In this document: positions 1 to 64,000 of the stretch, in pieces | Numbering within the stretch: position 1 is the first letter of the stretch | Layout: the number at the start of each line of letters is the position of its first letter | Assembly (NCBI RefSeq): GCF_002159975.1 | Contig: NZ_NFJR01000007.1 | Span: forward strand, 62,001 to 126,000 | DNA length: 64,000 nt | Direction: 5' to 3' | Origin: Barnesiella sp. An22 | Lineage (GTDB): Bacteria; Bacteroidota; Bacteroidia; Bacteroidales; Barnesiellaceae | The notes under the pieces: model-generated | Seen by the model: only the letters and a program-made list of their open reading frames with translations | What the model was told of the DNA's origin: nothing | Database searches by the model: none | Position numbers and translations under genes: made by a program

Positions 1-88
1 CCTGGCGGCTCCGGCTCAACCCTTCGGCCCGCACCGACTGGCCAACCACCAGCAATGCCAAGACCACAGAGAGAATAATACGTTTCAT
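1..88 (-). CDS. Partial secreted protein, N-terminus only
   Basis: An ATG at 88-86 opens a frame that runs off the left edge of the window. The 29 visible residues begin MKRIILSVVLALLVVGQSV and continue RAEG, a typical signal peptide with two basic residues, a hydrophobic core and a small-residue cleavage site. The start overlaps the stop of the upstream diacylglycerol kinase by one base (TGATG), so the two are probably translationally coupled. Nothing of the mature protein is visible, so no function can be given. Confidence 0.6.
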   Translation of the reverse strand, partial: MKRIILSVVLALLVVGQSVRAEGLSRSRQ

Positions 89-468
89 CACGACCACAGG
101 GTTATAAATTTGGGAACAAATATCAACAACCCCACCACGACCGACATGATGGCCACGATGAGCACGGCCCCGGCTGCCAGGTCCTTGGCATGCTTGATGG
201 CCTCGTCGTAATCGGGCGACACCCGGTCGCACAGAGCTTCGATGGCCGAGTTGATGCCCTCGGCCGCCAGCACGACACCGATGCAGAGCACCACGGCCGC
301 CCACTCGAGAGCCGACAGCCTCACCAACGCACCGACCACCACCACACACACGGCTACAAAACAGTGTATCCAGGCATTGTGCTCGCGGCTTATCAACCGG
401 ACGATGCCGCGCCCGGCATACTTGAAGCTGCGGGCTCGAGCGGCAAGACTGAATTTTTTCTTTTCCAT
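88..468 (-). CDS. dgkA: Diacylglycerol kinase (undecaprenol kinase type)
   Basis: A small integral-membrane kinase of the DgkA family, which phosphorylates diacylglycerol or undecaprenol in the inner membrane. From the ATG at 468 it is 126 residues, the usual family size. An earlier ATG at 519 would add 17 poorly conserved residues; 468 is preferred because a purine-rich GAGAAAAG lies just upstream and the product starts MEKKKFSLAARARSFKYAGRG like homologues. The N-terminal cytoplasmic segment is followed by three hydrophobic helices, with the conserved catalytic stretch EGINSAIEALCDR between the second and third. The downstream partial secreted gene overlaps its stop codon. Confidence 0.92.
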   Translation of the reverse strand: MEKKKFSLAARARSFKYAGRGIVRLISREHNAWIHCFVAVCVVVVGALVRLSALEWAAVVLCIGVVLAAEGINSAIEALCDRVSPDYDEAIKHAKDLAAGAVLIVAIMSVVVGLLIFVPKFITLWS

Positions 469-613
469 GGGCTTTTCTCTTTGAGGGACAAAGATACGTC
501 TTTTGCCCGCGAATCGCAATATACCGGGCGTCTGAAGTATTCATCCATATGACCGTACTCTTCCCTCTCCCACTCGGAACAAGGAAGGCGGCACCCTCGA
601 AAGGTTCCGCCTG

Positions 614-646
614 AAAACAAAATACCCCGGCCTGACGACCGGGGTA
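614..646 (-). terminator. Rho-independent terminator after rpmE2
   Basis: An 8-bp perfect stem, 623-630 with 639-646 (TACCCCGG/CCGGGGTA), followed on the minus strand by TTTGTTTT. It lies 28 bases beyond the L31 stop codon. Confidence 0.8.
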
Positions 647-674
647 CTGTTTAATCCTATAATTGAACTGTCAA

Positions 675-926
675 TTATTTCTTGCGATTGCCGTAACGGC
701 TCATGAACTTGTCCACACGACCTGCGGTATCCACGAGTTTCTGTTTACCGGTGAAGAAGGGGTGCGACGAACTGGTGATTTCCAGCTTTACCAGAGGATA
801 GGTAACGCCATCAATTTCGATTGTTTCTTTGGCTGCAACCGTTGAACGGGTGATAAAAATTTCGTCGTTCGACATGTCTTTGAAAACTACGGGACGGTAG
901 TTATCAGGATGGATTCCTTTTTTCAT
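675..926 (-). CDS. rpmE2: 50S ribosomal protein L31, type B
   Basis: An 83-residue L31 of the type B (C-minus) kind, a large-subunit protein at the subunit interface. It starts [20 protein letters not shown], has the conserved [22 protein letters not shown] core, and lacks the CxxC zinc ligands of type A L31. Type B proteins do not need zinc and in many bacteria are zinc-regulated; no Zur-type operator was recognised here. It is monocistronic, with its own promoter (994-1023) and terminator (614-646). Confidence 0.96.
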
Positions 927-993
927 TGTTATATCGTCTTTTTAATATTATCAAATGTTCACGTTGGTAGCGTGATTTTTTCGTAATGGCTTG

Positions 994-1023
994 CAAATGT
1001 AGGGATAAGTTTCGACTTAGAAA
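994..1023 (-). promoter_or_regulatory. Bacteroidota-type promoter for rpmE2
   Basis: Minus-strand TACATTTG (1001-994) matches the -7 consensus TAnnTTTG. TTTC at 1023-1020 is a near-match to the -33 TTTG, with 18 bases between. It predicts a 5' UTR of about 60 bases. Confidence 0.6.
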
Positions 1024-1044
1024 AATATTTACTTCACTTTTTCA

Positions 1045-1084
1045 CAAAAAAAGTCCGGCCGGCGCTTTTGGCACCGGCCGGGAC
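1045..1084 (-). terminator. Rho-independent terminator after the biotin-dependent enzyme
   Basis: A GC-rich stem, GTCCGGCCGGCGC (1053-1065) with GCACCGGCCGGGAC (1071-1084), is followed on the minus strand by a run of seven T. It begins 17 bases past the stop codon. Confidence 0.85.
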
Positions 1085-1100
1085 CTGATTTATTCGTCGA

Positions 1101-2957
1101 TTATTCAAATTCGATGAGCGGGTCGTTGGTACCTACCACGTCGTTCTCTTTTACGAGAATGCGTTTTACCTTACCGTTGAGGGTCGAGAGAATATCGTTC
1201 TCCATCTTCATGGCCTCGTATACGAGCACCACGTCGTCCTTCTTCACCTGGTCGCCTACTTTCACTTTGATTTCGACTACCTTGCCACCCATGGGAGCGT
1301 CGATGGTGGGGCCGGTGATGGGCTCAACGGGAGCAGCCTCCTGAACCTCTTCCTTCTTCTCTTCGACAGCCGGTTTCTTGGCCTCGTATTCGGCGGCACG
1401 CACGCCTTTCAAGAAGGTGGTAGCCACGTTGGGGAAGAGCTCGAGCAACAGGTATTCCTGTTCGTTCTCGGCCAGCTTCACACCACCGAACTCGGGCAGC
1501 ACGGGATTCTCGGGAGCCTTGTACGAATTGGTATCGTAGGGCGTCTCGATGGGGCTGCCGGTAATCTTCTCGCGGAACTTGGGATCGACGGGTACCGGCG
1601 TCTTACCGTACTCGCCTTTTACCAAGGCCTTGAACTGGTTCGAAACCGTCGTGTATTCGGGGTTGCCTTTCAGACGGTCGAGGGCGCAGCTTACAGCCTG
1701 GCTACCTACGATTTGGCTGGTAGGCGTAACCAGAGGCACCAGACCGGCATCGGAACGTACCTTCGGAATCAGCTTCATGGCGTCGTCGAGTACGTGCTCG
1801 GCCTTGAGCTGTTTGAGCTGAGCCACCATGTTGGAGTACATACCGCCGGGAACCTCGGCCTCTTTCACCAGTTCGTTGGGTTTGGGGAAACCGAAGTAGT
1901 TTTCGATGGCGTGGCAAGCGTCGAGCAATGCGGGCTCGTCGTTGCGTTTGGCCGCATCGATAGCCGTATCGAAAAGTTTATCAATGTTGTCGGGCAGCTT
2001 GTCGATGAGCGGGTCGAAGGCAATGGGGAAGGAGTCTTTCTTCAGGTCGTAGGCGGCGAGCTCGCGGCGGATACCCAGCAACTCGGCACGAATCTTGCTC
2101 ACGGCGCTCATGTTGACCTCCATCTCCACGCCCAGTTTCTGGCAGAAGATGTAGAGCAACTCGATGGCCGGAGCAGCCGAACCGCCACCGAAATACCAGA
2201 TGTTGGTATCGAGAATGTCTACCCCGTGTATCACGGCCATGAGCGACGAAGCCAGACCGTAACCCGGCGTACAGTGGGTGTGGAAGTCGACGGGTACCTT
2301 CAGTGCCTTTTTCAACTTAGGCATCAGCGAGGCGATACGCGACGGATTTACCAGACCGGCCATATCTTTCAAGGTTACCATCTTGGCACCCAGTTTCTCG
2401 AAGCCGACAGCCTTCTCTACGAAATAGTCGTCGGTAAAGATGGGTTTGGGCAACTTCTTGCCGAAGAGGGCTTTCACCCGGTCCATAAAGGTGATGGTAT
2501 AGTGCGGGTCTACCGTGTAGCATACGGCACCATCGGAGATAGCGCCCACGGCATTTATCTTTTCGACCGACGACTTCACGTTGTTCAGGTCGTTGAGAGC
2601 ATCGAATATACGCATAATTCCCAACCCGTTGGCTACGGCCTCGCGATAAAAACCGTCGAGTACCGAATCGGGATAAGGGGCATATCCAAACAAATTGCGT
2701 CCCCGAGAGAGAGCAGTTAAATACGAAGCGCCGCCAATAGCATCGCTAATGGTTTTGAGGCGGGTCCAAGGGCTCTCGTTCAGATAGCGCATCACCGAGT
2801 CGGGTACTGCACCACCCCATACCTCCATGGCAAAGAAGCCGGCATCCTTATAATAAGGCAATACCCGGTTTATCTGCTCCTGGGTAAGACGAGTTGCGAA
2901 CAAGGATTGTTGCCCATCACGAAGGGTAAGATCTCGAATTTTCAATTTTCTTGACAT
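1101..2957 (-). CDS. oadA: Biotin-dependent carboxyltransferase subunit (oxaloacetate decarboxylase alpha / pyruvate carboxylase subunit B)
   Basis: A 618-residue protein with an HMGL-like carboxyltransferase domain at the N-terminus (LRDGQQSLFATR about residues 13-24; the metal-site region VDFHTHCTPGYG near 225), the conserved PYC/OADA domain in the middle, an Ala/Pro/Glu-rich linker near 510-550, and a C-terminal biotinyl domain with the biotinylation motif EAMKMEN. In this family the domain moves carboxyl between biotin and pyruvate/oxaloacetate. No biotin carboxylase or membrane beta/gamma subunit lies nearby, so the sequence alone does not separate sodium-pumping oxaloacetate decarboxylase from a two-subunit pyruvate carboxylase. 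It is a single-gene unit with its own promoter and terminator. Confidence 0.88.
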   Translation of the reverse strand: MSRKLKIRDLTLRDGQQSLFATRLTQEQINRVLPYYKDAGFFAMEVWGGAVPDSVMRYLNESPWTRLKTISDAIGGASYLTALSRGRNLFGYAPYPDSVLDGFYREAVANGLGIMRIFDALNDLNNVKSSVEKINAVGAISDGAVCYTVDPHYTITFMDRVKALFGKKLPKPIFTDDYFVEKAVGFEKLGAKMVTLKDMAGLVNPSRIASLMPKLKKALKVPVDFHTHCTPGYGLASSLMAVIHGVDILDTNIWYFGGGSAAPAIELLYIFCQKLGVEMEVNMSAVSKIRAELLGIRRELAAYDLKKDSFPIAFDPLIDKLPDNIDKLFDTAIDAAKRNDEPALLDACHAIENYFGFPKPNELVKEAEVPGGMYSNMVAQLKQLKAEHVLDDAMKLIPKVRSDAGLVPLVTPTSQIVGSQAVSCALDRLKGNPEYTTVSNQFKALVKGEYGKTPVPVDPKFREKITGSPIETPYDTNSYKAPENPVLPEFGGVKLAENEQEYLLLELFPNVATTFLKGVRAAEYEAKKPAVEEKKEEVQEAAPVEPITGPTIDAPMGGKVVEIKVKVGDQVKKDDVVLVYEAMKMENDILSTLNGKVKRILVKENDVVGTNDPLIEFE

Positions 2958-3012
2958 AGCAATCTGATTTAATAGGTGTTACTTTTTTCCACATTACATG
3001 ATTTCAAGCATA

Positions 3013-3043
3013 CAAATATAATATTCTTTAACTTATAATCAAA
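3013..3043 (-). promoter_or_regulatory. Bacteroidota-type promoter for oadA
   Basis: Minus-strand TTTG (3043-3040), 19 bases, then TATATTTG (3020-3013): both elements match consensus. A plus-strand TACTTTTG at 3054-3061, for the divergent phosphatase gene, sits next to it without a clear -33 box. Confidence 0.8.
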
Positions 3044-3092
3044 AGAAAAAGCGTACTTTTGTATCTCGAACGAATTTTCAAGGCATTCGCGT

Positions 3093-3824
3093 ATGTTCAA
3101 TTTCTTCCATAAAAAGTCTGCCGAAAAGCCTCTATTCCCCTATACAACAGAGGTTCACTGCCATATACTGCCGGGTATCGACGACGGTTCGCCCGACACC
3201 GAGCACTCGCTGCCCCTGCTGCGCCAGATGCGCGAATGGGGCATCGAAAAGGTAATCGCTACCCCTCACGTGACCGAAGCTACCTTCGAGAATACCCCGC
3301 AAACCGTGGGCGATGCCTACGACCGGCTGTGCCGCGAACCCGAGTTTGGCGAGCTGGGCATACAGTTGTGCTACTCGGCCGAGTATCGCATGGACGACAA
3401 TTTCCTGGCCATACTGCAACGCAACGAGGTGATGCCCATGCCGGGCAACCACCTGCTCATCGAGAACTCGTTTCTGCAACCTTTCTGGAACATCAAGGAG
3501 CTGGTCTTCGACCTGCAGCTCAAGGGCTTCTCGCCCATACTGGCCCACCCCGAGCGGTATGCCTATTACTACGACGACAAGAAAATCTATCAGGAGCTGC
3601 ACGACCAGGGATGCGAATTTCAGGTCAACCTGCTCTCGCTGGCCGGCTACTACAACAAGCGGACGAAAGAGGTGGCCGAGTGGCTGGTCTCGAAACAGAT
3701 GGTCGATTACCTGGGCAGCGACATGCACAACAGCAACCACGCCCAGCACATAGGCCGCTACCTCGCCAGCAAGGAGTTTGTGCGCCACATGCGCAACATT
3801 ACCCCCCGTAACAACACCTTGTAA
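3093..3824 (+). CDS. CpsB/YwqE-type protein-tyrosine phosphatase (PHP fold)
   Basis: A 243-residue polymerase-and-histidinol-phosphatase (PHP) family protein of the bacterial tyrosine-phosphatase group, which controls capsule or exopolysaccharide synthesis through tyrosine kinases. Metal-binding motifs are visible: TEVHCHILPGIDDG (residues 19-32), ATPHVTE (about 57), the buried acid in LLIENSF, and AHPERY followed by GSDMHNSNH near the C-terminus. There is no signal peptide, so it should be cytoplasmic. No kinase or polysaccharide genes lie next to it, so the substrate is not indicated. It converges on the penicillin-binding protein gene with a shared terminator between. Confidence 0.88.
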   Translation: MFNFFHKKSAEKPLFPYTTEVHCHILPGIDDGSPDTEHSLPLLRQMREWGIEKVIATPHVTEATFENTPQTVGDAYDRLCREPEFGELGIQLCYSAEYRMDDNFLAILQRNEVMPMPGNHLLIENSFLQPFWNIKELVFDLQLKGFSPILAHPERYAYYYDDKKIYQELHDQGCEFQVNLLSLAGYYNKRTKEVAEWLVSKQMVDYLGSDMHNSNHAQHIGRYLASKEFVRHMRNITPRNNTL

Positions 3825-3841
3825 ACATACTCCCCCTATAC

Positions 3842-3878
3842 GACAAGAGAGGCAAGTCACGCACTCGCCTCTCTTGTT
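3842..3878. terminator. Bidirectional terminator between convergent genes
   Basis: ACAAGAGAGGCAAGT pairs with ACTCGCCTCTCTTGT across a short loop. It lies 17 bases after the phosphatase stop and 20 before the PBP1A stop. Confidence 0.7.
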
Positions 3879-3897
3879 GCATCTATTGTAGTTATCT

Positions 3898-6264
3898 TTA
3901 ATCGAATATTCCCTCGATACTCTCCATCGGAGCCTCCTGGGCGGGCTCCTCGACGTAGGAACCGCCACTGCAGGGGTCGGCATACTCGGCCGGAATCTCA
4001 AAGTTGCTCTGCTGTGAATAGCCCAGCGTGGGGTCGGCATAGACCTTCTGCATGTAGAGGCCGTAGATAGGCAGGGCCATGCTGGCACCCTGACCGTCGG
4101 CCATGCCGTCGAAGTGAATCGAGCGGTCCTCGCCACCTACCCACACGCCCGAAACCAGGTCGGGGGTAAAGCCCATGAACCAACCGTCGGAGTTGTTGTT
4201 GGTCGTACCCGTCTTGCCACCCATCGGAGCCGTGATGCCGTAGCGGTAACGCACGCGGCCGCCGGTACCGTGGTCGATGACGTCGCGCAACATGGGCAGA
4301 ATGCGGTAGTAGGCCTGTTCGCTGAAGACCTCGGTCATCGTGGGGTTGAACTCGGCAATCACATTGCCCAGATTATCTTCTATGCGGGTGACATAGAGGG
4401 GGTCTACCCGCACTCCTTTGTTCGAAAAAGCGGTATAGGCGGTCACCATCTCCTCGACCGAAACGTCGACCGGACCCAGACAGAGCGATACCACCTCGTC
4501 GATTTTATTCTTGATACCGAACGAGTGCATCAGCCGGGCCAGCGACGAGGGCGACAGCTTGTCCATCAACCGGGCCGAAATCCAGTTGTTCGAGTTGGCC
4601 AACCCCCAGCGGAGGGTCACCATCTCGCCCACCCTCGCCTTCGACGAGTTGCGGGGCGACCACGCCTTGCCGTCTTCGGTGATGAGCGTGGGCTGTTCGT
4701 TCAGGAACATGTCGCAGGGGGTGAAGCCCTCTTCCATGGCCAGCGTATAGAGGAACGGTTTCACCGTCGACCCGATTTGCCGGCGGCCTACCGACACCAT
4801 GTTGTATTGGAAATGCTCGAAATCGGGTCCACCCACATAGGCTTTCACATGGCCTGTATGGGGATCCATCGACATGAAGCCCGTGCGGAGGAACGACTTC
4901 TGATACCGTATCGAATCCATGGGCGACATAATCGTATCGATCATGCCGTCGTACGAGAAGACCTGCATCTCGACCGGCGTAACGAAGGCCTGCCGGATGC
5001 GCTCGTCGCTCGCCCCGGCCTGCTTCATGGCCCGGTAGCGGTCGGACTGTTTCATGGCCCGCTCGAGAATGCCCTCGCGCTCCTCCTTCGTGATGCTGCG
5101 CGAGAAGGGTGCGTAGCTGCGTCCCTTTTTCTCGGCAAAAAAGCGGGGTTGCAGGTAGTGGCCCAGATGCTCCTCGACAGCCTCCTCGGCATAGCGCTGC
5201 ATGCGCGAGTCGATGGTCGTGTAGATTTTGAGACCGTCGGTATAGATATTGTATTTCGAGCCATCGGCCTTGCGGTTCTTCTCGCACCAGCCATAGAGCG
5301 GGTTGGTGGCCCAGGCTATGGAGTCGTCGACAAATTTCTGAGCCTCCCAGCCGCGGTAGTCGGCCCGGTCGGGTTTCTTGGCCGTCATCATCAAGCGCAA
5401 CTGCTCTCTGAAGTAGGGCGCCAATCCCTCCTTGTGGTCGACCCGCGTGTAGTGCAGCTCCAGCGGCAAAGCCTGCAGCGAGTCACGCTCGGCCTTGGTA
5501 ATGTATTTGGCTTTGTACATCTGGTCCAACACCGTGTTGCGGCGCCCGCGCGTGCGCTCGTTATAGCGGCGCGGATTGTAGTACGAAGGGTTTTTACACA
5601 TGCCCACCAGCGTGGCTGCCTCCTCGATTTTCAGCTTGTCGGGGGTGGTGTGGAAGTAAATGTAAGCAGCCGACTGGATACCCACCGCATTGTTGAGGAA
5701 GTCGAAGTGGTTGAGATACATGTTCACAATCTCCTCCTTGGTATAGAAGCGTTCGAGCTGTACGGCGATGACCCACTCCTGCGGTTTCTGGAAGAGGCGC
5801 TCCACGATGTTGTCGGCACTGGGCGAATAGAGCAGCTTGGCCAACTGTTGGGTGATGGTACTTCCACCGCCGGCACTCTTCTGGAAAAAGAGTCCACGCT
5901 TGATGAAGGCCCGGAAGAGCGCCTTCACGTCGATACCCGAGTGGTCCTTGAAGCGGATGTCTTCAGTAGCGATAAGGGCTTCGACCAGGTAGGGCGAGAT
6001 TTCGTCGTAGTGCACATACACCCGGTTACTCTTGCTCTGGTAGAAACGACCTATCACCTGCATGTCGGACGAATAGATTTCCGAAGCGAACTTATCCTTG
6101 GGGTTCTCCATATCCTCGATGGGCGGCATGTAGCCGATCCATCCCCAGGCAATCATGGCAAAAGCGACCACGGCAAGGAGCACCAGGGCACCGAAGGTAA
6201 TCCACATATATTTAATTACACGAGAGGTGTCGCTAAAAGCGCTTTTAATCCTATCCACTTTCAT
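3898..6264 (-). CDS. mrcA: Penicillin-binding protein 1A, bifunctional peptidoglycan synthase
   Basis: A class A penicillin-binding protein, 788 residues from the chosen start. It polymerises and cross-links peptidoglycan at the outer face of the inner membrane. One membrane segment (FGALVLLAVVAFAMIAWGWIG) follows a short cytoplasmic tail. The GT51 domain shows ATEDIRFKDHSGID and GGGSTITQQLAK. The transpeptidase domain has SxxK in GSTVKPFLY, SNN in LANSNNW, and KTGTTNNNSDGWF. The start at 6264 is chosen over an upstream frame to 6330 because AGGAAAG precedes it and the likely -7 element (caaaggta at 6340-6347) would leave no leader for 6330. It is divergent from pyrB. Confidence 0.93.
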   Translation of the reverse strand: MKVDRIKSAFSDTSRVIKYMWITFGALVLLAVVAFAMIAWGWIGYMPPIEDMENPKDKFASEIYSSDMQVIGRFYQSKSNRVYVHYDEISPYLVEALIATEDIRFKDHSGIDVKALFRAFIKRGLFFQKSAGGGSTITQQLAKLLYSPSADNIVERLFQKPQEWVIAVQLERFYTKEEIVNMYLNHFDFLNNAVGIQSAAYIYFHTTPDKLKIEEAATLVGMCKNPSYYNPRRYNERTRGRRNTVLDQMYKAKYITKAERDSLQALPLELHYTRVDHKEGLAPYFREQLRLMMTAKKPDRADYRGWEAQKFVDDSIAWATNPLYGWCEKNRKADGSKYNIYTDGLKIYTTIDSRMQRYAEEAVEEHLGHYLQPRFFAEKKGRSYAPFSRSITKEEREGILERAMKQSDRYRAMKQAGASDERIRQAFVTPVEMQVFSYDGMIDTIMSPMDSIRYQKSFLRTGFMSMDPHTGHVKAYVGGPDFEHFQYNMVSVGRRQIGSTVKPFLYTLAMEEGFTPCDMFLNEQPTLITEDGKAWSPRNSSKARVGEMVTLRWGLANSNNWISARLMDKLSPSSLARLMHSFGIKNKIDEVVSLCLGPVDVSVEEMVTAYTAFSNKGVRVDPLYVTRIEDNLGNVIAEFNPTMTEVFSEQAYYRILPMLRDVIDHGTGGRVRYRYGITAPMGGKTGTTNNNSDGWFMGFTPDLVSGVWVGGEDRSIHFDGMADGQGASMALPIYGLYMQKVYADPTLGYSQQSNFEIPAEYADPCSGGSYVEEPAQEAPMESIEGIFD

Positions 6265-6411
6265 TGTCTTTCCTATATATCTACGATTTTGCGGCCCGAG
6301 ACTCACACCTGCAAATCCCTTTAAAGCCAATTACTAAAGCAAAGGTAGCAAATATATTTCATTCAACGACATATTGCAGATTTATAAAGAATATTTTTTA
6401 TGGCTAAACAG

Positions 6412-6442
6412 TTTGGCTTTCGCCCTTTTTTTACTATCTTTG
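6412..6442 (+). promoter_or_regulatory. Bacteroidota-type promoter for the pyrB leader
   Basis: TTTG at 6412-6415 and TATCTTTG at 6435-6442 match both elements exactly, 19 bases apart. Transcription should begin near 6448, so the leader RNA would be about 175 bases before pyrB. Confidence 0.85.
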
Positions 6443-6451
6443 CTTATCGAA

Positions 6452-6556
6452 ATGAATTGGCGGGAACAGACATATAATCCATTACAACAAAGGCATTTTT
6501 ACAAACGCCGGGGATTATATTCTCTCCAACATAGAACGAACAGCAAGCCAGCGTGA
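6452..6556 (+). CDS. Putative pyrBI leader peptide (34 residues)
   Basis: ATG at 6452, only a few bases after the predicted transcription start, opens a 34-codon frame beginning [15 protein letters not shown] and ending NSKPA. Its TGA stop (6554-6556) falls inside the 5' arm of the downstream terminator hairpin. This is the geometry of the Escherichia coli pyrBI leader, where a ribosome finishing the leader peptide prevents the attenuator from forming. No similarity to the E. coli peptide is claimed. Translation would be nearly leaderless and is unproven. Confidence 0.4.
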
Positions 6557-6582
6557 CATTCATTGTCGTGTTGGCTTTTTTT
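6545..6582 (+). terminator. Attenuator-like terminator in the pyrB leader
   Basis: A 12-bp stem without bulges, 6547-6558 (GCCAGCGTGACA) with 6564-6575 (TGTCGTGTTGGC), counting three G-U pairs, extended by two A-T pairs and closed by a 5-base loop. Seven T follow directly. It lies downstream of the pyrB promoter and upstream of the pyrB start, so it must be passed to express pyrB. The preceding gene is divergent and cannot be its target. Confidence 0.75.
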
Positions 6583-6624
6583 ATGGACAACCATAGTGTA
6601 ACCTATAAACAAATCATACCGACG

Positions 6625-7539
6625 ATGAAACCTGAGAGTTTAGTATCTATTACCGATTTTTCAAAAGAAGAAATTCTGGACCTGCTCCAAACTGCAAGTC
6701 GATTCGAGGCTAATCCCAACCAAAAGATTCTGGAAGGCAAAGTCGTGGCCACGCTCTTCTTCGAGCCATCGACCCGCACCCGCCTCAGTTTCGAGACTGC
6801 CGTCAACCGACTGGGCGGAAGAATCATCGGCTTCTCCGACGCCAGCACCACCAGCTCGTCGAAGGGCGAGACGCTGAAAGACACCATCATGATGGTGAGC
6901 AACTATGTCGACCTGATCATCATGCGGCACCACCTCGAAGGGGCCGCCCGTTACGCCTCGGAGATTGCATCGGTGCCCGTCATCAACGCCGGCGACGGTG
7001 CCAACCAACACCCCTCGCAGACGATGCTCGACCTCTACTCGATTTACAAGACACAAGGTACCCTCTCAAACCTGAACATCACGATGGTAGGCGATTTGAA
7101 ATACGGGCGCACGGTACACTCGCTGCTCATGGCCATGTCGCACTTCAACCCCACCTTCCACTTCGTCGCTCCCGACGAGTTGAAGATGCCCATCGAGTAC
7201 AAGATATTCTGCGAGCAGCACCACATCCCCTACTTCGAGCACTCCGAATTTTCCGAGGATGTCATCAACCAGGCCGACATTCTCTACATGACCCGCGTAC
7301 AGCGCGAACGGTTTACCGACCTCATGGAGTACGAGAAGGTAAAGAACGTCTACACTTTGCACAACAGCATGCTCGAGCACAGCAAAGACAACCTGCGGGT
7401 TCTGCACCCGCTGCCCCGTGTCAACGAAATCTCATACGACGTCGACAGCAACCCCAAGGCATACTACTTCCAACAGGCCCAAAACGGTCTGTATGCCCGG
7501 CAAGCCATCATCTGCAAAGTATTAGGAATTGAAGTTTAA
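6625..7539 (+). CDS. pyrB: Aspartate carbamoyltransferase, catalytic subunit
   Basis: Catalyses carbamoyl phosphate + aspartate to carbamoyl-aspartate, the first committed step of pyrimidine synthesis. From ATG 6625 it is 304 residues, starting [20 protein letters not shown]. The carbamoyl-phosphate loop [13 protein letters not shown], the [11 protein letters not shown] loop, HPSQTMLDL and HPLPRV are all intact. The frame stays open upstream to ATG 6583 and GTG 6553, but those lie in or beside the terminator hairpin and add residues not seen in the family. The regulatory subunit follows after 21 bases. Expression probably depends on the attenuator upstream. Confidence 0.97.
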
Positions 7540-7560
7540 CCCCCCACCATTTCGAAAATC

Positions 7561-8022
7561 ATGAACGTCGAAAAGAAAGAATTAAAAGTAGCTGCCCTCG
7601 AAAACGGAACGGTGATCGACCACATTCCCTCGAACCAACTTTTCAAAGTGGTCTCTATCCTGGGCCTCGAAAACTGCCCCAACAGCATAACCATAGGCAA
7701 CAACCTCGCCAGCAAGAAGATAGGTAAAAAGGGCATCATCAAGGTGGCCGACCGCTTCTTCAAGGAAGAGGACCTGAACAAGATAGCCCTGGTAGCTCCC
7801 GAAGCGCAAATCAACATCATACACGACTACCAGGTGACCGAGAAGCGCAAGGTATCGCTCCCCGACGTGGTGCACGGCATCATCCGTTGCAGCAACCCCA
7901 AGTGCATCACCAACAACGAACCCATGGAGACGATCTTCCACGTGGTCGACAAGGTGAACATTCAGGTCAAATGCCACTACTGCGAACGCTCGGTATCGAA
8001 AGACGAAATAGAAATCTGCTAA
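7561..8022 (+). CDS. pyrI: Aspartate carbamoyltransferase, regulatory subunit
   Basis: A 153-residue regulatory chain that binds nucleotide effectors and holds catalytic trimers together. The N-terminal allosteric domain includes GTVIDHIPSNQLFKVVSILGL. The C-terminal zinc domain has four cysteines: CSNPKC (CX4C), then CHYC (CX2C), as in E. coli PyrI. It follows pyrB in one operon, so the enzyme should be the allosteric dodecameric form. The gene after it starts 13 bases on and may share the transcript. Confidence 0.97.
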   Translation: MNVEKKELKVAALENGTVIDHIPSNQLFKVVSILGLENCPNSITIGNNLASKKIGKKGIIKVADRFFKEEDLNKIALVAPEAQINIIHDYQVTEKRKVSLPDVVHGIIRCSNPKCITNNEPMETIFHVVDKVNIQVKCHYCERSVSKDEIEIC

Positions 8023-8035
8023 CTCGCACCGGCCC

Positions 8036-8605
8036 ATGAAACAGACCTGGAAACCCGGGACCACCATCTACCCGCTGCCCGCCGCACTGGTGAGTTGCGG
8101 CAGCACGCCCGAAGAGTACAACCTGCTTACCGTCAGCTGGGTGGGCACGATATGTACCAACCCGCCCATGTGCTATGTGTCGATACGTCCCGAGCGCTAC
8201 TCCTACGAGATTCTGCGCAAGAACATGGAGTTTGTCATCAACCTCACTACTGTCGAGATGGCCCATGCGACCGACTGGTGCGGCGTCACCTCGGGCAAAG
8301 ACTACAACAAGTTCGAGAAGACCGGGCTCACCCCCCGCCAGGCACAAATCGTGCAGGCCCCCTACGTAGACGAGTCGCCCCTCTGTATCGAATGCAAGGC
8401 CCGCGAAATCGTACGCCTGGGCTCGCACGACATGTTCATCGCCGACGTCGTCAACCTGCTGGCCGACGACCGCTACATCGACCCCTCGACCGGCGCCTTC
8501 GACATGCAGAAGGCCAACCTGCTGGTCTACTCGCACGGGCACTACTACGAGATGGGTCGCGAGATAGGCAAGTTCGGCTGGTCGGTACAAAAGAAAAACA
8601 AATAG
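8036..8605 (+). CDS. Flavin reductase family protein
   Basis: A 189-residue FMN-binding split-barrel protein of the flavin-reductase-like group. It begins MKQTWKPGTTIYPLPAALVSCG; conserved features include NLLTVSWVGTICTNPPMCYVSIRPERYS and EFVINL. There is no signal peptide. Homologues reduce or simply bind flavin and the physiological partner is usually unknown; the position behind pyrBI does not identify it. The spacing of 13 bases from pyrI suggests co-transcription. Confidence 0.8.
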   Translation: MKQTWKPGTTIYPLPAALVSCGSTPEEYNLLTVSWVGTICTNPPMCYVSIRPERYSYEILRKNMEFVINLTTVEMAHATDWCGVTSGKDYNKFEKTGLTPRQAQIVQAPYVDESPLCIECKAREIVRLGSHDMFIADVVNLLADDRYIDPSTGAFDMQKANLLVYSHGHYYEMGREIGKFGWSVQKKNK

Positions 8606-8619
8606 ACAAATACACGCGC

Positions 8620-9309
8620 ATGAAGAGACTGGCCACTGCTATCTGTATCGCACTCTCGCTCACCTTTGCCGCACAAGCGCAGGTGAAGGAGCTGAACGTG
8701 AGCAAACGGTTCAACTGGGGCGTACGGCTGGGAGTGAACGCTCCCCTGGTCGACATACGTCACATGAGCCTCGACGGCACCCAGATAGACGAATCGGACT
8801 CCGAATCGAGTCTGGGACTCACAGGCTCCTTTATCGGGCGGTACAACTTCAAACGCAACTATATCCAACTCGAGGTGGGCATGCACCAGTCGCACACCCG
8901 GCTGTACAACCCCGACTACGGATTGAGCAAAATCAACACCTCGGCCTATGCCATCGATGTTCCCGTGCTGTACGGCTACAACATCACCAAGCACGGGCCC
9001 TTCCTGATGAACCTCTTTGCCGGACCGCGCGTCTCGTACATCTGCAACGAAACCAGCCAGATCGATGTCAACGGCACGACATCGCGCAATCTGGTCTACG
9101 ACGACAAGCCCAACAGCTTCTCGTTCTACGCCGTGGGCGGACTGAGTACCACCATCGGCCACCTGTACATCGACTTTCGGTATGCCTACTGCATAGGAAA
9201 CTCGAAAGACCAATCGTTCAAAATCGACCTCGACGACTCGCAGGTGGGGCAGGTAAAGCTCTCGCGGGCCGTCAACGAGTTGAGCATTTCAATAGGATAT
9301 TTATGGTAA
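8620..9309 (+). CDS. Outer-membrane beta-barrel protein (PorT-like domain)
   Basis: A 229-residue protein with signal peptide MKRLATAICIALSLTFAAQAQ, then alternating amphipathic strands (WGVRLGVNAPLVDI, RNYIQLEVGMHQSHTR, PFLMNLFAGPRVSYI, VGGLSTTIGHLYIDFRYAYCIG) ending in an aromatic-terminated strand ELSISIGYLW. This is the usual layout of small Bacteroidota outer-membrane barrels. The frame is open far upstream inside the flavin reductase gene, but the signal peptide fixes the start at 8620. Specific function is unknown. Confidence 0.75.
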   Translation: MKRLATAICIALSLTFAAQAQVKELNVSKRFNWGVRLGVNAPLVDIRHMSLDGTQIDESDSESSLGLTGSFIGRYNFKRNYIQLEVGMHQSHTRLYNPDYGLSKINTSAYAIDVPVLYGYNITKHGPFLMNLFAGPRVSYICNETSQIDVNGTTSRNLVYDDKPNSFSFYAVGGLSTTIGHLYIDFRYAYCIGNSKDQSFKIDLDDSQVGQVKLSRAVNELSISIGYLW

Positions 9310-9332
9310 AAATACACTAACACAAAACCAAC

Positions 9333-10613
9333 ATGAAAAGAGACAACATCATTTTCGACATTATCGAAAAAGAGAATCAACGACAACGTAAAGGTATCGA
9401 ATTGATTGCCTCTGAAAACTTTGTCAGCGAACAAGTGATGCAAGCCATGGGCTCGTGCCTGACCAACAAATACGCCGAAGGGTATCCCGGCAAGCGTTAT
9501 TACGGCGGTTGCGAGGTGGTAGACCAGAGCGAGCAAGTGGCTATCGACCGGCTCAAAAAGCTGTTCAACGCCGAGTGGGCCAACGTGCAACCGCACTCGG
9601 GAGCCCAAGCCAACATGGCCGTATTCATGGCCGTGCTCAACCCGGGCGACAAGTTCCTGGGGCTGAACCTCTCGCACGGCGGTCACCTGTCGCACGGAAG
9701 CCCCGTGAACTTCTCGGGCCTGATGTTCCACCCGCTCGAATACAGCGTGAAAGAAGATACCGGTTATGTCGACTACGATATGATGGAAGAGGTGGCTCTG
9801 CGCGAGCGTCCGAAACTGATTATCGGCGGTGCATCGGCCTACTCGCGCGAATGGGACTACGCCCGCATGCGTAAGATTGCCGACGAAATCGGCGCCATCT
9901 TCATGGTCGATATGGCTCACCCCGCCGGCCTCATCGCCGCCGGTCTGCTCGAGAATCCGCTCAAGTATGCCCACATCGTCACCTCGACCACTCACAAGAC
10001 CCTGCGCGGTCCCCGCGGCGGTATCATCCTTATGGGCAAAGACTTCGACAACCCCTGGGGCAAAAAGACGCCCAAAGGCGAAATCAAGAAGATGTCGGCT
10101 CTGCTCGACTCGGCTGTATTCCCCGGCGTACAGGGCGGCCCGCTCGAACACGTGATTGCCGCCAAAGCCGTAGCCTTCGGCGAGGCCCTGCAACCCGAGT
10201 ATGTCGACTATCAGACTCAGGTGAAGAAGAATGCCGCCGTCATGGCTCAAGCCTTCATGGACAAGGGATACAAGATTATCTCGAACGGTACCGACAACCA
10301 CTGCATGCTCATCGACCTGCGCACCAAGTTCCCCGAACTGACGGGCAAGGTGGCCGAGAAGGCTCTGGTTCAGGCCGACATCACGGTCAACAAGAACATG
10401 GTTCCGTTTGACAGCCGCTCGCCGTTCCAGACCTCGGGTATCCGTGTAGGTACACCGGCCATCACTACCCGCGGTGCCAAAGAGGATATGATGCTCGAGA
10501 TTGTCGAACTCATCGACACCGTGCTCTCCAACCCCGAAAGCGAAACGGTCATCAAAGCCGTTCGCGAGAAGGTAAACGGCATGATGAAGGACTATCCCAT
10601 CTTCGCCTACTAA
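9333..10613 (+). CDS. glyA: Serine hydroxymethyltransferase
   Basis: A PLP-dependent cytoplasmic enzyme interconverting serine and glycine with tetrahydrofolate, the main source of one-carbon units. It has 426 residues. Motifs are intact: [35 protein letters not shown], and the lysine loop [15 protein letters not shown] that carries PLP; the C-terminus has [15 protein letters not shown]. It lies 23 bases after the barrel gene and ends at a strong terminator (10642-10672). Confidence 0.98.
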
Positions 10614-10641
10614 TCGATTGACTTTTATTCATTCACATTCG

Positions 10642-10672
10642 GTACACTCCCCACTTGCGGGAGTGTACTTTT
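10642..10672 (+). terminator. Terminator after glyA
   Basis: A 10-bp perfect stem, GTACACTCCC (10642-10651) with GGGAGTGTAC (10659-10668), followed by TTTT. Confidence 0.8.
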
Positions 10673-10685
10673 CATTTACATCACC

Positions 10686-11396
10686 ATGAAAACAAGTGCT
10701 AAACTTCTTGTATCGGCCCTGTTGCTGGCCGGAGCCTTCGCCCCGGAGTGTGCAGCCCAGGACTGGCCCAACCTCAACTGCTACCGCGAAGCCAACCATG
10801 CCCTCATGGAGGCTCGACAAAGCGACCCCAACGATGCCCAGACGGCATGGGTGGTCTTCATGGGCGACTCGGGTACCCAGGGCTGGACCGAAAAAGACCC
10901 CGACTTCTTTACCGACAACCACTTTGTGGGGCGAGGTATCAACGGCCAAACCACCCCGCAGATGCTGCTGCGTTTCCGTCAGGATGTCATCGATCTCAAA
11001 CCGAAAGCGGTCGTCATTCTGGGCGGCGCCAACGATATTGCCGGCAACACCGGCCCCTCGAGCATCGAGATGATTATGGACAACATCAAGTCGATGGTTG
11101 AGTTGGCCCGGGCCAACGGCATCGAGGTGGTGCTCTGCTCGGTGCTCCCCTCGAACCACTTCTACTGGATACCCGAGCTGAAGCCGGCCGACCTGCTTAT
11201 CGAGCTGAACCGACAAATCAAGGCCTACGCCGATGCCCACCACATCCCCTTTGCCGACTACTACTCGGTACTCGTCGACGACCAGAAAGGGCTGAACGAG
11301 GCCTACCGCATCGACACGGCTCACCCCTCGCTCGAAGGGTACAAGCTCATCGAACCGCTGGTAGTCAAGTCTATCCAACAGGCCTTGGCACATTAA
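10686..11396 (+). CDS. Secreted SGNH/GDSL-family hydrolase, copy 1
   Basis: A 236-residue protein with a signal peptide (MKTSAKLLVSALLLAGAFAP, cleavage near ECAAQD). SGNH blocks are visible: block I FMGDSGTQGW (nucleophile Ser), block II GRGINGQTTPQ (Gly), block III GGANDIAGN (Asn) and block V DTAHPS (Asp/His). Relatives are esterases or acetylhydrolases on polysaccharides, so this is probably a periplasmic carbohydrate esterase; the substrate is unknown. It is a tandem paralogue of the next gene, alike even in the signal peptide. Confidence 0.85.
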   Translation: MKTSAKLLVSALLLAGAFAPECAAQDWPNLNCYREANHALMEARQSDPNDAQTAWVVFMGDSGTQGWTEKDPDFFTDNHFVGRGINGQTTPQMLLRFRQDVIDLKPKAVVILGGANDIAGNTGPSSIEMIMDNIKSMVELARANGIEVVLCSVLPSNHFYWIPELKPADLLIELNRQIKAYADAHHIPFADYYSVLVDDQKGLNEAYRIDTAHPSLEGYKLIEPLVVKSIQQALAH

Positions 11397-11473
11397 ACCG
11401 TTACACATTCTTTATTATTTACCCTGTTGCGCTTCTACCCGAGTAGTGGTGCAACTTAATTCACAAAAGTCTT

Positions 11474-12187
11474 ATGAAAACAAGTGCTAAACTTTTCCTG
11501 TCGGCCCTGCTGCTGGCCGGCACCTGTGCCACCGAGTGCGCCGCCCAGGACTGGCCCAACCTCAACCGCTACCGCAGCGACAACCAGACCAACCTCGAGG
11601 CCCGTCGCAACGACCCCTCCGACGCCCAAAAGAGCTGGGTGGTATTCATGGGTAACTCCATCACGCAAAACTGGGCTTCGATGGACCCCGAGTTCTTCAC
11701 CAGCCACAACTACCTGGGCCGGGGAATCAGCGGACAGACTTCGCCGCAGATGCTGCTGCGCTTCCGTCAGGATGTCATCGACCTCTCGCCCAAGGCGGTA
11801 GTTATTCTGGCCGGTACCAACGACATTGCCGGCAACACGGGCCCCTCGAGTGTCGAGATGATTATGGACAACATCGAATCGATGGTACAGTTGGCCCAGG
11901 CCAATGACATCGAGGTGGTGCTCTGCTCGGTGCTCCCCGCCAACCGCTACGGCTGGGCTCCCGACGTGAAACCAGCCGACACGATTATCGAACTGAACCG
12001 ACAGATAAAAGCCTATGCCGAGGCTAACCGGATTGTCTATGTCGACTTCTACACACCGCTCGTCGACGACCAGAAGGGACTGAACGACGCCTACGGACGA
12101 GACGGCGTGCACCCCACCATCGACGGCTACAAGATCATGGAACCGCTGGTAGTCGAGGGTATCGAAAAGGCTTTGTCGCGTCGATAA
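11474..12187 (+). CDS. Secreted SGNH/GDSL-family hydrolase, copy 2
   Basis: A 237-residue tandem paralogue of the preceding gene. Both begin with the same nine codons (MKTSAKL...) and share the mature start DWPNLN. Blocks: FMGNSITQNW (Ser), GRGISGQTSPQ, AGTNDIAGN, DGVHPT. Block I here is the common GNSIT form, whereas copy 1 has GDSGT, so the copies may differ in substrate. The pair arose by local duplication; 77 bases separate them. A shared terminator with the convergent third SGNH gene follows. Confidence 0.86.
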   Translation: MKTSAKLFLSALLLAGTCATECAAQDWPNLNRYRSDNQTNLEARRNDPSDAQKSWVVFMGNSITQNWASMDPEFFTSHNYLGRGISGQTSPQMLLRFRQDVIDLSPKAVVILAGTNDIAGNTGPSSVEMIMDNIESMVQLAQANDIEVVLCSVLPANRYGWAPDVKPADTIIELNRQIKAYAEANRIVYVDFYTPLVDDQKGLNDAYGRDGVHPTIDGYKIMEPLVVEGIEKALSRR

Positions 12188-12214
12188 CAGGACGCAACCC
12201 ATACTCACACACAG

Positions 12215-12246
12215 CAAAGGCTCGGGGAATTGTCCCCGAGCCTTTG
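12215..12246. terminator. Bidirectional terminator between convergent SGNH genes
   Basis: A 13-bp perfect stem, CAAAGGCTCGGGG (12215-12227) with CCCCGAGCCTTTG (12234-12246) around a 6-base loop. The T runs are short, but the position between two convergent stops supports the call. Confidence 0.75.
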
Positions 12247-12271
12247 TCATTATCCCGAAACCGGCAAGGTA

Positions 12272-13363
12272 TCACCGGATGCCGTATCGTTTCAATATCT
12301 TCATAATCTGGGGCTGGTACTGCTGCACCAGTCGGTCGAAGCCCAGGTCGTTGGGATGCGTGCCATCGATGGTCCCTTCGTGGTCGGTACCGATAGCATG
12401 GTTGTCGCGAATGAGGTAAAGGTCTTTTACCCCTTCCTTCTTCAGCTGTTCGTACTGCGCGATAAAGGCCTCGCTCTGACGGACACAACGCTCGTGCATC
12501 TGCTGGTCGCTATACCCGTCCTCGCGCATGAAGGTCTCAATCATAATAATAGGTACCCCGGGGTGATGCTCGCTTATCGTCTTCACCAGATAGTGGGTGC
12601 GCTCGGTAATCTCCTCGGGCGAGGGGTTGGGCATGCAGTCGAGCACGAAGGCATCGGCCTCGACGTCCTTCAACATGTCGGCCACAGCAGGTTCCATCTT
12701 GCCGCTACCGCTCAACCCGAAATTGACAAAGTTGATACCCGTGTTGCGGGCCATGCGGGCCGGATAGGCCAACCCGGCACGGCTGGCCGAAGCCCCGTGC
12801 AGAATGCTCGACCCGTAGATGAGTACCGTGTGGCGGAAAGGCGACGGCTCGGCCGTGATGACCGCAGCCGAATCGACCCCGATTTCGAGCGAGGTAATCT
12901 CGTCGAAGAGGGGGAGATACAGGAGGAAACGATGTTCGCCCGGCTTCAAGGCCTTGACCAGACGACTCTCGTGTTGGGTTTTTCCGGCCGTGGGAACGCC
13001 CTCACCTACCGGCATCCAACCCTCGTCGTCGTACATATAGAGGTCGAGCCCCCGTTGGGCAATGGGAGTCATGTTGCCCATCACCCGCTTCCCTGCAGTA
13101 GTCCAGCGGGCCACCACGGTAGAGCTGTTGGTTTTGAAACTGACCGCCAGACCGGCCGGATAGGTAAAGAGGGTTTTCACCCGCTTGGGCATGTTGCCAT
13201 ACTTCTCCACATCGACCCGGTGATAGACGTTCGCAGGAGTAGGCATCGCCTTCCCCACCAGGGTGAGGCCCGAGGCATCGACATACTTCAAATTCTCGTT
13301 GGCCGACCATACCAGAGCCGGCATCAAACAGCACAATGCAATGAATAAAATTCCACGTTTCAT
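12272..13363 (-). CDS. Secreted two-domain SGNH hydrolase
   Basis: 363 residues with a signal peptide (MKRGILFIALCCLMPALVWS). An N-terminal beta-sandwich-like domain (about 25-180) is followed by a C-terminal SGNH hydrolase domain: IYGSSILHGASAS (nucleophile Ser near residue 190), NFGLSGSGKM, DCMPNP and DGTHPNDLGF. The arrangement resembles the Bacteroidota SGNH_hydro_2/SGNH_hydro_3 proteins often linked to polysaccharide deacylation. It is the third SGNH hydrolase in 2.7 kb, but on the opposite strand and of a different subfamily. The substrate is not known. Confidence 0.82.
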   Translation of the reverse strand: MKRGILFIALCCLMPALVWSANENLKYVDASGLTLVGKAMPTPANVYHRVDVEKYGNMPKRVKTLFTYPAGLAVSFKTNSSTVVARWTTAGKRVMGNMTPIAQRGLDLYMYDDEGWMPVGEGVPTAGKTQHESRLVKALKPGEHRFLLYLPLFDEITSLEIGVDSAAVITAEPSPFRHTVLIYGSSILHGASASRAGLAYPARMARNTGINFVNFGLSGSGKMEPAVADMLKDVEADAFVLDCMPNPSPEEITERTHYLVKTISEHHPGVPIIMIETFMREDGYSDQQMHERCVRQSEAFIAQYEQLKKEGVKDLYLIRDNHAIGTDHEGTIDGTHPNDLGFDRLVQQYQPQIMKILKRYGIR

Positions 13364-13398
13364 GGTTGATTATAATTGATGTTTCACATAGATTTCCA

Positions 13399-15864
13399 TC
13401 AAAGAGGGTCTACATCGTAGTAGAGCAGCAGCGACTTGAAACGGTCGTCGACCAGCATGTTTTCATAGACCTGCCGCAAAATCTCCTTCACCCGCGACAT
13501 CGAGGCCGCCAGTTCCATCTTCAACACCACCTTGCGGATATAGAGCGACTGGATGCGGGCGACCGGCGGATTGTCGGGGCCCAGCACCCGGCTGCCGAAA
13601 ACCTCGCGCAACGCCGTGGTATAGCGCACGGCAAGCTCCTGCAAGAGGGTCTCGTCGCGATGCTTCAGGTAGATGTATATCAACCGGGTATAAGGGGGAT
13701 AGGAGAAAGCCTTGCGTTCGGCCAACTGCCGGTTGTACATGCCCTCGTAGTCGTGGGCAATGACCTGCTGAATCAGAGGCGACGAGGGGTCGGAGGTCTG
13801 CAGCACCACCACCCCCTTCTTGTTCTTACGCCCGGCCCGGCCCGACACCTGCTCCATCATCTGGAAAGCCCGCTCGTGGGCCCGGAAGTCGGGGAAATTC
13901 ATCATCTGGTCAGCACTCAAGATGCCCACCACGCTCACCCGGTCGAAGTCCAGCCCCTTGGTAATCATCTGCGTGCCGATGAGAATCTTGTTCTTCCCTT
14001 TCGAGAAGTCGTCGATAATCTGCTCGTAGGCGTTGCGCGAACGGGTGGTGTCCAGGTCCATGCGCGACACCGGTACCTCGGGAAAAAGCCGGGCCACATC
14101 CTCTTCGATGCGCTCGGTACCGAAACCCATCACCCCGATGGTAGGCTGTCCGCAGGCGGGGCACACCTTGGGTATCTCGTAGGTATAGCCGCAATAGTGG
14201 CAGGTAAGCTGGTTGTACCGTTTGTGATAGGTGAGGCTCACGTCGCAATGTTCGCACTTGGGCACCCAGGCACACTGCTTGCACTCTACCATGGGGGCAA
14301 ACCCCCGGCGGTTCTGAAACAGAATGACCTGCTCGCCGGCCTGCAAGGCGTGCTGCATGCGGTTGAGCAGCTCGGGCGTGAAGTTCCCCTGCATGCGGTT
14401 TTTCTTGCGCATCTCCTTGACGTCGACCGGGATAATCTCGGGCAGCTCCACATCGTTGAAGCGCTTCTTCAGCTCCACCAGCCCATACTTGCCCTGCCGG
14501 GCATTGAAATAGGTCTCGATGGCCGGAGTAGCCGTACCCAGCAGGGTTTTGGCACCGTGCATCGAAGCCAGCACGATGGCGGCGTTGCGGGCATGGTAGC
14601 GGGGAGCCGGGTCGTACTGCTTGTACGAGGTCTCGTGCTCCTCATCGACAATCACCAGCCCCAGGTCGGCAAAGGGAAGAAAAATAGACGAGCGCACCCC
14701 CAGCACAAGCCGGGGCTCGCGACTGTCGAGCAGAGTATTCCATATCTCCACCCGCTCGTTGTCCGAGAACTTGGAGTGATAGATCACCAGCTTGTCGCCG
14801 AACATCTTGCGCAGCCGGTTGGTCAACTGGGTAGTGAGAGCTATCTCGGGCACCAGATAGAGCACCTGCCGCCCCTCGGCCAGCACCCGTTGAATGAGGT
14901 GGGCATAAATCTCGGTCTTCCCGCTCGAGGTGACCCCGTGCAGCAACGTGACGTCGTGCTCCCTGAACGACTCGACTATCTGGTTGCAGGCCGTCTGCTG
15001 CAACTCGCTCAGCGGGGCTATCTCGCCCTCGGTGAATGTGGCCGTATCGAAACGGCTTATCTCTTTTTTATAGACTTCGAAAATTCCCTTCTCGACCATT
15101 GCCCCCAGCACGGCCGACGAGACACCCGAACGGTCGAGCAACGCCTTGCGCGAAACCTCGCGCAGTTTGCCCTTCTGCATGAAGAGCGACAAATCGAGAA
15201 ACGAGAGGAGCATTACCTCCTGCTTCTTGGCCTGCTTCACCCGCTCGAAGGCACTGCGCAGAGCCGCCTCGTCGCCCGGGGCAAAGGCGAGGCGTATGTA
15301 GGTCTCGGTCTTGGGACGGTAGTGTGCCTTGATTTGCTCCGAAACGAACACCGCTTCGCGCTCCAGCAGACGCCGCAACACGGGCAATATGTTGTGCATG
15401 CCGCTCTCCTTCTCGAGCTCCTGCACGGTCATGCGCGACCTCTTTCCCAGAGCCGCCAGCAGCATCCACTCGCGCTCCTTCAGCCGGTCGTCGTCGGGCT
15501 CTTCGAACTCGGCATTCAGCGTCACGACCGTCTCGCTCTCGAGCTTCAACCCCGAGGGCAGAGCCGCCTTGTAGACATCGCCCACCGAGCAGAGGTAATA
15601 GTCGGCAATCCACTCCCAGAACCGCAACTGCGGCCGTCGCAATACCGGACGGTCGTCGAGAATCGAAAGAATCTCTTTCACCTCGTAACCCTGGGGCATG
15701 ACATCGTGCAGCCGTGCCACAATAGCCGTGTAGTACTTCTTGCGGCCAAAAGGCACCACCACCCGACTGCCCGGCTGCAACGAAGTCTGCCAATCGGCAG
15801 GCACCCGATAGGTAAAATATTTATACAGCGGTAGCGGTAAGACGACGTCGGCAAATGTGTTCAT
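13399..15864 (-). CDS. priA: Primosomal protein N' (replication restart helicase)
   Basis: An 821-residue superfamily 2 helicase that reloads the replicative helicase at stalled forks. The N-terminal DNA-binding domain begins MNTFADVVLPLPLYKYFTYRVP. The helicase core shows GVTSSGKTEIYA (Walker A), DEEHETSYKQ (Walker B), GTATPA and GTQMITKGLDF. A zinc-binding insert has paired CxxC motifs (CKQC, CEHC, CHYC, CPAC). Length and motif order are normal. It sits behind its own promoter (15990-16020) and ends 36 bases from the SGNH gene start on the same strand. Confidence 0.97.
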   Translation of the reverse strand: MNTFADVVLPLPLYKYFTYRVPADWQTSLQPGSRVVVPFGRKKYYTAIVARLHDVMPQGYEVKEILSILDDRPVLRRPQLRFWEWIADYYLCSVGDVYKAALPSGLKLESETVVTLNAEFEEPDDDRLKEREWMLLAALGKRSRMTVQELEKESGMHNILPVLRRLLEREAVFVSEQIKAHYRPKTETYIRLAFAPGDEAALRSAFERVKQAKKQEVMLLSFLDLSLFMQKGKLREVSRKALLDRSGVSSAVLGAMVEKGIFEVYKKEISRFDTATFTEGEIAPLSELQQTACNQIVESFREHDVTLLHGVTSSGKTEIYAHLIQRVLAEGRQVLYLVPEIALTTQLTNRLRKMFGDKLVIYHSKFSDNERVEIWNTLLDSREPRLVLGVRSSIFLPFADLGLVIVDEEHETSYKQYDPAPRYHARNAAIVLASMHGAKTLLGTATPAIETYFNARQGKYGLVELKKRFNDVELPEIIPVDVKEMRKKNRMQGNFTPELLNRMQHALQAGEQVILFQNRRGFAPMVECKQCAWVPKCEHCDVSLTYHKRYNQLTCHYCGYTYEIPKVCPACGQPTIGVMGFGTERIEEDVARLFPEVPVSRMDLDTTRSRNAYEQIIDDFSKGKNKILIGTQMITKGLDFDRVSVVGILSADQMMNFPDFRAHERAFQMMEQVSGRAGRKNKKGVVVLQTSDPSSPLIQQVIAHDYEGMYNRQLAERKAFSYPPYTRLIYIYLKHRDETLLQELAVRYTTALREVFGSRVLGPDNPPVARIQSLYIRKVVLKMELAASMSRVKEILRQVYENMLVDDRFKSLLLYYDVDPL

Positions 15865-15989
15865 AATCTAAAGCGGTTCTTTTTCGGGCTGCCCCCGAAC
15901 AGTATAATCTGTATGCAGGTAGCGAAAGGCGTATGCACAAGGCCCAAACGTGCCCGAGCCTCCTGCCGCGACGCCTCTCTTCCCATGAG

Positions 15990-16020
15990 CAAAGATAGCA
16001 TAAAATGAGTGTCGAGACAA
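15990..16020 (-). promoter_or_regulatory. Bacteroidota-type promoter for priA
   Basis: Minus-strand TATCTTTG (15997-15990), with TTGT (16020-16017) 19 bases upstream in place of TTTG. It gives a 5' UTR of about 120 bases. Confidence 0.6.
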
Positions 16021-16033
16021 GCGGGAAAACGGC

Positions 16034-16076
16034 AAAAAAAGAGCGGGACCGGGAGTCACGCTCCCAGCCCCGCTTA
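16034..16076 (-). terminator. Terminator after the barrel gene 16100-16711
   Basis: On the minus strand, a stem AAGCGGGGCTGGGAG with CTCCCGGTCCCGCTC is followed by seven T. It starts 24 bases beyond the stop codon. Confidence 0.85.
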
Positions 16077-16099
16077 TACAGCATCAAATATTGTTTCGT

Positions 16100-16711
16100 T
16101 TAGAAGAGGTAGGCTGCCGTTACGGTCCATGCCCGGCTCTTACCGTTCAAGGTTGCATTGATCAGATTGTCATCGAGCTCCATGGTCTTGCCCAAGCCCC
16201 AACCATACTGGGCTGCAATCTGCAAATGGCTGAAGAACTCGAGACCGAGACCTACGTTGATGGCCGTCTCGAAGCTCTTGTTCTTGTACTGATCGGCCAA
16301 GTTGTCGCCTACCCGGAAGGCAAAACTGGGACCGGCATAGACAAAGGGCGACATAAACGACCCTACCACCGGCAACGAGAATTTATACTTCAGGTTGATA
16401 GGTATCTCTATATAATCGGTGTGATGCGTCTCTGTCAGGTTGGAAGTAACCTCTTTCAAGGTAGATCCTTTGCGAGAGTACATCACACTAGCATCGAGGC
16501 CCACCCCGATAACGGGCACCATAAACTCGGCCATGATACCACCCGTAAAACTCGTGATATTGTTCGATTTCAAATTCTCAGACAAGTTTCCACCCAGAGA
16601 GAGAGACGAGATGTTCACACCAAGCTTGGGTCCAAACTTAAACTGTGCATTGGCCGGAATCGCCAAAAACAAGGCAGCAATGAGAGCTACACAAAAAACT
16701 GTCTTTTTCAT
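16100..16711 (-). CDS. PorT-like outer-membrane beta-barrel protein
   Basis: A 203-residue protein with signal peptide MKKTVFCVALIAALFLAIPA (cleavage after NAQ) and a predicted eight-strand-type barrel: FKFGPKLGVNISSL, SFTGGIMAEFMVPV, GVGLDASVMYSRKG, YIEIPINLKYKF, SPFVYAGPSFAFRVG, INVGLGLEFF, and a last strand AWTVTAAYLF ending in Phe as BAM substrates do. It matches the general outer-membrane protein domain common in Bacteroidota. Its role is unknown. Monocistronic. Confidence 0.8.
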   Translation of the reverse strand: MKKTVFCVALIAALFLAIPANAQFKFGPKLGVNISSLSLGGNLSENLKSNNITSFTGGIMAEFMVPVIGVGLDASVMYSRKGSTLKEVTSNLTETHHTDYIEIPINLKYKFSLPVVGSFMSPFVYAGPSFAFRVGDNLADQYKNKSFETAINVGLGLEFFSHLQIAAQYGWGLGKTMELDDNLINATLNGKSRAWTVTAAYLF

Positions 16712-16792
16712 AAATCTCTTTTTATTTGTATTTCTAATTTTTAGTCGCAGAACAGACTATTTCTATAACCCATTTCGCGACACCTCTTTGCA

Positions 16793-16825
16793 CAAAGATA
16801 AGATAAAATATATTAAAATCACAAA
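16793..16825 (-). promoter_or_regulatory. Bacteroidota-type promoter for the barrel gene
   Basis: Minus-strand TTTG (16825-16822), 21 bases, TATCTTTG (16800-16793): both boxes match consensus. The 5' UTR is about 75 bases. Confidence 0.75.
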
Positions 16826-16929
16826 ATCGAACGAGAAATCGACAAGAAATACAAAAATTTACAGACTCTTATCGGCTATCAAAAAAAATAGCGTATCTTC
16901 GACAATCGAAAAAAACAAGACTTCGACTT

Positions 16930-17250
16930 ATGGATATCACAGACAACAAACCGACCATCGAAGAAGAGATCGTAAAGATGCTGAAAACCGTCTACGATCC
17001 CGAGATTCCGGTCAACATATACGACCTGGGGCTCGTCTATGACATCGAGGTAAACGACGGCGCCGTGAAGATAGCGATGACACTCACCGCCCCCAACTGC
17101 CCGGCGGCCGACTTCATCATCGAGGATGTGCGCATGAAACTCGAGAGTATCGAAAATGTAAAGAGCGTCGACATTCAACTCGTATTCGAACCCGAATGGG
17201 ACAAGGACATGATGAGCGAAGAGGCCAAACTCGAGCTCGGACTTCTGTAA
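16930..17250 (+). CDS. SufT-like iron-sulfur assembly protein (DUF59/MIP18 family)
   Basis: A 106-residue MIP18-family protein. Core motifs are LKTVYDPEIPVNIYDLGLVYDI and the conserved Cys in TLTAPNCPAADFI, the residue needed for iron-sulfur trafficking in characterised members. It probably acts in cluster maturation or delivery. No suf genes are in the window. The lpxH gene follows 12 bases after its stop, so the two are probably one transcript; the pairing looks functional only by co-expression. Confidence 0.88.
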   Translation: MDITDNKPTIEEEIVKMLKTVYDPEIPVNIYDLGLVYDIEVNDGAVKIAMTLTAPNCPAADFIIEDVRMKLESIENVKSVDIQLVFEPEWDKDMMSEEAKLELGLL

Positions 17251-17262
17251 ACCGTATTGCCT

Positions 17263-18012
17263 ATGCCCGGGACTAAAACCTATTTTGCTTCTGATTTTCA
17301 CCTGGGAGCCCGATACATCGAGAATCCCTTGGAATACGAACGTCGCATCGTGCGATGGCTCGACAGCATCAAGGCCGATGCCAGTACCCTCTACCTGCTG
17401 GGCGACATACTCGACTACTGGTACGAGTACCGCTACGTAGTGCCTCGCGGCTTCACCCGCTTCTTCGGCAAGCTGGCCGAGCTGAGCGACAGTGGTGTCG
17501 ACATACACTGGTTCATCGGCAACCACGACATCTGGATTTTCGACTACCTGCCCCACGAGTTGGGCATCACCATACACGACGGTACCCTCATCACCGAGAT
17601 TGGCGGAAAGCGTTTTTTCCTCTCGCACGGCGACAACGTGGGGCATCGCGACCGTTCGTTCCGGCTGCTGCGCAGCATCTTCCGCAATCGGTTCTGCCAA
17701 CGCCTCTACGCCGCCATACACCCACGGTGGACCGTAGCTTTTGCCCTGCGTTGGTCGGCCCACAGCCGCAAGGCCGGCGACGACTATGCCGAGTATCGGG
17801 GCGAGAAGAACGAACACTTGGTGTGCTTTGCCAAAGAGTACCGCAAAGAGCACCCCATCGACTGCTTTATCTTCGGCCACCGGCACATCCTGCTCGACTT
17901 AGCTCTGCCCCAGCAAAGCCGCATCGTCATCTTGGGCGACTGGATTAAAAATCCATCCTATGCAGTATTCGATGAAACGGGTTTAAATTTGTATGATTAC
18001 ATCGAAGAATGA
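17263..18012 (+). CDS. lpxH: UDP-2,3-diacylglucosamine diphosphatase
   Basis: A calcineurin-like phosphoesterase that hydrolyses UDP-2,3-diacylglucosamine to lipid X in lipid A synthesis, peripheral to the inner membrane. The metal-ligand motifs are all present: DFHLGA, LLGDILDYWYEY, GNHDIWIFDYL, SHGDNVGHRD and GHRH. It is 249 residues from ATG 17263; the in-frame TTG at 17257 would add two residues and is less likely. Second gene of a two-gene unit with the SufT-like gene. Confidence 0.9.
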   Translation: MPGTKTYFASDFHLGARYIENPLEYERRIVRWLDSIKADASTLYLLGDILDYWYEYRYVVPRGFTRFFGKLAELSDSGVDIHWFIGNHDIWIFDYLPHELGITIHDGTLITEIGGKRFFLSHGDNVGHRDRSFRLLRSIFRNRFCQRLYAAIHPRWTVAFALRWSAHSRKAGDDYAEYRGEKNEHLVCFAKEYRKEHPIDCFIFGHRHILLDLALPQQSRIVILGDWIKNPSYAVFDETGLNLYDYIEE

Positions 18013-18263
18013 GGCAAAAATGATGTCAAAATATCTATTTTAATATTTTTTACACATTCAAAGAGAAGTAAAGAATTTAATCCCAATCAATTATTTAACA
18101 ACAATTTACAACCCGAAAAACCTCAAAAGTAATTAAAAAACCATATTATAAAACATATTTTTTTGTTTGCGTATCTGCAAAAAAAAGTTGTCCTTTGTGT
18201 CAATAACCTAAAACAATCTTTTTTACCTTAAAAAAATTAATACCTATTGAAAACCTATAAAGG

Positions 18264-18298
18264 AAGAGCTTTTGAGAAAAAGCTCTTTTTTTATTTTT
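18264..18298 (+). terminator. Isolated strong terminator
   Basis: A 10-bp perfect stem, AAGAGCTTTT (18264-18273) with AAAAGCTCTT (18278-18287), loop GAGA, followed by a run of seven T and ATTTTT. It lies 250 bases after the lpxH stop, either the end of a long 3' UTR or the end of an unrecognised small RNA. Confidence 0.7.
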
Positions 18299-18339
18299 CA
18301 TACCATTCTGTCAACCAACCATTTAGTCTACACCCAAAC

Positions 18340-18476
18340 CTATCGCGCCGCCCACCCTGCGATAGCACGACGGCAGAAACCGCTCGATCTACAATAATAT
18401 ATTATACAGGAGTCATCGACCCGCTGCCTGTATAGAGACCGTCGGGCTACGGTCTGCCCCTGTCGTAATCTGCCGT
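18340..18476. other. Cluster of perfect inverted repeats, possible structured RNA
   Basis: Hairpin CTATCGC (18340-18346)/GCGATAG (18359-18365). An outer 7-bp pairing ACGGCAG (18370-18376)/CTGCCGT (18470-18476) encloses hairpins TATACAGG (18403-18410)/CCTGTATA (18427-18434) and AGACCGT (18436-18442)/ACGGTCT (18449-18455). All are perfect. The arrangement is compatible with a folded multibranch RNA, but the strand and transcript are unknown and each single helix could occur by chance. Confidence 0.35.
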
Positions 18477-18625
18477 TCTCAACGACCCGCCTTCCGTGCT
18501 ACCGCTTCCCTGCCGAAGGAGAATCTAAAAAAACCTGAAATAGATATTTATTGCACAAAATAGATAAAAAGCTACATTTCGACGAAAAAATCAGCTTTTA
18601 CATATCATTTTTTCAATTATTTTTC

Positions 18626-18633
18626 TATATTTG
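18626..18633 (+). promoter_or_regulatory. Probable -7 element for the large secreted protein gene
   Basis: TATATTTG matches TAnnTTTG. No clear TTTG lies at -33; the region is T-rich. The expected 5' UTR is about 50 bases. Confidence 0.45.
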
Positions 18634-18690
18634 CAAAATACAAAATAAGACATCACTTTTTATATAAATCTTCACTAATAAGTTTTAATT

Positions 18691-21600
18691 ATGAAAAAAT
18701 CTTATCTACTCACCTGCATTGGTTTGGTAATGAGTCTATTAGGATTCATACCAATCACTCATGCACAGACCTATCCGTATTTCTGCGGTTTTGAGGACGA
18801 TACAGAAAACGCACAGTGGACACTCGTCAATGGCGACCTCTCCAACCAATGGCACATAGGTACAGCCGATAAACAAAGTGGCGAAAAGGGGCTGTACATC
18901 TCGAACGACGGCGGTGCGACCAGTGGTTATAACACCGATGCCCCCTCGACAGTATTTGCCTATCGCACGATCGAAATCACCGAAGAGGCTTCCTACTCGA
19001 TTTCTTTCGATTGCAACGTGCTGGGCGAAAGATCCGATTGGGGTATGTATGACTATGCCGACGCCTTACTGGCTCCGGGCGACGCCGTGTTCACCGCCAG
19101 CAGCGCCCCCTATCAGGTATCTCTCCCCGAAGGTTGCATCTCGCTCACCAGCGAGAGCTACCTTGTGAACCAATACACCTGGGAGAGCCGGACCAGTTTA
19201 CAGAAACTCACCCCCGGTACCTACAAAATAGTGTTCATGTGGCATAACGACGACATGACCGGCGAAGGTTCGGCAGCCATCGACAACGTGCGCATCGAGA
19301 AACTATCCAGCTCGCCTTCCATTGCGGTAAGTTCGTCGCTCGAATTCCCGCTTACGGCAACCGGGACAAGTTCAATCGCCACACTCACTATCCGCAATAC
19401 AGGTGGCGGCGACCTTTATATCTCGTCCTTCAATTTCTCCAACCCCGCATTCGAGATGGTTGCGCCTCCCTCATACCCCGACACCATCGAAAGCTTGGGA
19501 GGAGAGAAGAGCTACCAAATCAAGTTCACACCGAGTTCGGCCGACGAGGTTTCCGGGACCTTGACCATTCAAAGCAATACCGACGAACAGACGATATCCC
19601 TCTCCGGTACTGGCTACTCGTTTATCGAGATTACCGACCAGGCTCCCCTCTTCGAAGATTTCGAAAGCCTTGACAGCACTCTGCCCAACATGGGCATAAC
19701 CCCCTGGACCTTGAAACAGGGATACACCACCAGCGGAACCCCCACCAACTGGAACATCTGTACGACCACGGCATACGTACGCGGGAGCAAATCGCTGCAA
19801 GCCAACGATGTACAAGCCACAGCTACAGCTCTGCTGATAAGCCCCAAATTGAAATTTGCAGCCGACAGGAGTGGTAAAATATCGTTCTACATGCGCCGCC
19901 AGGGCGGAACCAACAAACCCAACGAAGGGTTCAAGGTATATGTCAACACCGTCGGCGACATCTACAGCTACGACGACGCAGGGAATATCGTCATCAACGG
20001 CGACAATACCGTAACGACTCTGGTCGAGCCCATACTCCATGCGACAAAATGTGGCGGCAGCGAGATTATGATGGATGCCATGTACAAGATGGAGGTCAAT
20101 ATCCCTGCCGACTATGCCGGAAAAGAGTTCTTCGTCATCATCGAAGCTATTCAAGAATATGTAAGCTACAACACCATCGACGATATCAAAATCGAGCTGT
20201 TGCCCAACACCCCGTGCCTGGGCAATACGACCGAGTCGATAAATCTGGGCTTTGTAAAAGCCGGCGAAACAGCTTCGCAAGAATTTACCCTCTCCAACGT
20301 AGGTACCAACGTATTGGAGGTCAACCTCGCGATGGCCGATGCAAACTCCTCCTTCTCGGTTACTCCCGAGACGGCCAGCATTCCGTTCAACGAACAAAAG
20401 ACCTTCACGGTCAGCTTCTCGAACAGTGAAGTAGGTCCGTTCAGCGACAACCTCTATATCACGACCAACGGCGGCAACGACACCATCTCCCTCCAGGCCG
20501 AGACCTATCCGGCAACCTCGTACTACGAGACCTTCGACAACTCGACCAACCTGCCGGCCGAATGGGTAGTGGTAGCCGATGGTAACGAAACCACCTACTC
20601 GATCAAGACCGGAGTCGGTGAAGACGGGTCGAACGTACTGACTGCCGCCGTAGACTACTGGGGCGACACCTCATCGCTCGACACCATCTACTCGCCCGTA
20701 GTCTCGGGTAAAGTCACTTTCGACTTCAAGAAGGTATATTCGGCCTCATCCATATTCGAAGCCTTCCTGGTTGACGCATCCGGCAACAAGACCGAAATCG
20801 AGTTGGGAGCCAGCACGACCAATTGGACACCTATTATACTCGAAGATGTGCCCGAAGGTTCGCGTATCGCTTTCCTGATGAGCAACTCTTATCTCGACAA
20901 TTTCATGGCATTCGCACACCAAGAGATTACCAAAGGTATACAACTGCAGAAAAACTCGCTCAACCGTCCGAGCAGTTGGATGTCGCTGTATGCCGGTGAA
21001 GAAAAGGCTACCGACAATACCATACAGTTTACGTTCAAGAATATCGGTACCCAGGCTATCGAAGCCGGAAGCTACAACTTCACCACCCAACTGGTCGATG
21101 AGAACAACGCTCCCGTCGAAGGTGTTTCGTACAAGACCTATATCCAGAACGGTGACGAGTATACACTCTACGAGGACAACGTAATACCCGGCCCGGCCAT
21201 TGCTACCAACGAAGAGAAGACCATCAGCGGCTACATGCTCATCGAATGCGACGACGAGATCAGCAAACTCATGTTCAATGTAATCGCCAACGGTGTAGAG
21301 AACACGCACTTCGTTGTAATGCAAACAGGAAACAACCTGACCATCAGACCCAACAAGGGCTCAGCCTCTTTGCCTGAACTGGTCTTTGGCATGACCAACA
21401 AAGCCATGACTCTCGACTACGTCATCAAGAACAGCAGCAACAACGGCGCCCTCACCATCTCGAGCTTCACGGCCCCTGAGAACTCGGCATTCACGGTACA
21501 GGCCGAATTGCCTATCGTCATTCCCAGCAGCGGCTCCGATACGATTCAGATCACCTTCGATGCAACCCCGGGACACTACGCCGACAGCATTACCGTAGAA

Positions 21601-23463
21601 CACGACGGTATAGGCAACACGAAATTTGCCGTATCGGGAACCATGCTGGCCGCAACCACTTTGCTCGAGTCGTTCGAAGGCGATGTATTCCCGCCCATCC
21701 TGTGGGATGTAAAACAAGGTCAATGGAGCAAGAGCACCAGCTCGCCCTACGAAGGGAAGGCTTGTGCAGCCGTTACGAGCACCGAACCCGATACACTCGT
21801 GACCCCGCTGCTCCACCTGGCAGCCGGCGACTCCATCGCATTCTCGCTCAAAGCCGCAAGCTCAACGGGCTACGGAACAGAGATCTACTACTCGGCCGAC
21901 GGTAAGAACTGGAATCCGTTGAAATCGATTTACGTATACGCTTCGTATTGGAACGACTGGGAACCCATGGCCGTCTACATGCCCGACGACTTTACAGAGG
22001 GTGACTACTACCTGGCATTTGCCAGCACGAGAACCTACCTCGATCTGGTTTATGGCCCGCAAGTAGTTTATCAAGATCACCGACTCGACATCAAGAATTT
22101 CACAGGCTCGACCAAGGGTATGGTCAACTACTCGCAAGACTTTACCATCGAAATCGCTTGCCTGGGTATCGAAGATGAAACGGCCGACAGCTACTCGATC
22201 GACCTGATGAATGGCGACGAAACCATTGGCCACTACGAGGTGGAAGACATGACGCTGGGCGACACCAAGAGCTACACTTGCTCGTGGACTCCTCATACCG
22301 TTGGCGAAGCCCACATCTACGCTCTGTTGACCCTCAACGGCGCCGTAACTTCGACCGATACCATTACGGTAGATGTAGCCGAAGAGACCTTGATTTCGGC
22401 CATCATGATTGGCGACTTGAACTCCCCCACATCGACGACGTACTACAAGCACCTCCTCTTCGAGACGCTCTATACGCCCGATTTGCTCGACGGTCTGACC
22501 GAAGGCGATGTAATCGAATCGATCAACCTGCCCTATCTGGCCGTCAACTCTACCGTACAAGGGTATAGAATCAACGTCTGGTTCGGCAACACCGACAAGA
22601 CCGAACTGACCACCGAAGCCATGTCGGCTGCCGACATCGAAGGCCTCTCTCACATCGGTGCAGACCTGAGATTCGAAATCGGCGGTACTCAAGAGGCTCC
22701 TCTCTACTTCGAGATGCGTCCCGAAACGCCCATTACCTACAATGGTGGCAACATTAGCCTCATTGTTTCGGTCGACTCTACGGCTTATGCTCCTCGTGAC
22801 AATGCCCAGTTCTTCCTGTCGGAGGGCAACCTCAGATCGATGAAGGCCTACTCGTTCGACGGTAACACATCGGCCGACTACATGGATGCCTGGACAAATG
22901 GCTCATACGTACCGGGCTACAAAGAGAGCATTATGACCATCAAACTGGGTCTGGCTGCCGAGGCTCCTGTTGTTCACGGTATCGTTACCCGTGCCGACAG
23001 TGACGAACCTATCGAAGGTGCTACGGTCACCATGCAATCGGGCGAAGTCATCTACTCGGCCACGACCGATGCCAGCGGTGCTTACAGCATCTCCGTACTG
23101 CAACCGGGCAAAGAGTATGAAATGAGTGTGACGAAAGACCAATACACCGCCGTAGACGGAGTAACGGTTACCGTAAATGAAGGCGACGACATCGAACAGA
23201 ACTTCGAGCTGACCATCATCACCGGTATCGACCACACGGCCGAAGCTGCCACCAAGATATTTACCGACCGCTCGGGCAATATCCGCATCGAGGCTGGCAG
23301 TCCCATCGAGCTGGTTAAGGTATACTCGATGAGCGGTAGCCTCTGCATCACCGAAAGTCCTGCCACCGAATCGGCCATAATCAATGCCGCCAACCTCAAG
23401 GGCGTTTACATCGTCGAGGTTCAAACGGCCGGCAGCGTGAAGCGTGCCAAGGTAAGACTCTGA
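18691..23463 (+). CDS. Giant T9SS-secreted cell-surface protein (choice-of-anchor and adhesin-like domains)
   Basis: 1590 residues with a signal peptide (MKKSYLLTCIGLVMSLLGFI, cleavage near HAQ). It holds three stretches resembling the choice-of-anchor J / cleaved-adhesin jelly-roll fold (starting PYFCGFEDDTENAQWTL, then PLFEDFESLDS..., then TLLESFEGDVFPPILWDV) and Ig-like spacer domains with ASPM/choice-of-anchor D-type strands (LTIRNTGGGDLYISSF, EFTLSNVGTNVLEVN). A carboxypeptidase-regulatory-like repeat follows (HGIVTRADSDEPIEGATVTM), and the end is a type A T9SS sorting domain (LKGVYIVEVQTAGSVKRAKVRL). It is probably displayed on the surface or released as an adhesin. No protease catalytic motif was seen. 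Monocistronic; codon use is like the neighbours. Confidence 0.85.
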   Translation: MKKSYLLTCIGLVMSLLGFIPITHAQTYPYFCGFEDDTENAQWTLVNGDLSNQWHIGTADKQSGEKGLYISNDGGATSGYNTDAPSTVFAYRTIEITEEASYSISFDCNVLGERSDWGMYDYADALLAPGDAVFTASSAPYQVSLPEGCISLTSESYLVNQYTWESRTSLQKLTPGTYKIVFMWHNDDMTGEGSAAIDNVRIEKLSSSPSIAVSSSLEFPLTATGTSSIATLTIRNTGGGDLYISSFNFSNPAFEMVAPPSYPDTIESLGGEKSYQIKFTPSSADEVSGTLTIQSNTDEQTISLSGTGYSFIEITDQAPLFEDFESLDSTLPNMGITPWTLKQGYTTSGTPTNWNICTTTAYVRGSKSLQANDVQATATALLISPKLKFAADRSGKISFYMRRQGGTNKPNEGFKVYVNTVGDIYSYDDAGNIVINGDNTVTTLVEPILHATKCGGSEIMMDAMYKMEVNIPADYAGKEFFVIIEAIQEYVSYNTIDDIKIELLPNTPCLGNTTESINLGFVKAGETASQEFTLSNVGTNVLEVNLAMADANSSFSVTPETASIPFNEQKTFTVSFSNSEVGPFSDNLYITTNGGNDTISLQAETYPATSYYETFDNSTNLPAEWVVVADGNETTYSIKTGVGEDGSNVLTAAVDYWGDTSSLDTIYSPVVSGKVTFDFKKVYSASSIFEAFLVDASGNKTEIELGASTTNWTPIILEDVPEGSRIAFLMSNSYLDNFMAFAHQEITKGIQLQKNSLNRPSSWMSLYAGEEKATDNTIQFTFKNIGTQAIEAGSYNFTTQLVDENNAPVEGVSYKTYIQNGDEYTLYEDNVIPGPAIATNEEKTISGYMLIECDDEISKLMFNVIANGVENTHFVVMQTGNNLTIRPNKGSASLPELVFGMTNKAMTLDYVIKNSSNNGALTISSFTAPENSAFTVQAELPIVIPSSGSDTIQITFDATPGHYADSITVEHDGIGNTKFAVSGTMLAATTLLESFEGDVFPPILWDVKQGQWSKSTSSPYEGKACAAVTSTEPDTLVTPLLHLAAGDSIAFSLKAASSTGYGTEIYYSADGKNWNPLKSIYVYASYWNDWEPMAVYMPDDFTEGDYYLAFASTRTYLDLVYGPQVVYQDHRLDIKNFTGSTKGMVNYSQDFTIEIACLGIEDETADSYSIDLMNGDETIGHYEVEDMTLGDTKSYTCSWTPHTVGEAHIYALLTLNGAVTSTDTITVDVAEETLISAIMIGDLNSPTSTTYYKHLLFETLYTPDLLDGLTEGDVIESINLPYLAVNSTVQGYRINVWFGNTDKTELTTEAMSAADIEGLSHIGADLRFEIGGTQEAPLYFEMRPETPITYNGGNISLIVSVDSTAYAPRDNAQFFLSEGNLRSMKAYSFDGNTSADYMDAWTNGSYVPGYKESIMTIKLGLAAEAPVVHGIVTRADSDEPIEGATVTMQSGEVIYSATTDASGAYSISVLQPGKEYEMSVTKDQYTAVDGVTVTVNEGDDIEQNFELTIITGIDHTAEAATKIFTDRSGNIRIEAGSPIELVKVYSMSGSLCITESPATESAIINAANLKGVYIVEVQTAGSVKRAKVRL

Positions 23464-23485
23464 TACGACTTATCACTCAAACCAT

Positions 23486-23672
23486 AAAGAGGCTGTCTCA
23501 AAATAGAATTGCAAAAGTAAAAATCTTATAGATTAAAACCTAGAAGTAAAAAATCTCCTGCTTTAGCCCTTGTTTATTGCAATTATAGGACTAAAAGCAG
23601 GAGATTTTTATGTTGTAGCTTATAGATTGTAAGTAACCCTATCTCTATTTTCTATTTTGAGACAGCCTCTTT
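23486..23672. repeat. MITE-like element with nested inverted repeats
   Basis: A 187-bp element bounded by 23-bp perfect terminal inverted repeats, 23486-23508 (reads AAAGAGGCTGTCTCAAAA...) and 23650-23672. Inside, a 16-bp perfect inverted repeat AAAAATCTCCTGCTTT (23549-23564) is matched at 23593-23608, and CTTATAGATT occurs at 23525-23534 and again near 23620. There is no open frame. The ends resemble insertion-sequence termini common in Bacteroidales, suggesting a non-autonomous element. The right end plus its T run could also end transcription of the large upstream gene. No clear target-site duplication was found. Confidence 0.7.
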
Positions 23673-23678
23673 TTTTTA

Positions 23679-23710
23679 TTTCGTCAAGCCAAAATAAAGC
23701 CCTATATTTG
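23679..23710 (+). promoter_or_regulatory. Promoter for ispD-recG abutting the MITE-like repeat
   Basis: TATATTTG (23703-23710), with TTTC (23679-23682) 20 bases upstream as a near-consensus -33 box. The -33 box starts 7 bases after the end of the inverted repeat, so the element inserted at the edge of this promoter or contributes to it. Confidence 0.6.
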
Positions 23711-23739
23711 TAAACATGAACCATCCAGCAGTGTCATCG

Positions 23740-24408
23740 ATGAAACGATATGCCATCATAGTAGCCGGCGGCAAAGGTACTCGCATGGGCAGCGAGCTGC
23801 CCAAACAGTTTTTGCGTCTGGCCGGGAAACCCATATTGGCCCATACGCTCGACAACTTCTACCGCTTCGACCCCACGATAGAGTTGGTGGTCGTACTCCC
23901 CGCCTCGCAGCAGGCATATTGGAAGGCGCTATGTCAAGAGTTCCATATCGACATTCCCCACCGCATCGCCTCGGGTGGAGAAACCCGCTTCCACTCGGTG
24001 CGCAACGGGTTGGCCCTGCTCCCCGACGAGGGGCTCGTGGCCATTCACGACGGAGTGCGCCCGCTGGTCGCCCACACCGTTATCGAGCGTTGCTTCGCTA
24101 CGGCACAAGAGTATGGCGGTGCCATACCTACCCTACCGCTCACCGACTCGCTGCGGCAACTGGGCCCCGACGGTTCGAGCCTGGCGGTGGACCGCAGCCG
24201 CTTCGTGGCCGTACAAACCCCGCAGACCTTCCGCTGCCACGAAATCAAAGAGGCCTATGACCAACCCTATCGCGAGACCTTCACCGACGATGCCTCGGTC
24301 TACGAGGCGGCTGGATACGCTCCCCGCCTGGTCGAGGGCAACCGCGAGAATCTGAAGATAACCCTACCCATAGACCTGGCTTTGGCCGAAATTCTGCTCG
24401 CCCGATGA
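23740..24408 (+). CDS. ispD: 2-C-methyl-D-erythritol 4-phosphate cytidylyltransferase
   Basis: Third enzyme of the MEP isoprenoid pathway; transfers CMP from CTP to methylerythritol phosphate. The start ATG 23740 gives MKRYAIIVAGGKGTRMGSEL, placing the nucleotide-binding loop at the N-terminus as in homologues. An upstream ATG at 23716 coincides with the predicted transcription start and is unlikely. Other motifs: PKQFLRLAGKPIL, HDGVRPLV, VAVQTPQTFRC and FTDDASVYEAAG. 222 residues. It overlaps recG by four bases (ATGA), showing translational coupling. Confidence 0.95.
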   Translation: MKRYAIIVAGGKGTRMGSELPKQFLRLAGKPILAHTLDNFYRFDPTIELVVVLPASQQAYWKALCQEFHIDIPHRIASGGETRFHSVRNGLALLPDEGLVAIHDGVRPLVAHTVIERCFATAQEYGGAIPTLPLTDSLRQLGPDGSSLAVDRSRFVAVQTPQTFRCHEIKEAYDQPYRETFTDDASVYEAAGYAPRLVEGNRENLKITLPIDLALAEILLAR

Positions 24409-26501
24409 CCGACCTCGCCAAACTCGATATAAAATACCTGCCCGGAGTCGGGCCCAAACGGGCCGACCTCCTCAACAAGGAGCTGGAGATACATACCTAT
24501 CTCGATCTGCTCCACTACTACCCCTACAAATACATCGACCGCAGCAAGACCTACAAGATAAGCGAGATCGACGGCTCCATGCCCTACATCCAACTGCGGG
24601 GACGCATCGTCTCGTACAATACCCACGGCGAGGGTGCCCGCCGGCGTCTCACCGCCCTGTTTTCCGATGGCACAGGGGTAATCGAGCTGGTATGGTTCAA
24701 GGGCATCCGCTACATCACCGAGCGATACAAGCCGGGCACGGAGTATACCCTGTTCGGACGGCCTACCCTTTTCAACGGGAAATTCAACATTGCCCACCCC
24801 GAGCTCGACCCCATCGACGACCGCATCGACAACACCACCGGTCTGCAAGGCTACTACAACACGACCGAGAAAATGAAGAACGCCTTTCTCAACTCCAAGG
24901 CGCTGCAAAAGATGGTCTACACCCTGCTAACCAGCATACAGGCCCCACTGCCCGAAACCTTGCCCGCCCCCGTCATCGCCCACATGCAACTGATGGGGAT
25001 TACCGATGCCCTGCGCAACATCCATTTCCCCATATCGGTCGGCCACCTGCGCCGGGCCGAGATGCGGCTCAAATTCGAAGAGCTCTTCTATCTGCAGCTC
25101 CACATCCTGCGATACACCCGGCTGCGCAACCAGAAACTGGGCGGATTCCGGTTCGACCACATCGGCGACTGCTTCAACAACTTCTACCACCACATACTTC
25201 CCTTTGAGCTCACCCAAGCCCAAAAGCGGGTCATCAAAGAGATACGGGCCGACATGGGCAGCGGCCGGCAGATGAACCGGCTGCTGCAAGGCGACGTGGG
25301 CAGCGGCAAAACCCTGGTGGCCCTCATGAGCATGCTTATCGCCGTCGACAACGGCTACCAGGCTTGCCTGATGGCCCCCACCGAGATACTGGCCACCCAG
25401 CACTACGAGGGGTTGAGAACGATGGTCGAGCCTCTGGGGGTGCGCATCGAGCTGCTCACCGGGTCGGTCACCAAGAAGCGGAGGGCCCCCATTCTCGAGG
25501 GGCTGCTCACCGGCGAGGTCAACCTGCTCATCGGCACCCATGCCCTGCTCGAAGATACGGTCCACTTCGCCAACCTGGGCTTTGTCGTCATCGACGAGCA
25601 GCACCGGTTCGGCGTAGAACAGCGCTCCCGCCTCTGGCACAAAAACACCACGCCGCCCCACATTCTGGTGATGACGGCCACCCCTATCCCCCGCACCCTG
25701 GCCATGACGGTCTACGGCGACCTCGACGTATCGGTCATCGACCAGCTGCCCCCCGGCCGCAAACCCATACAGACCCTGCTCCAATACGACAGCAAGCGAG
25801 GCCAACTCTATGCCGCCCTGCGCAAGCAGTTGCAGATAGGTCGGCAGGCCTATATCGTCTACCCCCTCATCCAGGAGAGCGAGAAGAGCGACCTGAAAAA
25901 CCTCGAGGAGGGCTACGACCACATACGCGAGGTGTTCCCCGAGTACCGGGTGTGCATGGTTCACGGCAAGATGAAGGCAGCCGAGAAGGAGGAGCAGATG
26001 CAGCGGTTCGTCTCGGGCGAGGCGCAAATCATGGTAGCCACAACCGTCATCGAAGTGGGGGTGAATGTACCCAACGCCTCGGTCATGATTATCGAGAATG
26101 CCGAGCGGTTCGGACTGGCCCAGCTGCACCAGTTACGAGGCCGTGTAGGCCGCGGAGCCGAGCAGTCGTACTGCATACTGATGACCTCGTACAAAATAAA
26201 CCAGGATACCCGCAAACGGCTCGAACTGATGACCGAGACCAACGACGGATTCCGCATTGCCGAAGCCGACATGCAGATGCGCGGGCCCGGCGATATGGAG
26301 GGAACCCAACAGAGCGGCATCGCCTTCAACCTGCAAATTGCCAACCTGGCCAAAGACGGCCAAATCTTGCAGGCGGCTCGCGACGAAGCCAACGCGCTGC
26401 TCGACAGCGACGAACGACTGGAACATCCTGAAAATTATATCGTACGAAAAGAGTTGAGCCGGATCTTCGAAAGACAAAAAAACTGGGGATTGATTAGCTA
26501 A
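24405..26501 (+). CDS. recG: ATP-dependent DNA helicase RecG
   Basis: A branch-migration helicase acting on stalled forks and Holliday junctions. 698 residues: N-terminal wedge/OB domain (LRGRIVSYNTHGEGARRRL), helicase core with LLQGDVGSGKTLVALM (Walker A), VVIDEQHRFGVEQR (Walker B), MTATPIPRTLAMT, and C-terminal TTVIEVGVNVPNA and LHQLRGRVGRG, ending with the RecG wedge/hook tail. The start is fixed by the overlap with ispD. No downstream partner; about 260 AT-rich bases follow. Confidence 0.97.
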   Translation: MTDLAKLDIKYLPGVGPKRADLLNKELEIHTYLDLLHYYPYKYIDRSKTYKISEIDGSMPYIQLRGRIVSYNTHGEGARRRLTALFSDGTGVIELVWFKGIRYITERYKPGTEYTLFGRPTLFNGKFNIAHPELDPIDDRIDNTTGLQGYYNTTEKMKNAFLNSKALQKMVYTLLTSIQAPLPETLPAPVIAHMQLMGITDALRNIHFPISVGHLRRAEMRLKFEELFYLQLHILRYTRLRNQKLGGFRFDHIGDCFNNFYHHILPFELTQAQKRVIKEIRADMGSGRQMNRLLQGDVGSGKTLVALMSMLIAVDNGYQACLMAPTEILATQHYEGLRTMVEPLGVRIELLTGSVTKKRRAPILEGLLTGEVNLLIGTHALLEDTVHFANLGFVVIDEQHRFGVEQRSRLWHKNTTPPHILVMTATPIPRTLAMTVYGDLDVSVIDQLPPGRKPIQTLLQYDSKRGQLYAALRKQLQIGRQAYIVYPLIQESEKSDLKNLEEGYDHIREVFPEYRVCMVHGKMKAAEKEEQMQRFVSGEAQIMVATTVIEVGVNVPNASVMIIENAERFGLAQLHQLRGRVGRGAEQSYCILMTSYKINQDTRKRLELMTETNDGFRIAEADMQMRGPGDMEGTQQSGIAFNLQIANLAKDGQILQAARDEANALLDSDERLEHPENYIVRKELSRIFERQKNWGLIS

Positions 26502-26645
26502 TGTAAAATAAGGGGTTTTATGTTGTAAAACATATTATTCATAATTTATTATAAATCAAATAGATAATACGTAAAATCTACCATCACCCCATAGAGGGAG
26601 ACTAAATTTTGTTAACCACCCAGAACACTTCTCCCCAAAAATCAT

Positions 26646-26653
26646 TATCTTTG
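26646..26653 (+). promoter_or_regulatory. Probable -7 element for the M23 peptidase gene
   Basis: TATCTTTG matches consensus and lies about 110 bases before the start codon. There is no TTTG at the expected distance. The rest of 26502-26761 is AT-rich with no gene. Confidence 0.4.
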
Positions 26654-26761
26654 AAGAGTGCGTTTGAAAAAAGCACACCCATATCATAGTTTAGATTACT
26701 GGAAGTCTTTTTTTGACTCTCTATTTTTTTAGGACTTGGCTCGGGCCAGAAACAAATTAAA

Positions 26762-27706
26762 ATGTATTTCGGAAAAATAAAACATTGTATCCTCCCACTG
26801 CTGCTTGCATTCTCGTTAGGCACACTCAATGCCCAACACAATAGGAATCTCTCTACTCAACAACACTCCAAACTGCATCAAGACCTCATCGCCGGTCAGC
26901 AGAACATTCACAAGTCCATCAATCTGGTCGACTCGATTGCCCTGCTCGAGATGCTCGAAGAGGAGGAAGAGGAGTTCCCCGGGTCGGATGTATATGGCGA
27001 CAACTGGGATCAGACGTGGGTAAACCCCTATAAAGTTCCTATCGAAAAACTGCCCGAAACCGAAACCATCGACGTATCGGAATATTGCATGCCCATCATC
27101 AGCCACATCACCTCGAACTACGGCTGGCGTCGCCGTCGCATGCACCGGGGCGTAGACCTCTCGCTCCATATCGGCGATACGGTGCGTGCCGCCTTCTCGG
27201 GCAAGGTACGGCTCACCCGCTACGAGCGCCGCGGCTATGGCTACTACGTCATCATCCGCCACAACAACGGTCTCGAGACCATCTACGGTCACCTCTCCAA
27301 ATTCCTGGTGGAGCCCGACCAAATCGTCAAAGTGGGCGACCCCATCGCCCTGGGTGGAAACACCGGCCGCTCTACCGGTCCGCACCTCCACTTCGAGACT
27401 CGCTACCTGGGTATGGACATCAACCCCAACAAGATATTCGACTTTGTAAACCAGGTACCCCACACCGATACCTACACCTTCAACCCCAAAGAGTTGGCCA
27501 GCAGTCTGGGATACGGGAAATACAAAAACAGCAGAAACAAAGGGACCAACAACGGTGCCAAATATGTGTCGTACCGCGTACGCAAAGGCGACTCGCTGTC
27601 GAGAATAGCCAGCAAATACGGTGTCTCCATCAACCAATTATGCAAACTGAACGGAATCAAACGAAACGCTATCCTGCGTGAAGGGAAGGTTCTGAGAATA
27701 AGATAA
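26762..27706 (+). CDS. Secreted M23 metallopeptidase with C-terminal LysM
   Basis: A 314-residue periplasmic peptidoglycan endopeptidase or LytM-type regulator. A signal peptide (MYFGKIKHCILPLLLAFSLG, cleavage near NAQ) is followed by a charged region with seven consecutive acidic residues near 66-72. The M23 domain keeps its zinc ligands: HRGVD (His128, Asp132) and HLHFE near 208. A LysM domain (YRVRKGDSLSRIASKYGVSI...) closes the protein. All catalytic residues are present, so an active endopeptidase is likely. The gene has its own promoter and terminator. Confidence 0.9.
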   Translation: MYFGKIKHCILPLLLAFSLGTLNAQHNRNLSTQQHSKLHQDLIAGQQNIHKSINLVDSIALLEMLEEEEEEFPGSDVYGDNWDQTWVNPYKVPIEKLPETETIDVSEYCMPIISHITSNYGWRRRRMHRGVDLSLHIGDTVRAAFSGKVRLTRYERRGYGYYVIIRHNNGLETIYGHLSKFLVEPDQIVKVGDPIALGGNTGRSTGPHLHFETRYLGMDINPNKIFDFVNQVPHTDTYTFNPKELASSLGYGKYKNSRNKGTNNGAKYVSYRVRKGDSLSRIASKYGVSINQLCKLNGIKRNAILREGKVLRIR

Positions 27707-27774
27707 TAACCCCAAAATTAGAACAACAACAAAAAATTGAATCATTTCCATTAAAACAAACTGCTTCATTCTAT

Positions 27775-27808
27775 AAAAAGCATCAACGTGCGTTGGTGCT
27801 TTTTTTTA
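27775..27808 (+). terminator. Terminator after the M23 peptidase gene
   Basis: AAAAAGCATCAACG (27775-27788) pairs with CGTTGGTGCTTTTT (27791-27804), followed by more T. Confidence 0.85.
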
Positions 27809-28064
27809 TTCCTCTCCGCTCTGTACAGTCCATCCCAAAGAGCTGCCTGCCGACAAAAAGCAGACGGCATCCCCCCGGCAGAGAACGAGTCGCCCCTTCC
27901 CCGGGAGAAGAAGAGGGCTACCTACCTCGGCACACAGGAGTGTGACCGAACGACTCGATTCGGAACCCGGCGACACAGAAGACAGAAGGTCCCGGCCATG
28001 GAGCAAACAGCCTCAGGGACAAACAGCCTCAGGATGTGATTGGGGAAGGGAAAAGAGGCTATAC
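27809..28064. other. Non-coding spacer with a short tandem repeat
   Basis: No gene seen between the M23 gene terminator and the stop of the convergent TPR gene. A 14-base unit CAAACAGCCTCAGG occurs twice, at 28004-28017 and 28020-28033. No clear terminator for the TPR gene was found here. Confidence 0.5.
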
Positions 28065-29660
28065 CTATTTTCCAAACAGAGAGTGATAGCGTTGCAGCAG
28101 TTCGCTATACGGGGTCAGATGCCGGACAGGCAACAGCGAAACCGACGAATAGCGGTCTATGGCTATCCGGTTGTAATCGCCGAAACCGCTTTGCAAGGCC
28201 TTCTCGAGATAGCCGATTGCCTTGTCGGCATCGGTCATGGCATACATGCAGGCCAAATAGAAATAGTCGATATTGCGCACCGTACCCGACTGCAGCAGCC
28301 GACTCTCCCAGCGAGCCATCTCCTGGGGTTGATGCAGGCGGGCAAAGGCAATACCCTTGAGGTTGTCGCCATAGTAGGTCGACTGGTCGTCGAGGCTCAG
28401 CACCTTGCGATAGTCGGCCTCGGCTTCGGCCCGGTTTTCAAATCCATACTCCTGCACGTAGGCCCGCAGCAGATAGAGATAGGGCATCGTAGGAGCTACG
28501 GCGATAGCCTCGTTGTAGTAACCGATAGCATCGATGTAATTCCCCTCGTCGTAAGCAATCATACCCCGCTCGATACACACCTGCACATTCGACGGATCGT
28601 ATACGGCAGCCTGCCGGATAGCCTGGTCGGCAGCCACCAAATCGCCGGCACCGCGTTCGATTTCGGCCTGCAGCCGATAGTATTCGGCATTCTGGCCATC
28701 TTTCTCGAGGGCCCGCTTAATATCGTTGCGGGCATCGTCGAAGCGTCCCAGACGCGACAAGCAATAGGCCCGGTTGTAGTAGATGCTGTGGAAGTTGAAG
28801 AAGTTCTCGGAGAGAATCGTATTCCAGTCGCGCAACGACAAGTTGAAGTCGTAATGGTCTTTATAGATAGAACCTCGCACATAGTAGAGCATGCCCTGAC
28901 GGGGGAATCGCTCGATGTTCCGGTTCAGCCCGGCAATCACCTCGCTGTAAGCCTCGTTGCTGTAAGCCACCAACTGCTGCACGGCACCCGAACGTCCGTC
29001 GTCGAGCGATACGGCGTAGACCAGATCGTCGACCGCCTCGGGCAACAGCCCCATCTCTTTGTAGATTTCGCTACGCTCCAGGTAGACCATGGGATCTTTG
29101 GGCGAAAGATTCACCGCCTGAGCCAGAAGGTCTTTGGCCCGCACCGGTTGCCCGACGTGTGCTTCGACCCGGGCCAGCCCCATGTAGGCACTCTGGCTGC
29201 GGGTATCCATCCGCAACAACTGGCTGTAATCGATTTTGGCCAAGTCGTATTGGCCCATCTTGCAAAGCAGGTCGCCTCGGTCTTTCAAGGCCAGCCGATG
29301 GTTGGGAACCAGACGCAAGGCACTGTTCAGGTCGGTCAGGGCCGGCTTGTTCTCCCCCTTCACCGTCAGAATCTTGGCCCGCAGCAGATAGGCCTGGGCC
29401 AAGTCGTCTTTCTCCCGGCGGGGAAAATATTTGATGGCATTGTTTATATCCGACAAAGCCTTCTCCATTTCGCCCTGTCCGAAATAGGCCATGGAGCGGC
29501 TGTAATAGGTCCGGTAGTCTTGAGGATTGGCGGCCAGCTCTTCGGCATAAACCTCCATCATGGCTTTCACCAGATCGTCGTCGGCAGCCGAAGCCGGAGC
29601 CGAAACGACCGACAGACCCAATAAAACAACTCCCCATATACAGTTACGTCGTACACCCAT
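28065..29660 (-). CDS. Periplasmic tetratricopeptide-repeat protein
   Basis: 531 residues from ATG 29660, chosen because AAAGGGGG lies about eight bases upstream and it places a clean signal peptide first (MGVRRNCIWGVVLLGLSVVS, cleavage near ASA); ATG 29687 would add nine residues. The rest is a series of TPR helices, for example PQDYRTYYSRSMAYFGQGEMEKALSD, AQAYLLRAKILTVKGENKPALTD and ALKDRGDLLCKMGQYDLAKIDYSQ, to near the C-terminus. Probably a scaffold for protein interactions; no enzymatic domain and no informative neighbour. Confidence 0.85.
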   Translation of the reverse strand: MGVRRNCIWGVVLLGLSVVSAPASAADDDLVKAMMEVYAEELAANPQDYRTYYSRSMAYFGQGEMEKALSDINNAIKYFPRREKDDLAQAYLLRAKILTVKGENKPALTDLNSALRLVPNHRLALKDRGDLLCKMGQYDLAKIDYSQLLRMDTRSQSAYMGLARVEAHVGQPVRAKDLLAQAVNLSPKDPMVYLERSEIYKEMGLLPEAVDDLVYAVSLDDGRSGAVQQLVAYSNEAYSEVIAGLNRNIERFPRQGMLYYVRGSIYKDHYDFNLSLRDWNTILSENFFNFHSIYYNRAYCLSRLGRFDDARNDIKRALEKDGQNAEYYRLQAEIERGAGDLVAADQAIRQAAVYDPSNVQVCIERGMIAYDEGNYIDAIGYYNEAIAVAPTMPYLYLLRAYVQEYGFENRAEAEADYRKVLSLDDQSTYYGDNLKGIAFARLHQPQEMARWESRLLQSGTVRNIDYFYLACMYAMTDADKAIGYLEKALQSGFGDYNRIAIDRYSSVSLLPVRHLTPYSELLQRYHSLFGK

Positions 29661-29823
29661 CGTGAACCCCCTTTTCTGTTTTTGCATTTATACTATTCCG
29701 AGCTGCCCTGCCGGCAAATTCCACATCGGGAGAATCGGCCCGCCTATATTCGACAGGCACCGGCCTCGTTTCACCCTTCGGGGACGAACGGCCGACCCCA
29801 TTGTCGGCAACTCTTTTTCAGGG

Positions 29824-29855
29824 CAAAAATACAAACATTTCTCCGAATGAACAAA
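29824..29855 (-). promoter_or_regulatory. Bacteroidota-type promoter for the TPR gene
   Basis: Minus-strand TTTG (29855-29852), 20 bases, TATTTTTG (29831-29824). Both match consensus and give a leader of about 155 bases. Confidence 0.7.
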
Positions 29856-29893
29856 CGGTCGCATAGCCATTTACACGCGGTTGTGTACGGTGG

Positions 29894-30706
29894 CTACGAC
29901 AGCTCGACCGTCTCCAAATCGTCGGGCACGAAAACCCGCCCGGTAAAGTGCAGCAACGCCTCGGCCCGGTAGAGCTCCTTGCGGGTGGCCAGGTTGCGGT
30001 CTTCGGTATGGTAGAGCAACAGGTTCTTTACCCGCAGCTGCTCGGCCAGGCTCCCTGCCTCGAGCGCCGTGCTGTGGTGCTTCTCATAGGGCTTGAAGAT
30101 GTCGCGGTCGCGATAGAGGCAGAAGGCCTCGCACAGCATCCAGTCGGCCCCCTCGACATACGACCGGTTGGCCTCGTTGTAGGGCTCGTCGCCCAGGCAT
30201 ACCAACCGCTGCCCGCCGGGCAGTGCTACCTGGAAACCAAACTGTTTCTCCTTGGTCGACAGGATGTCGAAACACTGAAACTGCATGTCGCCCACCTCGA
30301 AACGCTCCTTGTCCTTCACCTCGTGGAAGAGTACCCCATTACCCAGATAGGCCCGGTCTTTGGCCGAGAGGGTCATACGGCATATCCAGTCGAGTACCGT
30401 CAGCACCTTGTCGTGGCCATACACGGTGAAGGCTCCTTCGTACCGGCCGCTCTTCATGCGGTTGATAATCATGCGCACTACCCACACGGCACCCAGTATG
30501 TGGTCGGTGTGGGCGTGGGTGACAAACATATCGTGCAGGGAGCTCAGGTCGATGCCCGCCTTCTCGAGCTGCGAAAGCACCCCGTTTCCTCCCCCGGCAT
30601 CGACCAGACATCGCGAGGTTTCGGTACTCAACACAAAACAAGTATTGTAGCAACGGGTAACGATGGCATTGCCCGTGCCCAGCATGGTAAGGGTATTGTG
30701 ACTCAT
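29894..30706 (-). CDS. MBL-fold metallohydrolase (ribonuclease Z-like)
   Basis: 270 residues from ATG 30706, which starts MSHNTLTMLGTGNAIVTRCYNT; the frame continues upstream to 30754, but family members begin at the LGTG strand. It has the metallo-beta-lactamase motif THAHTDHILGAVW, a second ligand region CLGDEP and a late His in EKHHSTALEAG. The layout resembles RNase Z/arylsulfatase-type MBL proteins, but no exosite for tRNA was recognised, so the substrate is unknown. It lies 121 bases after kdsA on the same strand. Confidence 0.8.
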   Translation of the reverse strand: MSHNTLTMLGTGNAIVTRCYNTCFVLSTETSRCLVDAGGGNGVLSQLEKAGIDLSSLHDMFVTHAHTDHILGAVWVVRMIINRMKSGRYEGAFTVYGHDKVLTVLDWICRMTLSAKDRAYLGNGVLFHEVKDKERFEVGDMQFQCFDILSTKEKQFGFQVALPGGQRLVCLGDEPYNEANRSYVEGADWMLCEAFCLYRDRDIFKPYEKHHSTALEAGSLAEQLRVKNLLLYHTEDRNLATRKELYRAEALLHFTGRVFVPDDLETVELS

Positions 30707-30827
30707 AACACTATTTTCAGGACCGACGATACCGTCCGTATACGACGGTTTCATACGGCATATTTGAAAAAAGGGAGAGGTCGACGGTTACCGTCGCTCC
30801 CCTCCCGAAATCGGATTTTATTTTTCT

Positions 30828-31649
30828 CTATTTTTTGTCAAACGCATTAATGGTCTGTCTGATGCGCACCAACCGGGTGAGCAGTCCTTCGAGCCGGTCG
30901 AGCGGCAACATGTTGGCGCCGTCCGACTTGGCCTCGCGGGGATTGGGGTGTGTCTCCATGAAGAGGCCATCGACCCCTACGGCCACCCCGGCACGGGCTA
31001 TCGTCTCGATGAGTTCGGGCACGCCGCCGGTCACACCCGAATCCTGATTGGGCTTTTGCAGCGAGTGAGTGGCGTCGAGCACCACAGGGAAACCGAACTT
31101 CTGCATCACCGGGATACCGCGATAGTCGACAATCAGGTCTTGATAGCCGAAGGTGGTACCCCGCTCGGTAATCATCACCCGGTCGTTACCGGCATCGACC
31201 ACCTTTTGAGCGGCAAACTTCATCGCCTCGGGCGAGAGGAACTGCCCCTTCTTGATATTCACCACGCGACCCGTCTGAGCAGCGGCCACCAGCAGGTCGG
31301 TCTGCCGGCACAGGAAGGCGGGAATCTGCAACACATCGACATACTGAGCCGCCATGCGCGCCTCGTCGGCCGTGTGTATATCGGTCACCACCGGTATCTG
31401 GTAGGTTTCGCCCACCCGGCGCAAAATCTTCAGAGCCTTCTCGTCGCCGATACCGGTAAAGGAGTCGAGACGCGAGCGGTTGGCCTTGCGATACGAACCC
31501 TTGAATACATAGGGAATCTGCAACGCATCGGTTATCTGCACAATCTTTTCGGCAATCTCCATGGCCATGGACTCCCCCTCGATTACACAGGGGCCGGCCA
31601 GCAGGAAGAAGTTGCCGCTGTCGGTATGTTTCAGTTTTTCGAGTTTCAT
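30828..31649 (-). CDS. kdsA: 3-deoxy-8-phosphooctulonate synthase
   Basis: Condenses phosphoenolpyruvate with arabinose 5-phosphate to make Kdo-8-phosphate for lipopolysaccharide. 273 residues from ATG 31649 (MKLEKLKHTDSGNFFLLAGP); an upstream in-frame start at 31691 lies inside rsmE and is not favoured. Motifs: LLAGPCVIEGE, FKGSYRKANRSR, QIPAFLCRQTDLL, DATHSLQKPN and DGLFMETHPNP. The start overlaps the rsmE stop by one base (TAATG). Confidence 0.97.
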   Translation of the reverse strand: MKLEKLKHTDSGNFFLLAGPCVIEGESMAMEIAEKIVQITDALQIPYVFKGSYRKANRSRLDSFTGIGDEKALKILRRVGETYQIPVVTDIHTADEARMAAQYVDVLQIPAFLCRQTDLLVAAAQTGRVVNIKKGQFLSPEAMKFAAQKVVDAGNDRVMITERGTTFGYQDLIVDYRGIPVMQKFGFPVVLDATHSLQKPNQDSGVTGGVPELIETIARAGVAVGVDGLFMETHPNPREAKSDGANMLPLDRLEGLLTRLVRIRQTINAFDKK

Positions 31650-32362
31650 TATTTCGGGTTTAATTGGTTCATCAGTTGTATCGTGTGACAAGCCACCAGA
31701 CCGGCTGTTTCGGTGCGCAGGCGGCTCGGGCCCAGCATCACGGGGCGGAAGCCGCAGGCGATGGCCTGCTCCACCTCCTCGGGGCTGAAATCGCCTTCGG
31801 GGCCAATCAGTATCAGGGCATTCTCACCGGGCCGATAGAGCTCGGTCAGCTCCTTGCGGTCGCCCTCGTCGTAACAGTGGGCTATGAACTTCTGGCCGTC
31901 GAACGGCCGGGCCACAAACTCGGCAAAGGGAGTCATCTCGGAGAGTTGCGGCAGCACCGCCTTGAGCGACTGTTTCATGGCCGAAACCAGAATCTTGTTC
32001 AGGCGCTCGGTCTTCAACTCCTTCCGCTCCGAGAAACGGCAACGCAACAACGTGATGGCATCGATGCCTATCTCGGTGGTTTTCTCGGCAAACCATTCGA
32101 TGCGGTCGAGGTTCTTGGTGGGGGCAATGGCCACATGCACCCGGGCGGTCCAAGGGTTGGGAGCAGCCTCCCTCTCGAGCAGCCGCACGCCGCATCGCTT
32201 GGGGTGAGCCAACACAATCTCGGCCCGATAGCGGGTACCCCGCCCGTCGATAATGCCAATCTCGTCGCCCTCCTTCATGCGCAACACCCGCACACAATGC
32301 TGGCTCTCGCCTTCGGGCAACTCGTGCACGGTCTCTATATCGGGAGCATAGAATATCTGCAT
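31649..32362 (-). CDS. rsmE: 16S rRNA (uracil-1498-N3)-methyltransferase
   Basis: A SPOUT-fold methyltransferase that modifies U1498 of 16S rRNA. 237 residues with an N-terminal PUA-like domain (MQIFYAPDIETVHELPEGESQH) and a C-terminal trefoil-knot domain showing ILIGPEGDFSPEEVE and LGPSRLRTETAGL. It lies 15 bases after nupG and overlaps kdsA, forming a nupG-rsmE-kdsA operon. Confidence 0.95.
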   Translation of the reverse strand: MQIFYAPDIETVHELPEGESQHCVRVLRMKEGDEIGIIDGRGTRYRAEIVLAHPKRCGVRLLEREAAPNPWTARVHVAIAPTKNLDRIEWFAEKTTEIGIDAITLLRCRFSERKELKTERLNKILVSAMKQSLKAVLPQLSEMTPFAEFVARPFDGQKFIAHCYDEGDRKELTELYRPGENALILIGPEGDFSPEEVEQAIACGFRPVMLGPSRLRTETAGLVACHTIQLMNQLNPK

Positions 32363-32377
32363 GGCATCAACTGTCGA

Positions 32378-33634
32378 TTAAGCGTTGGCCTGAGCCGTGC
32401 GTTGATGTTTGTAGTGGAAGGTGAGCGCAAACAGCACACCGATTACAAAAGCATAAGCGGCAAAGATGGTCCAGCAGGCCGTCCAGTCGGTCACACCAGC
32501 CGTGGTGTGGGCCTTGATTACCCATCCGGCACCGTAACCGCCCACGATAGAACCCAAGCCGTTGGTCATCATCATAAAGATACCCTGTGCACTAGCCTTG
32601 ATCGACTCGGAAGCCTCATCGGCAATAAAGAGCGAGCCCGACACATTGAAGAAGTCGAAAGCCATGCCGTAGACAATCATCGACAAGATGAGGAAGAGCA
32701 CCGAGAAGCCTTCGGGGCCGCCAATGGCAAAGAACCCGAACCGAAGCACCCAGGCGGTGAAGCTGATAATCATTACCCGCTTGATGCCGTATCGGCTCAT
32801 GAAGAAGGGAATGGCCAAGATAAACAGCGTCTCGGATACCTGCGAAAGCGACGAAAGGATAACCGAATATTTCACGGCCCAAGAGTCGGGCGAAGTGGCT
32901 TTGAAGCTATCGAGGAAAGGCACACCGTACATGTTGGTCACCTGCAAGGCGGCACCCAGCAGGAACGAGAAGAGCAGGAACACAGCCGTGCGGTAGTTCT
33001 TGAAAAGCACCAGAGCATCCAACCCCAGCATCGACAGGAGGCCGTTGTTCTTCATCGCCTTGGCCGGCGGACAGGCGGGCAGAGTAAAGCAGTAGAAACC
33101 CATCACCACCGAAGCAACCCCGGCCATGAGCAACTGTCCGTTGTTGGCGCTGAAGCCGGTGAAGTTGTCGATCCACATGGCTACGATAAAGCCGACCGTA
33201 CCCCACACCCGCACCGGCGGATAGTCTTTGACACGGTCCAGGCCGGCCTTGTCGATGGCGTTGTAGGCCACCGTATAGGAGAGCGACAGCGTAGGCATAT
33301 AGGCAAGCATGTTGACCAGCATCGCTATCTTGAAAAAGTCATAGTCCGAAATGAATGCCGCACTGAAAAGGGCGATGGCTCCCACAAAGTGCAAGCCGCC
33401 CATCAAGCGCTCGGCATTGATCCACTTGTCGGAGACGATACCGATAAGAGCCGGCATGATGAGCGAAGCGATACCCGACAAGGCAAACACGCTGCCTACA
33501 AGAGCTCCGTCGAAAGCAAGCCCCCCCTCTTCGGTAGGCGTAGTCATATAGAGCCCCAATGTACAGAGCCAAGATCCCCAAATAAAAAATTGGAGAAAGT
33601 TCATTACTATGAGTCGCAGTTTGATACTTTTCAT
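32378..33634 (-). CDS. nupG: Nucleoside:H+ symporter (NupG-type MFS permease)
   Basis: A 418-residue major-facilitator permease of the nucleoside:proton symporter family, with about 12 hydrophobic segments. It starts MKSIKLRLIVMNFLQFFIWGSWLCTLGLY, a family signature, and keeps the RVWGTVGFIVAMW and FDFFNVSGSLFIADEA segments. It should import purine and pyrimidine nucleosides across the inner membrane. A -7-like TAGCTTTG lies at 33702-33695 upstream. First gene of the operon with rsmE and kdsA. Confidence 0.93.
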   Translation of the reverse strand: MKSIKLRLIVMNFLQFFIWGSWLCTLGLYMTTPTEEGGLAFDGALVGSVFALSGIASLIMPALIGIVSDKWINAERLMGGLHFVGAIALFSAAFISDYDFFKIAMLVNMLAYMPTLSLSYTVAYNAIDKAGLDRVKDYPPVRVWGTVGFIVAMWIDNFTGFSANNGQLLMAGVASVVMGFYCFTLPACPPAKAMKNNGLLSMLGLDALVLFKNYRTAVFLLFSFLLGAALQVTNMYGVPFLDSFKATSPDSWAVKYSVILSSLSQVSETLFILAIPFFMSRYGIKRVMIISFTAWVLRFGFFAIGGPEGFSVLFLILSMIVYGMAFDFFNVSGSLFIADEASESIKASAQGIFMMMTNGLGSIVGGYGAGWVIKAHTTAGVTDWTACWTIFAAYAFVIGVLFALTFHYKHQRTAQANA

Positions 33635-33719
33635 ATAATTGTGTTTTGTATTACGATCCTTATCCTATACCCTTGCATGGCTTAGATTAGCAGGCAAAGC
33701 TACCAAAATATCGCTGTTT

Positions 33720-34322
33720 TTACAAGCGATTGTCTCTTTTATTCAGTTCCTCCTGTATACGGGCTGCCTCTTCGTAAGCCTCCGAGGCAATAGCCTTTTC
33801 GAGCCGTTCCTTCAACTCCTTACGCGAACAGGCCGACAAGTCCCGCTCCTCTTTTTTTACGACCTCCTTTTCGCGACTACGCTCGGGAGAATGCTCATCG
33901 GCCTCCTCCTCTTCATAAACGAAACCGGCCTCCTCGATAATCTCGGGCATGACAAAAATATCGGAGCGTGTACGCAAGGCAATGGCTATAGCGTCGGACG
34001 TACGAGCGTCGACCCGCATCTCGCGGGTACCATCGTCGAAAACCATCTCGGAGTAGAAGACTCCGTTCTCCAATTTATAAATGCAAACTTCTTTCAACCG
34101 TATGCCGAAACCATGGGCAAAACTTACAAACAGATCGTGGGTGATGGGTCGAGGCGGAATGATGCCCTCGAGTGAAATGGCTATCGACTGGGCCTCGGAT
34201 ACACCTATTACTACGGGAATGCGACGGGGTCCCTCCTCCTCGGCAAGGACCAGAGCGTATGCTCCCTTCTTCACTTGACTATATGTCAATCCCAATACCT
34301 TTAACTTGATACGATTTTCCAC
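33720..34322 (-). CDS. Bifunctional nuclease (BFN) family protein with C-terminal UVR motif
   Basis: A 200-residue protein. Residues 1-130 form the BFN domain (IPVVIGVSEAQSIAISLEG, TSDAIAIALRTRSDIFV), found in a family with reported DNase/RNase activity in plants. Residues 165-197 are a UVR-type helical hairpin (LKERLEKAIASEAYEEAARIQEELN) as in UvrB/UvrC/ClpC. A very acidic/basic linker joins them. The start codon is GTG at 34322; the next upstream element is the promoter, leaving only about 16 bases of leader. The gene is preceded by the 85-bp promoter-containing tandem repeats. Confidence 0.85.
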   Translation of the reverse strand: MENRIKLKVLGLTYSQVKKGAYALVLAEEEGPRRIPVVIGVSEAQSIAISLEGIIPPRPITHDLFVSFAHGFGIRLKEVCIYKLENGVFYSEMVFDDGTREMRVDARTSDAIAIALRTRSDIFVMPEIIEEAGFVYEEEEADEHSPERSREKEVVKKEERDLSACSRKELKERLEKAIASEAYEEAARIQEELNKRDNRL

Positions 34323-34344
34323 AGCTCACTGGTTTTATAAGAAA

Positions 34345-34376
34345 CAAAGATAGTGAAAGGTGAGAGCAGAGACAAA
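34345..34376 (-). promoter_or_regulatory. Gene-proximal promoter of the BFN-family gene
   Basis: Minus-strand TTTG (34376-34373), 20 bases, TATCTTTG (34352-34345). Both match consensus. The same boxes recur every 85 bases upstream, but with TATCTTTT at the -7 position. Confidence 0.8.
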
Positions 34377-34680
34377 CAGGAAACGTAGTTTTCAATATTT
34401 GGCTCTGCCGAACCGACTCCTATCTTCTGAAAAGATAGTGAAAGGTGAGAGCAGAGACAAATAGGAAACGTAGTTTTCAATATTTGGCTCTGCCGAACCG
34501 ACTCCTATCTTCTGAAAAGATAGTGAAAGGTGAGAGCAGAGACAAACAGGAAACGTAGTTTTCAATATTTGGCTCTGCCGAACCGACTCCTATCTTCTGA
34601 AAAGATAGTGAAAGGTGAGGGGGAGAATAAAATATTGAAACTGGTTTCAGATACTTTTTACCCCGAACCGACTCCTATCT
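34351..34680. repeat. 85-bp tandem repeat array, three copies plus a degenerate fourth
   Basis: Copies at 34351-34435, 34436-34520 and 34521-34605 are identical except for one base in copy 2 (T for C at 34462). A fourth, 34606-34680, keeps only its first 14 and last 18 bases. Each junction carries a palindrome CTATCTT-CTGAA-AAGATAG (34420-34438 and every 85 bases on). On the minus strand each unit carries TTTG and a TATCTTT box 20 bases apart. Open frames crossing the array look fortuitous. The array lies directly upstream of the BFN-family gene. Confidence 0.93.
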
Positions 34681-34760
34681 CATTCAAAGATAAAGAAAAT
34701 ATCGTACCATTGGATTTTACGAGGCAAGAAATATGCACCCTCGAACAGAAAAATAAAAAA

Positions 34761-34888
34761 AGACTTTGTGGCCGATTCTTCCTTTTCAGGTGTTATTGGG
34801 TCAAAAACTATGCTCACGCACAGAGGGGATCTCAAAATATGACGATTCACATCGTCCTACAATAAAATGAATCAAAACCACAAAGTCT
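34761..34888. repeat. Inverted repeat bounding a 128-bp non-coding segment
   Basis: AGACTTTGTGG (34761-34771) is matched by CCACAAAGTCT (34878-34888), with a further GATTC/GAATC pair just inside. The interior has no gene. It could be a decayed MITE-like element, or a long-range stem ending the minus-strand transcript of the next gene. Confidence 0.4.
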
Positions 34889-34894
34889 ATTTCT

Positions 34895-35794
34895 TTATTT
34901 CTCTTTCGTCGCTTTCAGGGTCTGTTCCACCTCTTCGAGCGAAGTATTGCGCAAAATTATTTTTTTATCTTTATCCAGCAAATAGAGTGCCGGCATAACT
35001 CGCAAATCGAAACAGCGTTCGCCATTCTCCATCGAAGCGACCACCCACTCTTTGGGATAGTCGGCCACACCGGCCAGCCACTCTTCGGTCTCGCCATCGG
35101 GATAAAGCGACAATATCGTAAGCCGCCCCTCGCGTATCTCTTGCAGCAAGGCCTGCGACACACTCAGCCGCAAGGTAGCCAACGAGCAATCTTCACACTC
35201 GGGGTCGTTGATGTATAGCAGAATATAAGGCGACTTCAACTTTTTGATGCGGTACTTCTTATCTTTACCGGGCAACTTGTACTCAAAGTCGGTAACCGTC
35301 ATACCTACCTGATTTTTCGTCAGCACATCGTATTGATAGATATAACGCAACTTTCGCAACTCGTCGACCTTCTTCGACTCGGCCACAGCCTCGGCAAAAG
35401 GCAAATAGGCCTCGTCACTCACAAAGGTTCCCCCACCGCTGTACAGATACTTGTCAGCTATGTCGGCATACATCAACAAGATGTCACCATCGCTCGAAGC
35501 CCGCTTCAGCAAAATTGCAATCGCTTTCATCGTACTTTCTCGCGAAGTGATGCGCATGATTGAAGTAAAATCGACAAATGCCTGCTCGACCACCAACGGT
35601 GCCTCTAAATAGGCCCTATCCTCTACTGCAAAATTATCCCAATAATGTTCTATCAGATATTCACTCCTTACATCGGGAGTAGTGAGACTGTCGGGAATAT
35701 CGGGCAACTGGTAAGGTGCCACAGTCGTATCCTGCGCCTTCGACAAAAAGAAGGTGCAAACAAACGCACACACTATCAGCACTTTTCTTACCAT
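34895..35794 (-). CDS. Secreted thioredoxin-like protein (DUF5106-type)
   Basis: A 299-residue protein with signal peptide MVRKVLIVCAFVCTFFLSKA. The N-terminal half (about 25-160) is helical and resembles the DUF5106 domain found fused to thioredoxin folds in Bacteroidota. The C-terminal half is thioredoxin-like: FEYKLPGKDKKYRIKKL, then YILLYINDPECEDCSLATLRL with a CxxC (CEDC), and the cis-Pro region RVMPALYLLDKDKKIILRN. Probably a periplasmic disulfide oxidoreductase. A -7 box TATCTTTG lies at 35867-35860. Confidence 0.8.
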   Translation of the reverse strand: MVRKVLIVCAFVCTFFLSKAQDTTVAPYQLPDIPDSLTTPDVRSEYLIEHYWDNFAVEDRAYLEAPLVVEQAFVDFTSIMRITSRESTMKAIAILLKRASSDGDILLMYADIADKYLYSGGGTFVSDEAYLPFAEAVAESKKVDELRKLRYIYQYDVLTKNQVGMTVTDFEYKLPGKDKKYRIKKLKSPYILLYINDPECEDCSLATLRLSVSQALLQEIREGRLTILSLYPDGETEEWLAGVADYPKEWVVASMENGERCFDLRVMPALYLLDKDKKIILRNTSLEEVEQTLKATKEK

Positions 35795-35859
35795 AAAAAA
35801 ATCTCAATTATCAATTTTAAACTCCATCAACCACATCCCCTTACATTACATCTATGCAA

Positions 35860-35867
35860 CAAAGATA
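35860..35867 (-). promoter_or_regulatory. -7 element for the DUF5106-type gene
   Basis: Minus-strand TATCTTTG about 65 bases before the start codon. The -33 region has only TTGA at 18 bases. Confidence 0.45.
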
Positions 35868-35971
35868 CTAAAATTATCTAAACCTTCAACCATTCTATCA
35901 TTTTTATTTCCGTAAGAAAAAAAGGCGACTGCACACAAAAGGATTGTCTTGGAGAGGGAACAGCCTTATTC

Positions 35972-37312
35972 TCATATCTTTTTATCAATCCACTTACCCC
36001 ACTTCATGTAGGCGGCCGAAAACAGCAGAATGCCGATGGCATACACGTGCTCGGTGGTCCAGCATACGGCTACATCGACCCGCAGGTAAAAAATCATCAC
36101 CACCACATAGACGATATAGATGAGCAGCGTGACCAGTTCCAGCAGAAAGGCCATGCGGGTATTGCCCGTGCCCGAGACGGCCTGAAAACAGACATTGCCC
36201 GGAACAATAAACAGATAGGCCGAGCAGAGTACGAAAAGAGAGGGAACCGAGGCCGATATAAGGTCGGGCATATCGGTATAGATACGCAGGATAAGGGTGG
36301 GGAAAAAGACGAAAAACAGGATGAGCGGCAACTCAAAGAGATAGGCCATGCGTATGCACTGCCCCATCGTACCCCGCACATACCGGGCATCGCCCGCCCC
36401 TATCAGGTTGCTGATGAGCGTGCTGCAGGTCGAGGCAAAGGTGATGACTATCATAAAGGGCAGCGCCGACACGTTGCGGATGATGTTGGTAATCGCCAAC
36501 GACCGTTCGCCCAGATGCTCGACCGCAATGAAGAAGAGAAACCAGGTCGACATCGACACGAAATTCTGAATCATGGTCCATACCGAGGTATTCAGGATGT
36601 GACGCAACGAGTCGCCTCGACGCAGACTGAAACCATCCAAGCCATACTTGCGGACATCGACCCGCATGCGGGTATAGACGATAAAGAAGATGAGCGAAAC
36701 CAGCTCGGCCAGCGACGACCCGATGGCGGCACCCGCAATGCCCATAGCCGGGAATCCCAGCTTGCCGAACACGAGGATATAGTTGAAGACCACATTCGAC
36801 AGCACCATCACCACCGAGTTGAGAGTCAAGGTCTTGGTCTGTGTAGTCCCCACAAAGAAGGCTCGGAACATCACGGCCACAAAGGCAAAGAAGAAACCGT
36901 AGACCCTCCAGTGGATATAGCTCATGGCCGCCTCGTAGACGTGTGGCGACTTGATGAACGGGGCCAGCAGAATGGGCGAAACGAAATAGGAACAGACAAA
37001 CAGCACCAGCGCCACTCCCAGCAGAAAGAGGGTCCCCTTGTAAAAAATGGGTCCTATACGGGTGTAGTTGCCCTCGCCGTTGCGACGCCCCATGATAATC
37101 TGGGCCCCCAGACTAAAGCCGAAGGCTATCATAAAGAAGGTCATGTAGTAGACCCCGGCAATGGCCGACGCGCCCAGTTCCACCTCGCCTACCCGGCCCA
37201 TGAAAGCGGTATCGGTCATGCCGATGAGCTGCTCCATCACCAGGCTGATGAGGATAGGATAGGCAATGTGCCATATCTGTTTATAGCTGTATTTTACCGG
37301 ATTACTCGCCAT
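35972..37312 (-). CDS. MATE-family efflux transporter
   Basis: 446 residues from ATG 37312, starting MASNPVKYSYKQIWHIAYPI; a frame extension to 37369 lies inside the upstream gene. About 12 membrane segments, with the MATE N-half signature LISLVMEQLIGMTDTAFMGRVG and GVYYMTFFMIAFGFSLGAQIIMGRRNGEG. It should export cationic drugs or metabolites in exchange for Na+ or H+. It overlaps the DUF3109 gene by 11 bases, so the pair is co-translated. Confidence 0.9.
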   Translation of the reverse strand: MASNPVKYSYKQIWHIAYPILISLVMEQLIGMTDTAFMGRVGEVELGASAIAGVYYMTFFMIAFGFSLGAQIIMGRRNGEGNYTRIGPIFYKGTLFLLGVALVLFVCSYFVSPILLAPFIKSPHVYEAAMSYIHWRVYGFFFAFVAVMFRAFFVGTTQTKTLTLNSVVMVLSNVVFNYILVFGKLGFPAMGIAGAAIGSSLAELVSLIFFIVYTRMRVDVRKYGLDGFSLRRGDSLRHILNTSVWTMIQNFVSMSTWFLFFIAVEHLGERSLAITNIIRNVSALPFMIVITFASTCSTLISNLIGAGDARYVRGTMGQCIRMAYLFELPLILFFVFFPTLILRIYTDMPDLISASVPSLFVLCSAYLFIVPGNVCFQAVSGTGNTRMAFLLELVTLLIYIVYVVVMIFYLRVDVAVCWTTEHVYAIGILLFSAAYMKWGKWIDKKI

Positions 37313-37910
37313 ACTGCTGCAAATAGGCTTCGGCAGCCTCACACAGTTCATTATACCACGACTCGCCAAACCGACGAATCAGCGGCTCTTTCAGAAATTC
37401 ATATACCCGCACCTTCTCGCTGCGGCCCAGCACCTCGCCGGCCTTGCAGATTTTCCAACGGTGGTAATTCACGGCCGAGAAGTCGGGGTACTCCTTCAAC
37501 CGTATGGGATAGAGGTGGCACGAGATGGGTTTGTAGAAATCGATTTTCCCGGCCCGATAGGCCTTCTCGATGGCACACTGGCACATGCCGTTCTTGTCGT
37601 AACAGGTAAAGACACAATCCTTGCCGTTGACAATCGAGGTGACCAGGTCGCCCTCCTCATCGACATAGGCTACCCCCTGCTGCTCGATAACCCGCCGGGC
37701 CTCGGGCAGCAAATCGTCCCACACGACATCGAGAATCTCCTTGAGTTTACAACGCTCCTCCTCGGTGATGGGGGCACCGGCATCGCCTTCGACGCAACAA
37801 GCACCCAGACACTTCTCGAGGTTACAAATAAAAAATCGTTCTATGACGTCGAGGCTCACCAGAGCTTGGCCTACTTGTAGCATAATCTCCTCGGTTACGG
37901 TTGTTTTCAT
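37302..37910 (-). CDS. DUF3109-family cysteine-rich protein
   Basis: A 202-residue cytoplasmic protein of the DUF3109 family. Conserved cysteines occur as CNLEKCLGACC, then CVFTCYDKNGMCQCAIEKAY, then SCHLYPIR and KICKAG, suggesting a metal or iron-sulfur site like the YkgJ/CxxCxxCC family. No biochemical function is established. It lies 71 bases after gpmI, beyond the gpmI terminator, and overlaps the MATE gene. No good promoter box was seen, so read-through from gpmI is possible. Confidence 0.82.
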   Translation of the reverse strand: MKTTVTEEIMLQVGQALVSLDVIERFFICNLEKCLGACCVEGDAGAPITEEERCKLKEILDVVWDDLLPEARRVIEQQGVAYVDEEGDLVTSIVNGKDCVFTCYDKNGMCQCAIEKAYRAGKIDFYKPISCHLYPIRLKEYPDFSAVNYHRWKICKAGEVLGRSEKVRVYEFLKEPLIRRFGESWYNELCEAAEAYLQQYGE

Positions 37911-37925
37911 CGGTTAGTATAAGGC

Positions 37926-37959
37926 AGAAAAGCCGGGGTGCACAACTGGCACTCCGGCA
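37926..37959 (-). terminator. Terminator after gpmI
   Basis: On the minus strand, GCCGGAGTGC pairs with GCACCCCGGC (one A-C mismatch) around a 7-base loop and is followed by TTTTCT. It lies 22 bases past the gpmI stop. Confidence 0.75.
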
Positions 37960-37980
37960 TATTCCAAACATTGATTTCTA

Positions 37981-39495
37981 TTATTTCAACAGGTCGTGAC
38001 CCGTCATCTCGGCCGGCTGGGGCAAGCCCATGATGTGGCAAATCGAGGGAGCCACATCGGCCAGAATACCGTTCTCGACACGAGCCTCTTTGTTCTCGGT
38101 CACATAGACAAACGGCACGGGATTGAGCGAGTGTGCCGTGTTGGGCGTACCATCGGGGTTCTCGGCATTGTCGGCATTACCATGGTCGGCAATGATGATT
38201 ACCTCGTAGCCGTTGGCCTTGGCAGCCTCGACCGTATCGCGCACGCAAGCGTCGATAGCAACCACGGCTTTCTCGATAGCCGAGTAGATGCCCGTGTGGC
38301 CTACCATATCGCCGTTGGCGTAGTTCACAACGATAAAGTCGTATTTGTTTTCGTTGATGGCGGCTACCAGCTTATCCTTCACTTCGTAGGCGCTCATCTC
38401 GGGCTTCAGGTCGTAGGTAGCTACCTTGGGCGACGGAACCAGAATACGGTCCTCACCCTCGAACGGAGCCTCGCGACCACCGTTGAAGAAGAAGGTTACG
38501 TGGGCATACTTCTCGGTCTCGGCAATGTGCAGCTGGCTCTTGTGCTGTTTCGACAGATATTCGCCCAGCGTGTTGTGCACGTTTTCCTTGTCGAAGAGGA
38601 TGTGCACGCCCTTGAACGAAGCATCGTAGGGAGTCATGCAGTAGTATTGCAAACCGGGAATGGTGTGCATGCCGGCCTCGGGCATGTCTTGCTGCGTGAG
38701 CACGATGGTGAGCTCTTTGGCACGGTCGTTACGATAGTTGAAGAAGATAACCACATCGCCCTCTTTGATGCGACCGTCGCAGGTCGAGTTGACGATAGGT
38801 TTGATAAATTCGTCGGTTACATCGGCATCGTACGACTCCTGCATGGCCTGTACCATGTTGTCCGACTTGCGGCCGATACCGTTTACCAACAGGTCATAAG
38901 CCTCTTTGATACGCTCCCAGCGTTTGTCACGGTCCATGGCGTAGTAGCGGCCCACGATCGAAGCCACCTTACCGGCCGACGTGGCGCAGTGAGCCTCCAG
39001 TTCCTGGATGAAGCCCTTGCCGCTGTGGGGGTCGGTATCACGACCGTCCATGAAGCAGTGGATGAAGGTATTCTCCAAGCCATACTCTTTGGCGATGTCG
39101 CACAGTTTGAACAAGTGGTCGAGCGAACTGTGTACGCCACCGTTCGAAGTCAAGCCCATGAAGTGCATGTTCTTGCCGTTGTCGCGAGCATACGAGAAGG
39201 CCGAGATAATCTCTTTGTTCTGCAGGATAGAGTTGTCGGCACAAGCCTTGTTAATCTTTACCAGGTCTTGGTAAACGATGCGGCCGGCACCGATATTGAG
39301 GTGACCTACCTCCGAGTTACCCATCTGACCGTCGGGCAAACCCACATTTTCGCCACTGGCCTGCAGTTGCGAGTGAGGATAGGTTTTCAACAGATAGTCC
39401 CAATAAGGAGTGGGGGTATTGTAGATTACATCTGCGTGTGAATGATTGCCGATGCCCCAACCATCGAGAATCATCAAAAGTGCTTTTTTGCTCAT
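37981..39495 (-). CDS. gpmI: 2,3-bisphosphoglycerate-independent phosphoglycerate mutase
   Basis: A glycolytic enzyme interconverting 3- and 2-phosphoglycerate with two Mn2+ ions. 504 residues. It begins [14 protein letters not shown] (metal Asp), has [17 protein letters not shown] with the phosphorylated Ser, [35 protein letters not shown] and [23 protein letters not shown]. Motifs and length are normal. The promoter lies 200 bases upstream, leaving an unusually long, GC-rich leader. Confidence 0.98.
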
Positions 39496-39694
39496 CTCTT
39501 CTATTATTTAGAGTTATTTATCTTCTATTCTCTCATCGGCAAAAACAGTGCCGAAACAGCTCCGGCAGGCTCACACCCGCCGCTCGGCCCGAGGCTGTCG
39601 ACCCGGGGCTGTCAAATTGTCCTGCACCTCACCGGCTTACACCGCCACAGCCTCACCGGCCATGCTGCCAACCCGGCCCCTTGCATAGACGGTG

Positions 39695-39725
39695 CAAAGA
39701 TAGTGCAAACCGCGGGCATCGCAAA
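39695..39725 (-). promoter_or_regulatory. Bacteroidota-type promoter for gpmI
   Basis: Minus-strand TTTG (39725-39722), 19 bases, TATCTTTG (39702-39695). Both boxes are exact. Confidence 0.8.
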
Positions 39726-39842
39726 ATTTATTTCAATTCGTTAAGGGACAGAGCCTGTTTTCTGCGCTTTGCCCGAAGCTACATCGCACACCCTGCCTGA
39801 AACTCACCATCCTTGAGCAGGCTCAGCCTCGAGACAATCGCA

Positions 39843-39882
39843 CAAAAAGCAGGGGCCCTGCACACCATCGGCAGAGCCCCCG
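39843..39882 (-). terminator. Terminator after the leucine-rich-repeat gene
   Basis: On the minus strand, GGGGGCTCTGC pairs fully with GCAGGGCCCCT (two G-U pairs) and is followed by GCTTTTTG. It lies 44 bases beyond the stop codon. Confidence 0.8.
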
Positions 39883-39925
39883 TATCGGATTGAAACGGAT
39901 TGACCCAAGTCACTACCGTTTCACA

Positions 39926-42796
39926 TTATCGGCACAATACCTTTACTCGATTCGTACCACAACAAACAATGTAGACACCTCTATCGAGCGGTAATCTGTT
40001 ATCGCCAGCCACGCCGCTCATCTGGGCAACCAACCGGCCTTGAAGGTCATACACGACTACGGGCATGGCACGATCCAAGCAAATAGTAAGTCCATTGCCA
40101 TCCTCCGTAATTATCCTGAAGCCGTTTTCAGCCTGTTCTATTCCCGAGAAATCCATACCCTCCATGGTAAACGACTCCTTCCACAATCCTCCATTGTTCC
40201 AATAGTCGTAATAATTTTCTTGCGGCACATACAACATACAACTCTTAGGCACATTGGTAAAAGGTGCATATGTGGCATATAGTTCATATCCAAAGCGGCC
40301 ATAGCGATAATCTTCATATACCTCTGTTTCGGGAGGTACAGGGGCTTGCAAATAAACCTTCTTGAGGTTCACACAATCTTCCAAGAACGAATATCCCACC
40401 TTCTTCACACTACTCAAGAGATAAACCACTTCAAGATTATCACAGCCCGACAAAAGACCTCGCGGTACATTTTCATTCACACTTGGCACCGTAAAGAGCT
40501 TCAAGCCCGCTCCTGCAAATACATAATCGCCCAGTTCCACTGAATCGGATAGAGTAATATACTGCAGCGACGAACAGGAAACAAAAGCCGAATCATCTAT
40601 CCGTTTAAGACCCTTGGGTAAAGAAACTTGAGACAAATGCGTACATCCCGAGAATGTACTGCTCCGAATGGTATCAATCGACGCCGGAATCACTATACTG
40701 CTCAAAGCACTACCGCCAAAAGCCGCTTTTCCTATCTCCGAAACCGTTTCGGGAAGAACGATAGCGGTCAACCGGCTGCAATCCAAAAAGCAGGAATCGC
40801 CTATCGACTCCAACCTTTCCGGGAGCTCTATGGACTCTATGCCAACACCTCTAAAAGCCCCGGCCGACAGTCGGGTCGTAACCGGCGACAGAGTCACATG
40901 CCGCAACGAAAGGCAACCATCGAAAAATGCCCGACTCACTTCGGTCATCTCTTCAGGGAATTGAAAGTCGGTCAACTCGGCACAATTGCGTATACACCCC
41001 TCACCCAGATTCTGCACAGCAGCAGGAAGTGACAAAGAAGCAAAGCTACACGAAGTGAATGCATAGTCACCAACAGAAACCGTTTGCGGCGAGAGTCTTA
41101 CCTGCGACAAATTACTACACCCGGCAAAGCACCCCTCGGGAATTTGAGTCACCCCGCTCGGCACATTTATCGACGCCAATCGGGTACAAGCAAATACCGA
41201 ATCGCCCATTTGCGTTAACGACTGGGGCAAAGAGACCTGTTCCAAATAGGCGCAGTCGAAAAAGAGTTTGCGGGGAAGGCTTTGCAACGAAGAGGCCGAC
41301 ATATCGACCGACTTGAGCTGCTTACATCCGCCAAAAGCACCCTCACCGACCGACTCGATTGCAGCCGAAATAACCAATTGATTATCGACCGGTTCTATAT
41401 TACCCAGTTTCACTTTTTTCAGCCTCCAGCAATTATAAAAGCTACCCGCACCCACACGCGTCACCTTGGGAAGTGACACCTCGGTCAACGCCAGGCAATA
41501 ATTAAATACTTCGTTGCCTATCGCCGTCACCTGCGGGAAAGACAATACGGAACAAAGTTGCGAGCACGAACTGAATGCTCTATCACCAATATAGTCAATA
41601 TGATTATCAGCTGGAATATCCAACCATTTCAATACCGATGCGGCAAACGCACGACTACCTATCTTCGTAATACTCTCCGGCAAATAGATTTCACTGATCT
41701 GAGACCCGTAAAAAGCAGACGCTGGAATAGAATCGCCCTCCATACGGCACCCTCGTAAATCGAGGACATGAAGAGAAGCCGTATTCGACAAATTGTTCAA
41801 AACCGTAAGATCATCCTTGTTCAATGTCCCGGTTATCCGAAAGCCTTTTGCTTGAATCAGGCTCTCGGAGGTCAACTTCGAAGACAACGTTCCCGGTGTT
41901 TCCACATGAAGGTCGGTATATTCAATGTCCCATCGCAACGTATCTCCAGAGCTCAAATTATCGATTTCTACCACACGTTCAAATCGCCAAGCCTCCGAGT
42001 ATTTCTCCCGGCATCCTATCGGCACATATAAACGGCAAGCAACCCTCGTAGCATTATCAAAGCACGACACCCAGTTTCCTTCGGTTCCCAACGTAGGAAC
42101 GACATTCGACATCATGGAAATCTCGTCCAGCGACTCACATCCGGAAAACGATTTCTCCCCTATTTTTGTCAAGCGATCGGGCAATTGCACGCGACGGAGC
42201 GACGCACAATTCGTAAAAGAGTTTTCCCCGATTTCCGTTACCTGCTCAGGGAACTGCAAACTACAAAGCGAAGGACAATCCACGAAAGAATATGCACCTA
42301 TTACCGTCACATTATCCGATATCTCCAACGTTTCAATCGCACAATTCTTGAAAGAGTCATAAGTCGTCTTGGCCGCAATTTTCCCTATTTCTTTTAGCTG
42401 AGGACACGACACAAAACTGGAATATATCTCGGCCGTCACCCAATCCAGATTTATTTTCTGAATGGCCGACTCTTTAAATGAATTGACTATTGAATAACAA
42501 GTTTCCGGCAAACGAATCTCCTTCAACGAACTGTTTTTACAAAAACAACCATTGATTATGCCAACTTTCGCATCTTCAATATCCAAATACTGAACAACAT
42601 TCGCTTGCCCCACATAATACAAATCGAGATGATTGATATTCCCGACCAGCTTCAAGTGGGTTATCGTCTTGAGCTCTTCCTCAGAAAGGATTTTATCAAG
42701 ACCTCCCGCCTCATAGCATGTAACCGTCTTATACTCTTCGGCAAAGACAGGGAACACACTCAACCACAAAAGCAACAGTGTCACTACCTTTTTCAT
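39926..42796 (-). CDS. BspA-like leucine-rich-repeat surface protein with T9SS sorting domain
   Basis: 956 residues from ATG 42796, chosen for the strong GGAGGAA upstream and the signal peptide MKKVVTLLLLWLSVFPVFAEE; ATG-free frame extends to 42856. Many copies of the 23-residue TpLRR/BspA repeat run through the protein, e.g. VTVIGAYSFVDCPSLCSLQF, VTEIGENSFTNCASLRRVQL and LTKIGEKSFSGCESLDEISM. The C-terminus ends RGVYIVCCGTNRVKVLCR, a T9SS type A sorting tail. Such proteins act in adhesion to host or other cells. Monocistronic. Confidence 0.9.
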   Translation of the reverse strand: MKKVVTLLLLWLSVFPVFAEEYKTVTCYEAGGLDKILSEEELKTITHLKLVGNINHLDLYYVGQANVVQYLDIEDAKVGIINGCFCKNSSLKEIRLPETCYSIVNSFKESAIQKINLDWVTAEIYSSFVSCPQLKEIGKIAAKTTYDSFKNCAIETLEISDNVTVIGAYSFVDCPSLCSLQFPEQVTEIGENSFTNCASLRRVQLPDRLTKIGEKSFSGCESLDEISMMSNVVPTLGTEGNWVSCFDNATRVACRLYVPIGCREKYSEAWRFERVVEIDNLSSGDTLRWDIEYTDLHVETPGTLSSKLTSESLIQAKGFRITGTLNKDDLTVLNNLSNTASLHVLDLRGCRMEGDSIPASAFYGSQISEIYLPESITKIGSRAFAASVLKWLDIPADNHIDYIGDRAFSSCSQLCSVLSFPQVTAIGNEVFNYCLALTEVSLPKVTRVGAGSFYNCWRLKKVKLGNIEPVDNQLVISAAIESVGEGAFGGCKQLKSVDMSASSLQSLPRKLFFDCAYLEQVSLPQSLTQMGDSVFACTRLASINVPSGVTQIPEGCFAGCSNLSQVRLSPQTVSVGDYAFTSCSFASLSLPAAVQNLGEGCIRNCAELTDFQFPEEMTEVSRAFFDGCLSLRHVTLSPVTTRLSAGAFRGVGIESIELPERLESIGDSCFLDCSRLTAIVLPETVSEIGKAAFGGSALSSIVIPASIDTIRSSTFSGCTHLSQVSLPKGLKRIDDSAFVSCSSLQYITLSDSVELGDYVFAGAGLKLFTVPSVNENVPRGLLSGCDNLEVVYLLSSVKKVGYSFLEDCVNLKKVYLQAPVPPETEVYEDYRYGRFGYELYATYAPFTNVPKSCMLYVPQENYYDYWNNGGLWKESFTMEGMDFSGIEQAENGFRIITEDGNGLTICLDRAMPVVVYDLQGRLVAQMSGVAGDNRLPLDRGVYIVCCGTNRVKVLCR

Positions 42797-42827
42797 AGCT
42801 ATTCCTCCAGTTAATGAATCTATATAC

Positions 42828-42835
42828 AAAGATAA
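42828..42835 (-). promoter_or_regulatory. -7 element for the BspA-like gene
   Basis: TATCTTTG on the minus strand, about 35 bases before the start codon, with a TTGT 18 bases further upstream. Coordinates are good to a base or two. Confidence 0.5.
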
Positions 42836-42933
42836 TCGTTTTTCTTTAATTAACAACTCTACAAGCCCCTATTTATGGGGATTTCGTAATATTATCATTA
42901 TGCCATCCTCCCCACCTCGTAACTTTAAAACAT

Positions 42934-42965
42934 AAAAACCGCACCGATTGCTCGATGCGGTTTTT
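42934..42965. terminator. Terminator after rplS
   Basis: AAAAACCGCACCGA (42934-42947) pairs with TCGATGCGGTTTTT (42952-42965) with one A-C mismatch; T runs occur on both strands. It lies 20 bases past the rplS stop. Confidence 0.8.
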
Positions 42966-42984
42966 ATATGCCTCCAAAAAGAGA

Positions 42985-43332
42985 TTAAACTCTCTTCTCT
43001 TTGATACGGGCTTTTTTACCGGTGAGTGCACGCAGATAATACAATTTGGCGCGACGCACTTTACCACGACGGTTGATTACGATCTCTTCGATGAACGGCG
43101 ACTCGATGGGGAAGATTCTCTCTACTCCCACGTTGCCCGACATCTTACGAACCGTGAAACGCTTTTTGTTACCGTGACCCGAGATGCGGATAACGTCGCC
43201 GCGGAATTGCTGGATACGCTCCTTGTTTCCCTCTTTGATACGGTACGATACGGTAATCGTGTCACCACTGCGAAAATCGGGGTGCTCTTTACCGCATGCG
43301 AATGCTTCTTCTGCAATCTTAACTAAATCCAT
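42985..43332 (-). CDS. rplS: 50S ribosomal protein L19
   Basis: A 115-residue L19, at the 30S-50S interface. Conserved features: [45 protein letters not shown] and the C-terminal basic segment [23 protein letters not shown]. Single-gene unit; no trmD or rimM nearby, unlike the E. coli operon. Confidence 0.98.
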
Positions 43333-43600
43333 TTTTAATAGCTATTTAAAATGTTCATACTGAAACGTAATATAACAGGCCACTTTTCCTGCCAGAGATT
43401 ACGAAAAGCGGTGCAAAGTAACAACTTTTTCGGCACATAGCCAAGAGATACCCGCTTTTTTTACTCGACAACAGGCTTCTGCTGAAGATAAAAACAATCG
43501 AGACCGATAAATTTCATACTCCCCGTTTGATATATCCTCTCTAAATTTGTAATTTCGTCCAATCGAAACAACAAATTATTCAAGAATATACACGCAATTT

Positions 43601-44479
43601 ATGGTAAAGAAAATTATTGGAATCGCGGCTATTTGCCTCTCGATGGCCTTCTGTGCCGAGGCTCAGCAAGGGCGTATCGTCATTCTCCACACCAACGATA
43701 CCCACAGCCAGATAGAACCTTTTGCCCCTTCGCACAAGACGTATGGCGACTTGGGCGGCGTGGTGCGCCGCATGGCGGTCATCGACAGCATACGCAACGC
43801 CGAGCCCAACGTGCTGCTGGTCGATGCGGGCGACGCCATTCAGGGTACTCCCTACTTCAATTTGTTCAAAGGCGATGCCGAGTTTGAGGCGATGAATGCC
43901 ATGGGCTACGACGTGCGCACGCTGGGCAACCACGAGTTCGACGCCGGCATGGAGAAGTTGGCCCAACTGATCAAGGGCTCGACGGCCGATTTCATCTCGA
44001 CCAACTACGACCTGTCGACTACCCCGCTGTCCGGTCTGGTGAAGCCTTGGGTCATCCGCGAAATCGGCGGCTACAAGGTGGGATTCCTGGCGCTGAACGT
44101 CAACCCCGAGAACCTCATCCCGGCCGAGTCGTGCCAAGGGGTGGTATTCCACGACCCCATCGAAGCGGCCAACCGCACGGCCCGATTGCTCCGTGAGAAG
44201 GGGGCCGACCTCGTGGTGGTGCTCTCGCACCTGGGATATACGGCTCAAGAGAAGAGCGACACGACCGACCCGCAGGTGGCTGCGGCCAGCACCGACATCG
44301 ACATCATCATCGGCGGCCACTCGCATACCGAGATTAACCCCGAGAAAATCGACGCCACCCCCGACTCCACACTGCGCTACCGTGTGAAGAACAGCCAAGG
44401 GCGCGACGTGGTCATTGCCCAAACCGGCATGAGCGGAGCCTACCTGGGCTGCATTACCATAGATTCCAAAAACAAATAA
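43601..44479 (+). CDS. 5'-nucleotidase family metallophosphatase domain protein
   Basis: A 292-residue secreted protein equivalent to the N-terminal metallophosphatase half of UshA. Signal peptide MVKKIIGIAAICLSMAFCAEA. The dimetal site shows HTNDTHSQIEP, DAGDAIQGTPYF, LGNHEFDAGM, LSHLG and GGHSHTEI. It ends where UshA would continue into its substrate-specificity domain, which the next gene encodes separately after 15 bases. The two products probably assemble into one periplasmic nucleotidase. A TAAATTTG box lies at 43543-43550 upstream. Confidence 0.88.
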   Translation: MVKKIIGIAAICLSMAFCAEAQQGRIVILHTNDTHSQIEPFAPSHKTYGDLGGVVRRMAVIDSIRNAEPNVLLVDAGDAIQGTPYFNLFKGDAEFEAMNAMGYDVRTLGNHEFDAGMEKLAQLIKGSTADFISTNYDLSTTPLSGLVKPWVIREIGGYKVGFLALNVNPENLIPAESCQGVVFHDPIEAANRTARLLREKGADLVVVLSHLGYTAQEKSDTTDPQVAAASTDIDIIIGGHSHTEINPEKIDATPDSTLRYRVKNSQGRDVVIAQTGMSGAYLGCITIDSKNK

Positions 44480-44494
44480 TCAAGCTGCACACTC

Positions 44495-45265
44495 ATGAAA
44501 ACGACTTACAAACATACCTGCTGCATACTCGCGGCCGCCTTGTGGCTTCTCTCGGCCTGCACGGCTTCGCGACCCGAATTTGACATCACCTCTCGACTGA
44601 TTCCCGTCGATGCCCACTGGAACCAGACTCCCGAGCCCCAAATGGAGGCTATCGTGAGCAAATACAAAACGAGCGTCGACAGCGTGATGCGCATCGTCAT
44701 AGGCACCTCGAGCCAATACATGGAGCCCAAACGGCCCGGCTCGCTGCTGACCAACCTCTCGGCCGACATCATCAAGAGCGAGGCTCCGTCGGTATTCGGG
44801 CAACCGGTCGACCTGGCCATCACCAACATCGGCGGCATCCGCAACCCGTTGATGCAGGGCGAAATCACCCTCGGCGAAATCTACTCGATATTCCCCTTCG
44901 ACAACACGCTGTGCCTCATTAAACTGAAGGGGAGCGACCTGCGCGACCTCTTCGACATCATCGCCTCGCGAGGCGGCGAGGCCGTAAGCCACGAGGTGCG
45001 CATGACCATAGCCGACGACAAAGCCGCCAACCTCACCATCGACGGCGCCCCCCTCGACGACAACCGCATCTACTCGATAGCCACCATCGACTACGTAGCC
45101 AACGGCGGCGACCACATGACCCCGTGTCTGAAGGCTACCGAGCGGAAAAACAGCGCCGCCTTCCTGCGCGACGTGGTCATCAACTACATCGAAAAAGCGA
45201 CTCAGGCCAAACGCGCCATTTCGGCGCTGGACGAAGCGCGCATCACCCCGGCTAAACCTCAATAA
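44495..45265 (+). CDS. 5'-nucleotidase C-terminal domain lipoprotein
   Basis: A 256-residue protein equivalent to the C-terminal, substrate-binding half of UshA. The N-terminus has a lipobox (LLSAC, lipidated Cys near residue 22). Domain signatures: LLTNLSADIIK, AITNIGGIRNPLMQGEITLGEIYSIFPFDNTL and YVANGGDHMT. It lacks the metallophosphatase domain and so depends on the preceding gene for catalysis. It lies between that gene and the GH3 fusion, with gaps of 15 and 6 bases, in one operon. Confidence 0.87.
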   Translation: MKTTYKHTCCILAAALWLLSACTASRPEFDITSRLIPVDAHWNQTPEPQMEAIVSKYKTSVDSVMRIVIGTSSQYMEPKRPGSLLTNLSADIIKSEAPSVFGQPVDLAITNIGGIRNPLMQGEITLGEIYSIFPFDNTLCLIKLKGSDLRDLFDIIASRGGEAVSHEVRMTIADDKAANLTIDGAPLDDNRIYSIATIDYVANGGDHMTPCLKATERKNSAAFLRDVVINYIEKATQAKRAISALDEARITPAKPQ

Positions 45266-45271
45266 CGCGAT

Positions 45272-48250
45272 ATGAAACACTCTGTTGTCTGCACGGCGAT
45301 ACTCCTGGTTCTCTGGCTCCTGCCTGTCCAAGCGGTCGAACCTCATCTGTTGCAAAAGGCCGACCCGCAAAAAATGGAGCAATGGACCGACTCGGTATTC
45401 AACACCCTCACCCCCGACGAGCGCATCGCCCAACTGTTCGTCATCACCGTGCGCAACAGCGATACGCCGCAAAACCGCCAGTCGTTGAAACGGCTCGTGC
45501 AGGAGTTGAAAATTGGCGGCCTCCTCTTCGATGCCGGCACCGCCACCGACCAGGCCACACTCACCAACTACTGCCAATCGCTGGCCCGGGTGCCGCTGCT
45601 CATCACTCTCGACGGTGAGTGGGGGTTGGCCATGCGCCTCTCCGACACGCCCCGATTCCCGGTGAACATGATGCTGGGGGCTATCCAGAACGACTCCCTG
45701 CTCTATGAATATGGACGCGCCGTGGGCCGCCAGTGCCGCCGCATGGGCATTCAGGTCAACTTTGCCCCGGTGCTCGACGTCAACAGCAACCCCCGCAACC
45801 CGGTCATCGGCAAACGGTCGTTCGGGCAAGGGCTCGACAACGTCTCGACCAAAGCCATCGCCTATGCCCGCGGACTCGAGGCCGAGGGGGTGATGGCCGT
45901 AGCCAAACACTTCCCGGGTCACGGCGACACCTCGGAAGATTCGCACAAGACCCTACCTCTCGTACCGCACAGCCGCGAGCGGCTGATGCAGGTCGAGATT
46001 GCCCCCTTCAAGCGGTATATCGACAGCGGCCTGTCGGGGCTGATGGTGGGTCATCTGAATATTCCCGCACTCGACGATTCGGGTCGACCGGCCTCGCTCT
46101 CGCGGACCATCACCCACGACCTGCTGGGCGATTCGCTACAATTCGAGGGGCTTGTCTTCACCGATGCCCTCAAGATGAAAGGGGCATCGACCTTCGGCAA
46201 CACCGCCTTGCTGGCCATCCAGGCCGGCAACGACATCGTGCTCAACCCGCTGCGGCCCGAGGCCCAACTCAAAGCCATACGCGAAGCCATCGACCAGGGG
46301 AAAATCCCGCAAAGCCTCATCGACGAGAAATGCAAAAAGGTACTGCGCTACAAATATGCGTTGGGGCTGGCCCGGCAAAAGTCGGTCGACCTAGAGGGGC
46401 TGACGGCCGACTTGAACGCTCCCCGATACGAGGCGCTGAACCGCCGGCTCAATGCCGAAGCGCTCACCCTGCTGCACAACCGGCACCACACCCTCCCCAT
46501 CACGCATCTGGACAAATCGAGAATTGCGGTCGTATCGGTGGGTAGCGATACAAAATCGGTATTCCAAACCACCACGAAACTGTATGCACCACAGCCGGGA
46601 CAGTTCGACGACTCTACCGACCTGACCGTCCTGCTCGACACCCTGCGCCACTACGACCGGGTGATTGTAGCCATCCACAGTGACAAGACGCAATACCGAG
46701 CCCGCATCGGCCGCCTCTGCCAGACCGGAAAAGCCATTGCCGTCTGCTTCCTCTCGCCCTACCAGATGAACCGGTTGAGCCACGAGCTGGCCCACAACCG
46801 GGCCCTGCTGCTGGCCTATGAAGATACGCCGCTGGCTCAGGAGTATGCCGCACAGGCCCTCTTCGGCGGCTGTGCTATCCGGGGCAAACTGCCCGTCAAG
46901 CTCGAGGGCTCGTTCGACGAAGGCGATGGCCTGCGCACCGAGAAGTGCCGCCTGGGCTACACCCTGCCCGAGTCGGTAGGCCTGGACAGCCGGGTGCTGT
47001 CGAAGGTCGATTCGATTATTGCCGAGGGCATCGCTCACGAGGCCTTCCCCGGCTGCCAACTGGTCGTAGCCCGTCAAGGCGAGGTGGTCTGGAACAAGGC
47101 CTACGGCTATTTCGACTACGAGACTCACGCCCACCCCGTCGCCACCGACGACCTCTACGACCTGGCCTCGGTATCGAAAGCCACCGGCACTCTGCCTGCC
47201 GTGATGAAAGCCTATGACGACGGACGCATTATGCTGGAGCGACCCATGAGCCACTACTTTGCACCGCTGCGAAACAGCGACAAAAAGGATATTACCCTGC
47301 GCCAGGCCCTGTTTCACGAGACCGGCATGCGCCCCTCGCTGCAAGTCTCGGCAATACTCATCGACCCACAGAGCTTCACCCCGCCCCTGTTCAACCGCCG
47401 GAAAGATGCCACCTACTCGATACCCATCGACGGCTGCACCTTCGGCAACCGCAACGCCCGGTTGCGTTCCGACCTGCTCTCGACCCGACAGTCGGCCCAA
47501 TATCCCATCCAGATAGCACACGACCTCTACGGCTCCGCATCGCTCCCCGACACCCTCATCGCCCGCATCATCGACACCAAGCTACGTCCCACGAAACGCT
47601 ATCTGTACAGTTGCCTCAACTTCATCCTGTTGAAAGAGACGGTCGAGAGTGCCACCGGGATAGCCATGGACCGCTACCTGCAAAAGCATATTTACGGACC
47701 GCTGGGCATGGGCACCACAGGATACTGCCCGGCCACCCGATTCCCCATCGAGCGGATTGCCCCCACCGAAAACGACCTCTTCTACCGCCACCAGCAGCTC
47801 GACGGCTATGTGCACGACGAGACGGCCGCCTTCTTCGGCGGTGTGCAGGGCAATGCCGGACTCTTCTCCTCGGCCAACGACCTGGCCAAGCTGTGCCAGA
47901 TGTGGCTCAACCACGGCAGCTACGGCGGCGAGCAGATATTGTCGCCCGAGACCGTGCACCGCTTCATGACCGAAAAGAGCGCCACCAGCCGCCGCGGACT
48001 GGGATTTGACAAACCCGACACGAAAGAGCCCGACAAAAGCCCCACCGCACTCGAGGCATCGCCTGCCACCGTCGGCCACCTGGGCTTTACCGGCACCTGC
48101 TTCTGGATAGATCCCGAGCAACAGCTCATCTACATATTCCTCTGCAACCGAGTCTATCCCTCGCGGTCGCACAACGCCCTGTCCGAGCTCAACATACGGC
48201 CCGAACTCTTCTCGGTTATCTACAACTCTATCGAGGATTATTCGAAATAA
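45272..48250 (+). CDS. Fusion of GH3 beta-N-acetylhexosaminidase and beta-lactamase-like serine hydrolase
   Basis: 992 residues with a signal peptide (MKHSVVCTAILLVLWLLPVQAVE). Residues about 25-380 form a GH3 domain of NagZ type with KHFPGHGDTSEDSH (near 211) supplying the acid/base pair, and NGD-like FTDALKMKGA with the nucleophile Asp. Residues about 380-560 resemble the GH3 C-terminal domain. Residues about 590-985 form a serine beta-lactamase/penicillin-binding-like hydrolase with SVSK (Ser633-Lys636), YSC near 785, and HLGFTG. Muramoyl-glycan plus stem-peptide processing in the periplasm is likely. Last gene of the operon; its stop overlaps the convergent porT end by 13 bases. Confidence 0.9.
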   Translation: MKHSVVCTAILLVLWLLPVQAVEPHLLQKADPQKMEQWTDSVFNTLTPDERIAQLFVITVRNSDTPQNRQSLKRLVQELKIGGLLFDAGTATDQATLTNYCQSLARVPLLITLDGEWGLAMRLSDTPRFPVNMMLGAIQNDSLLYEYGRAVGRQCRRMGIQVNFAPVLDVNSNPRNPVIGKRSFGQGLDNVSTKAIAYARGLEAEGVMAVAKHFPGHGDTSEDSHKTLPLVPHSRERLMQVEIAPFKRYIDSGLSGLMVGHLNIPALDDSGRPASLSRTITHDLLGDSLQFEGLVFTDALKMKGASTFGNTALLAIQAGNDIVLNPLRPEAQLKAIREAIDQGKIPQSLIDEKCKKVLRYKYALGLARQKSVDLEGLTADLNAPRYEALNRRLNAEALTLLHNRHHTLPITHLDKSRIAVVSVGSDTKSVFQTTTKLYAPQPGQFDDSTDLTVLLDTLRHYDRVIVAIHSDKTQYRARIGRLCQTGKAIAVCFLSPYQMNRLSHELAHNRALLLAYEDTPLAQEYAAQALFGGCAIRGKLPVKLEGSFDEGDGLRTEKCRLGYTLPESVGLDSRVLSKVDSIIAEGIAHEAFPGCQLVVARQGEVVWNKAYGYFDYETHAHPVATDDLYDLASVSKATGTLPAVMKAYDDGRIMLERPMSHYFAPLRNSDKKDITLRQALFHETGMRPSLQVSAILIDPQSFTPPLFNRRKDATYSIPIDGCTFGNRNARLRSDLLSTRQSAQYPIQIAHDLYGSASLPDTLIARIIDTKLRPTKRYLYSCLNFILLKETVESATGIAMDRYLQKHIYGPLGMGTTGYCPATRFPIERIAPTENDLFYRHQQLDGYVHDETAAFFGGVQGNAGLFSSANDLAKLCQMWLNHGSYGGEQILSPETVHRFMTEKSATSRRGLGFDKPDTKEPDKSPTALEASPATVGHLGFTGTCFWIDPEQQLIYIFLCNRVYPSRSHNALSELNIRPELFSVIYNSIEDYSK

Positions 48251-49008
48251 AACGACAAGACCACCATGTTTGAGGTCGCCTTCTTCAGCGATTGAGTATA
48301 CTTGATGTCGGCCGGATCGCGCAGGTCGTTGCGTTTCCGGTTGATAACATCAGTCAGCCCGAAGCAGAACTTCAGCTCGGGAATCAGTTTGAAATAGGGA
48401 AGATAGAGGTCACACCCGATACCGATGGTCAAGTAGCCGTCGAAGGTGTTCAGCTTGAGGAAGTCGTTCCGCTTCTTCGACACGTCTGCCGTAGCCATCA
48501 CCCCGCCAATCAGGTAGGGCCGGTAGTTGTTGCACCGTTCGGCACTGAATTTCAGCTCGACGGGCAGCACGATATAGTTCGACTTCAAGTCCTGAGTCTG
48601 AGTCGCCTGCGAGTTCGACTCGCGGTATTTCACCACCTTGTTGCCAAAGAATATGCCCGGCGACACCCGCAGGTTGAGGTATTGGCACAGATAGAGGTCG
48701 GCCATGAGGTTCACGTTGAAACCCGGCGAAAAATCGGGAATATCCATATACCAACTCTCTCCCCCCTCGGTCACGAAGCCCGAATGCACAAAAGTCATAT
48801 CCTGCACATGCGTACCGATGGAGAAGCCCAGATGCAGCAGCTTGTAGTCGGCATAAGGCAAATTCTGCACCTTGCGAGGTTGGGCCCACACCGTGCCGCC
48901 AGCCAGCGACAAGAGCGCTACCACCCCCACGCACCAACGCACGACCGACTTTCGCCCACGAAATATCGGCCGCCCCACAGAGCCTCTATGTAACCATCGT
49001 TCCATCAT
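48238..49008 (-). CDS. porT: Type IX secretion system protein PorT
   Basis: A 256-residue outer-membrane barrel required for T9SS assembly. Diagnostic stretches: YKLLHLGFSIGTHVQDMTFVHSG, DIPDFSPGFNVNLMADLYLCQYLNLRVSPGIFFG, SNYIVLPVELKFSAERCNNYRPYLIGGVMAT and YLPYFKLIPELKFCFGL. The start at ATG 49008 (or 49005) precedes a signal peptide with a long basic n-region (cleavage near VWAQ); the frame's TTG at 49038 is unlikely. At least five proteins in this window have T9SS sorting domains. Confidence 0.9.
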   Translation of the reverse strand: MMERWLHRGSVGRPIFRGRKSVVRWCVGVVALLSLAGGTVWAQPRKVQNLPYADYKLLHLGFSIGTHVQDMTFVHSGFVTEGGESWYMDIPDFSPGFNVNLMADLYLCQYLNLRVSPGIFFGNKVVKYRESNSQATQTQDLKSNYIVLPVELKFSAERCNNYRPYLIGGVMATADVSKKRNDFLKLNTFDGYLTIGIGCDLYLPYFKLIPELKFCFGLTDVINRKRNDLRDPADIKYTQSLKKATSNMVVLSFYFE

Positions 49009-49094
49009 CGGGTAACTAATTATCAAACGGAAAAACAACGGGGTTATTGTTTCGCAAGAATTCTATTTACGCCAGAAAATCTCTCCTCATTTTT

Positions 49095-49124
49095 TTTGCA
49101 ATCGCAATAAAAGTACTACATTTG
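49095..49124 (+). promoter_or_regulatory. Bacteroidota-type promoter for the ferredoxin gene
   Basis: TTTG (49095-49098), 18 bases, TACATTTG (49117-49124). Confidence 0.75.
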
Positions 49125-49169
49125 TGGTGCAATTAGATCTAATTATTTCAAACTAAAAACTAAAAAACA

Positions 49170-49337
49170 ATGGCTTACGTAATTAATGACAACTGTGTTG
49201 CTTGCGGTTCTTGCATTAGCGAGTGCCCGGTAGAAGCTATCTCGGAAGGCGATATCTACAAAATTGATCCCGAAAAATGCTTGAGCTGCGGAACTTGCGC
49301 CGAGGTTTGTCCTAACGACGCTATCCACGAAGCATAA
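49170..49337 (+). CDS. 2[4Fe-4S] ferredoxin
   Basis: A 55-residue protein, short enough to be missed by length cut-offs. It starts MAYVINDNCVACGSCISECP and has a second CLSCGTCAEVCP, i.e. two complete CxxCxxCxxxCP motifs binding two [4Fe-4S] clusters. A clostridial-type low-potential electron carrier in the cytoplasm. It has its own promoter 45 bases upstream and a terminator after it, so it is a single-gene unit. Confidence 0.97.
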   Translation: MAYVINDNCVACGSCISECPVEAISEGDIYKIDPEKCLSCGTCAEVCPNDAIHEA

Positions 49338-49358
49338 GAAGCACACACGTGAAAGATT

Positions 49359-49400
49359 AAAAAAGGGTCTGCATCACACCGATGCGGGCCCTTTCGTTTT
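49359..49400 (+). terminator. Terminator after the ferredoxin gene
   Basis: AAAGGGTCTGCATC pairs with GATGCGGGCCCTTT around a 5-base loop with a small internal mismatch; TTCGTTTT follows. Confidence 0.75.
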
Positions 49401-49564
49401 ATCCACCGCCGGCATCGGAGAGGGAGCAACTATTGCATTCCCCATCCCCCCCCACATACGAGAGCAGCCACCACCGCCGGCATAGGCACATCACCGACAC
49501 GCACAGCACCACTGCCATACCACACTCCATCCACGAAACCCGCGCTCTGCATTCCCTCCCGTAC

Positions 49565-49602
49565 AAAAATAAAAAACGTGACTGCTCTTGCGAGCGGTCA
49601 CG
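49565..49602 (-). terminator. Terminator after rpmA
   Basis: On the minus strand, CGTGACCGCTC pairs with GAGCAGTCACG (one mismatch) and is followed by TTTTTTATTTTT. It lies 28 bases past the rpmA stop. The remaining 49401-49564 shows no gene. Confidence 0.85.
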
Positions 49603-49630
49603 CTTTCTATACATAGGTTATAACTCTTTA

Positions 49631-49894
49631 TTAGTTATTGTCTGCCGGTACAACCGATACATACGAACGGTTCTCTTGACGTTTGCGGAATACTACCGTA
49701 CCGTTTACCAAAGCGAACAACGTGTGGTCTTTACCCATACCTACGTTCTCACCCGGGTGATGTACTGTACCTCTTTGACGTACCAGAATATTTCCGGCCT
49801 TGGCATATTGACCGCCGAAAATTTTGATACCCAATCGTTTGCTTTCCGATTCACGACCGTTCTTAGAACTACCAACACCTTTCTTATGTGCCAT
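49631..49894 (-). CDS. rpmA: 50S ribosomal protein L27
   Basis: An 87-residue L27, at the peptidyl-transferase centre. Begins [24 protein letters not shown] with the conserved [23 protein letters not shown] core. The N-terminus starts directly with AHKKG, so there is no cleavable Firmicute-type extension. It follows rplU by 21 bases. Confidence 0.98.
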
Positions 49895-49915
49895 TTTCTT
49901 AGAAGTTTAATAGGG

Positions 49916-50251
49916 TTAAGCAACAATTTCTTTAACTAACACTTCGGTGAAATACTGACGGTGACCGTTCAAGCGACGATAACCTTTTCTTCTTTTCTTC
50001 TTGAAAACAAGAATTCTTTCACCTTTTACGAGGCCTTTCTTACCGTATCCGTCGTTCGAAACAACCTCACATACGACCTTCGCACCTTCTACGGTGGGAG
50101 TGCCTACGGTTACTGCTCCGTCTTTGTCAACGAGCAATACTCTGTCAAACTCGAGAACGGCGCCATGCTCTGCTCCCAAATAGTGGACAAACAACTTCTT
50201 TCCGTTTTCTACTTTGAATTGTTGTCCTTGAATCTCAACAATAACGTACAT
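49916..50251 (-). CDS. rplU: 50S ribosomal protein L21
   Basis: A 111-residue L21 that binds 23S rRNA near L20. Begins [25 protein letters not shown]; the basic tail has [27 protein letters not shown]. First gene of the usual rplU-rpmA pair. Confidence 0.98.
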
Positions 50252-50335
50252 TTTTACTTTTTATTTTTACGTTTATCTCTGCCGGGCGGGGCCAACCGTG
50301 GCACCTCTTTTTGAGCCCATATCAGAATCAGCCCA

Positions 50336-50366
50336 CAAAAGTACAACAAATATTTGGCTCTCACAA
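50336..50366 (-). promoter_or_regulatory. Promoter for rplU-rpmA
   Basis: Minus-strand TACTTTTG (50343-50336), with TTGT (50366-50363) 19 bases upstream. The leader is about 80 bases. Confidence 0.6.
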
Positions 50367-50478
50367 GCATTCGGCCCATTTTCTCCGAAAAGAAATGCAA
50401 CAGCCGCCCCCTCCCCGCCGGTCGAGCTTTAAAACAACAATCGCAACCGCTTCGATTTCAAGCGATTGCGATTGCAAG

Positions 50479-50552
50479 TCGGGGTGAGACGACTCGAACG
50501 TCCGACCTCCACGTCCCGAACGTGGCGCGCTAACCAACTGTGCTACACCCCG
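50479..50552 (-). tRNA. tRNA-Pro (anticodon CGG)
   Basis: The minus strand reads CGGGGTGTAGCACAGTTGG..., a full cloverleaf. Acceptor stem CGGGGTG/CACCCCG, anticodon stem CCACG/CGTGG around TTCGGGA (anticodon CGG), T-loop GTTCGAGTC. The discriminator is A and CCA is not encoded. A promoter lies upstream at 50571-50600. Confidence 0.97.
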
Positions 50553-50570
50553 CACTTTGTTTTGCGGGGA

Positions 50571-50600
50571 CAAAGATACATAAAGTTTGAGAAAAGCAAA
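50571..50600 (-). promoter_or_regulatory. Promoter for tRNA-Pro
   Basis: Minus-strand TTTG (50600-50597), 18 bases, TATCTTTG (50578-50571). Confidence 0.65.
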
Positions 50601-50693
50601 AATGATTCCCTAAATTTTCGCGTTTTTCTTATCAAAATCTCCATCATTTTCATTTTTATGGCAAAAAATTAGGAGGATAATAAAAAATAGTTC

Positions 50694-50701
50694 TATCTTT
50701 G
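50694..50701 (+). promoter_or_regulatory. -7 element for tRNA-Phe
   Basis: TATCTTTG, 15 bases before the tRNA. No clear -33 TTTG. Confidence 0.5.
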
Positions 50702-50716
50702 CACACGCAAAACCAA

Positions 50717-50789
50717 GGTGCCATAGCTCAGATGGTAGAGCAAAGGACTGAAAATCCTTGTGTCCCCGGTTCGATTCCTGGTGGCACCA
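50717..50789 (+). tRNA. tRNA-Phe (anticodon GAA)
   Basis: A full cloverleaf: acceptor GGTGCCA/TGGCACC, D-arm GCTCAGATGGTAGAGC, anticodon stem AAGGA/TCCTT around CTGAAAA (anticodon GAA), T-arm with GGTTCGATTCC. Discriminator A; CCA not encoded. Its 3' 18 bases, plus one base beyond, form the left attachment site of the AT-rich island, and the displaced original end lies at 55175-55193. Confidence 0.98.
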
Positions 50790-50790
50790 C
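50772..50790. repeat. attL: left copy of the 19-bp island attachment site
   Basis: CGATTCCTGGTGGCACCAC, overlapping the T-arm and acceptor 3' strand of tRNA-Phe. The identical copy is at 55175-55193. Flanking bases differ on both sides, so 19 bp is the exact length of the direct repeat. Confidence 0.92.
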
Positions 50791-50814
50791 TTTGAAGAAA
50801 AGCAAAAGAAAGTA

Positions 50815-50848
50815 AAATCCTGATTTCACTTGGAAATCAGGATTTTTT
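50815..50848 (+). terminator. Terminator downstream of tRNA-Phe, inside the island
   Basis: A 12-13-bp perfect stem, AAATCCTGATTTC with GAAATCAGGATTT around a 5-base loop, followed by TTT. It replaces the native tRNA terminator, which now lies beyond attR at 55196-55233. The rest of 50849-51028 shows no gene. Confidence 0.85.
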
Positions 50849-51028
50849 GTTTTCCCCCGGCACGCAAAAAACGGCAAAATATTACCGTTCGAGGTAGAGC
50901 AAAAGGTGGAGATAAAAACTTTGTATATGAATTAGTTGGATAATTTTATAGTATTTACTGAATGGTACTAATTAGTTTCATTTAATCAAATAGCGTTAGA
51001 GCACACATACAAATCTAATGTTATATTA

Positions 51029-51526
51029 TTATAATTTAGGAATTAAACTAAACATATCTGGAGCTTTTGATGAAATATTCCAAATACCAACTTTCATCTT
51101 CTTTACAACTTTTCCTTTTCCAAAATCTAAAAGATCTTCTCTAAGAAAGATATTCAATAATTTATCTAGACTGCCCAAATTCATAGATGTAAACAAAAAT
51201 GCTTCTTCCGGATCTATTAGTTTACAATAGGCCCATAACTGACCTAGATCTCTTAAAGTAAGAGCCGTTTTTTTAGCTTCAATAAAAAATATTTTTGTTT
51301 CATTTTGTTTTTGCACTATGCCTAAAACATCTATTTGTATATCAACACCTATAGCAAGATCTATACATATACCATACTTTGCAAGAACTCTATCAAGTCT
51401 TTCTGCATGTGAATCCAATGTAATAACATTACATCCCTTATATTTATCCTGTAAATAATAATGCAACCAATTCCTCATTGGTTCATATAATTCTATTTCA
51501 TAACGGACATTCTTTCTATTCAACAT
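51029..51526 (-). CDS. PD-(D/E)XK-type nuclease, candidate restriction endonuclease
   Basis: A 165-residue protein. Residues 62-100 show the core of a PD-(D/E)XK nuclease: DIQIDVLGIV (Asp66), a strand-turn, then IFFIEAKK (Glu83, Lys85), followed by the helix LRDLGQLWAYCKLI often seen after the ExK strand. Glu12 or Glu15 could be the helix acid. It is the last gene of the five-gene cassette and overlaps the LAGLIDADG-like gene by 11 bases. As the only recognisable intact nuclease site in the cassette, it is the best candidate for DNA cleavage. No named family was identified. Confidence 0.65.
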   Translation of the reverse strand: MLNRKNVRYEIELYEPMRNWLHYYLQDKYKGCNVITLDSHAERLDRVLAKYGICIDLAIGVDIQIDVLGIVQKQNETKIFFIEAKKTALTLRDLGQLWAYCKLIDPEEAFLFTSMNLGSLDKLLNIFLREDLLDFGKGKVVKKMKVGIWNISSKAPDMFSLIPKL

Positions 51527-52406
51527 AACCTAATTCACTTGCAATCTCAATCCATGAGTTAAAATGTTTTCCCCTTATTATTTCAGGTATAAACTCATCT
51601 CCCTCACATGGATGCTGGATTTTCTTTTTAGAATATTTCTTTTTACTATCCCAATAATATCTATGCGTAATATCTGATGGAATTTTACCAGCGTTATTAT
51701 ACCCAGCAATAAGTTCATTTGAGTACATTTCCAAAGCCTGTTGTTTGTGTAATACACCAAAACCAATTGGTAAAAACTCATTAGCCCATATTTTTATTTG
51801 ATGCTCTTTTTTCCAAAAAGAAAAATTCCCTTCATTATATTTTTTACAATATCCATCTCTCATATTAGGATGAGCCCAATCTATATTTTGAACAGGTATA
51901 TCAATAGATTTTAATAAATTACAGATATCAATAACCAGTTGCCAGTTATTAGGTATTTCTAAATAAACTCTATGCTCATATTTATTAAAATAGCAATTAC
52001 TTCTTCTTATATAACCAGTTACATCAGCAAACCCTCTTAAGAAATACTTTTTCTCATCAATAGAGAAATTTAAGACTTCATTATCTAACTTTATTTCATT
52101 ATGAGTATTTGCATTTCCAATATAACGTATAATTTCCCTTATTAAGTATTCATTGTTAGGCTTAGAAAAAGAAATTATTGTACAGTGTTGATATTGAATA
52201 AACTTCAGGCTATTACCAATTAATGGTTCTATGATATTACGTATGTCAGCAATACTAGCTTTAACATATAATTTTATATCATGAAAATCTTCTGTTACTA
52301 ACTTTTTATGAGGAATGGTAATAGAGATAATGGTATCATTCATATTTCTCTGAATTTCACCGTTACCACATATCATTCCTAAAAGATATGACATCTCAAT
52401 ATTCAT
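51516..52406 (-). CDS. LAGLIDADG-like protein with altered catalytic positions
   Basis: A 296-residue protein with two LAGLIDADG-type helices: SYLLGMICGNGEI (residues 6-18) and YFLRGFADVTGYI (121-133), spaced as in single-chain two-domain homing endonucleases. The positions that normally hold the catalytic acids are Asn15 and Thr130, so cleavage by the standard mechanism is doubtful; it may be a DNA-binding or specificity protein. Residues 270-296 (GDEFIPEIIRGKHFNSWIEIASELG) form a distinct tail. It starts two bases after the 116-residue gene and overlaps the nuclease gene, so it belongs to the cassette, not to an intron or intein. Confidence 0.6.
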   Translation of the reverse strand: MNIEMSYLLGMICGNGEIQRNMNDTIISITIPHKKLVTEDFHDIKLYVKASIADIRNIIEPLIGNSLKFIQYQHCTIISFSKPNNEYLIREIIRYIGNANTHNEIKLDNEVLNFSIDEKKYFLRGFADVTGYIRRSNCYFNKYEHRVYLEIPNNWQLVIDICNLLKSIDIPVQNIDWAHPNMRDGYCKKYNEGNFSFWKKEHQIKIWANEFLPIGFGVLHKQQALEMYSNELIAGYNNAGKIPSDITHRYYWDSKKKYSKKKIQHPCEGDEFIPEIIRGKHFNSWIEIASELGYVE

Positions 52407-52408
52407 AC

Positions 52409-52759
52409 TTAATTATGACCTAATATATATCCGTGTTCAAACAAAAAATTCACAAGACTATTGTCATCAATTCTATATTTAAACTCATCAGCTCTATATA
52501 CCTTATTTTTATACATTCTATCTTGCCAATATGCTGATAAATTATTTTTATTATTAAAGTAGACTCTAAGTTCTACTCCCCATTTATCAACATCCCCAAG
52601 TTTTCGTATCCCTTGACTTGATATACTTATATTTCTATGATATTTACTATTATAGCTACTGATAAAATTAGCTATTCTTTCTTCTCTAGCTTCTGCCTCA
52701 ATAAAAATACTTTGAGGATTTTGCCTTAAAAACTGCAAAAAAGAATCATTATTATCCAT
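52409..52759 (-). CDS. Unknown 116-residue protein of the island cassette
   Basis: No family recognised. A charged protein, MDNNDSFLQFLRQNPQSIFI at the start, with a central KLGDVDKWGVELRVYFNNK strand pair and an aromatic C-terminus (FLFEHGYILGHN). No signal peptide or membrane segment. It starts four bases after the second methyltransferase stop and ends two bases before the LAGLIDADG-like start, so it is co-translated with them. It could be a small subunit of the nuclease or a control protein; there is no clear helix-turn-helix. Confidence 0.6.
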   Translation of the reverse strand: MDNNDSFLQFLRQNPQSIFIEAEAREERIANFISSYNSKYHRNISISSQGIRKLGDVDKWGVELRVYFNNKNNLSAYWQDRMYKNKVYRADEFKYRIDDNSLVNFLFEHGYILGHN

Positions 52760-52763
52760 AGTG

Positions 52764-53540
52764 TTATTTTTTTATAAAGATTAAAATATATTCGTGCACT
52801 TTATTTATTCTAAATTTATAAGGGTATCCCAAAGGACGCATATTATTATATTCATGCTGTCTATCCCATATGATAATATCATCATATATAAAACCTATTT
52901 TTTGCATTTCTGTTGCAAGGTCACTATGTAAAGGATAAAAAACGCTTTTCTTCCTTATATCCATTACATTTATTAAACAATAGGATCCCGGAATTAAAAC
53001 ATCATATACAAGCTTAAATATAGAGCCAAGCGAATTAAGAAAAATCTTATAATCGCAAATATTACCCAAATCATTGGGATTGTCAGAATAGTTTTGAATT
53101 TCCTTTCTATCTGCACTTCTTTTCATATTAAGAATATCCCAATACGGAGGAGATGTCAGACACAAATTAACTGTATTTGGATGTATATTTTTTAACTCTT
53201 CAAGACTATCACCATTAATTATGGAAATATTACAATCATCACCAATACGATGCCTTGCAAGTTCACAGAACTCTGTGGATAAATCTATTCCTATTGCAGA
53301 TCTATTAAGATTTTTTGCAGCAACAAGAGTAGAACCAATACCACTAAAAGGGTCCAATACGACTCCGTCATTTCTCGAAAACGTACTGATCAATTTTTCA
53401 CACAATGACACAGGGTATGAGGCAGGATGCTTAAATTCCTTTTCTTCTATCGTTTTATTAAAGTTTCTCCAAATACTAAAAGAATTTTGCAACCACTCTT
53501 TTCCCGTTAAATCATTACATCTTTTATCTTTATTTATCAT
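52764..53540 (-). CDS. DNA amino-methyltransferase (TSPPYW type; cytosine-N4 or adenine-N6)
   Basis: 258 residues. Motif order is X-I-IV: KHPASYPVSLCEKLIS, then the S-adenosylmethionine loop VVLDPFSGIGSTLVAA (Asp63 to Ser70), acidic GIDLS, then the catalytic LCLTSPPYW (129-134). TSPPYW favours cytosine-N4 methylation but adenine-N6 is possible. There is little room for a large target-recognition domain after motif IV (about 120 residues). The gene overlaps the first methyltransferase by 11 bases. Two methyltransferases in one cassette suggest an asymmetric target with one enzyme per strand. Confidence 0.85.
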   Translation of the reverse strand: MINKDKRCNDLTGKEWLQNSFSIWRNFNKTIEEKEFKHPASYPVSLCEKLISTFSRNDGVVLDPFSGIGSTLVAAKNLNRSAIGIDLSTEFCELARHRIGDDCNISIINGDSLEELKNIHPNTVNLCLTSPPYWDILNMKRSADRKEIQNYSDNPNDLGNICDYKIFLNSLGSIFKLVYDVLIPGSYCLINVMDIRKKSVFYPLHSDLATEMQKIGFIYDDIIIWDRQHEYNNMRPLGYPYKFRINKVHEYILIFIKK

Positions 53541-54921
53541 AATTCCATTTTTCTGATTGAATCAATCTTACCTGAGTATCAATATATTTTCTTTCTTCTA
53601 TAGTTATATTGTAAGTTTCATAAATAATATTATTCAGATCTTCAACAGCTTCATACCATTCATTACACATATATGAAATATTTTCAAGCAACTTTACTAT
53701 ACTAATAACTTTTGTAAAAGTACCAGTATTAATAATCAAAGGAATCTTTTTTAAGTATTTCGCGTCAGCATGCATTGTAAGTTTCGAGCCATTAAAACAA
53801 AACCTCATTAAATAGTAATTACATAAACGGGAATGCAAGACTCCTAATACATAACGACACATTTTCTCATCCCCATCCGTAAAAACTGTAACTGTTTCTG
53901 AAGCCTCCATGTTCCCAGCAAAACTAGCAATTATTCCAGCTTCTGCGCTATAAATATTTTGAATAAATATTTTATTACCATTAGATGGTACTGGAACATT
54001 CTTAAATGAAAACTTTCTTATGTTCTTTCCAGCTATAGCATTAGGAGATTTTGATTTCCCTCTTCCAACATATCCTGTACAAATATCACCTAATTTTTTG
54101 TATGATGACTTTAATTTTTTATATATCTTAAAGTCATATACATTTGAAAACAACAAGATTTCATCACTAAAAAAGTTTTGAGGGACCAATGTATTTGCAA
54201 CAAACTCACCTTGACGATAACTAAAAAATTCAATATTATTATTAGGTGAATATTCGTTTGCAAGAGTTAAAACAATTTGTTCTCCCCTAACATTTTTGAA
54301 ATATGCTCCTAAATCTATTATAGATCTTATTCTTTTCTCTCTCAAAAGAAATCTTCTTAAAATACTATAAGCTGAAACATGCAAAAAGTTCTTAGGTATT
54401 ATATATGATATACCCCCACCTACTTTAACTAATTCAAAGGCCCTATATATTGCAGCTATAAAAAGATTACTACCAGAATCTTTAACATTCCTTAAAAACA
54501 AATAATCGAATGTGTTTATCGTTATGTCTTTACTAATAGGTACATAAGGAGGATTACCAATTACAAAATCAACTTTTTCCCTTAGCCCAATCTTCTTTAA
54601 TACAATATCCCCACTATTTGATAAAGAATCAACAATATGAATATTGGAAACACCACTATTCTTCTTACAAAAATCAACCGCTCCTTTATCAATATCTGAA
54701 CCATATAAATTATTATATCCTAAACACTTAGCAGAAATAATAAAATTTCCAGTGCCACAACAAGGATCCAATATAGATGCATTGATTGGAATATTTAAGA
54801 ATTTAATTATTTTCAAAGACAAATCAACATCTGTATAATATATTCCATCACTTTTTTTTTTAGCAGTCAAAAGAGATGTTTCATATTCCTTGCTTTTTTT
54901 AGAATATTCGGTTATTTCCAT
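53530..54921 (-). CDS. N6-adenine DNA methyltransferase, gamma class (TaqI/Eco57I-like)
   Basis: A 463-residue protein. Motif X-like KKSDGIYYT (residues 22-30), motif I ILDPCCGTGNFIISAK (Asp52 to Phe60), SDIDKGAVDF, and the catalytic VIGNPPYV (Asn123-Tyr126), in gamma-class order X-I-IV. The C-terminal half (about 260-440) looks like a TaqI-type target-recognition domain. First gene of the cassette; a possible -7 box TATATTTG lies at 54994-54987. Base composition is far more AT-rich than the host genes, showing recent transfer. Confidence 0.88.
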   Translation of the reverse strand: MEITEYSKKSKEYETSLLTAKKKSDGIYYTDVDLSLKIIKFLNIPINASILDPCCGTGNFIISAKCLGYNNLYGSDIDKGAVDFCKKNSGVSNIHIVDSLSNSGDIVLKKIGLREKVDFVIGNPPYVPISKDITINTFDYLFLRNVKDSGSNLFIAAIYRAFELVKVGGGISYIIPKNFLHVSAYSILRRFLLREKRIRSIIDLGAYFKNVRGEQIVLTLANEYSPNNNIEFFSYRQGEFVANTLVPQNFFSDEILLFSNVYDFKIYKKLKSSYKKLGDICTGYVGRGKSKSPNAIAGKNIRKFSFKNVPVPSNGNKIFIQNIYSAEAGIIASFAGNMEASETVTVFTDGDEKMCRYVLGVLHSRLCNYYLMRFCFNGSKLTMHADAKYLKKIPLIINTGTFTKVISIVKLLENISYMCNEWYEAVEDLNNIIYETYNITIEERKYIDTQVRLIQSEKWNYDK

Positions 54922-55174
54922 AACTAGATTGCACTAATAATCCATACTTAATAATAAGATATAATATACCAAGATAAACACTATGACAAATATATACAAA
55001 TTATTCCTATTAATAATGCTTTTATCTTACTAAAAACATTATTCCCCTTGCGAAAAAAAGCCTTCTACATAACCTTGTACAAAATACAGCAAGCCTCCGG
55101 TGGTGCAATAGCGGGAGATTACGTCTTTAGCTAAAAAATATATCAAAGATATTCAGCTACTTATCGTTAGATTA
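54922..55174. other. Upstream region of the island cassette
   Basis: 253 bases without an intact gene. It carries a likely -7 element (54994-54987, minus) about 65 bases before the first methyltransferase. A higher-GC patch at about 55065-55135 stands out from the island and may be a relic of another sequence; a minus-strand frame through it has no recognisable similarity. Confidence 0.45.
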
Positions 55175-55193
55175 CGATTCCTGGTGGCACCAC
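55175..55193. repeat. attR: right copy of the 19-bp attachment site
   Basis: CGATTCCTGGTGGCACCAC, identical to the tRNA-Phe 3' end at 50772-50790. It is the displaced original tRNA end. The preceding base is A here and T in attL; the following base is C here and T in attL. Confidence 0.92.
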
Positions 55194-55195
55194 CG

Positions 55196-55233
55196 AAAAC
55201 CGAGATAGCAATATTTGCTGTTTCGGTTTTTTC
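55196..55233 (+). terminator. Displaced native terminator of tRNA-Phe
   Basis: AAAACCGA (55196-55203) pairs with TCGGTTTT (55223-55230), with an inner AGCA/TGCT pairing, followed by TT. It sits directly after attR, where the terminator would have stood before the island inserted. Confidence 0.7.
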
Positions 55234-55383
55234 GTTTCTACCTTCCCCTCTCATAGAATACCGGCCTACTCTTCTGCATTTCGTCAAGGGCGAGACGACC
55301 CATAACCATACAGCCGTAATTCACAAACCAAGGATACTTTCCCGGCCGATACCGTGCTGGGCCATAGTCTCGCGCAAAGGCAT

Positions 55384-55424
55384 AAAAAAACTCCCGAAGC
55401 AACGAAAGGTTGCTCCGGGAGCTT
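55384..55424 (-). terminator. Terminator after the GH76-like gene
   Basis: On the minus strand, GCTCCCGGAGCAAC pairs with GTTGCTTCGGGAGT (two mismatches) and is followed by seven T. It lies 24 bases past the stop. Confidence 0.85.
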
Positions 55425-55447
55425 TCATCTTATGTCATAAACACACA

Positions 55448-56644
55448 CTACTCTTCTGCGTCGATCAGAGCGAGGCGGGCATACATCTCGGCCATGGCAA
55501 ACTGGGTGAGGAGCCACTTCGATTCGTTGCGGGTCTGCCCGGTCCAGTTGTCGTTGAAGAGGCCGTTCTCCTCGCGCATGCCGTTGGTCCAGGCCTGGTC
55601 CAGATTCTCTTGTATGGCATCGATGTAACGACGGTCGTAATCGATGCCGTACAGCTCGATAAAGCCCCGCACCATGATGGCCGTGAACCAGACGTTGCCG
55701 GGGGTGAACACGCGGTACCGACGCCCGGGTTGCGACGGGGCGGCAAAGAAGTGTTCGTAGCAGGCGGCTGCCAGTCGCCGGGCTTCGCGCAGATAGTGCT
55801 CCTCGCCCGTAAGGCGGTAGAGAAGGGCCGAGGCCTGCATCATCTGCCCGCTGTTGTAGGCAAACTTGGCCCGGCCTATGGTGCCGTCGAGGCTCTTGTT
55901 GTCGAAGTAGAGGCCGTCGGTGGGGTCTTGCAGGTTGGTGCGGGTCCACTCATAGAGGCGCACGGCGGTGCGCAGGTAGCTGCTGTCGCCGGTAACGAGG
56001 TAGAGCTTGGCGGCATAGACCGAACCCGGGGCATTGGAACAGGTGTTTTTCCCGTTCTTCTTCTGTTCGCACCAGTATATGCCGTAGCCCAGCTGGTTGT
56101 CGATACCGCTCTCGATAAAGCGCCACACGAGTTTTGCCTGCTCCAGGTATCGGGGGTCACGAGTGAGTCGATAGAGGTCGGTAAAGTCGAGACCTATCCA
56201 GATGTTGTCGTCGTAGAAGCGGTCGGAGGCGGGGGCCGTATTCAGATAAGAGGAGTAGGCGGCTGGTGTGCGCACCGAGTCGAAATACATTTCCAGTCCG
56301 GGACGGACTTGCTGCTCCAGCACCTGCCCGAAACGGGGGTCGAGACGGGCATCCCAAATGGCTGCCACGGCCGAGAGGCTGCCCGAGAAGGGCCACAGGT
56401 AGGAGTAGCGTTTCTGCTGGTCGGCCTGCTCTTCGTTCGAGAGGTAGGTCACTTTCAGTTGGTCGTCAAAGGGGTAGGTCTCCCGAAAGAGGGGGAGACG
56501 TTCGTCGCCATAGCATTCCATCACGGCATCGAACGTGGCGACGGCCCGATTGTAGTTGTCGCTCCCGGCCTGGCACACCGCAGGTGCGAGACTTACGGTG
56601 GCAAGGGCCAGGCAGCGAGCTATCATGAGACATGTTTTCTTCAT
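55448..56644 (-). CDS. GH76-family alpha-1,6-mannanase-like hydrolase
   Basis: 398 residues from ATG 56644, which starts a signal peptide MKKTCLMIARCLALATVSLA (cleavage near CQAG). An (alpha/alpha)6-barrel protein: SYLWPFSGSLSAVAAIWDARLD, then the paired acids in FYDDNIWIGLDFTDLYRLT, the position of the GH76 catalytic Asp-Asp, and later AKFAYNSGQMMQASALLYRLTG. GH76 enzymes cleave alpha-1,6-mannan backbones, for example of yeast. No T9SS tail. The last gene of the minus-strand polysaccharide cluster; a terminator separates it from the SusE/F-like gene. Confidence 0.82.
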   Translation of the reverse strand: MKKTCLMIARCLALATVSLAPAVCQAGSDNYNRAVATFDAVMECYGDERLPLFRETYPFDDQLKVTYLSNEEQADQQKRYSYLWPFSGSLSAVAAIWDARLDPRFGQVLEQQVRPGLEMYFDSVRTPAAYSSYLNTAPASDRFYDDNIWIGLDFTDLYRLTRDPRYLEQAKLVWRFIESGIDNQLGYGIYWCEQKKNGKNTCSNAPGSVYAAKLYLVTGDSSYLRTAVRLYEWTRTNLQDPTDGLYFDNKSLDGTIGRAKFAYNSGQMMQASALLYRLTGEEHYLREARRLAAACYEHFFAAPSQPGRRYRVFTPGNVWFTAIMVRGFIELYGIDYDRRYIDAIQENLDQAWTNGMREENGLFNDNWTGQTRNESKWLLTQFAMAEMYARLALIDAEE

Positions 56645-56720
56645 ACGATTTACAGTTTGTCGGCGGTTTTCACCCCAAGAGGTCTCGGGCATTCCCGATT
56701 TTCCGCACTAAAAAACAAGC

Positions 56721-56763
56721 AAAAAAATACCGAGCCGGGGAGGTCGGCTCCCCGACTCGGCTC
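56721..56763 (-). terminator. Terminator between SusE/F-like and GH76-like genes
   Basis: On the minus strand, GAGCCGAGTCGGGGA pairs with TCCCCGGCTCGGT with a bulge and is followed by seven T. It begins 15 bases beyond the SusE/F-like stop. Confidence 0.85.
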
Positions 56764-56777
56764 AAAATCTTAAGATC

Positions 56778-58130
56778 TTATTTAACTATTACTTTATGAG
56801 AATATACCTGGTTGCCACAAGCTACGCGCACTACATATACGCCGCTCTGTGCCATGTCGAAAGCATAGTCGCTTACGGCACCCGTCGAGGCTACGCAGTT
56901 GCCCAGCAAGTCGAATACCATCACGCCGTCGAGGTCGAGGCCGTTGGCCAATACGCGGATGGTAGCACCGTCGGCTACTACAACCGGAGCGGTAGCCAGC
57001 ACTTCGCTTACAGCGCTGGAGGTACCCTCCTCGACCGTGAGAGTCATGGCATGGAGGTCGACCGTGAGTTTGTAGTTACCATCCTCGGGCACCGTGAACT
57101 TGTTGTCGTGGCCCGAACCGCGGTACGAAATCGTGTAGCTGCCGCCGATTTCGATGGGTTGATTGGCGCTTTGAGTCGCATCGAATACAAAGTCGTTTTC
57201 CCATACCCCGGGAAGAAGTTGGTTGAGGAACTTGAACTCCGTGCCGCTACCGTCGGTCGTCTGAGCATAGAGTTGACCCGACCAGGTGAATTTGCCCGAT
57301 TCGATCTTTTCCATCTCTACACCATCTTCGGTCAACCAGCTACCGGGACGAGCCGTCAAGGCGCTACCTACGATATAGAGGTGCTCGTAGTCGATTTTGA
57401 GAACTTCCATCTTCATCTCGGCTACATTGACCGTAATCGTGTAGGTCGAGGTGGCGGGGATTTGGAACTCGGTAGTACCTACGCCGTCGGCGCTATATAC
57501 CATACTGTACGAACCCGATTTGATGCTGCCGGTATTGGCGGGGTTGAACGACATGGTTTCGTCGCCGTTTACAAAGTAGAAACCTACCATGGGGTCGGCC
57601 TCTTCGATTACGCCCGACCAGGTGTAGACACCATCCGAAACCTTCTCCATGGCTACCTTGTCGGTAAAGGCGCTACCGGCCAGGTATACTTGACCGAACT
57701 CGGCTACGTCGGGGAGCTCCTGCGTAGTCTCGGTCAGCAACATGGTCATTTCGTTCAGGTCGATATCAATCTTGTAGGTTCCCGTCTTGTCTACGATGAA
57801 GGCAGCATCGGGTTGAACCTCTTCGTGTTTGTCGAGCAGAGCGACTTTCACACCGGGAGTCACGGTCTCGTGAGCGGCTGCGGTAGTCGTCAAGCAGGGA
57901 TACCAGCTACGGCTAACAATGAATTTGAATCGACGCGAATTGTCACCATGGTCGAGCAATTCGCCGGTCCAGGTAAATTTTCCATCCCCGAGATTGGTCA
58001 TCTCCAGGTTGCTATTGGTGTTCCAACCGGCCGATGTGGCATCGCCGATTACATACAGGTGATCATAACTGGCTGCAGAGAGTCCGAGCACGGACAACAA
58101 ACAGACCATTAAAAAGGTAATCTTTTTCAT
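56778..58130 (-). CDS. SusE/SusF-like glycan-binding protein with T9SS tail
   Basis: 450 residues from ATG 58130 (MKKITFLMVCLLSVLGLSAA signal peptide). Three repeats of a starch-binding SusE/SusF-type domain begin DHLYVIGDATSAGWNTNSNL, GQVYLAGSAFTDKVAMEKV and EHLYIVGSALTARPGSW; each ends with a strand resembling KIDIDLNEMTMLL, TVNVAEMKMEVL or TVDLHAMTLTV. The protein ends SGVYVVRVACGNQVYSHKVIVK, a T9SS sorting tail, in place of the lipoprotein anchor of classical SusE/F. It follows the GH97 gene by 37 bases. Confidence 0.85.
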   Translation of the reverse strand: MKKITFLMVCLLSVLGLSAASYDHLYVIGDATSAGWNTNSNLEMTNLGDGKFTWTGELLDHGDNSRRFKFIVSRSWYPCLTTTAAAHETVTPGVKVALLDKHEEVQPDAAFIVDKTGTYKIDIDLNEMTMLLTETTQELPDVAEFGQVYLAGSAFTDKVAMEKVSDGVYTWSGVIEEADPMVGFYFVNGDETMSFNPANTGSIKSGSYSMVYSADGVGTTEFQIPATSTYTITVNVAEMKMEVLKIDYEHLYIVGSALTARPGSWLTEDGVEMEKIESGKFTWSGQLYAQTTDGSGTEFKFLNQLLPGVWENDFVFDATQSANQPIEIGGSYTISYRGSGHDNKFTVPEDGNYKLTVDLHAMTLTVEEGTSSAVSEVLATAPVVVADGATIRVLANGLDLDGVMVFDLLGNCVASTGAVSDYAFDMAQSGVYVVRVACGNQVYSHKVIVK

Positions 58131-58167
58131 AAGTTTTATTATTAAGTTTAACAAAAGGTTCTCATTT

Positions 58168-60669
58168 TCATCGTCCTATCAATACTTTTTGGGTAAAGTC
58201 GAGCCCGGCGGTGTGGAGCTTCACGAAGTAGACGCCCCGATCGGGAACGGAGACCGACAGGCGGCCGCCCTCGAAGTGGCCGGTGCGCAAGAGTTGGCCC
58301 AGCGAATTGTAGACGGCATAGTCGGTAGCCGATGCCTGCTCGATGATGATGTCGCGGTCGAGCACGTAGACCAACCCTACCGACTCGCTCTCCTGCGGAG
58401 CCTCCACGTCGGTCGTCCCGTCGGCATACTTCGACAGGACGATACGGTCGAGATTGGGACCGTAATCGGAGTTGTTGCCTACCTCAATCGTGTTGCTCAC
58501 CGTATGGTCGAGCGTAACCAGCACTGTGCGGTGTGCCATGTAACGACCCGTGGGGCCGCCGGTATTCTCGAACGAAACCTCCTGCCACGAGTTGATGTCG
58601 CCGTTCAGCTTCACATAGGCCGAACAGGGAGCATCGCTCATGTAGTAGAGGGTCATGGCATAGGTACCCGACTCGGGCACGGTCACCCCGTTGAAGACCA
58701 GGGCGCGGCCGTTGCCTATCGAGGCCACATACTCCCCGCCCGAACAGAGGCTGTCGACGTCGCTCTTCACCGGCACCCCGAAGGGTATGGTGTTTTCGGC
58801 GGCTTCGGCCTCGTATTTCATCTGTATGGGTCGCGGCAGTTGCGACGAGGTGGAGAAGAGCACCACGGCTCCACCCCGCTTCAGCAGGTCGACCGACAGG
58901 GTATCGCGGGACGACAGGTTGTCGCGGTACTCAAACCGGACCTCCGACGGGCAATCGCCATCGCCATACACATAGGCACAGTAGTTCTCGCCCTCGGGCA
59001 AGAACGACAGAGGCACCCGTGCCGTGCGGGCTTCGTGCGTGAGCGTGGCCCAATACCACTCGTCGCCCTTCTGGCGCACAAGGCTCACATATTCGTCGGG
59101 ACGGGCCTCCAGACAGCGGGTATTGTCCCAGGCCACGGGCAGCCGTTTCAAGAACTCGCGGGCCATGTGATACTCGAAATTCTCGGGAGCATCGGCCAGA
59201 TGCTGTATGCCCGACTCGAATACCACCGACAGGGCCAACTGGTGAGCCCAGGTGGTGCCGGAGTGGATGCAGCCGTTGCGGTCGGCAAAGTCGACGGGGG
59301 CATAATCGGTGGAACCGATAGCGCCGCGAATTATGGCCGAGTTGATGTTGTGAATATCGGGAAAGTCGGTAAATACGGTGTTGGGCAGCACAGCCTCCGA
59401 GGTGAGCAGGTGAGGCCAGGTGCGTCGCAAACCCGTGGGTTTGGGGCAAGCGTAGAGGTCGAGCAACAGCTGGTTCTGAGCCGTCACCCGCAGCAGCAGG
59501 TCCACCTTCTGCATCGTAGCCTGCGACTCGCTCTCCCAGAAGTCGACCTTCAACCCCTTCACACCCTGCGATTTCCAGCTCTGTACCATCGCGTTCAGGG
59601 CAGACTCGTCGGAAGGGAGGTCATTCTGGTTCACCCATATCAGCACGCCCACCTCCTTCGAAGAGGCATAGTCGACCACCTCCTTCAGCGAGATGCCGTT
59701 CTGTTCCCAGCACTTGTCGAGGGTGAAGTACTCCCACCCCTGTTCCTGGGCCCAGTCAATATAGTGTTTGATGTTGCCCATATTCAGGTAGTCGGCGGTG
59801 AAATCCTCGCCGGCAATGTTCCAGGCAGCCCGTCCCGGGGTAATCCACGAGAGGGAGTTGACGGCCGTCGCATCGTTAAGATTCTCGAGCATCACCGTCT
59901 CGACCACCGACTCGAGCGAACCCACCAGCAGCACCCGCCACGGGGTAGCCAACGGGAGGGTAGTCGATACCGATTCACGAGGCTGGAAACAGAAGGCACC
60001 GGTCTCGTCGTCGACCGTGAGTGTGCTCCCGCAATACGAGCCGTTGACTCTCGCCTCGGTCATCAACAGATAGTTGCCCCCCATGTCGACCAGTATGGGG
60101 AAGGGGGTATAGGTGGCACAGGCCACGAACTCGGTAGCGGTCTCGCTGAAAAGCGACTGGCTGTCTTTGGAATACTGTTGGGAATAGATGGTTTCGCAGG
60201 CGGCGGGCAGACATTCGCTCTGTTCGACATAGACCGAAACCTCGCCGCTGCCGGGAAGCTCGTAGCGGTAGGCCACACCGTCGTCGTAGACGCGGAAGAC
60301 AAACTTCACTTCGTGCCCCTCCTTGCTGCCGGTCACCGTGGCCTCCTTGTAGGTATTTTCGTAGCGGCTGCGTTTGCCCGACGGCAATTCATAAGGGTCT
60401 TCGACCAGGCGGTCGGTAAAGGCGAGGTCGCCTACCCCGCTCGAAAAATCGCCCACCGAGGTGACGATTCCCAGGGCCGACTTCTCTATCAGTGTAGCGG
60501 TACCCTTCACGACCTTGTAATACAACGCATCGTTGTCGTCGAGCACGACGAGTTTAATCGAGTCGTTGGGCGAGGTCGACTCGCCCAGGACCTGTTCGCC
60601 CCAAGCCGGAGCGATACCGCTCATCACTCCTGCCACAATCAGGAGTCCGTATGTCAATCTGGTTTTCAT
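58168..60669 (-). CDS. GH97 alpha-glycosidase with C-terminal carbohydrate-binding domain and T9SS tail
   Basis: 833 residues from ATG 60669 (a TTG two codons earlier is also in frame). Signal peptide, then the GH97 N-terminal domain (SPNDSIKLVVLDDNDALYYKV), then a TIM barrel with FTLDKCW and GVKGLKVDFWESESQA. The Asp of KVDF (near residue 375) matches the nucleophile of retaining GH97 members, which suggests an alpha-galactosidase-like or other retaining enzyme, not a SusB-type glucosidase. A CBM35/CBM6-like domain (YEAEAAENTIPFG...) follows near 615-740. The end RGVYFVKLHTAGLDFTQKVLIGR is a T9SS tail. Confidence 0.87.
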   Translation of the reverse strand: MKTRLTYGLLIVAGVMSGIAPAWGEQVLGESTSPNDSIKLVVLDDNDALYYKVVKGTATLIEKSALGIVTSVGDFSSGVGDLAFTDRLVEDPYELPSGKRSRYENTYKEATVTGSKEGHEVKFVFRVYDDGVAYRYELPGSGEVSVYVEQSECLPAACETIYSQQYSKDSQSLFSETATEFVACATYTPFPILVDMGGNYLLMTEARVNGSYCGSTLTVDDETGAFCFQPRESVSTTLPLATPWRVLLVGSLESVVETVMLENLNDATAVNSLSWITPGRAAWNIAGEDFTADYLNMGNIKHYIDWAQEQGWEYFTLDKCWEQNGISLKEVVDYASSKEVGVLIWVNQNDLPSDESALNAMVQSWKSQGVKGLKVDFWESESQATMQKVDLLLRVTAQNQLLLDLYACPKPTGLRRTWPHLLTSEAVLPNTVFTDFPDIHNINSAIIRGAIGSTDYAPVDFADRNGCIHSGTTWAHQLALSVVFESGIQHLADAPENFEYHMAREFLKRLPVAWDNTRCLEARPDEYVSLVRQKGDEWYWATLTHEARTARVPLSFLPEGENYCAYVYGDGDCPSEVRFEYRDNLSSRDTLSVDLLKRGGAVVLFSTSSQLPRPIQMKYEAEAAENTIPFGVPVKSDVDSLCSGGEYVASIGNGRALVFNGVTVPESGTYAMTLYYMSDAPCSAYVKLNGDINSWQEVSFENTGGPTGRYMAHRTVLVTLDHTVSNTIEVGNNSDYGPNLDRIVLSKYADGTTDVEAPQESESVGLVYVLDRDIIIEQASATDYAVYNSLGQLLRTGHFEGGRLSVSVPDRGVYFVKLHTAGLDFTQKVLIGR

Positions 60670-60682
60670 CTTCAATAAATCT

Positions 60683-62269
60683 TCATTTTACCACTACTTT
60701 GTGTACCGTCTGCTCGTGCTGCACGGTCACCCCCACGAGATAGATGCCGGCAGGCACCGCAATGCGGCAATCGTCACCGCGCAACCGCCCTTCGTAGAGA
60801 GTCTGGCCCGAGAGGGTCAACACGCGGCAAGCTGCTTCGTCGGCTGTCGAGACCACAATGGCCCGGTCGCCGGCCGTTACCCGCACCTCGTCGACCCGAG
60901 CCGAAGAGAGGGCTGCCGGCTGGTCGCTGCCAAAGAGTTGCCACTTGAGCAACTGGAAGGCATCGGCCCCGTTATTCTCGAGGGTTCTCAAGCGATAGCC
61001 CCTGTATAGTTTCGTACCGTTTACGGCAAATTTCATGGTCGCATACCTACTGGGAAACTCAAAGCCTTCGACTTCGCTCACCACCTCCCAATCACGATCG
61101 AAGCCCTCGACCACCCAGCTCTTCGGGTCACGGTCGGGGTAATCCTGACACGAGGTGAGCGTGTAGCTCTCGAGGCGATAAGGCTTGTCGAGTTCTATCT
61201 CTACCTGGAAGAGGGGACCCTCGTCGCTGTAATACTTGCGCTGCATGTTGCGGTCGAAGAGGTTGAAGTAGCGCTCGTCGGCCACGGTAAAGGCACCCAG
61301 CGGAGAGCCCAGCGCCGAGGCATAGGCATCGACGCCGGCCGTTATATCGGTCGGGAAATTCTTTCCGTCGGTATTCTCATAATAGGGTATCCCGAAGAGT
61401 TGTATCTCGCCCACACGGCCACCTTGCGTGACAATGCGGTAATAACGGGCAGCCCGGGCAGCGTCGGCATGAGGCTGACGATCGATGGTATAGAGTGTCG
61501 CCGCGCTGTACCGGGTAGACGAATTGGGCGACAAGCGATTGTAGTTTTGTCCGTCGACCGAATACTCCAGGCTCCAGGCATCGACACCGGCCGCTATGGC
61601 CGTACCGTCGGAGAAGAGGTAGCCGGTAATCAGGTAAGGTTCGGGACAGGTTACATAGATGTAGTTCGACGAGGCGGGCATCTCGCACGAGGTATACTCG
61701 TTGTTGTCGTTCATGGCCGAAGCCGAATAGTCGGCACCGTCGACGGTCACCGAGGCCTCGTCGGTGAGGTCGTAACCGAAAGCGGCGCTCTCCTTCTCGG
61801 GCTTGGGCATGTTCACCCCGGTCTCCCAGAGTTCGAATTTGTCGATATTGGGCCCCCCGCCATTATAGGGGGTAATGCGCAAGGTGTTGTACCCCTCGTC
61901 GAGATAGATATACGACAGCATCATGCCCACTGGCGGACGGTTCCAGTCCTCGGTCGTCTCGGTCATCGTGAGGATTACCGGGGTATAGAACCCCGACTGC
62001 ACGGCGATGGAGCGAATGAACATGCTGGTATAGTAGGTGCGAAACTCATAGGTTCCCGCCTTCTCGACATAAACATTTTCAAACACGATTTCCGACCCGC
62101 TATCGTTATCGCCCACGTAGGCGTTTCCCGAATAGCCGTCGACATATTTGACCTTCACCGGCGGGGTGAGCCGGGCATCCTCGGCCTCCAGAACCAGCAA
62201 CGGCTCCTGAGCATACAGGCTGCAGGCTGCCAGCAGGGCAAAACACAAACTTGTAATTTTCTTGTACAT
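60683..62269 (-). CDS. Secreted carbohydrate-binding protein with discoidin-like domains and T9SS tail
   Basis: 528 residues from ATG 62269 (the frame has a GTG at 62278). Signal peptide MYKKITSLCFALLAACSLYAQ. Residues about 25-150 resemble a CBM6/CBM35 domain (VLEAEDARLTPPVKVKYVDGYSGNAYV... DKFELWE). Two F5/8 type C-like (CBM32) regions follow, around 165-300 and 310-455 (YRLESYTLTSCQDYPDRDPKSWVVEGF). The end AGIYLVGVTVQHEQTVHKVVVK is a T9SS tail. No catalytic motif seen. It lies 13 bases before GH97 and heads the operon. Confidence 0.8.
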   Translation of the reverse strand: MYKKITSLCFALLAACSLYAQEPLLVLEAEDARLTPPVKVKYVDGYSGNAYVGDNDSGSEIVFENVYVEKAGTYEFRTYYTSMFIRSIAVQSGFYTPVILTMTETTEDWNRPPVGMMLSYIYLDEGYNTLRITPYNGGGPNIDKFELWETGVNMPKPEKESAAFGYDLTDEASVTVDGADYSASAMNDNNEYTSCEMPASSNYIYVTCPEPYLITGYLFSDGTAIAAGVDAWSLEYSVDGQNYNRLSPNSSTRYSAATLYTIDRQPHADAARAARYYRIVTQGGRVGEIQLFGIPYYENTDGKNFPTDITAGVDAYASALGSPLGAFTVADERYFNLFDRNMQRKYYSDEGPLFQVEIELDKPYRLESYTLTSCQDYPDRDPKSWVVEGFDRDWEVVSEVEGFEFPSRYATMKFAVNGTKLYRGYRLRTLENNGADAFQLLKWQLFGSDQPAALSSARVDEVRVTAGDRAIVVSTADEAACRVLTLSGQTLYEGRLRGDDCRIAVPAGIYLVGVTVQHEQTVHKVVVK

Positions 62270-62483
62270 ATCTCTCACTCAAGTCTAAGAAAAACGATAG
62301 AATCTTTGCCTGTACAAAAAGCTCTAATAGGGGTATCTCCCGGTCAACGGAGTAGGAAATGGACCGTAACAAAAAGAGTATGTGCACTTAAAAGAGTTTT
62401 TCATGTCGGTAATATTCCAGGGTTTCACATACTATGACACAAAAAGCATCATATACCCTTATACCGAATGAAAAAAATTTTTT

Positions 62484-63032
62484 TTACCACAAATAGCTGT
62501 ACTGGTCGCCCAGAAATTTTCTGATTTTCTTTAGGGCAATGGTTATTTGCCCCTCGACCGTCTTGACCGAGAGATTCAACTTCTGGGCAATCTCCTGATT
62601 GGTGAGGCTCTCCTGCCGGCTGAGAACGAAAATATGGCGACACTTTTCGGGCAGAGCCAGTATGGCCTCGTGGATAAGCCGATACAGCTCTTCGGTCTCG
62701 AGCGACGACACGTCGGTATTGAGTCCCGACAACTCGGCGTCGTCGATACTCACCATCTCTTTCTTTTTACGCAATTCATTCAAGCACTTGTTTCGTGCAG
62801 CCTGAAACAGATAGGCTTTCAACGAAAGTTGTATGTGGAAGGTGTCGCGGTTCTCCCACAGATAGATAAAAATATCCATGGCCAGCTCTTCGGCCACAGC
62901 CTTGTCGTCCAGATAAAGGTATATAAAACGGCACAACGGAGTAAAGTAGGTTTCGAACAAACTTTTGAATGCCTCTTCATTTCCCTCCCGTATTTGCCTG
63001 AGCAATAATATGTCGTTTGCTATGTTGGCCAC
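62484..63032 (-). CDS. ECF-type RNA polymerase sigma-70 factor
   Basis: 182 residues from GTG 63032, giving a start MANIANDILLLRQIREGNEEAFK; the only other in-frame option is TTG at 63059. Sigma-2 region: LFETYFTPLCRFIYLYL...AEELAMDIFIYLWENR; sigma-4 region: ALPEKCRHIFVLSRQESLTNQEIAQKLNLSVKTVEGQITIALKKIRKFL. It belongs to the Bacteroidota ECF group that controls polysaccharide loci through a FecR anti-sigma and a SusC-like transducer. The FecR gene is divergent, 264 bases away, which is less usual than sigma-then-FecR in one operon. Confidence 0.88.
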   Translation of the reverse strand: MANIANDILLLRQIREGNEEAFKSLFETYFTPLCRFIYLYLDDKAVAEELAMDIFIYLWENRDTFHIQLSLKAYLFQAARNKCLNELRKKKEMVSIDDAELSGLNTDVSSLETEELYRLIHEAILALPEKCRHIFVLSRQESLTNQEIAQKLNLSVKTVEGQITIALKKIRKFLGDQYSYLW

Positions 63033-63296
63033 CGTTTTATATATAAGAATACTGTGCAAAGAAAAGAATTTTATTCTACAAAAAAAATTATCTCACCCAC
63101 AAAGCAGAAAAAAAGGCTCTTTCCCCTCTCTTTTTTACATACTGATTAACAACAATTTATCAAATAATCGCAAGTTATTCCCAATTGTTTTTCCTTTTTT
63201 ACGGTATCCGGTATAAGGGTTTATCTCTTTTTTTGTGTCTAACTAATGAAATCAAAATAATGCGGTAAAATATTTTTCTAAAAAAGTCTGATAATT

Positions 63297-64000
63297 ATGA
63301 ACAAGAAGCTCCCTTGGGACATTATCATAGCTCGATTCAAAGGCATCTCGCTATCAGAAGACGAGCAAACACAGCTGCAAGAGTGGCTGAATCAAGACGT
63401 TGCGAACCAACAGTTTTTCAACGAATTGCAAAATTTGTGGAACCAAATTCAAACCAAGGCAGCCGGATACAATCCAGACGTCGATTTCTATTGGAAAAAA
63501 TTCCAGACTTATATACACCAAGATTCCATTCAAACCAAACCTGAGAAGGTAAAGAAGATTGTGCCGCGGTGGGCGTCGGGCCGAGTGCTCCGTCGCTTTG
63601 CCGCTGCAATAGGTTTACTGCTGGTCGTATCGGGTACCGGTTATCTTTTCTTCGAGAGCAATCACCACGCCAAACACGAAGCCATTGCCCAAACCTACTC
63701 GACCATCACCGGCAAATCGAAGTTTATCCTCCCCGACGGCAGCGAGGTATGGCTCAACGCCAACTCGGAACTCGAATATACCAACCTGCATGCCGACGTA
63801 CGTGAGGTAACCCTCAAAGGCGAAGCTTTCTTCCATGTACAGCACGACCGAAAACCGTTTATCGTCAAAACCAACGACATTGCGGTCAAGGTACACGGTA
63901 CCCAGTTCAACGTAAGCGCCTATGACAATGACGACAAATCGGTCGTGAGCCTCTACGAGGGTTCGGTCTCGATGCACGTACTGGGCGACGACAAGCCCGA
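63297..64000 (+). CDS. FecR-family anti-sigma factor (truncated by window end)
   Basis: ATG at 63297 opens a frame that is still open at the last base, so 234 codons are visible. An N-terminal cytoplasmic anti-sigma region (MNKKLPWDIIIARFKGISLS) is followed by a single membrane segment near residues 100-120 (FAAAIGLLLVVSGTGYLFF), then the periplasmic FecR domain: KSKFILPDGSEVWLNANSEL, REVTLKGEAFFHV, KPFIVKTNDIAVKVHGTQFNV and VSLYEGSVS. It should hold the divergent ECF sigma factor in check until a SusC-like transporter signals. SusC/SusD genes are expected beyond 64000. Confidence 0.93.
   Translation, partial: MNKKLPWDIIIARFKGISLSEDEQTQLQEWLNQDVANQQFFNELQNLWNQIQTKAAGYNPDVDFYWKKFQTYIHQDSIQTKPEKVKKIVPRWASGRVLRRFAAAIGLLLVVSGTGYLFFESNHHAKHEAIAQTYSTITGKSKFILPDGSEVWLNANSELEYTNLHADVREVTLKGEAFFHVQHDRKPFIVKTNDIAVKVHGTQFNVSAYDNDDKSVVSLYEGSVSMHVLGDDKP

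Follow-up and report, generated by a model that had tools for sequence, protein, structure and literature searches.

A widespread candidate restriction-modification cassette in which a LAGLIDADG-fold protein without its catalytic acids may read DNA for a separate PD-(D/E)XK nuclease

In Type IIS and Type IIT restriction-modification systems, modification of the two target strands is normally shared between two methyltransferases (PMC4081073). A five-gene island in the genome of Barnesiella sp. An22 carries two methyltransferase genes (MT1 and MT2) together with genes for a small protein (S), a LAGLIDADG-like protein (LG), and a nuclease (NUC), and it raises the question of which of these chains reads the DNA and which one cuts it. 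The initial annotation of the 64,000-nucleotide stretch analyzed here, which we call the window, had suggested a restriction-modification or related defence system in which the LAGLIDADG-like protein and the small protein recognize the target and the nuclease cuts it. Three features lie beyond that first reading: an apparently dead LAGLIDADG site, seemingly interchangeable methyltransferases, and tRNA-Phe repeats that bound the cassette. In the following, we argue that the cassette quite probably belongs to the Type II restriction-modification systems with asymmetric targets, LG being the reader and NUC the cutter.

A five-gene island between tRNA-Phe repeats

The five open reading frames lie on the minus strand and span positions 51029-54921 (Table 1). 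MT1 and MT2 overlap by 11 nt, gaps of 4 and 2 nt separate MT2 from S and S from LG, respectively, and LG and NUC again overlap by 11 nt. The G+C content of the island is 27-31% (about 28%), compared with about 50-60% over most of the 64-kb window and ~55% in the host genome, which measures 3.35 Mb with a completeness of 99.7%. ORF calling confirmed the gene lengths, overlaps, and gaps, and the coordinates and G+C content bear out the original description of an AT-rich run of five same-strand genes with 11-base overlaps and 2-4-base gaps. The closest relative is a cassette carrier of the same genus, listed as an uncultured Bacteroidales bacterium (L009). Compared with its copy, each of the five genes shows purifying selection (dN/dS 0.07-0.24, with 0.07 for LG, 0.15 for NUC, and 0.24 for S). 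Because such values hold for every gene, and because the LG-NUC pair is found in 88/88 loci, the cassette is not a product of chance.

Table 1. Features of the cassette and its boundaries, in window coordinates.
Feature	Position	Strand	Length	Remarks
tRNA-Phe(GAA)	50717..50790	+		ARAGORN and Rfam; 3' end (50772-50790) is one bounding repeat
NUC	51029..51526	-	165 aa	Putative small nuclease of the PD-(D/E)XK type; proposed cutting chain
LG	51516..52406	-	296 aa	LAGLIDADG fold, apparently catalytically dead; proposed reader of the target
S	52409..52759	-	116 aa	Probable accessory; family in 51/88 loci
MT2	52764..53540	-	258 aa	Pfam N6_N4_Mtase 4e-35, in two permuted stretches
MT1	53530..54921	-	463 aa	Pfam Eco57I E 1.3e-17, N6_Mtase 4.1e-15, TaqI_C 7.7e-4 (below cut-off)
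Second tRNA-Phe 3'-end copy, CGATTCCTGGTGGCACCAC	55175..55193	+		Right cassette boundary; direct repeat D9

The cassette is flanked by an exact 19-bp direct repeat, which corresponds to the last 19 bp of tRNA-Phe, and the element bounded by these repeats slightly exceeds the five-gene span. Neither integrase nor relaxase genes were found between the two repeats of the window. The similarity between the window and L009 stops exactly at the right repeat (position 55193), and in L009 a MobA/VirD2-type relaxase gene is located immediately past NUC; these two observations indicate that the L009 cassette belongs to a mobilizable element. The copy in the window appears to be a stripped version of such a mobilizable cassette. 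A simple single integration at tRNA-Phe was also considered, and was rejected as not clean.

A constant gene pair with changing methyltransferases

Two Lactiplantibacillus plantarum plasmids, two annotated gut phages, and three IMG/VR contigs carry relatives of LG, and a scan of genome contigs located such relatives at no fewer than 137 places in species-level genomes. Together with the window, the plasmids, the phages, and the IMG/VR contigs, 80 loci kept from these 137 places make up the 88 loci compared here. They span about a dozen phyla (Bacillota, Bacteroidota, Spirochaetota, Elusimicrobiota, Synergistota, Mycoplasmatota, Pseudomonadota, Chloroflexota, and others), of which single assignments may be wrong because many of the loci are metagenome bins; the cultured carriers include [Ruminococcus] torques ATCC 27756 and Lactiplantibacillus plantarum P9. 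A search for LG in 395 Bacteroidota genomes returned only the host itself, and the spread is therefore judged from the contig scan. For the class to which one carrier belongs, 291 genomes were searched, and that carrier alone gave convincing LG and NUC matches.

LG adjoins NUC in all 88 loci, and their ends nearly always overlap (gap of 5 nt at most). When plasmids and phages were searched with NUC only, the matches were again the four records that LG had given, two phages and two plasmids, and no others. In other words, the linkage between LG and NUC is obligate.

The methyltransferases, ordinary enzymes in themselves, behave differently. MT1 contains the motif NPPY, which is present in 48/48 homologues, and a weak TaqI-like C-terminal specificity domain. 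MT2 has a permuted motif order, with motif I (DPFSGIGST) preceding motif IV (TSPPYW), and the latter is found in 43/43 homologues. We take NPPY to be the mark of an adenine enzyme and TSPPYW to be, most likely, that of an N4-cytosine enzyme. On these sequence grounds, MT1 is a predicted DNA N6-adenine methyltransferase of the Eco57I/TaqI type, and MT2 is probably an N4-cytosine methyltransferase of the N6_N4 family, its base specificity being read from the motif. An assignment of MT1 as BREX PglX or as a MADS component was rejected, as the matches covered only common methyltransferase domains and were far below the cut-offs.

Both methyltransferases are visible in 84 loci, and every one of these (84/84) has one adenine and one cytosine enzyme, in one of three pairings: Eco57I-type with TSPPYW (41 loci), EcoRI-type with C5 (36 loci), and Eco57I-type with C5 (seven loci). 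The EcoRI-type adenine enzyme corresponds to PF13651 (6e-118) and the C5-cytosine enzyme to PF00145, and the two are either fused or separate. On the LG tree the pairings switch at least five times, and the EcoRI-type plus C5 combination falls into two separate clades. These observations point to methyltransferases that are exchanged independently around a fixed LG-NUC pair. Because the pairs vary and yet always combine adenine with cytosine, the simplest reading is that all loci share a fixed asymmetric target, in which adenine would be protected on one strand and cytosine on the other. The earlier proposal that the two methyltransferases serve an asymmetric target is supported by both the anatomy of the locus and comparative genomics. 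Chemically different methyltransferases swapped around one nuclease pair also offer a natural experiment in keeping restriction and modification in step.

Candidate reader and cutter

In NUC, the residues D66, E83, A84, K85, Q96, and Y100 are invariant among 57 homologues, with the motif D-x-EAK; D66, E83, and K85 supply the conserved D ... (D/E)xK of the PD-(D/E)XK superfamily. Its weak family matches are mostly to PD-(D/E)XK families, including Cas4d and REase_II models, and the commonest is the YhcG_C PDDEXK nuclease domain (19/57 members, best E 0.0025). The profiles of LG and NUC found no sequence relatives in the PDB at E values up to 10. NUC is best described as a putative small nuclease of the PD-(D/E)XK type.

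No significant match to the LG sequence came from Pfam, NCBIfam, PADLOC, PHROGs, or the sequences of the PDB, and its identity therefore comes solely from its predicted fold. The model, which was built by AlphaFold2 from a 60-sequence alignment (pLDDT 90, pTM 0.90), was matched to LAGLIDADG proteins by Foldseek, with a best E of 2.7e-6, and by VIA-align, with Z scores of 14.7 (PI-SceI), 14.6 (I-Tsp061I), 13.3 (I-DmoI), and 12.5-12.8 (WhiA). Of the features that define LAGLIDADG proteins, the two motif helices are present (LLGMICGNG in the first and LRGFADVTG in the second), and the acidic metal-binding residue that ends each helix is absent: in 88/88 sequences these positions are occupied by Asn15 in the first helix and Thr130 in the second. 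With helix 1 aligned without gaps (model residue 1 on PI-SceI 204, I-DmoI 7, and I-SceI 30), residue 15 of LG falls on D218 of PI-SceI, D21 of I-DmoI, and D44 of I-SceI, which we take to be catalytic residues of those enzymes. Since both metal-binding acids are replaced in every sequence, LG appears, from its model, to be a LAGLIDADG fold with a dead LAGLIDADG active site. On account of this loss and the fixed gene pairing, the reading of LG as a homing endonuclease proper was rejected.

The loss of both acids could also mean that the cassette is a remnant or a stabilizing module, its nuclease pair being either without activity or directed at other substrates, and in one relative (L109) the methyltransferases indeed occur without LG and NUC. 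We regard this explanation as highly improbable, because LG and NUC are under the strong purifying selection noted above, the nuclease residues of NUC are invariant, and the LG-NUC linkage is perfect across about a dozen phyla.

A more serious objection comes from a second set of invariant residues in LG, namely H179, P180, N181, R183, D184, W198, K199, E201, H202, and Q203. Another active site may have evolved anew at H179, N181, R183, D184, E201, and H202. The main rival to our reading is therefore a BtsI-like Type IIT enzyme, in which LG recognizes the target and cuts one strand through a new, non-LAGLIDADG site and NUC cuts the other, just as the large subunit of BtsI and BspD6I recognizes the target and cuts one strand and the small subunit cuts the other. 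However, searches of family libraries found no known nuclease motif in LG, the usual LAGLIDADG acids are gone in all members, and the proteins that LG resembles in fold are LAGLIDADG proteins, in which the strands bearing the invariant cluster contact DNA. We consider such a two-site enzyme unlikely. The DNA-facing strands of LG have a mean entropy of 0.46 bits in the second half versus 1.29 bits in the first half, and the more conserved second half would fit a target half-site that is shared among the loci.

If LG reads the target and NUC cuts it, MT1 would methylate adenine on one strand and MT2 cytosine (probably at N4) on the other, protecting the host DNA, and the restriction enzyme would consist of two chains, LG and NUC. 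LG, acting as one chain with a pseudo-symmetric LAGLIDADG fold, would read the target where it lacks modification and recruit or position NUC, which would then cut; since NUC contains a single active site, breaking both strands would take two copies of NUC or two complexes. S would be optional, outside this cutting core. We infer this division of labour, the strand assignment, cleavage, and the defence function of the cassette from the anatomy of the locus and comparative genomics, and the same evidence supports the original idea that LAGLIDADG-like recognition and PD-(D/E)XK cutting would be placed on separate chains.

What, then, is the role of S? It has no match in the family libraries, and its confident AlphaFold2 model (pLDDT 95) has no fold match in the PDB and BFVD; a PDB packaging-protein match (E 0.2) and the best VIA hit (Z 2.8) were dismissed as chance. 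The S family is present in 51 of the 88 loci, as two subtypes and doubled in about a dozen loci, and lies either before LG or after NUC. The initial annotation made it a recognition part, and one can imagine a three-chain restriction complex with S as the target-recognition or cleavage subunit: in the window and in many relatives, the S gene is placed between those for the methyltransferases and LG, and in eight loci S is fused to a NOV_C nuclease-like domain. On the other hand, S is missing from 37/88 loci, is fused to MT2 in one locus (L019), and occurs where LG and NUC are absent, namely after a fused C5 and Eco57I methyltransferase and an HNH-like protein in G907 (L108), and after MT1 and MT2 in G431 (L109). 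S matches in L102/L110 and L107 proved to be false positives. Because of these absences and independent occurrences, a role of S in target recognition is unlikely, and of all the readings considered we give the three-chain complex the least credence. For the same reasons the five genes are no fixed set: LG, NUC, one adenine methyltransferase, and one cytosine methyltransferase are constant, but S is not. The identity between the window and L009 is 80% for S and 97% for LG. These comparisons suggest that S is an optional, fast-evolving accessory outside the cutting core; it may be a regulator, a methyltransferase helper, or a counter-defence sensor.

Taking the 88 loci together, we lean slightly toward a wider view, in which they represent a widespread, unnamed family of Type II restriction systems with a dead homing-endonuclease reader, a separate PD-(D/E)XK cutter, freely exchanged methyltransferases, one conserved A/C target, and an S protein of unmatched fold that is shared with other restriction systems.

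Relationship to known systems

As the initial annotation had supposed, the cassette corresponds to no named system within the family libraries and papers searched. None of the window proteins LG, NUC, and S matched a PADLOC model, and other NUC members gave scattered weak nuclease matches. The papers searched for a link between LAGLIDADG and restriction, anti-phage defence, or PDDEXK, with REBASE, where a member may already be listed, and the subscription literature outside the scope, described no such system. A large review of 2014 arranges Type II enzymes in three main catalytic themes and does not name LAGLIDADG (PMC4081073).

The nearest counterparts are Type IIT systems, which are two-subunit enzymes with two methyltransferases (PMC4081073). 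Like BtsI, BsrDI, and BspD6I, the cassette would combine two methyltransferases, a large recognition chain with a small catalytic chain, and an asymmetric target (PMC4081073, PMC2909958). However, in these enzymes one strand is cut by the large chain itself, for which no LAGLIDADG fold is described, whereas LG is predicted to have a LAGLIDADG fold without catalytic acids. Type IIT enzymes have two different catalytic sites; here, one putative site is found in NUC, the LAGLIDADG site of LG appears dead, and LG may have a further site elsewhere. In MhoVII of Mycoplasma hominis, two methyltransferases, one per strand, likewise modify an asymmetric site, but the two enzymes both act on adenine, and a single chain of the AlwI type serves as the nuclease (PMC12898733).

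Type IIS systems of the Alw26I/Eco31I/Esp3I type pair an Eco57I-like adenine methyltransferase with a cytosine methyltransferase, as do the Eco57I-type plus C5 members of the cassette family, and the best NCBIfam match of MT1, far below the cut-off, is the methyltransferase of this group (TIGR02987). Their restriction enzyme is a single chain of the HNH type and is unrelated to LG and NUC.

With PI-SceI, I-DmoI, and I-SceI, LG shares its predicted fold, the two LAGLIDADG helices, and the single-chain, pseudo-symmetric monomer. Unlike these homing endonucleases, it lies outside any intron or intein, is always accompanied by genes for a PD-(D/E)XK protein and for methyltransferases, and has N15 and T130 in place of the acids. 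If our reading is true, a restriction enzyme that uses a LAGLIDADG fold only to read DNA would link homing endonucleases with restriction enzymes, and would be the natural counterpart of an engineered dead meganuclease joined to a separate nuclease. WhiA (DUF199), a bacterial LAGLIDADG-fold protein that binds DNA and does not cut it, differs from LG in role and gene context, being a transcription factor with a helix-turn-helix domain; by analogy, it sets an example of a LAGLIDADG fold working through DNA binding.

Sequences flanking the cassette at tRNA-Phe

In the window, tRNA-Phe is followed by a terminator-like sequence almost identical to the one after the second tRNA-Phe of the genome (C34), yet this sequence sits at the cassette's tRNA end. 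Another terminator-like sequence lies past the right repeat, the second 19-bp copy of the tRNA-Phe 3' end. A single simple integration does not explain this layout. In a same-genus relative, a Type ISP-like restriction system, apparently split into several frames, is found past the tRNA-Phe end of its cassette.

Regions compared for terminator-like sequences, and restriction genes in other loci
Feature	Locus	Position	Content
Compared region	window	50717-50960	
Compared region	window	55175-55240	
Compared region	L136	2117-2330	
Type ISP-like system	L138 (same-genus contig)	5679-10291	Mrr/ResIII helicase, Type_ISP_C methyltransferase
Type IV restriction gene	L004 (phage NatCom_34063)	4202-6295	GmrSD-type
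S-family gene set	L108	1333-5449	fused C5 + Eco57I-type methyltransferase, HNH-like protein, S-family protein

Plasmid and phage carriers

Two small L. plantarum plasmids (L002 and L003) carry, together with replication genes and a YafQ-family toxin, this restriction module, whose LG (LAGLIDADG-fold, the proposed target reader) and NUC (PD-(D/E)XK-type, the proposed cutter) are both labelled hypothetical there; the plasmids are a handy cultured source of the module. In the phage, the GmrSD-type gene directly follows the LG-NUC pair.

The S family in other gene settings

In eight loci (L008, L039, L040, L047, L049, L050, L053, and L055), the domain of the accessory protein S is fused to a NOV_C domain (PF13020) bearing a nuclease-like (I/V)EVK motif, and the fusion gene is located between the methyltransferases and LG. 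The L108 gene set is probably another Type IIS-like system, which has the S accessory in common with the cassette.

What the first reader, a model, noticed from the sequence alone, without database searches (positions are those of the whole stretch)
51516..52406. LAGLIDADG-fold protein whose catalytic acids are replaced (Asn15, Thr130)
Both helices are recognisable (SYLLGMICGNGEI and YFLRGFADVTGYI), but the positions that bind the metals hold Asn and Thr. It is a free-standing gene inside a methyltransferase operon, not in an intron or intein. This suggests a domesticated homing-endonuclease fold used for DNA recognition, or one that nicks with other residues.
Basis: partly seen in the sequence, partly recalled or inferred. 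Interest (0 to 1): 0.72.

Follow-up and report, generated by a model that had tools for sequence, protein, structure and literature searches.

The report
Restriction enzyme with homing-endonuclease-fold DNA reader
A DNA-cutting "homing" protein fold appears to have lost its own cutting residues long ago and now most likely serves as the sequence-reading half of a two-part bacterial restriction enzyme, with the cutting done by the small nuclease encoded by the next gene.

Summary
P0001 (296 aa) is a two-domain LAGLIDADG fold: AlphaFold2 pLDDT 91.5, all 50 listed structure matches are LAGLIDADG proteins or WhiA, and profile alignment puts Asn15 and Thr130 on the two catalytic acids. Thr is invariant in 67 homologues; Asn is kept in 64, the other 3 (archaeal) having Lys. 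The loss is ancestral, not decay of this copy (dN/dS 0.07).

It encodes a small PD-(D/E)XK nuclease (P0002; invariant D66, E83-x-K85, Q96). The two genes are adjacent in all 66 loci checked. Neither occurs without the other in plasmid or phage collections. Upstream there are always two methyltransferases, probably one adenine and one cytosine type, whose families were exchanged at least five times while the pair stayed.

Best reading: a heteromeric Type II restriction enzyme. The dead LAGLIDADG subunit reads an asymmetric site and P0002 cuts. Cleavage, the site and the complex are untested. The cassette is a 4.4-kb tRNA-Phe-integrated island, shared with another Bacteroidales genome; the family spans at least 13 phyla. 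The reviews I could read list no LAGLIDADG restriction enzyme; REBASE could not be searched.

The parts
51516..52406 (-). P0001, 296 aa, LAGLIDADG-fold protein with Asn15 and Thr130 in place of the catalytic acids; proposed DNA-recognition subunit of the restriction enzyme
52362..52364 (-). codon of Asn15 (position 8 of the first LAGLIDADG helix)
   Evidence: read from the sequence; aligned to catalytic D/E; N in 64 of 67, K in 3 archaeal members
52017..52019 (-). codon of Thr130 (position 8 of the second LAGLIDADG helix)
   Evidence: read from the sequence; aligned to catalytic D; T in 67 of 67
51029..51526 (-). P0002, 165 aa, PD-(D/E)XK nuclease (E10, D66, E83-x-K85, Q96xxxY100 invariant); start overlaps the end of P0001 by 11 nt; proposed cleavage subunit
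53530..54921 (-). P0005, 463 aa, Eco57I/TaqI-type N6-adenine DNA methyltransferase (NPPY)
   Evidence: Eco57I E 1.3e-17, N6_Mtase 4e-15, TaqI_C 8e-4
52764..53540 (-). P0004, 258 aa, N6/N4-type DNA methyltransferase (TSPPYW), probably m4C because C5-cytosine methyltransferases replace it in other loci
   Evidence: base specificity inferred
52409..52759 (-). P0003, 116 aa, optional accessory protein of unknown function; a diverged family that is sometimes fused to P0004 or to a NOV_C domain
50717..50790 (+). tRNA-Phe whose last 19 nt form one end of the island
50772..50790 (+). direct repeat CGATTCCTGGTGGCACCAC (att-like), copy in the tRNA-Phe 3' end
55175..55193 (+). second, identical copy of the 19-bp repeat; homology to L002 starts here

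Best explanation
P0001 and P0002 together are the restriction endonuclease of a Type II-like restriction-modification system that has two separate methyltransferases. P0001 is a pseudo-dimeric LAGLIDADG protein that lost catalysis in its ancestor; it binds an asymmetric DNA site through its beta-sheet saddle, mostly the C-terminal half, which is the conserved half. P0002 is a small PD-(D/E)XK nuclease without its own recognition domain; it docks on P0001 and cuts at or beside the site, using two P0002 copies or two successive nicks to break both strands. P0005 (adenine) and P0004 (probably N4-cytosine) each protect one strand. Shown here: the fold (as a confident prediction), the conserved loss of the acids, the intact nuclease residues, the invariant pairing, the methyltransferase exchange and purifying selection. 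Inferred: the physical complex, site recognition by P0001, cleavage by P0002, and the target sequence.
For: Fold of P0001: model pLDDT 91.5; top matches PI-SceI Z 14.7 (185 aligned, 3.4 A), I-Tsp061I 14.6, I-DmoI 13.3, WhiA 12.9. Acids replaced throughout: T130 67/67, N15 64/67, aligned to catalytic D/E. P0002: model pLDDT 94.1, all PD-(D/E)XK-type residues invariant in 64 of 64, best structural matches the nuclease domain of Type IIS PaqCI (Z 8.9, chain residues 2-160) and, lower, the R.BspD6I small subunit (Z 7.0). Pairing: 66 of 66 loci carry both genes side by side, 55 overlapping, and the only P0002 hits in plasmids, phages and viral contigs are records that also carry P0001. Methyltransferases: 73 of 73 loci with complete upstream DNA have an adenine methyltransferase plus an N4-type or C5 methyltransferase; four combinations, at least 5 changes on the P0001 tree. 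No other candidate restriction gene was seen to be shared by these loci. dN/dS 0.07 (P0001) and 0.145 (P0002). The C-half DNA-face segments are more conserved than the N-half ones (mean top-residue frequency 0.81 against 0.65, p 0.0007).
Against: No biochemistry. No complex was modelled. The P0002 structural matches are weak (Z 7 to 9 is within the range of unrelated matches named by the tool; no Foldseek E below 0.001), so its identification leans on the motif pattern. P0001 and P0002 distances correlate (0.79) no better than with the methyltransferases (0.87-0.89), so co-evolution gives no extra support. That P0004 is a cytosine enzyme is inferred.
Confidence: 0.76

Rival explanations
1. P0001 is itself a nuclease or nickase, using other conserved residues (for example the H179-P-N181-x-R-D184 / K199-K-E-H202-Q segments), and P0002 cuts the second strand, as in BtsI or BspD6I where the large subunit reads the site and nicks one strand.
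For: A dense set of invariant polar residues on the C-half sheet; size and gene order parallel BtsI (BtsIB about 38 kDa and BtsIA about 19 kDa, worked out from the concentrations in PMC2909958; two methyltransferases). The large subunits of BtsI and BspD6I nick by themselves.
Against: The two metal-binding acids are gone; no PD-(D/E)XK, HNH or other nuclease family is detected in P0001 and its model is LAGLIDADG throughout the core.
Confidence: 0.1
2. P0001 is a regulator of the operon (WhiA-like transcription factor or control protein) and P0002 alone is the restriction enzyme.
For: WhiA is the well-known domesticated LAGLIDADG protein in bacteria and is a transcription factor (PMC3781837; Z 12.9). 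Type II systems often carry a control gene (general knowledge).
Against: P0002 is only 165 aa with no separate recognition domain; the two genes are never separated in 66 loci and mostly overlap, although the methyltransferases are exchanged. A Type II control protein is typically a short HTH protein (general knowledge).
Confidence: 0.06
3. P0001 guides or assists the methyltransferases (shared specificity subunit) rather than the nuclease.
For: The gene always lies next to the methyltransferase genes.
Against: The methyltransferase families are exchanged (TaqI-type, EcoRI-type, N4, C5) while P0001 stays with P0002; EcoRI-type and C5 methyltransferases are normally self-sufficient in recognition (general knowledge).
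Confidence: 0.05
4. A decayed or recently invading homing endonuclease with no host function.
For: LAGLIDADG fold; acids lost.
Against: Same replacements across at least 13 phyla, dN/dS 0.07, no intron or intein, constant partner gene.
Confidence: 0.01

Closest known systems
BtsI / BsrDI / BspD6I, heteromeric Type IIT restriction enzymes
   Same: Large recognition subunit plus small catalytic subunit; two methyltransferases for an asymmetric site (PMC2909958, PMC4081073); P0002 resembles the BspD6I small subunit weakly (Z 7.0)
   Different: Their large subunit contains its own catalytic site and nicks one strand; here the large subunit is a LAGLIDADG fold with no recognisable active site. Sequences of BtsI and BsrDI were not available for direct comparison.
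LAGLIDADG homing endonucleases (PI-SceI, I-DmoI, I-Tsp061I)
   Same: Pseudo-dimeric LAGLIDADG fold over most of the protein (Z 13-15)
   Different: Both catalytic acids replaced; no intron or intein; lies in a restriction-modification cassette with a PD-(D/E)XK partner
WhiA (DUF199)
   Same: Domesticated LAGLIDADG fold that lost the metal-binding residues (PMC3781837); Z 12.9
   Different: WhiA is a transcription factor that binds DNA through a C-terminal HTH; P0001 belongs to a methyltransferase-nuclease operon
PaqCI and other Type IIS enzymes
   Same: P0002 resembles the PaqCI N-terminal nuclease domain (Z 8.9)
   Different: PaqCI fuses its nuclease and recognition domains in one chain; its paper does not mention LAGLIDADG (PMC10201449)
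Engineered fusions of inactive I-SceI with PvuII or MutH
   Same: LAGLIDADG reader plus restriction-type nuclease (PMC3857828; PMC4081073)
   Different: Man-made single chains; the present system is natural, two separate proteins, with its own methyltransferases

Membership tests
LAGLIDADG fold superfamily | two-fold alpha-beta-beta-alpha-beta-beta-alpha core with paired LAGLIDADG helices | tested here: met
   AlphaFold2 pLDDT 91.5; all 50 listed VIA-align rows are LAGLIDADG proteins or WhiA, Z 9 to 14.7; hhalign 96.2%
LAGLIDADG homing endonuclease (as an enzyme) | an acidic residue at position 8 of each motif | tested here: not met
   N15 (64/67; K in 3) and T130 (67/67)
LAGLIDADG homing endonuclease (as an enzyme) | encoded in an intron, in an intein, or as a gene that homes | tested here: inconclusive
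   free-standing next to methyltransferase genes in every locus with upstream DNA, so not in an intron or intein; homing itself cannot be tested here
PD-(D/E)XK nuclease (P0002) | D-Xn-(D/E)XK catalytic residues on a PD-(D/E)XK core | tested here: met
   D66, E83, K85, Q96 invariant in 64 of 64; D66 precedes strand 67-73 and E83/K85 end strand 76-85 of the model; PaqCI Z 8.9, FokI 7.4, BspD6I small subunit 7.0. Structural scores are modest.
Type II restriction-modification system | methyltransferase(s) genetically coupled to an endonuclease gene | tested here: met
   73 of 73 loci with complete upstream DNA have two methyltransferases (or their fusion) next to the P0001/P0002 pair
Type II restriction-modification system | endonuclease cuts at a defined site and is blocked by the cognate methylation | not testable with these tools
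   needs biochemistry
Type IIT restriction enzyme | two different catalytic sites | tested here: inconclusive
   only one recognisable catalytic site, in P0002
BtsI/BsrDI family | sequence homology of the subunits | not tested
   BtsI and BsrDI sequences are not held; Xu et al. 2007 could not be opened
[quoted passage not shown]
   no HTH family detected by Pfam; the last 57 residues form a mostly irregular extension with short helices

The most novel reading that the evidence does not exclude
A natural class of restriction enzymes in which sequence recognition is entirely by a catalytically dead LAGLIDADG subunit and all cleavage by a separate PD-(D/E)XK subunit, two copies of which may dock on its pseudo-symmetric halves: a link between homing endonucleases and restriction-modification not listed in the reviews consulted.
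Probability: 0.66. Interest if true: 0.78.

Novelty: new variant of a known kind. Interest (0 to 1): 0.7.

Why it matters
GIY-YIG and HNH nucleases are shared between homing and restriction enzymes, but the Type II review names PD-(D/E)XK, HNH, GIY-YIG, PLD and half-pipe themes and never mentions LAGLIDADG (PMC4081073). This family would show how a homing endonuclease fold became the DNA reader of a defence system, the natural counterpart of laboratory fusions of inactive I-SceI with restriction nucleases. Because reader and cutter are separate proteins and the methyltransferases are interchangeable, it may also be a usable scaffold for sequence-specific cutting or nicking.

Tried and rejected
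1) Simple decay of this copy: rejected by 67 sequences with T130 invariant, N15 in 64, and dN/dS 0.07. 2) Relatives with intact acids in the same gene context: none found; profile searches of 395 genomes of the window's phylum, 292 of the phylum of L063 and 291 of the class of L018 gave only the known members plus scraps at E 0.002-0.008. 3) Mirror-tree support for a P0001-P0002 complex: correlation 0.79, no higher than with the methyltransferases, so not used. 4) Sequence search of PDB with P0001, A1 and A2: nothing significant. 5) PADLOC and NCBIfam for P0001-P0003: nothing convincing. 6) Promoter scan: not above shuffled expectation. 7) Literature searches combining LAGLIDADG with restriction-modification terms returned no description of such a system; REBASE is not held, so absence there is untested. 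8) Predicting the recognition sequence: no usable handle; not attempted. 9) Two relevant papers, Xu 2007 (BsrDI/BtsI) and Taylor and Stoddard 2012, could not be opened.

Full report
OBSERVATION. The ORF at 51516-52406 is real, on the minus strand, and encodes 296 aa (P0001). It is the fourth gene of a five-gene operon read on the minus strand: P0005 (54921-53530, Eco57I/TaqI-type adenine methyltransferase), P0004 (53540-52764, N6/N4-type methyltransferase), P0003 (52759-52409, unknown), P0001, and P0002 (51526-51029, 165 aa). Neighbouring genes overlap or almost touch. P0001 and P0002 match no family model.

FOLD. AlphaFold2 with a 65-sequence family alignment gives pLDDT 91.5 and pTM 0.90. 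Foldseek finds 54 PDB chains at E below 0.001, the listed ones all LAGLIDADG proteins. VIA-align gives PI-SceI Z 14.7, I-Tsp061I 14.6, I-DmoI 13.3 and WhiA 12.9, over about 160-190 residues. The two motif helices are 3-15 and 116-130. Profile-profile alignment with 12 archaeal intein LAGLIDADG domains that keep D/E (probability 96.2%, E 2.5e-9; controls E 0.2-0.4) puts N15 and T130 on the two catalytic acids.

CONSERVATION. Of 69 homologous loci in species-representative genomes, 66 gave full-length proteins. With the window's own protein, T130 and D128 are 67/67 and N15 is 64/67; the three archaeal members have Lys. Identity to the window runs from 97% down to 44%. P0001 against its closest relative has dN/dS 0.07. 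The loss of the acids is therefore ancestral and the protein is under strong selection. The C-terminal half's DNA-face segments (RRSN, RVYxE, IDwaHPNmRD, FWKKEHQiK) are more conserved than the N-half's (0.81 against 0.65, p 0.0007). I infer that this half reads the DNA.

THE PARTNER. P0002 has an AlphaFold2 model of pLDDT 94.1. E10, D66, E83, K85, Q96 and Y100 are invariant in 64 of 64 sequences: the PD-(D/E)XK pattern with a RecB-like QxxxY. Its best structural matches are the nuclease domain of Type IIS PaqCI (Z 8.9), with FokI (7.4) and the BspD6I small subunit (7.0) lower. These scores alone would be modest; together with the residue pattern they are persuasive. Weak Pfam hits in 15 relatives point to YhcG_C, another PD-(D/E)XK nuclease. 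In 66 of 66 loci P0002 directly follows P0001, within 6 nt or overlapping (55 overlap). In 72,556 plasmids and 50,697 phages P0001 and P0002 hit exactly the same four records, where both are annotated hypothetical protein.

THE METHYLTRANSFERASES. Across 73 loci with complete upstream DNA there are four arrangements: TaqI-type adenine plus N4-type (52), TaqI-type plus C5 (7), EcoRI-type adenine plus C5 (6), and a fused EcoRI-type-C5 protein (8). A further viral contig, L081, has EcoRI-type plus C5. The pair P0001/P0002 stays while the methyltransferases change; the P0001 tree needs at least five changes. The simplest reading is one adenine and one cytosine methyltransferase per system, each protecting one strand of an asymmetric site that stays the same or similar. 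That P0004 makes m4C is inferred from its replacement by C5 enzymes and its SPPY motif.

MECHANISM. I propose a heteromeric Type II restriction enzyme: P0001 binds the site with its LAGLIDADG saddle; P0002 supplies the active site. Two strands could be cut by two P0002 copies docked on the pseudo-two-fold P0001 or by successive nicks. Fold (predicted), residue loss, pairing, methyltransferase context and selection are shown; complex, recognition, cleavage and target are inferred.

COMPARISON. The design resembles BtsI, BsrDI and BspD6I (large reader plus small nuclease subunit plus two methyltransferases), but there the large subunit has its own catalytic site. WhiA is the known case of a domesticated LAGLIDADG protein without metal-binding residues; it is a transcription factor using an HTH. 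A 2014 Type II review and a 2025 restriction-modification review contain no mention of LAGLIDADG. Laboratory fusions of I-SceI with PvuII or MutH use the same logic artificially. REBASE could not be searched, so a putative annotation there is possible.

ISLAND. The operon is 28.6% GC against 53% in the flanks and lies between exact copies of a 19-bp repeat, one of them the 3' end of tRNA-Phe. The homology with another Bacteroidales genome (L002, 91.7% over 4242 bp) begins at that repeat. No integrase was seen among the ORFs between the repeats. The family spans at least 13 named phyla including Thermoplasmatota, small Lactiplantibacillus plasmids and gut phages, yet is rare: of 395 genomes sampled in the window's phylum only its own had a convincing match.

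VERDICT. Observation confirmed, interpretation supported and sharpened: a conserved, probably functional restriction module with a domesticated LAGLIDADG reader. Interest 0.70; new variant of a known kind.

Noticed in passing
window 50717-55193: The restriction cassette is a 4.4-kb AT-rich island bounded by an exact 19-bp repeat, one copy being the 3' end of tRNA-Phe; no integrase gene was seen inside it, so it probably moves with help from elsewhere.
   Followed up: partly
window 52409-52759; L061:4925-6001; L026:5520-5984; L011:4837-5973: P0003 belongs to a fast-diverging accessory family seen as a stand-alone protein, as a 155-aa variant, fused to P0004 (L011), or fused to a NOV_C domain; present in roughly half of the systems, function unknown.
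   Followed up: partly
L076:622-4165, L077:609-4110: Two gut phages (Anaeroplasmataceae and Lachnospiraceae hosts) carry the whole module near one end of the genome: fused EcoRI-type/C5 methyltransferase, LAGLIDADG subunit and nuclease.
   Followed up: no
L063, L065, L066: The three archaeal (Thermoplasmatota) members have Lys instead of Asn at position 15 but keep Thr at 130 and the P0002 catalytic residues.
   Followed up: partly
L067:3636-5013; L070:5544-5898: Broken copies: in L067 the nuclease pair and the C5 methyltransferase are split by frame changes (decay or assembly error); L070 keeps only a fragment of P0001.
   Followed up: partly
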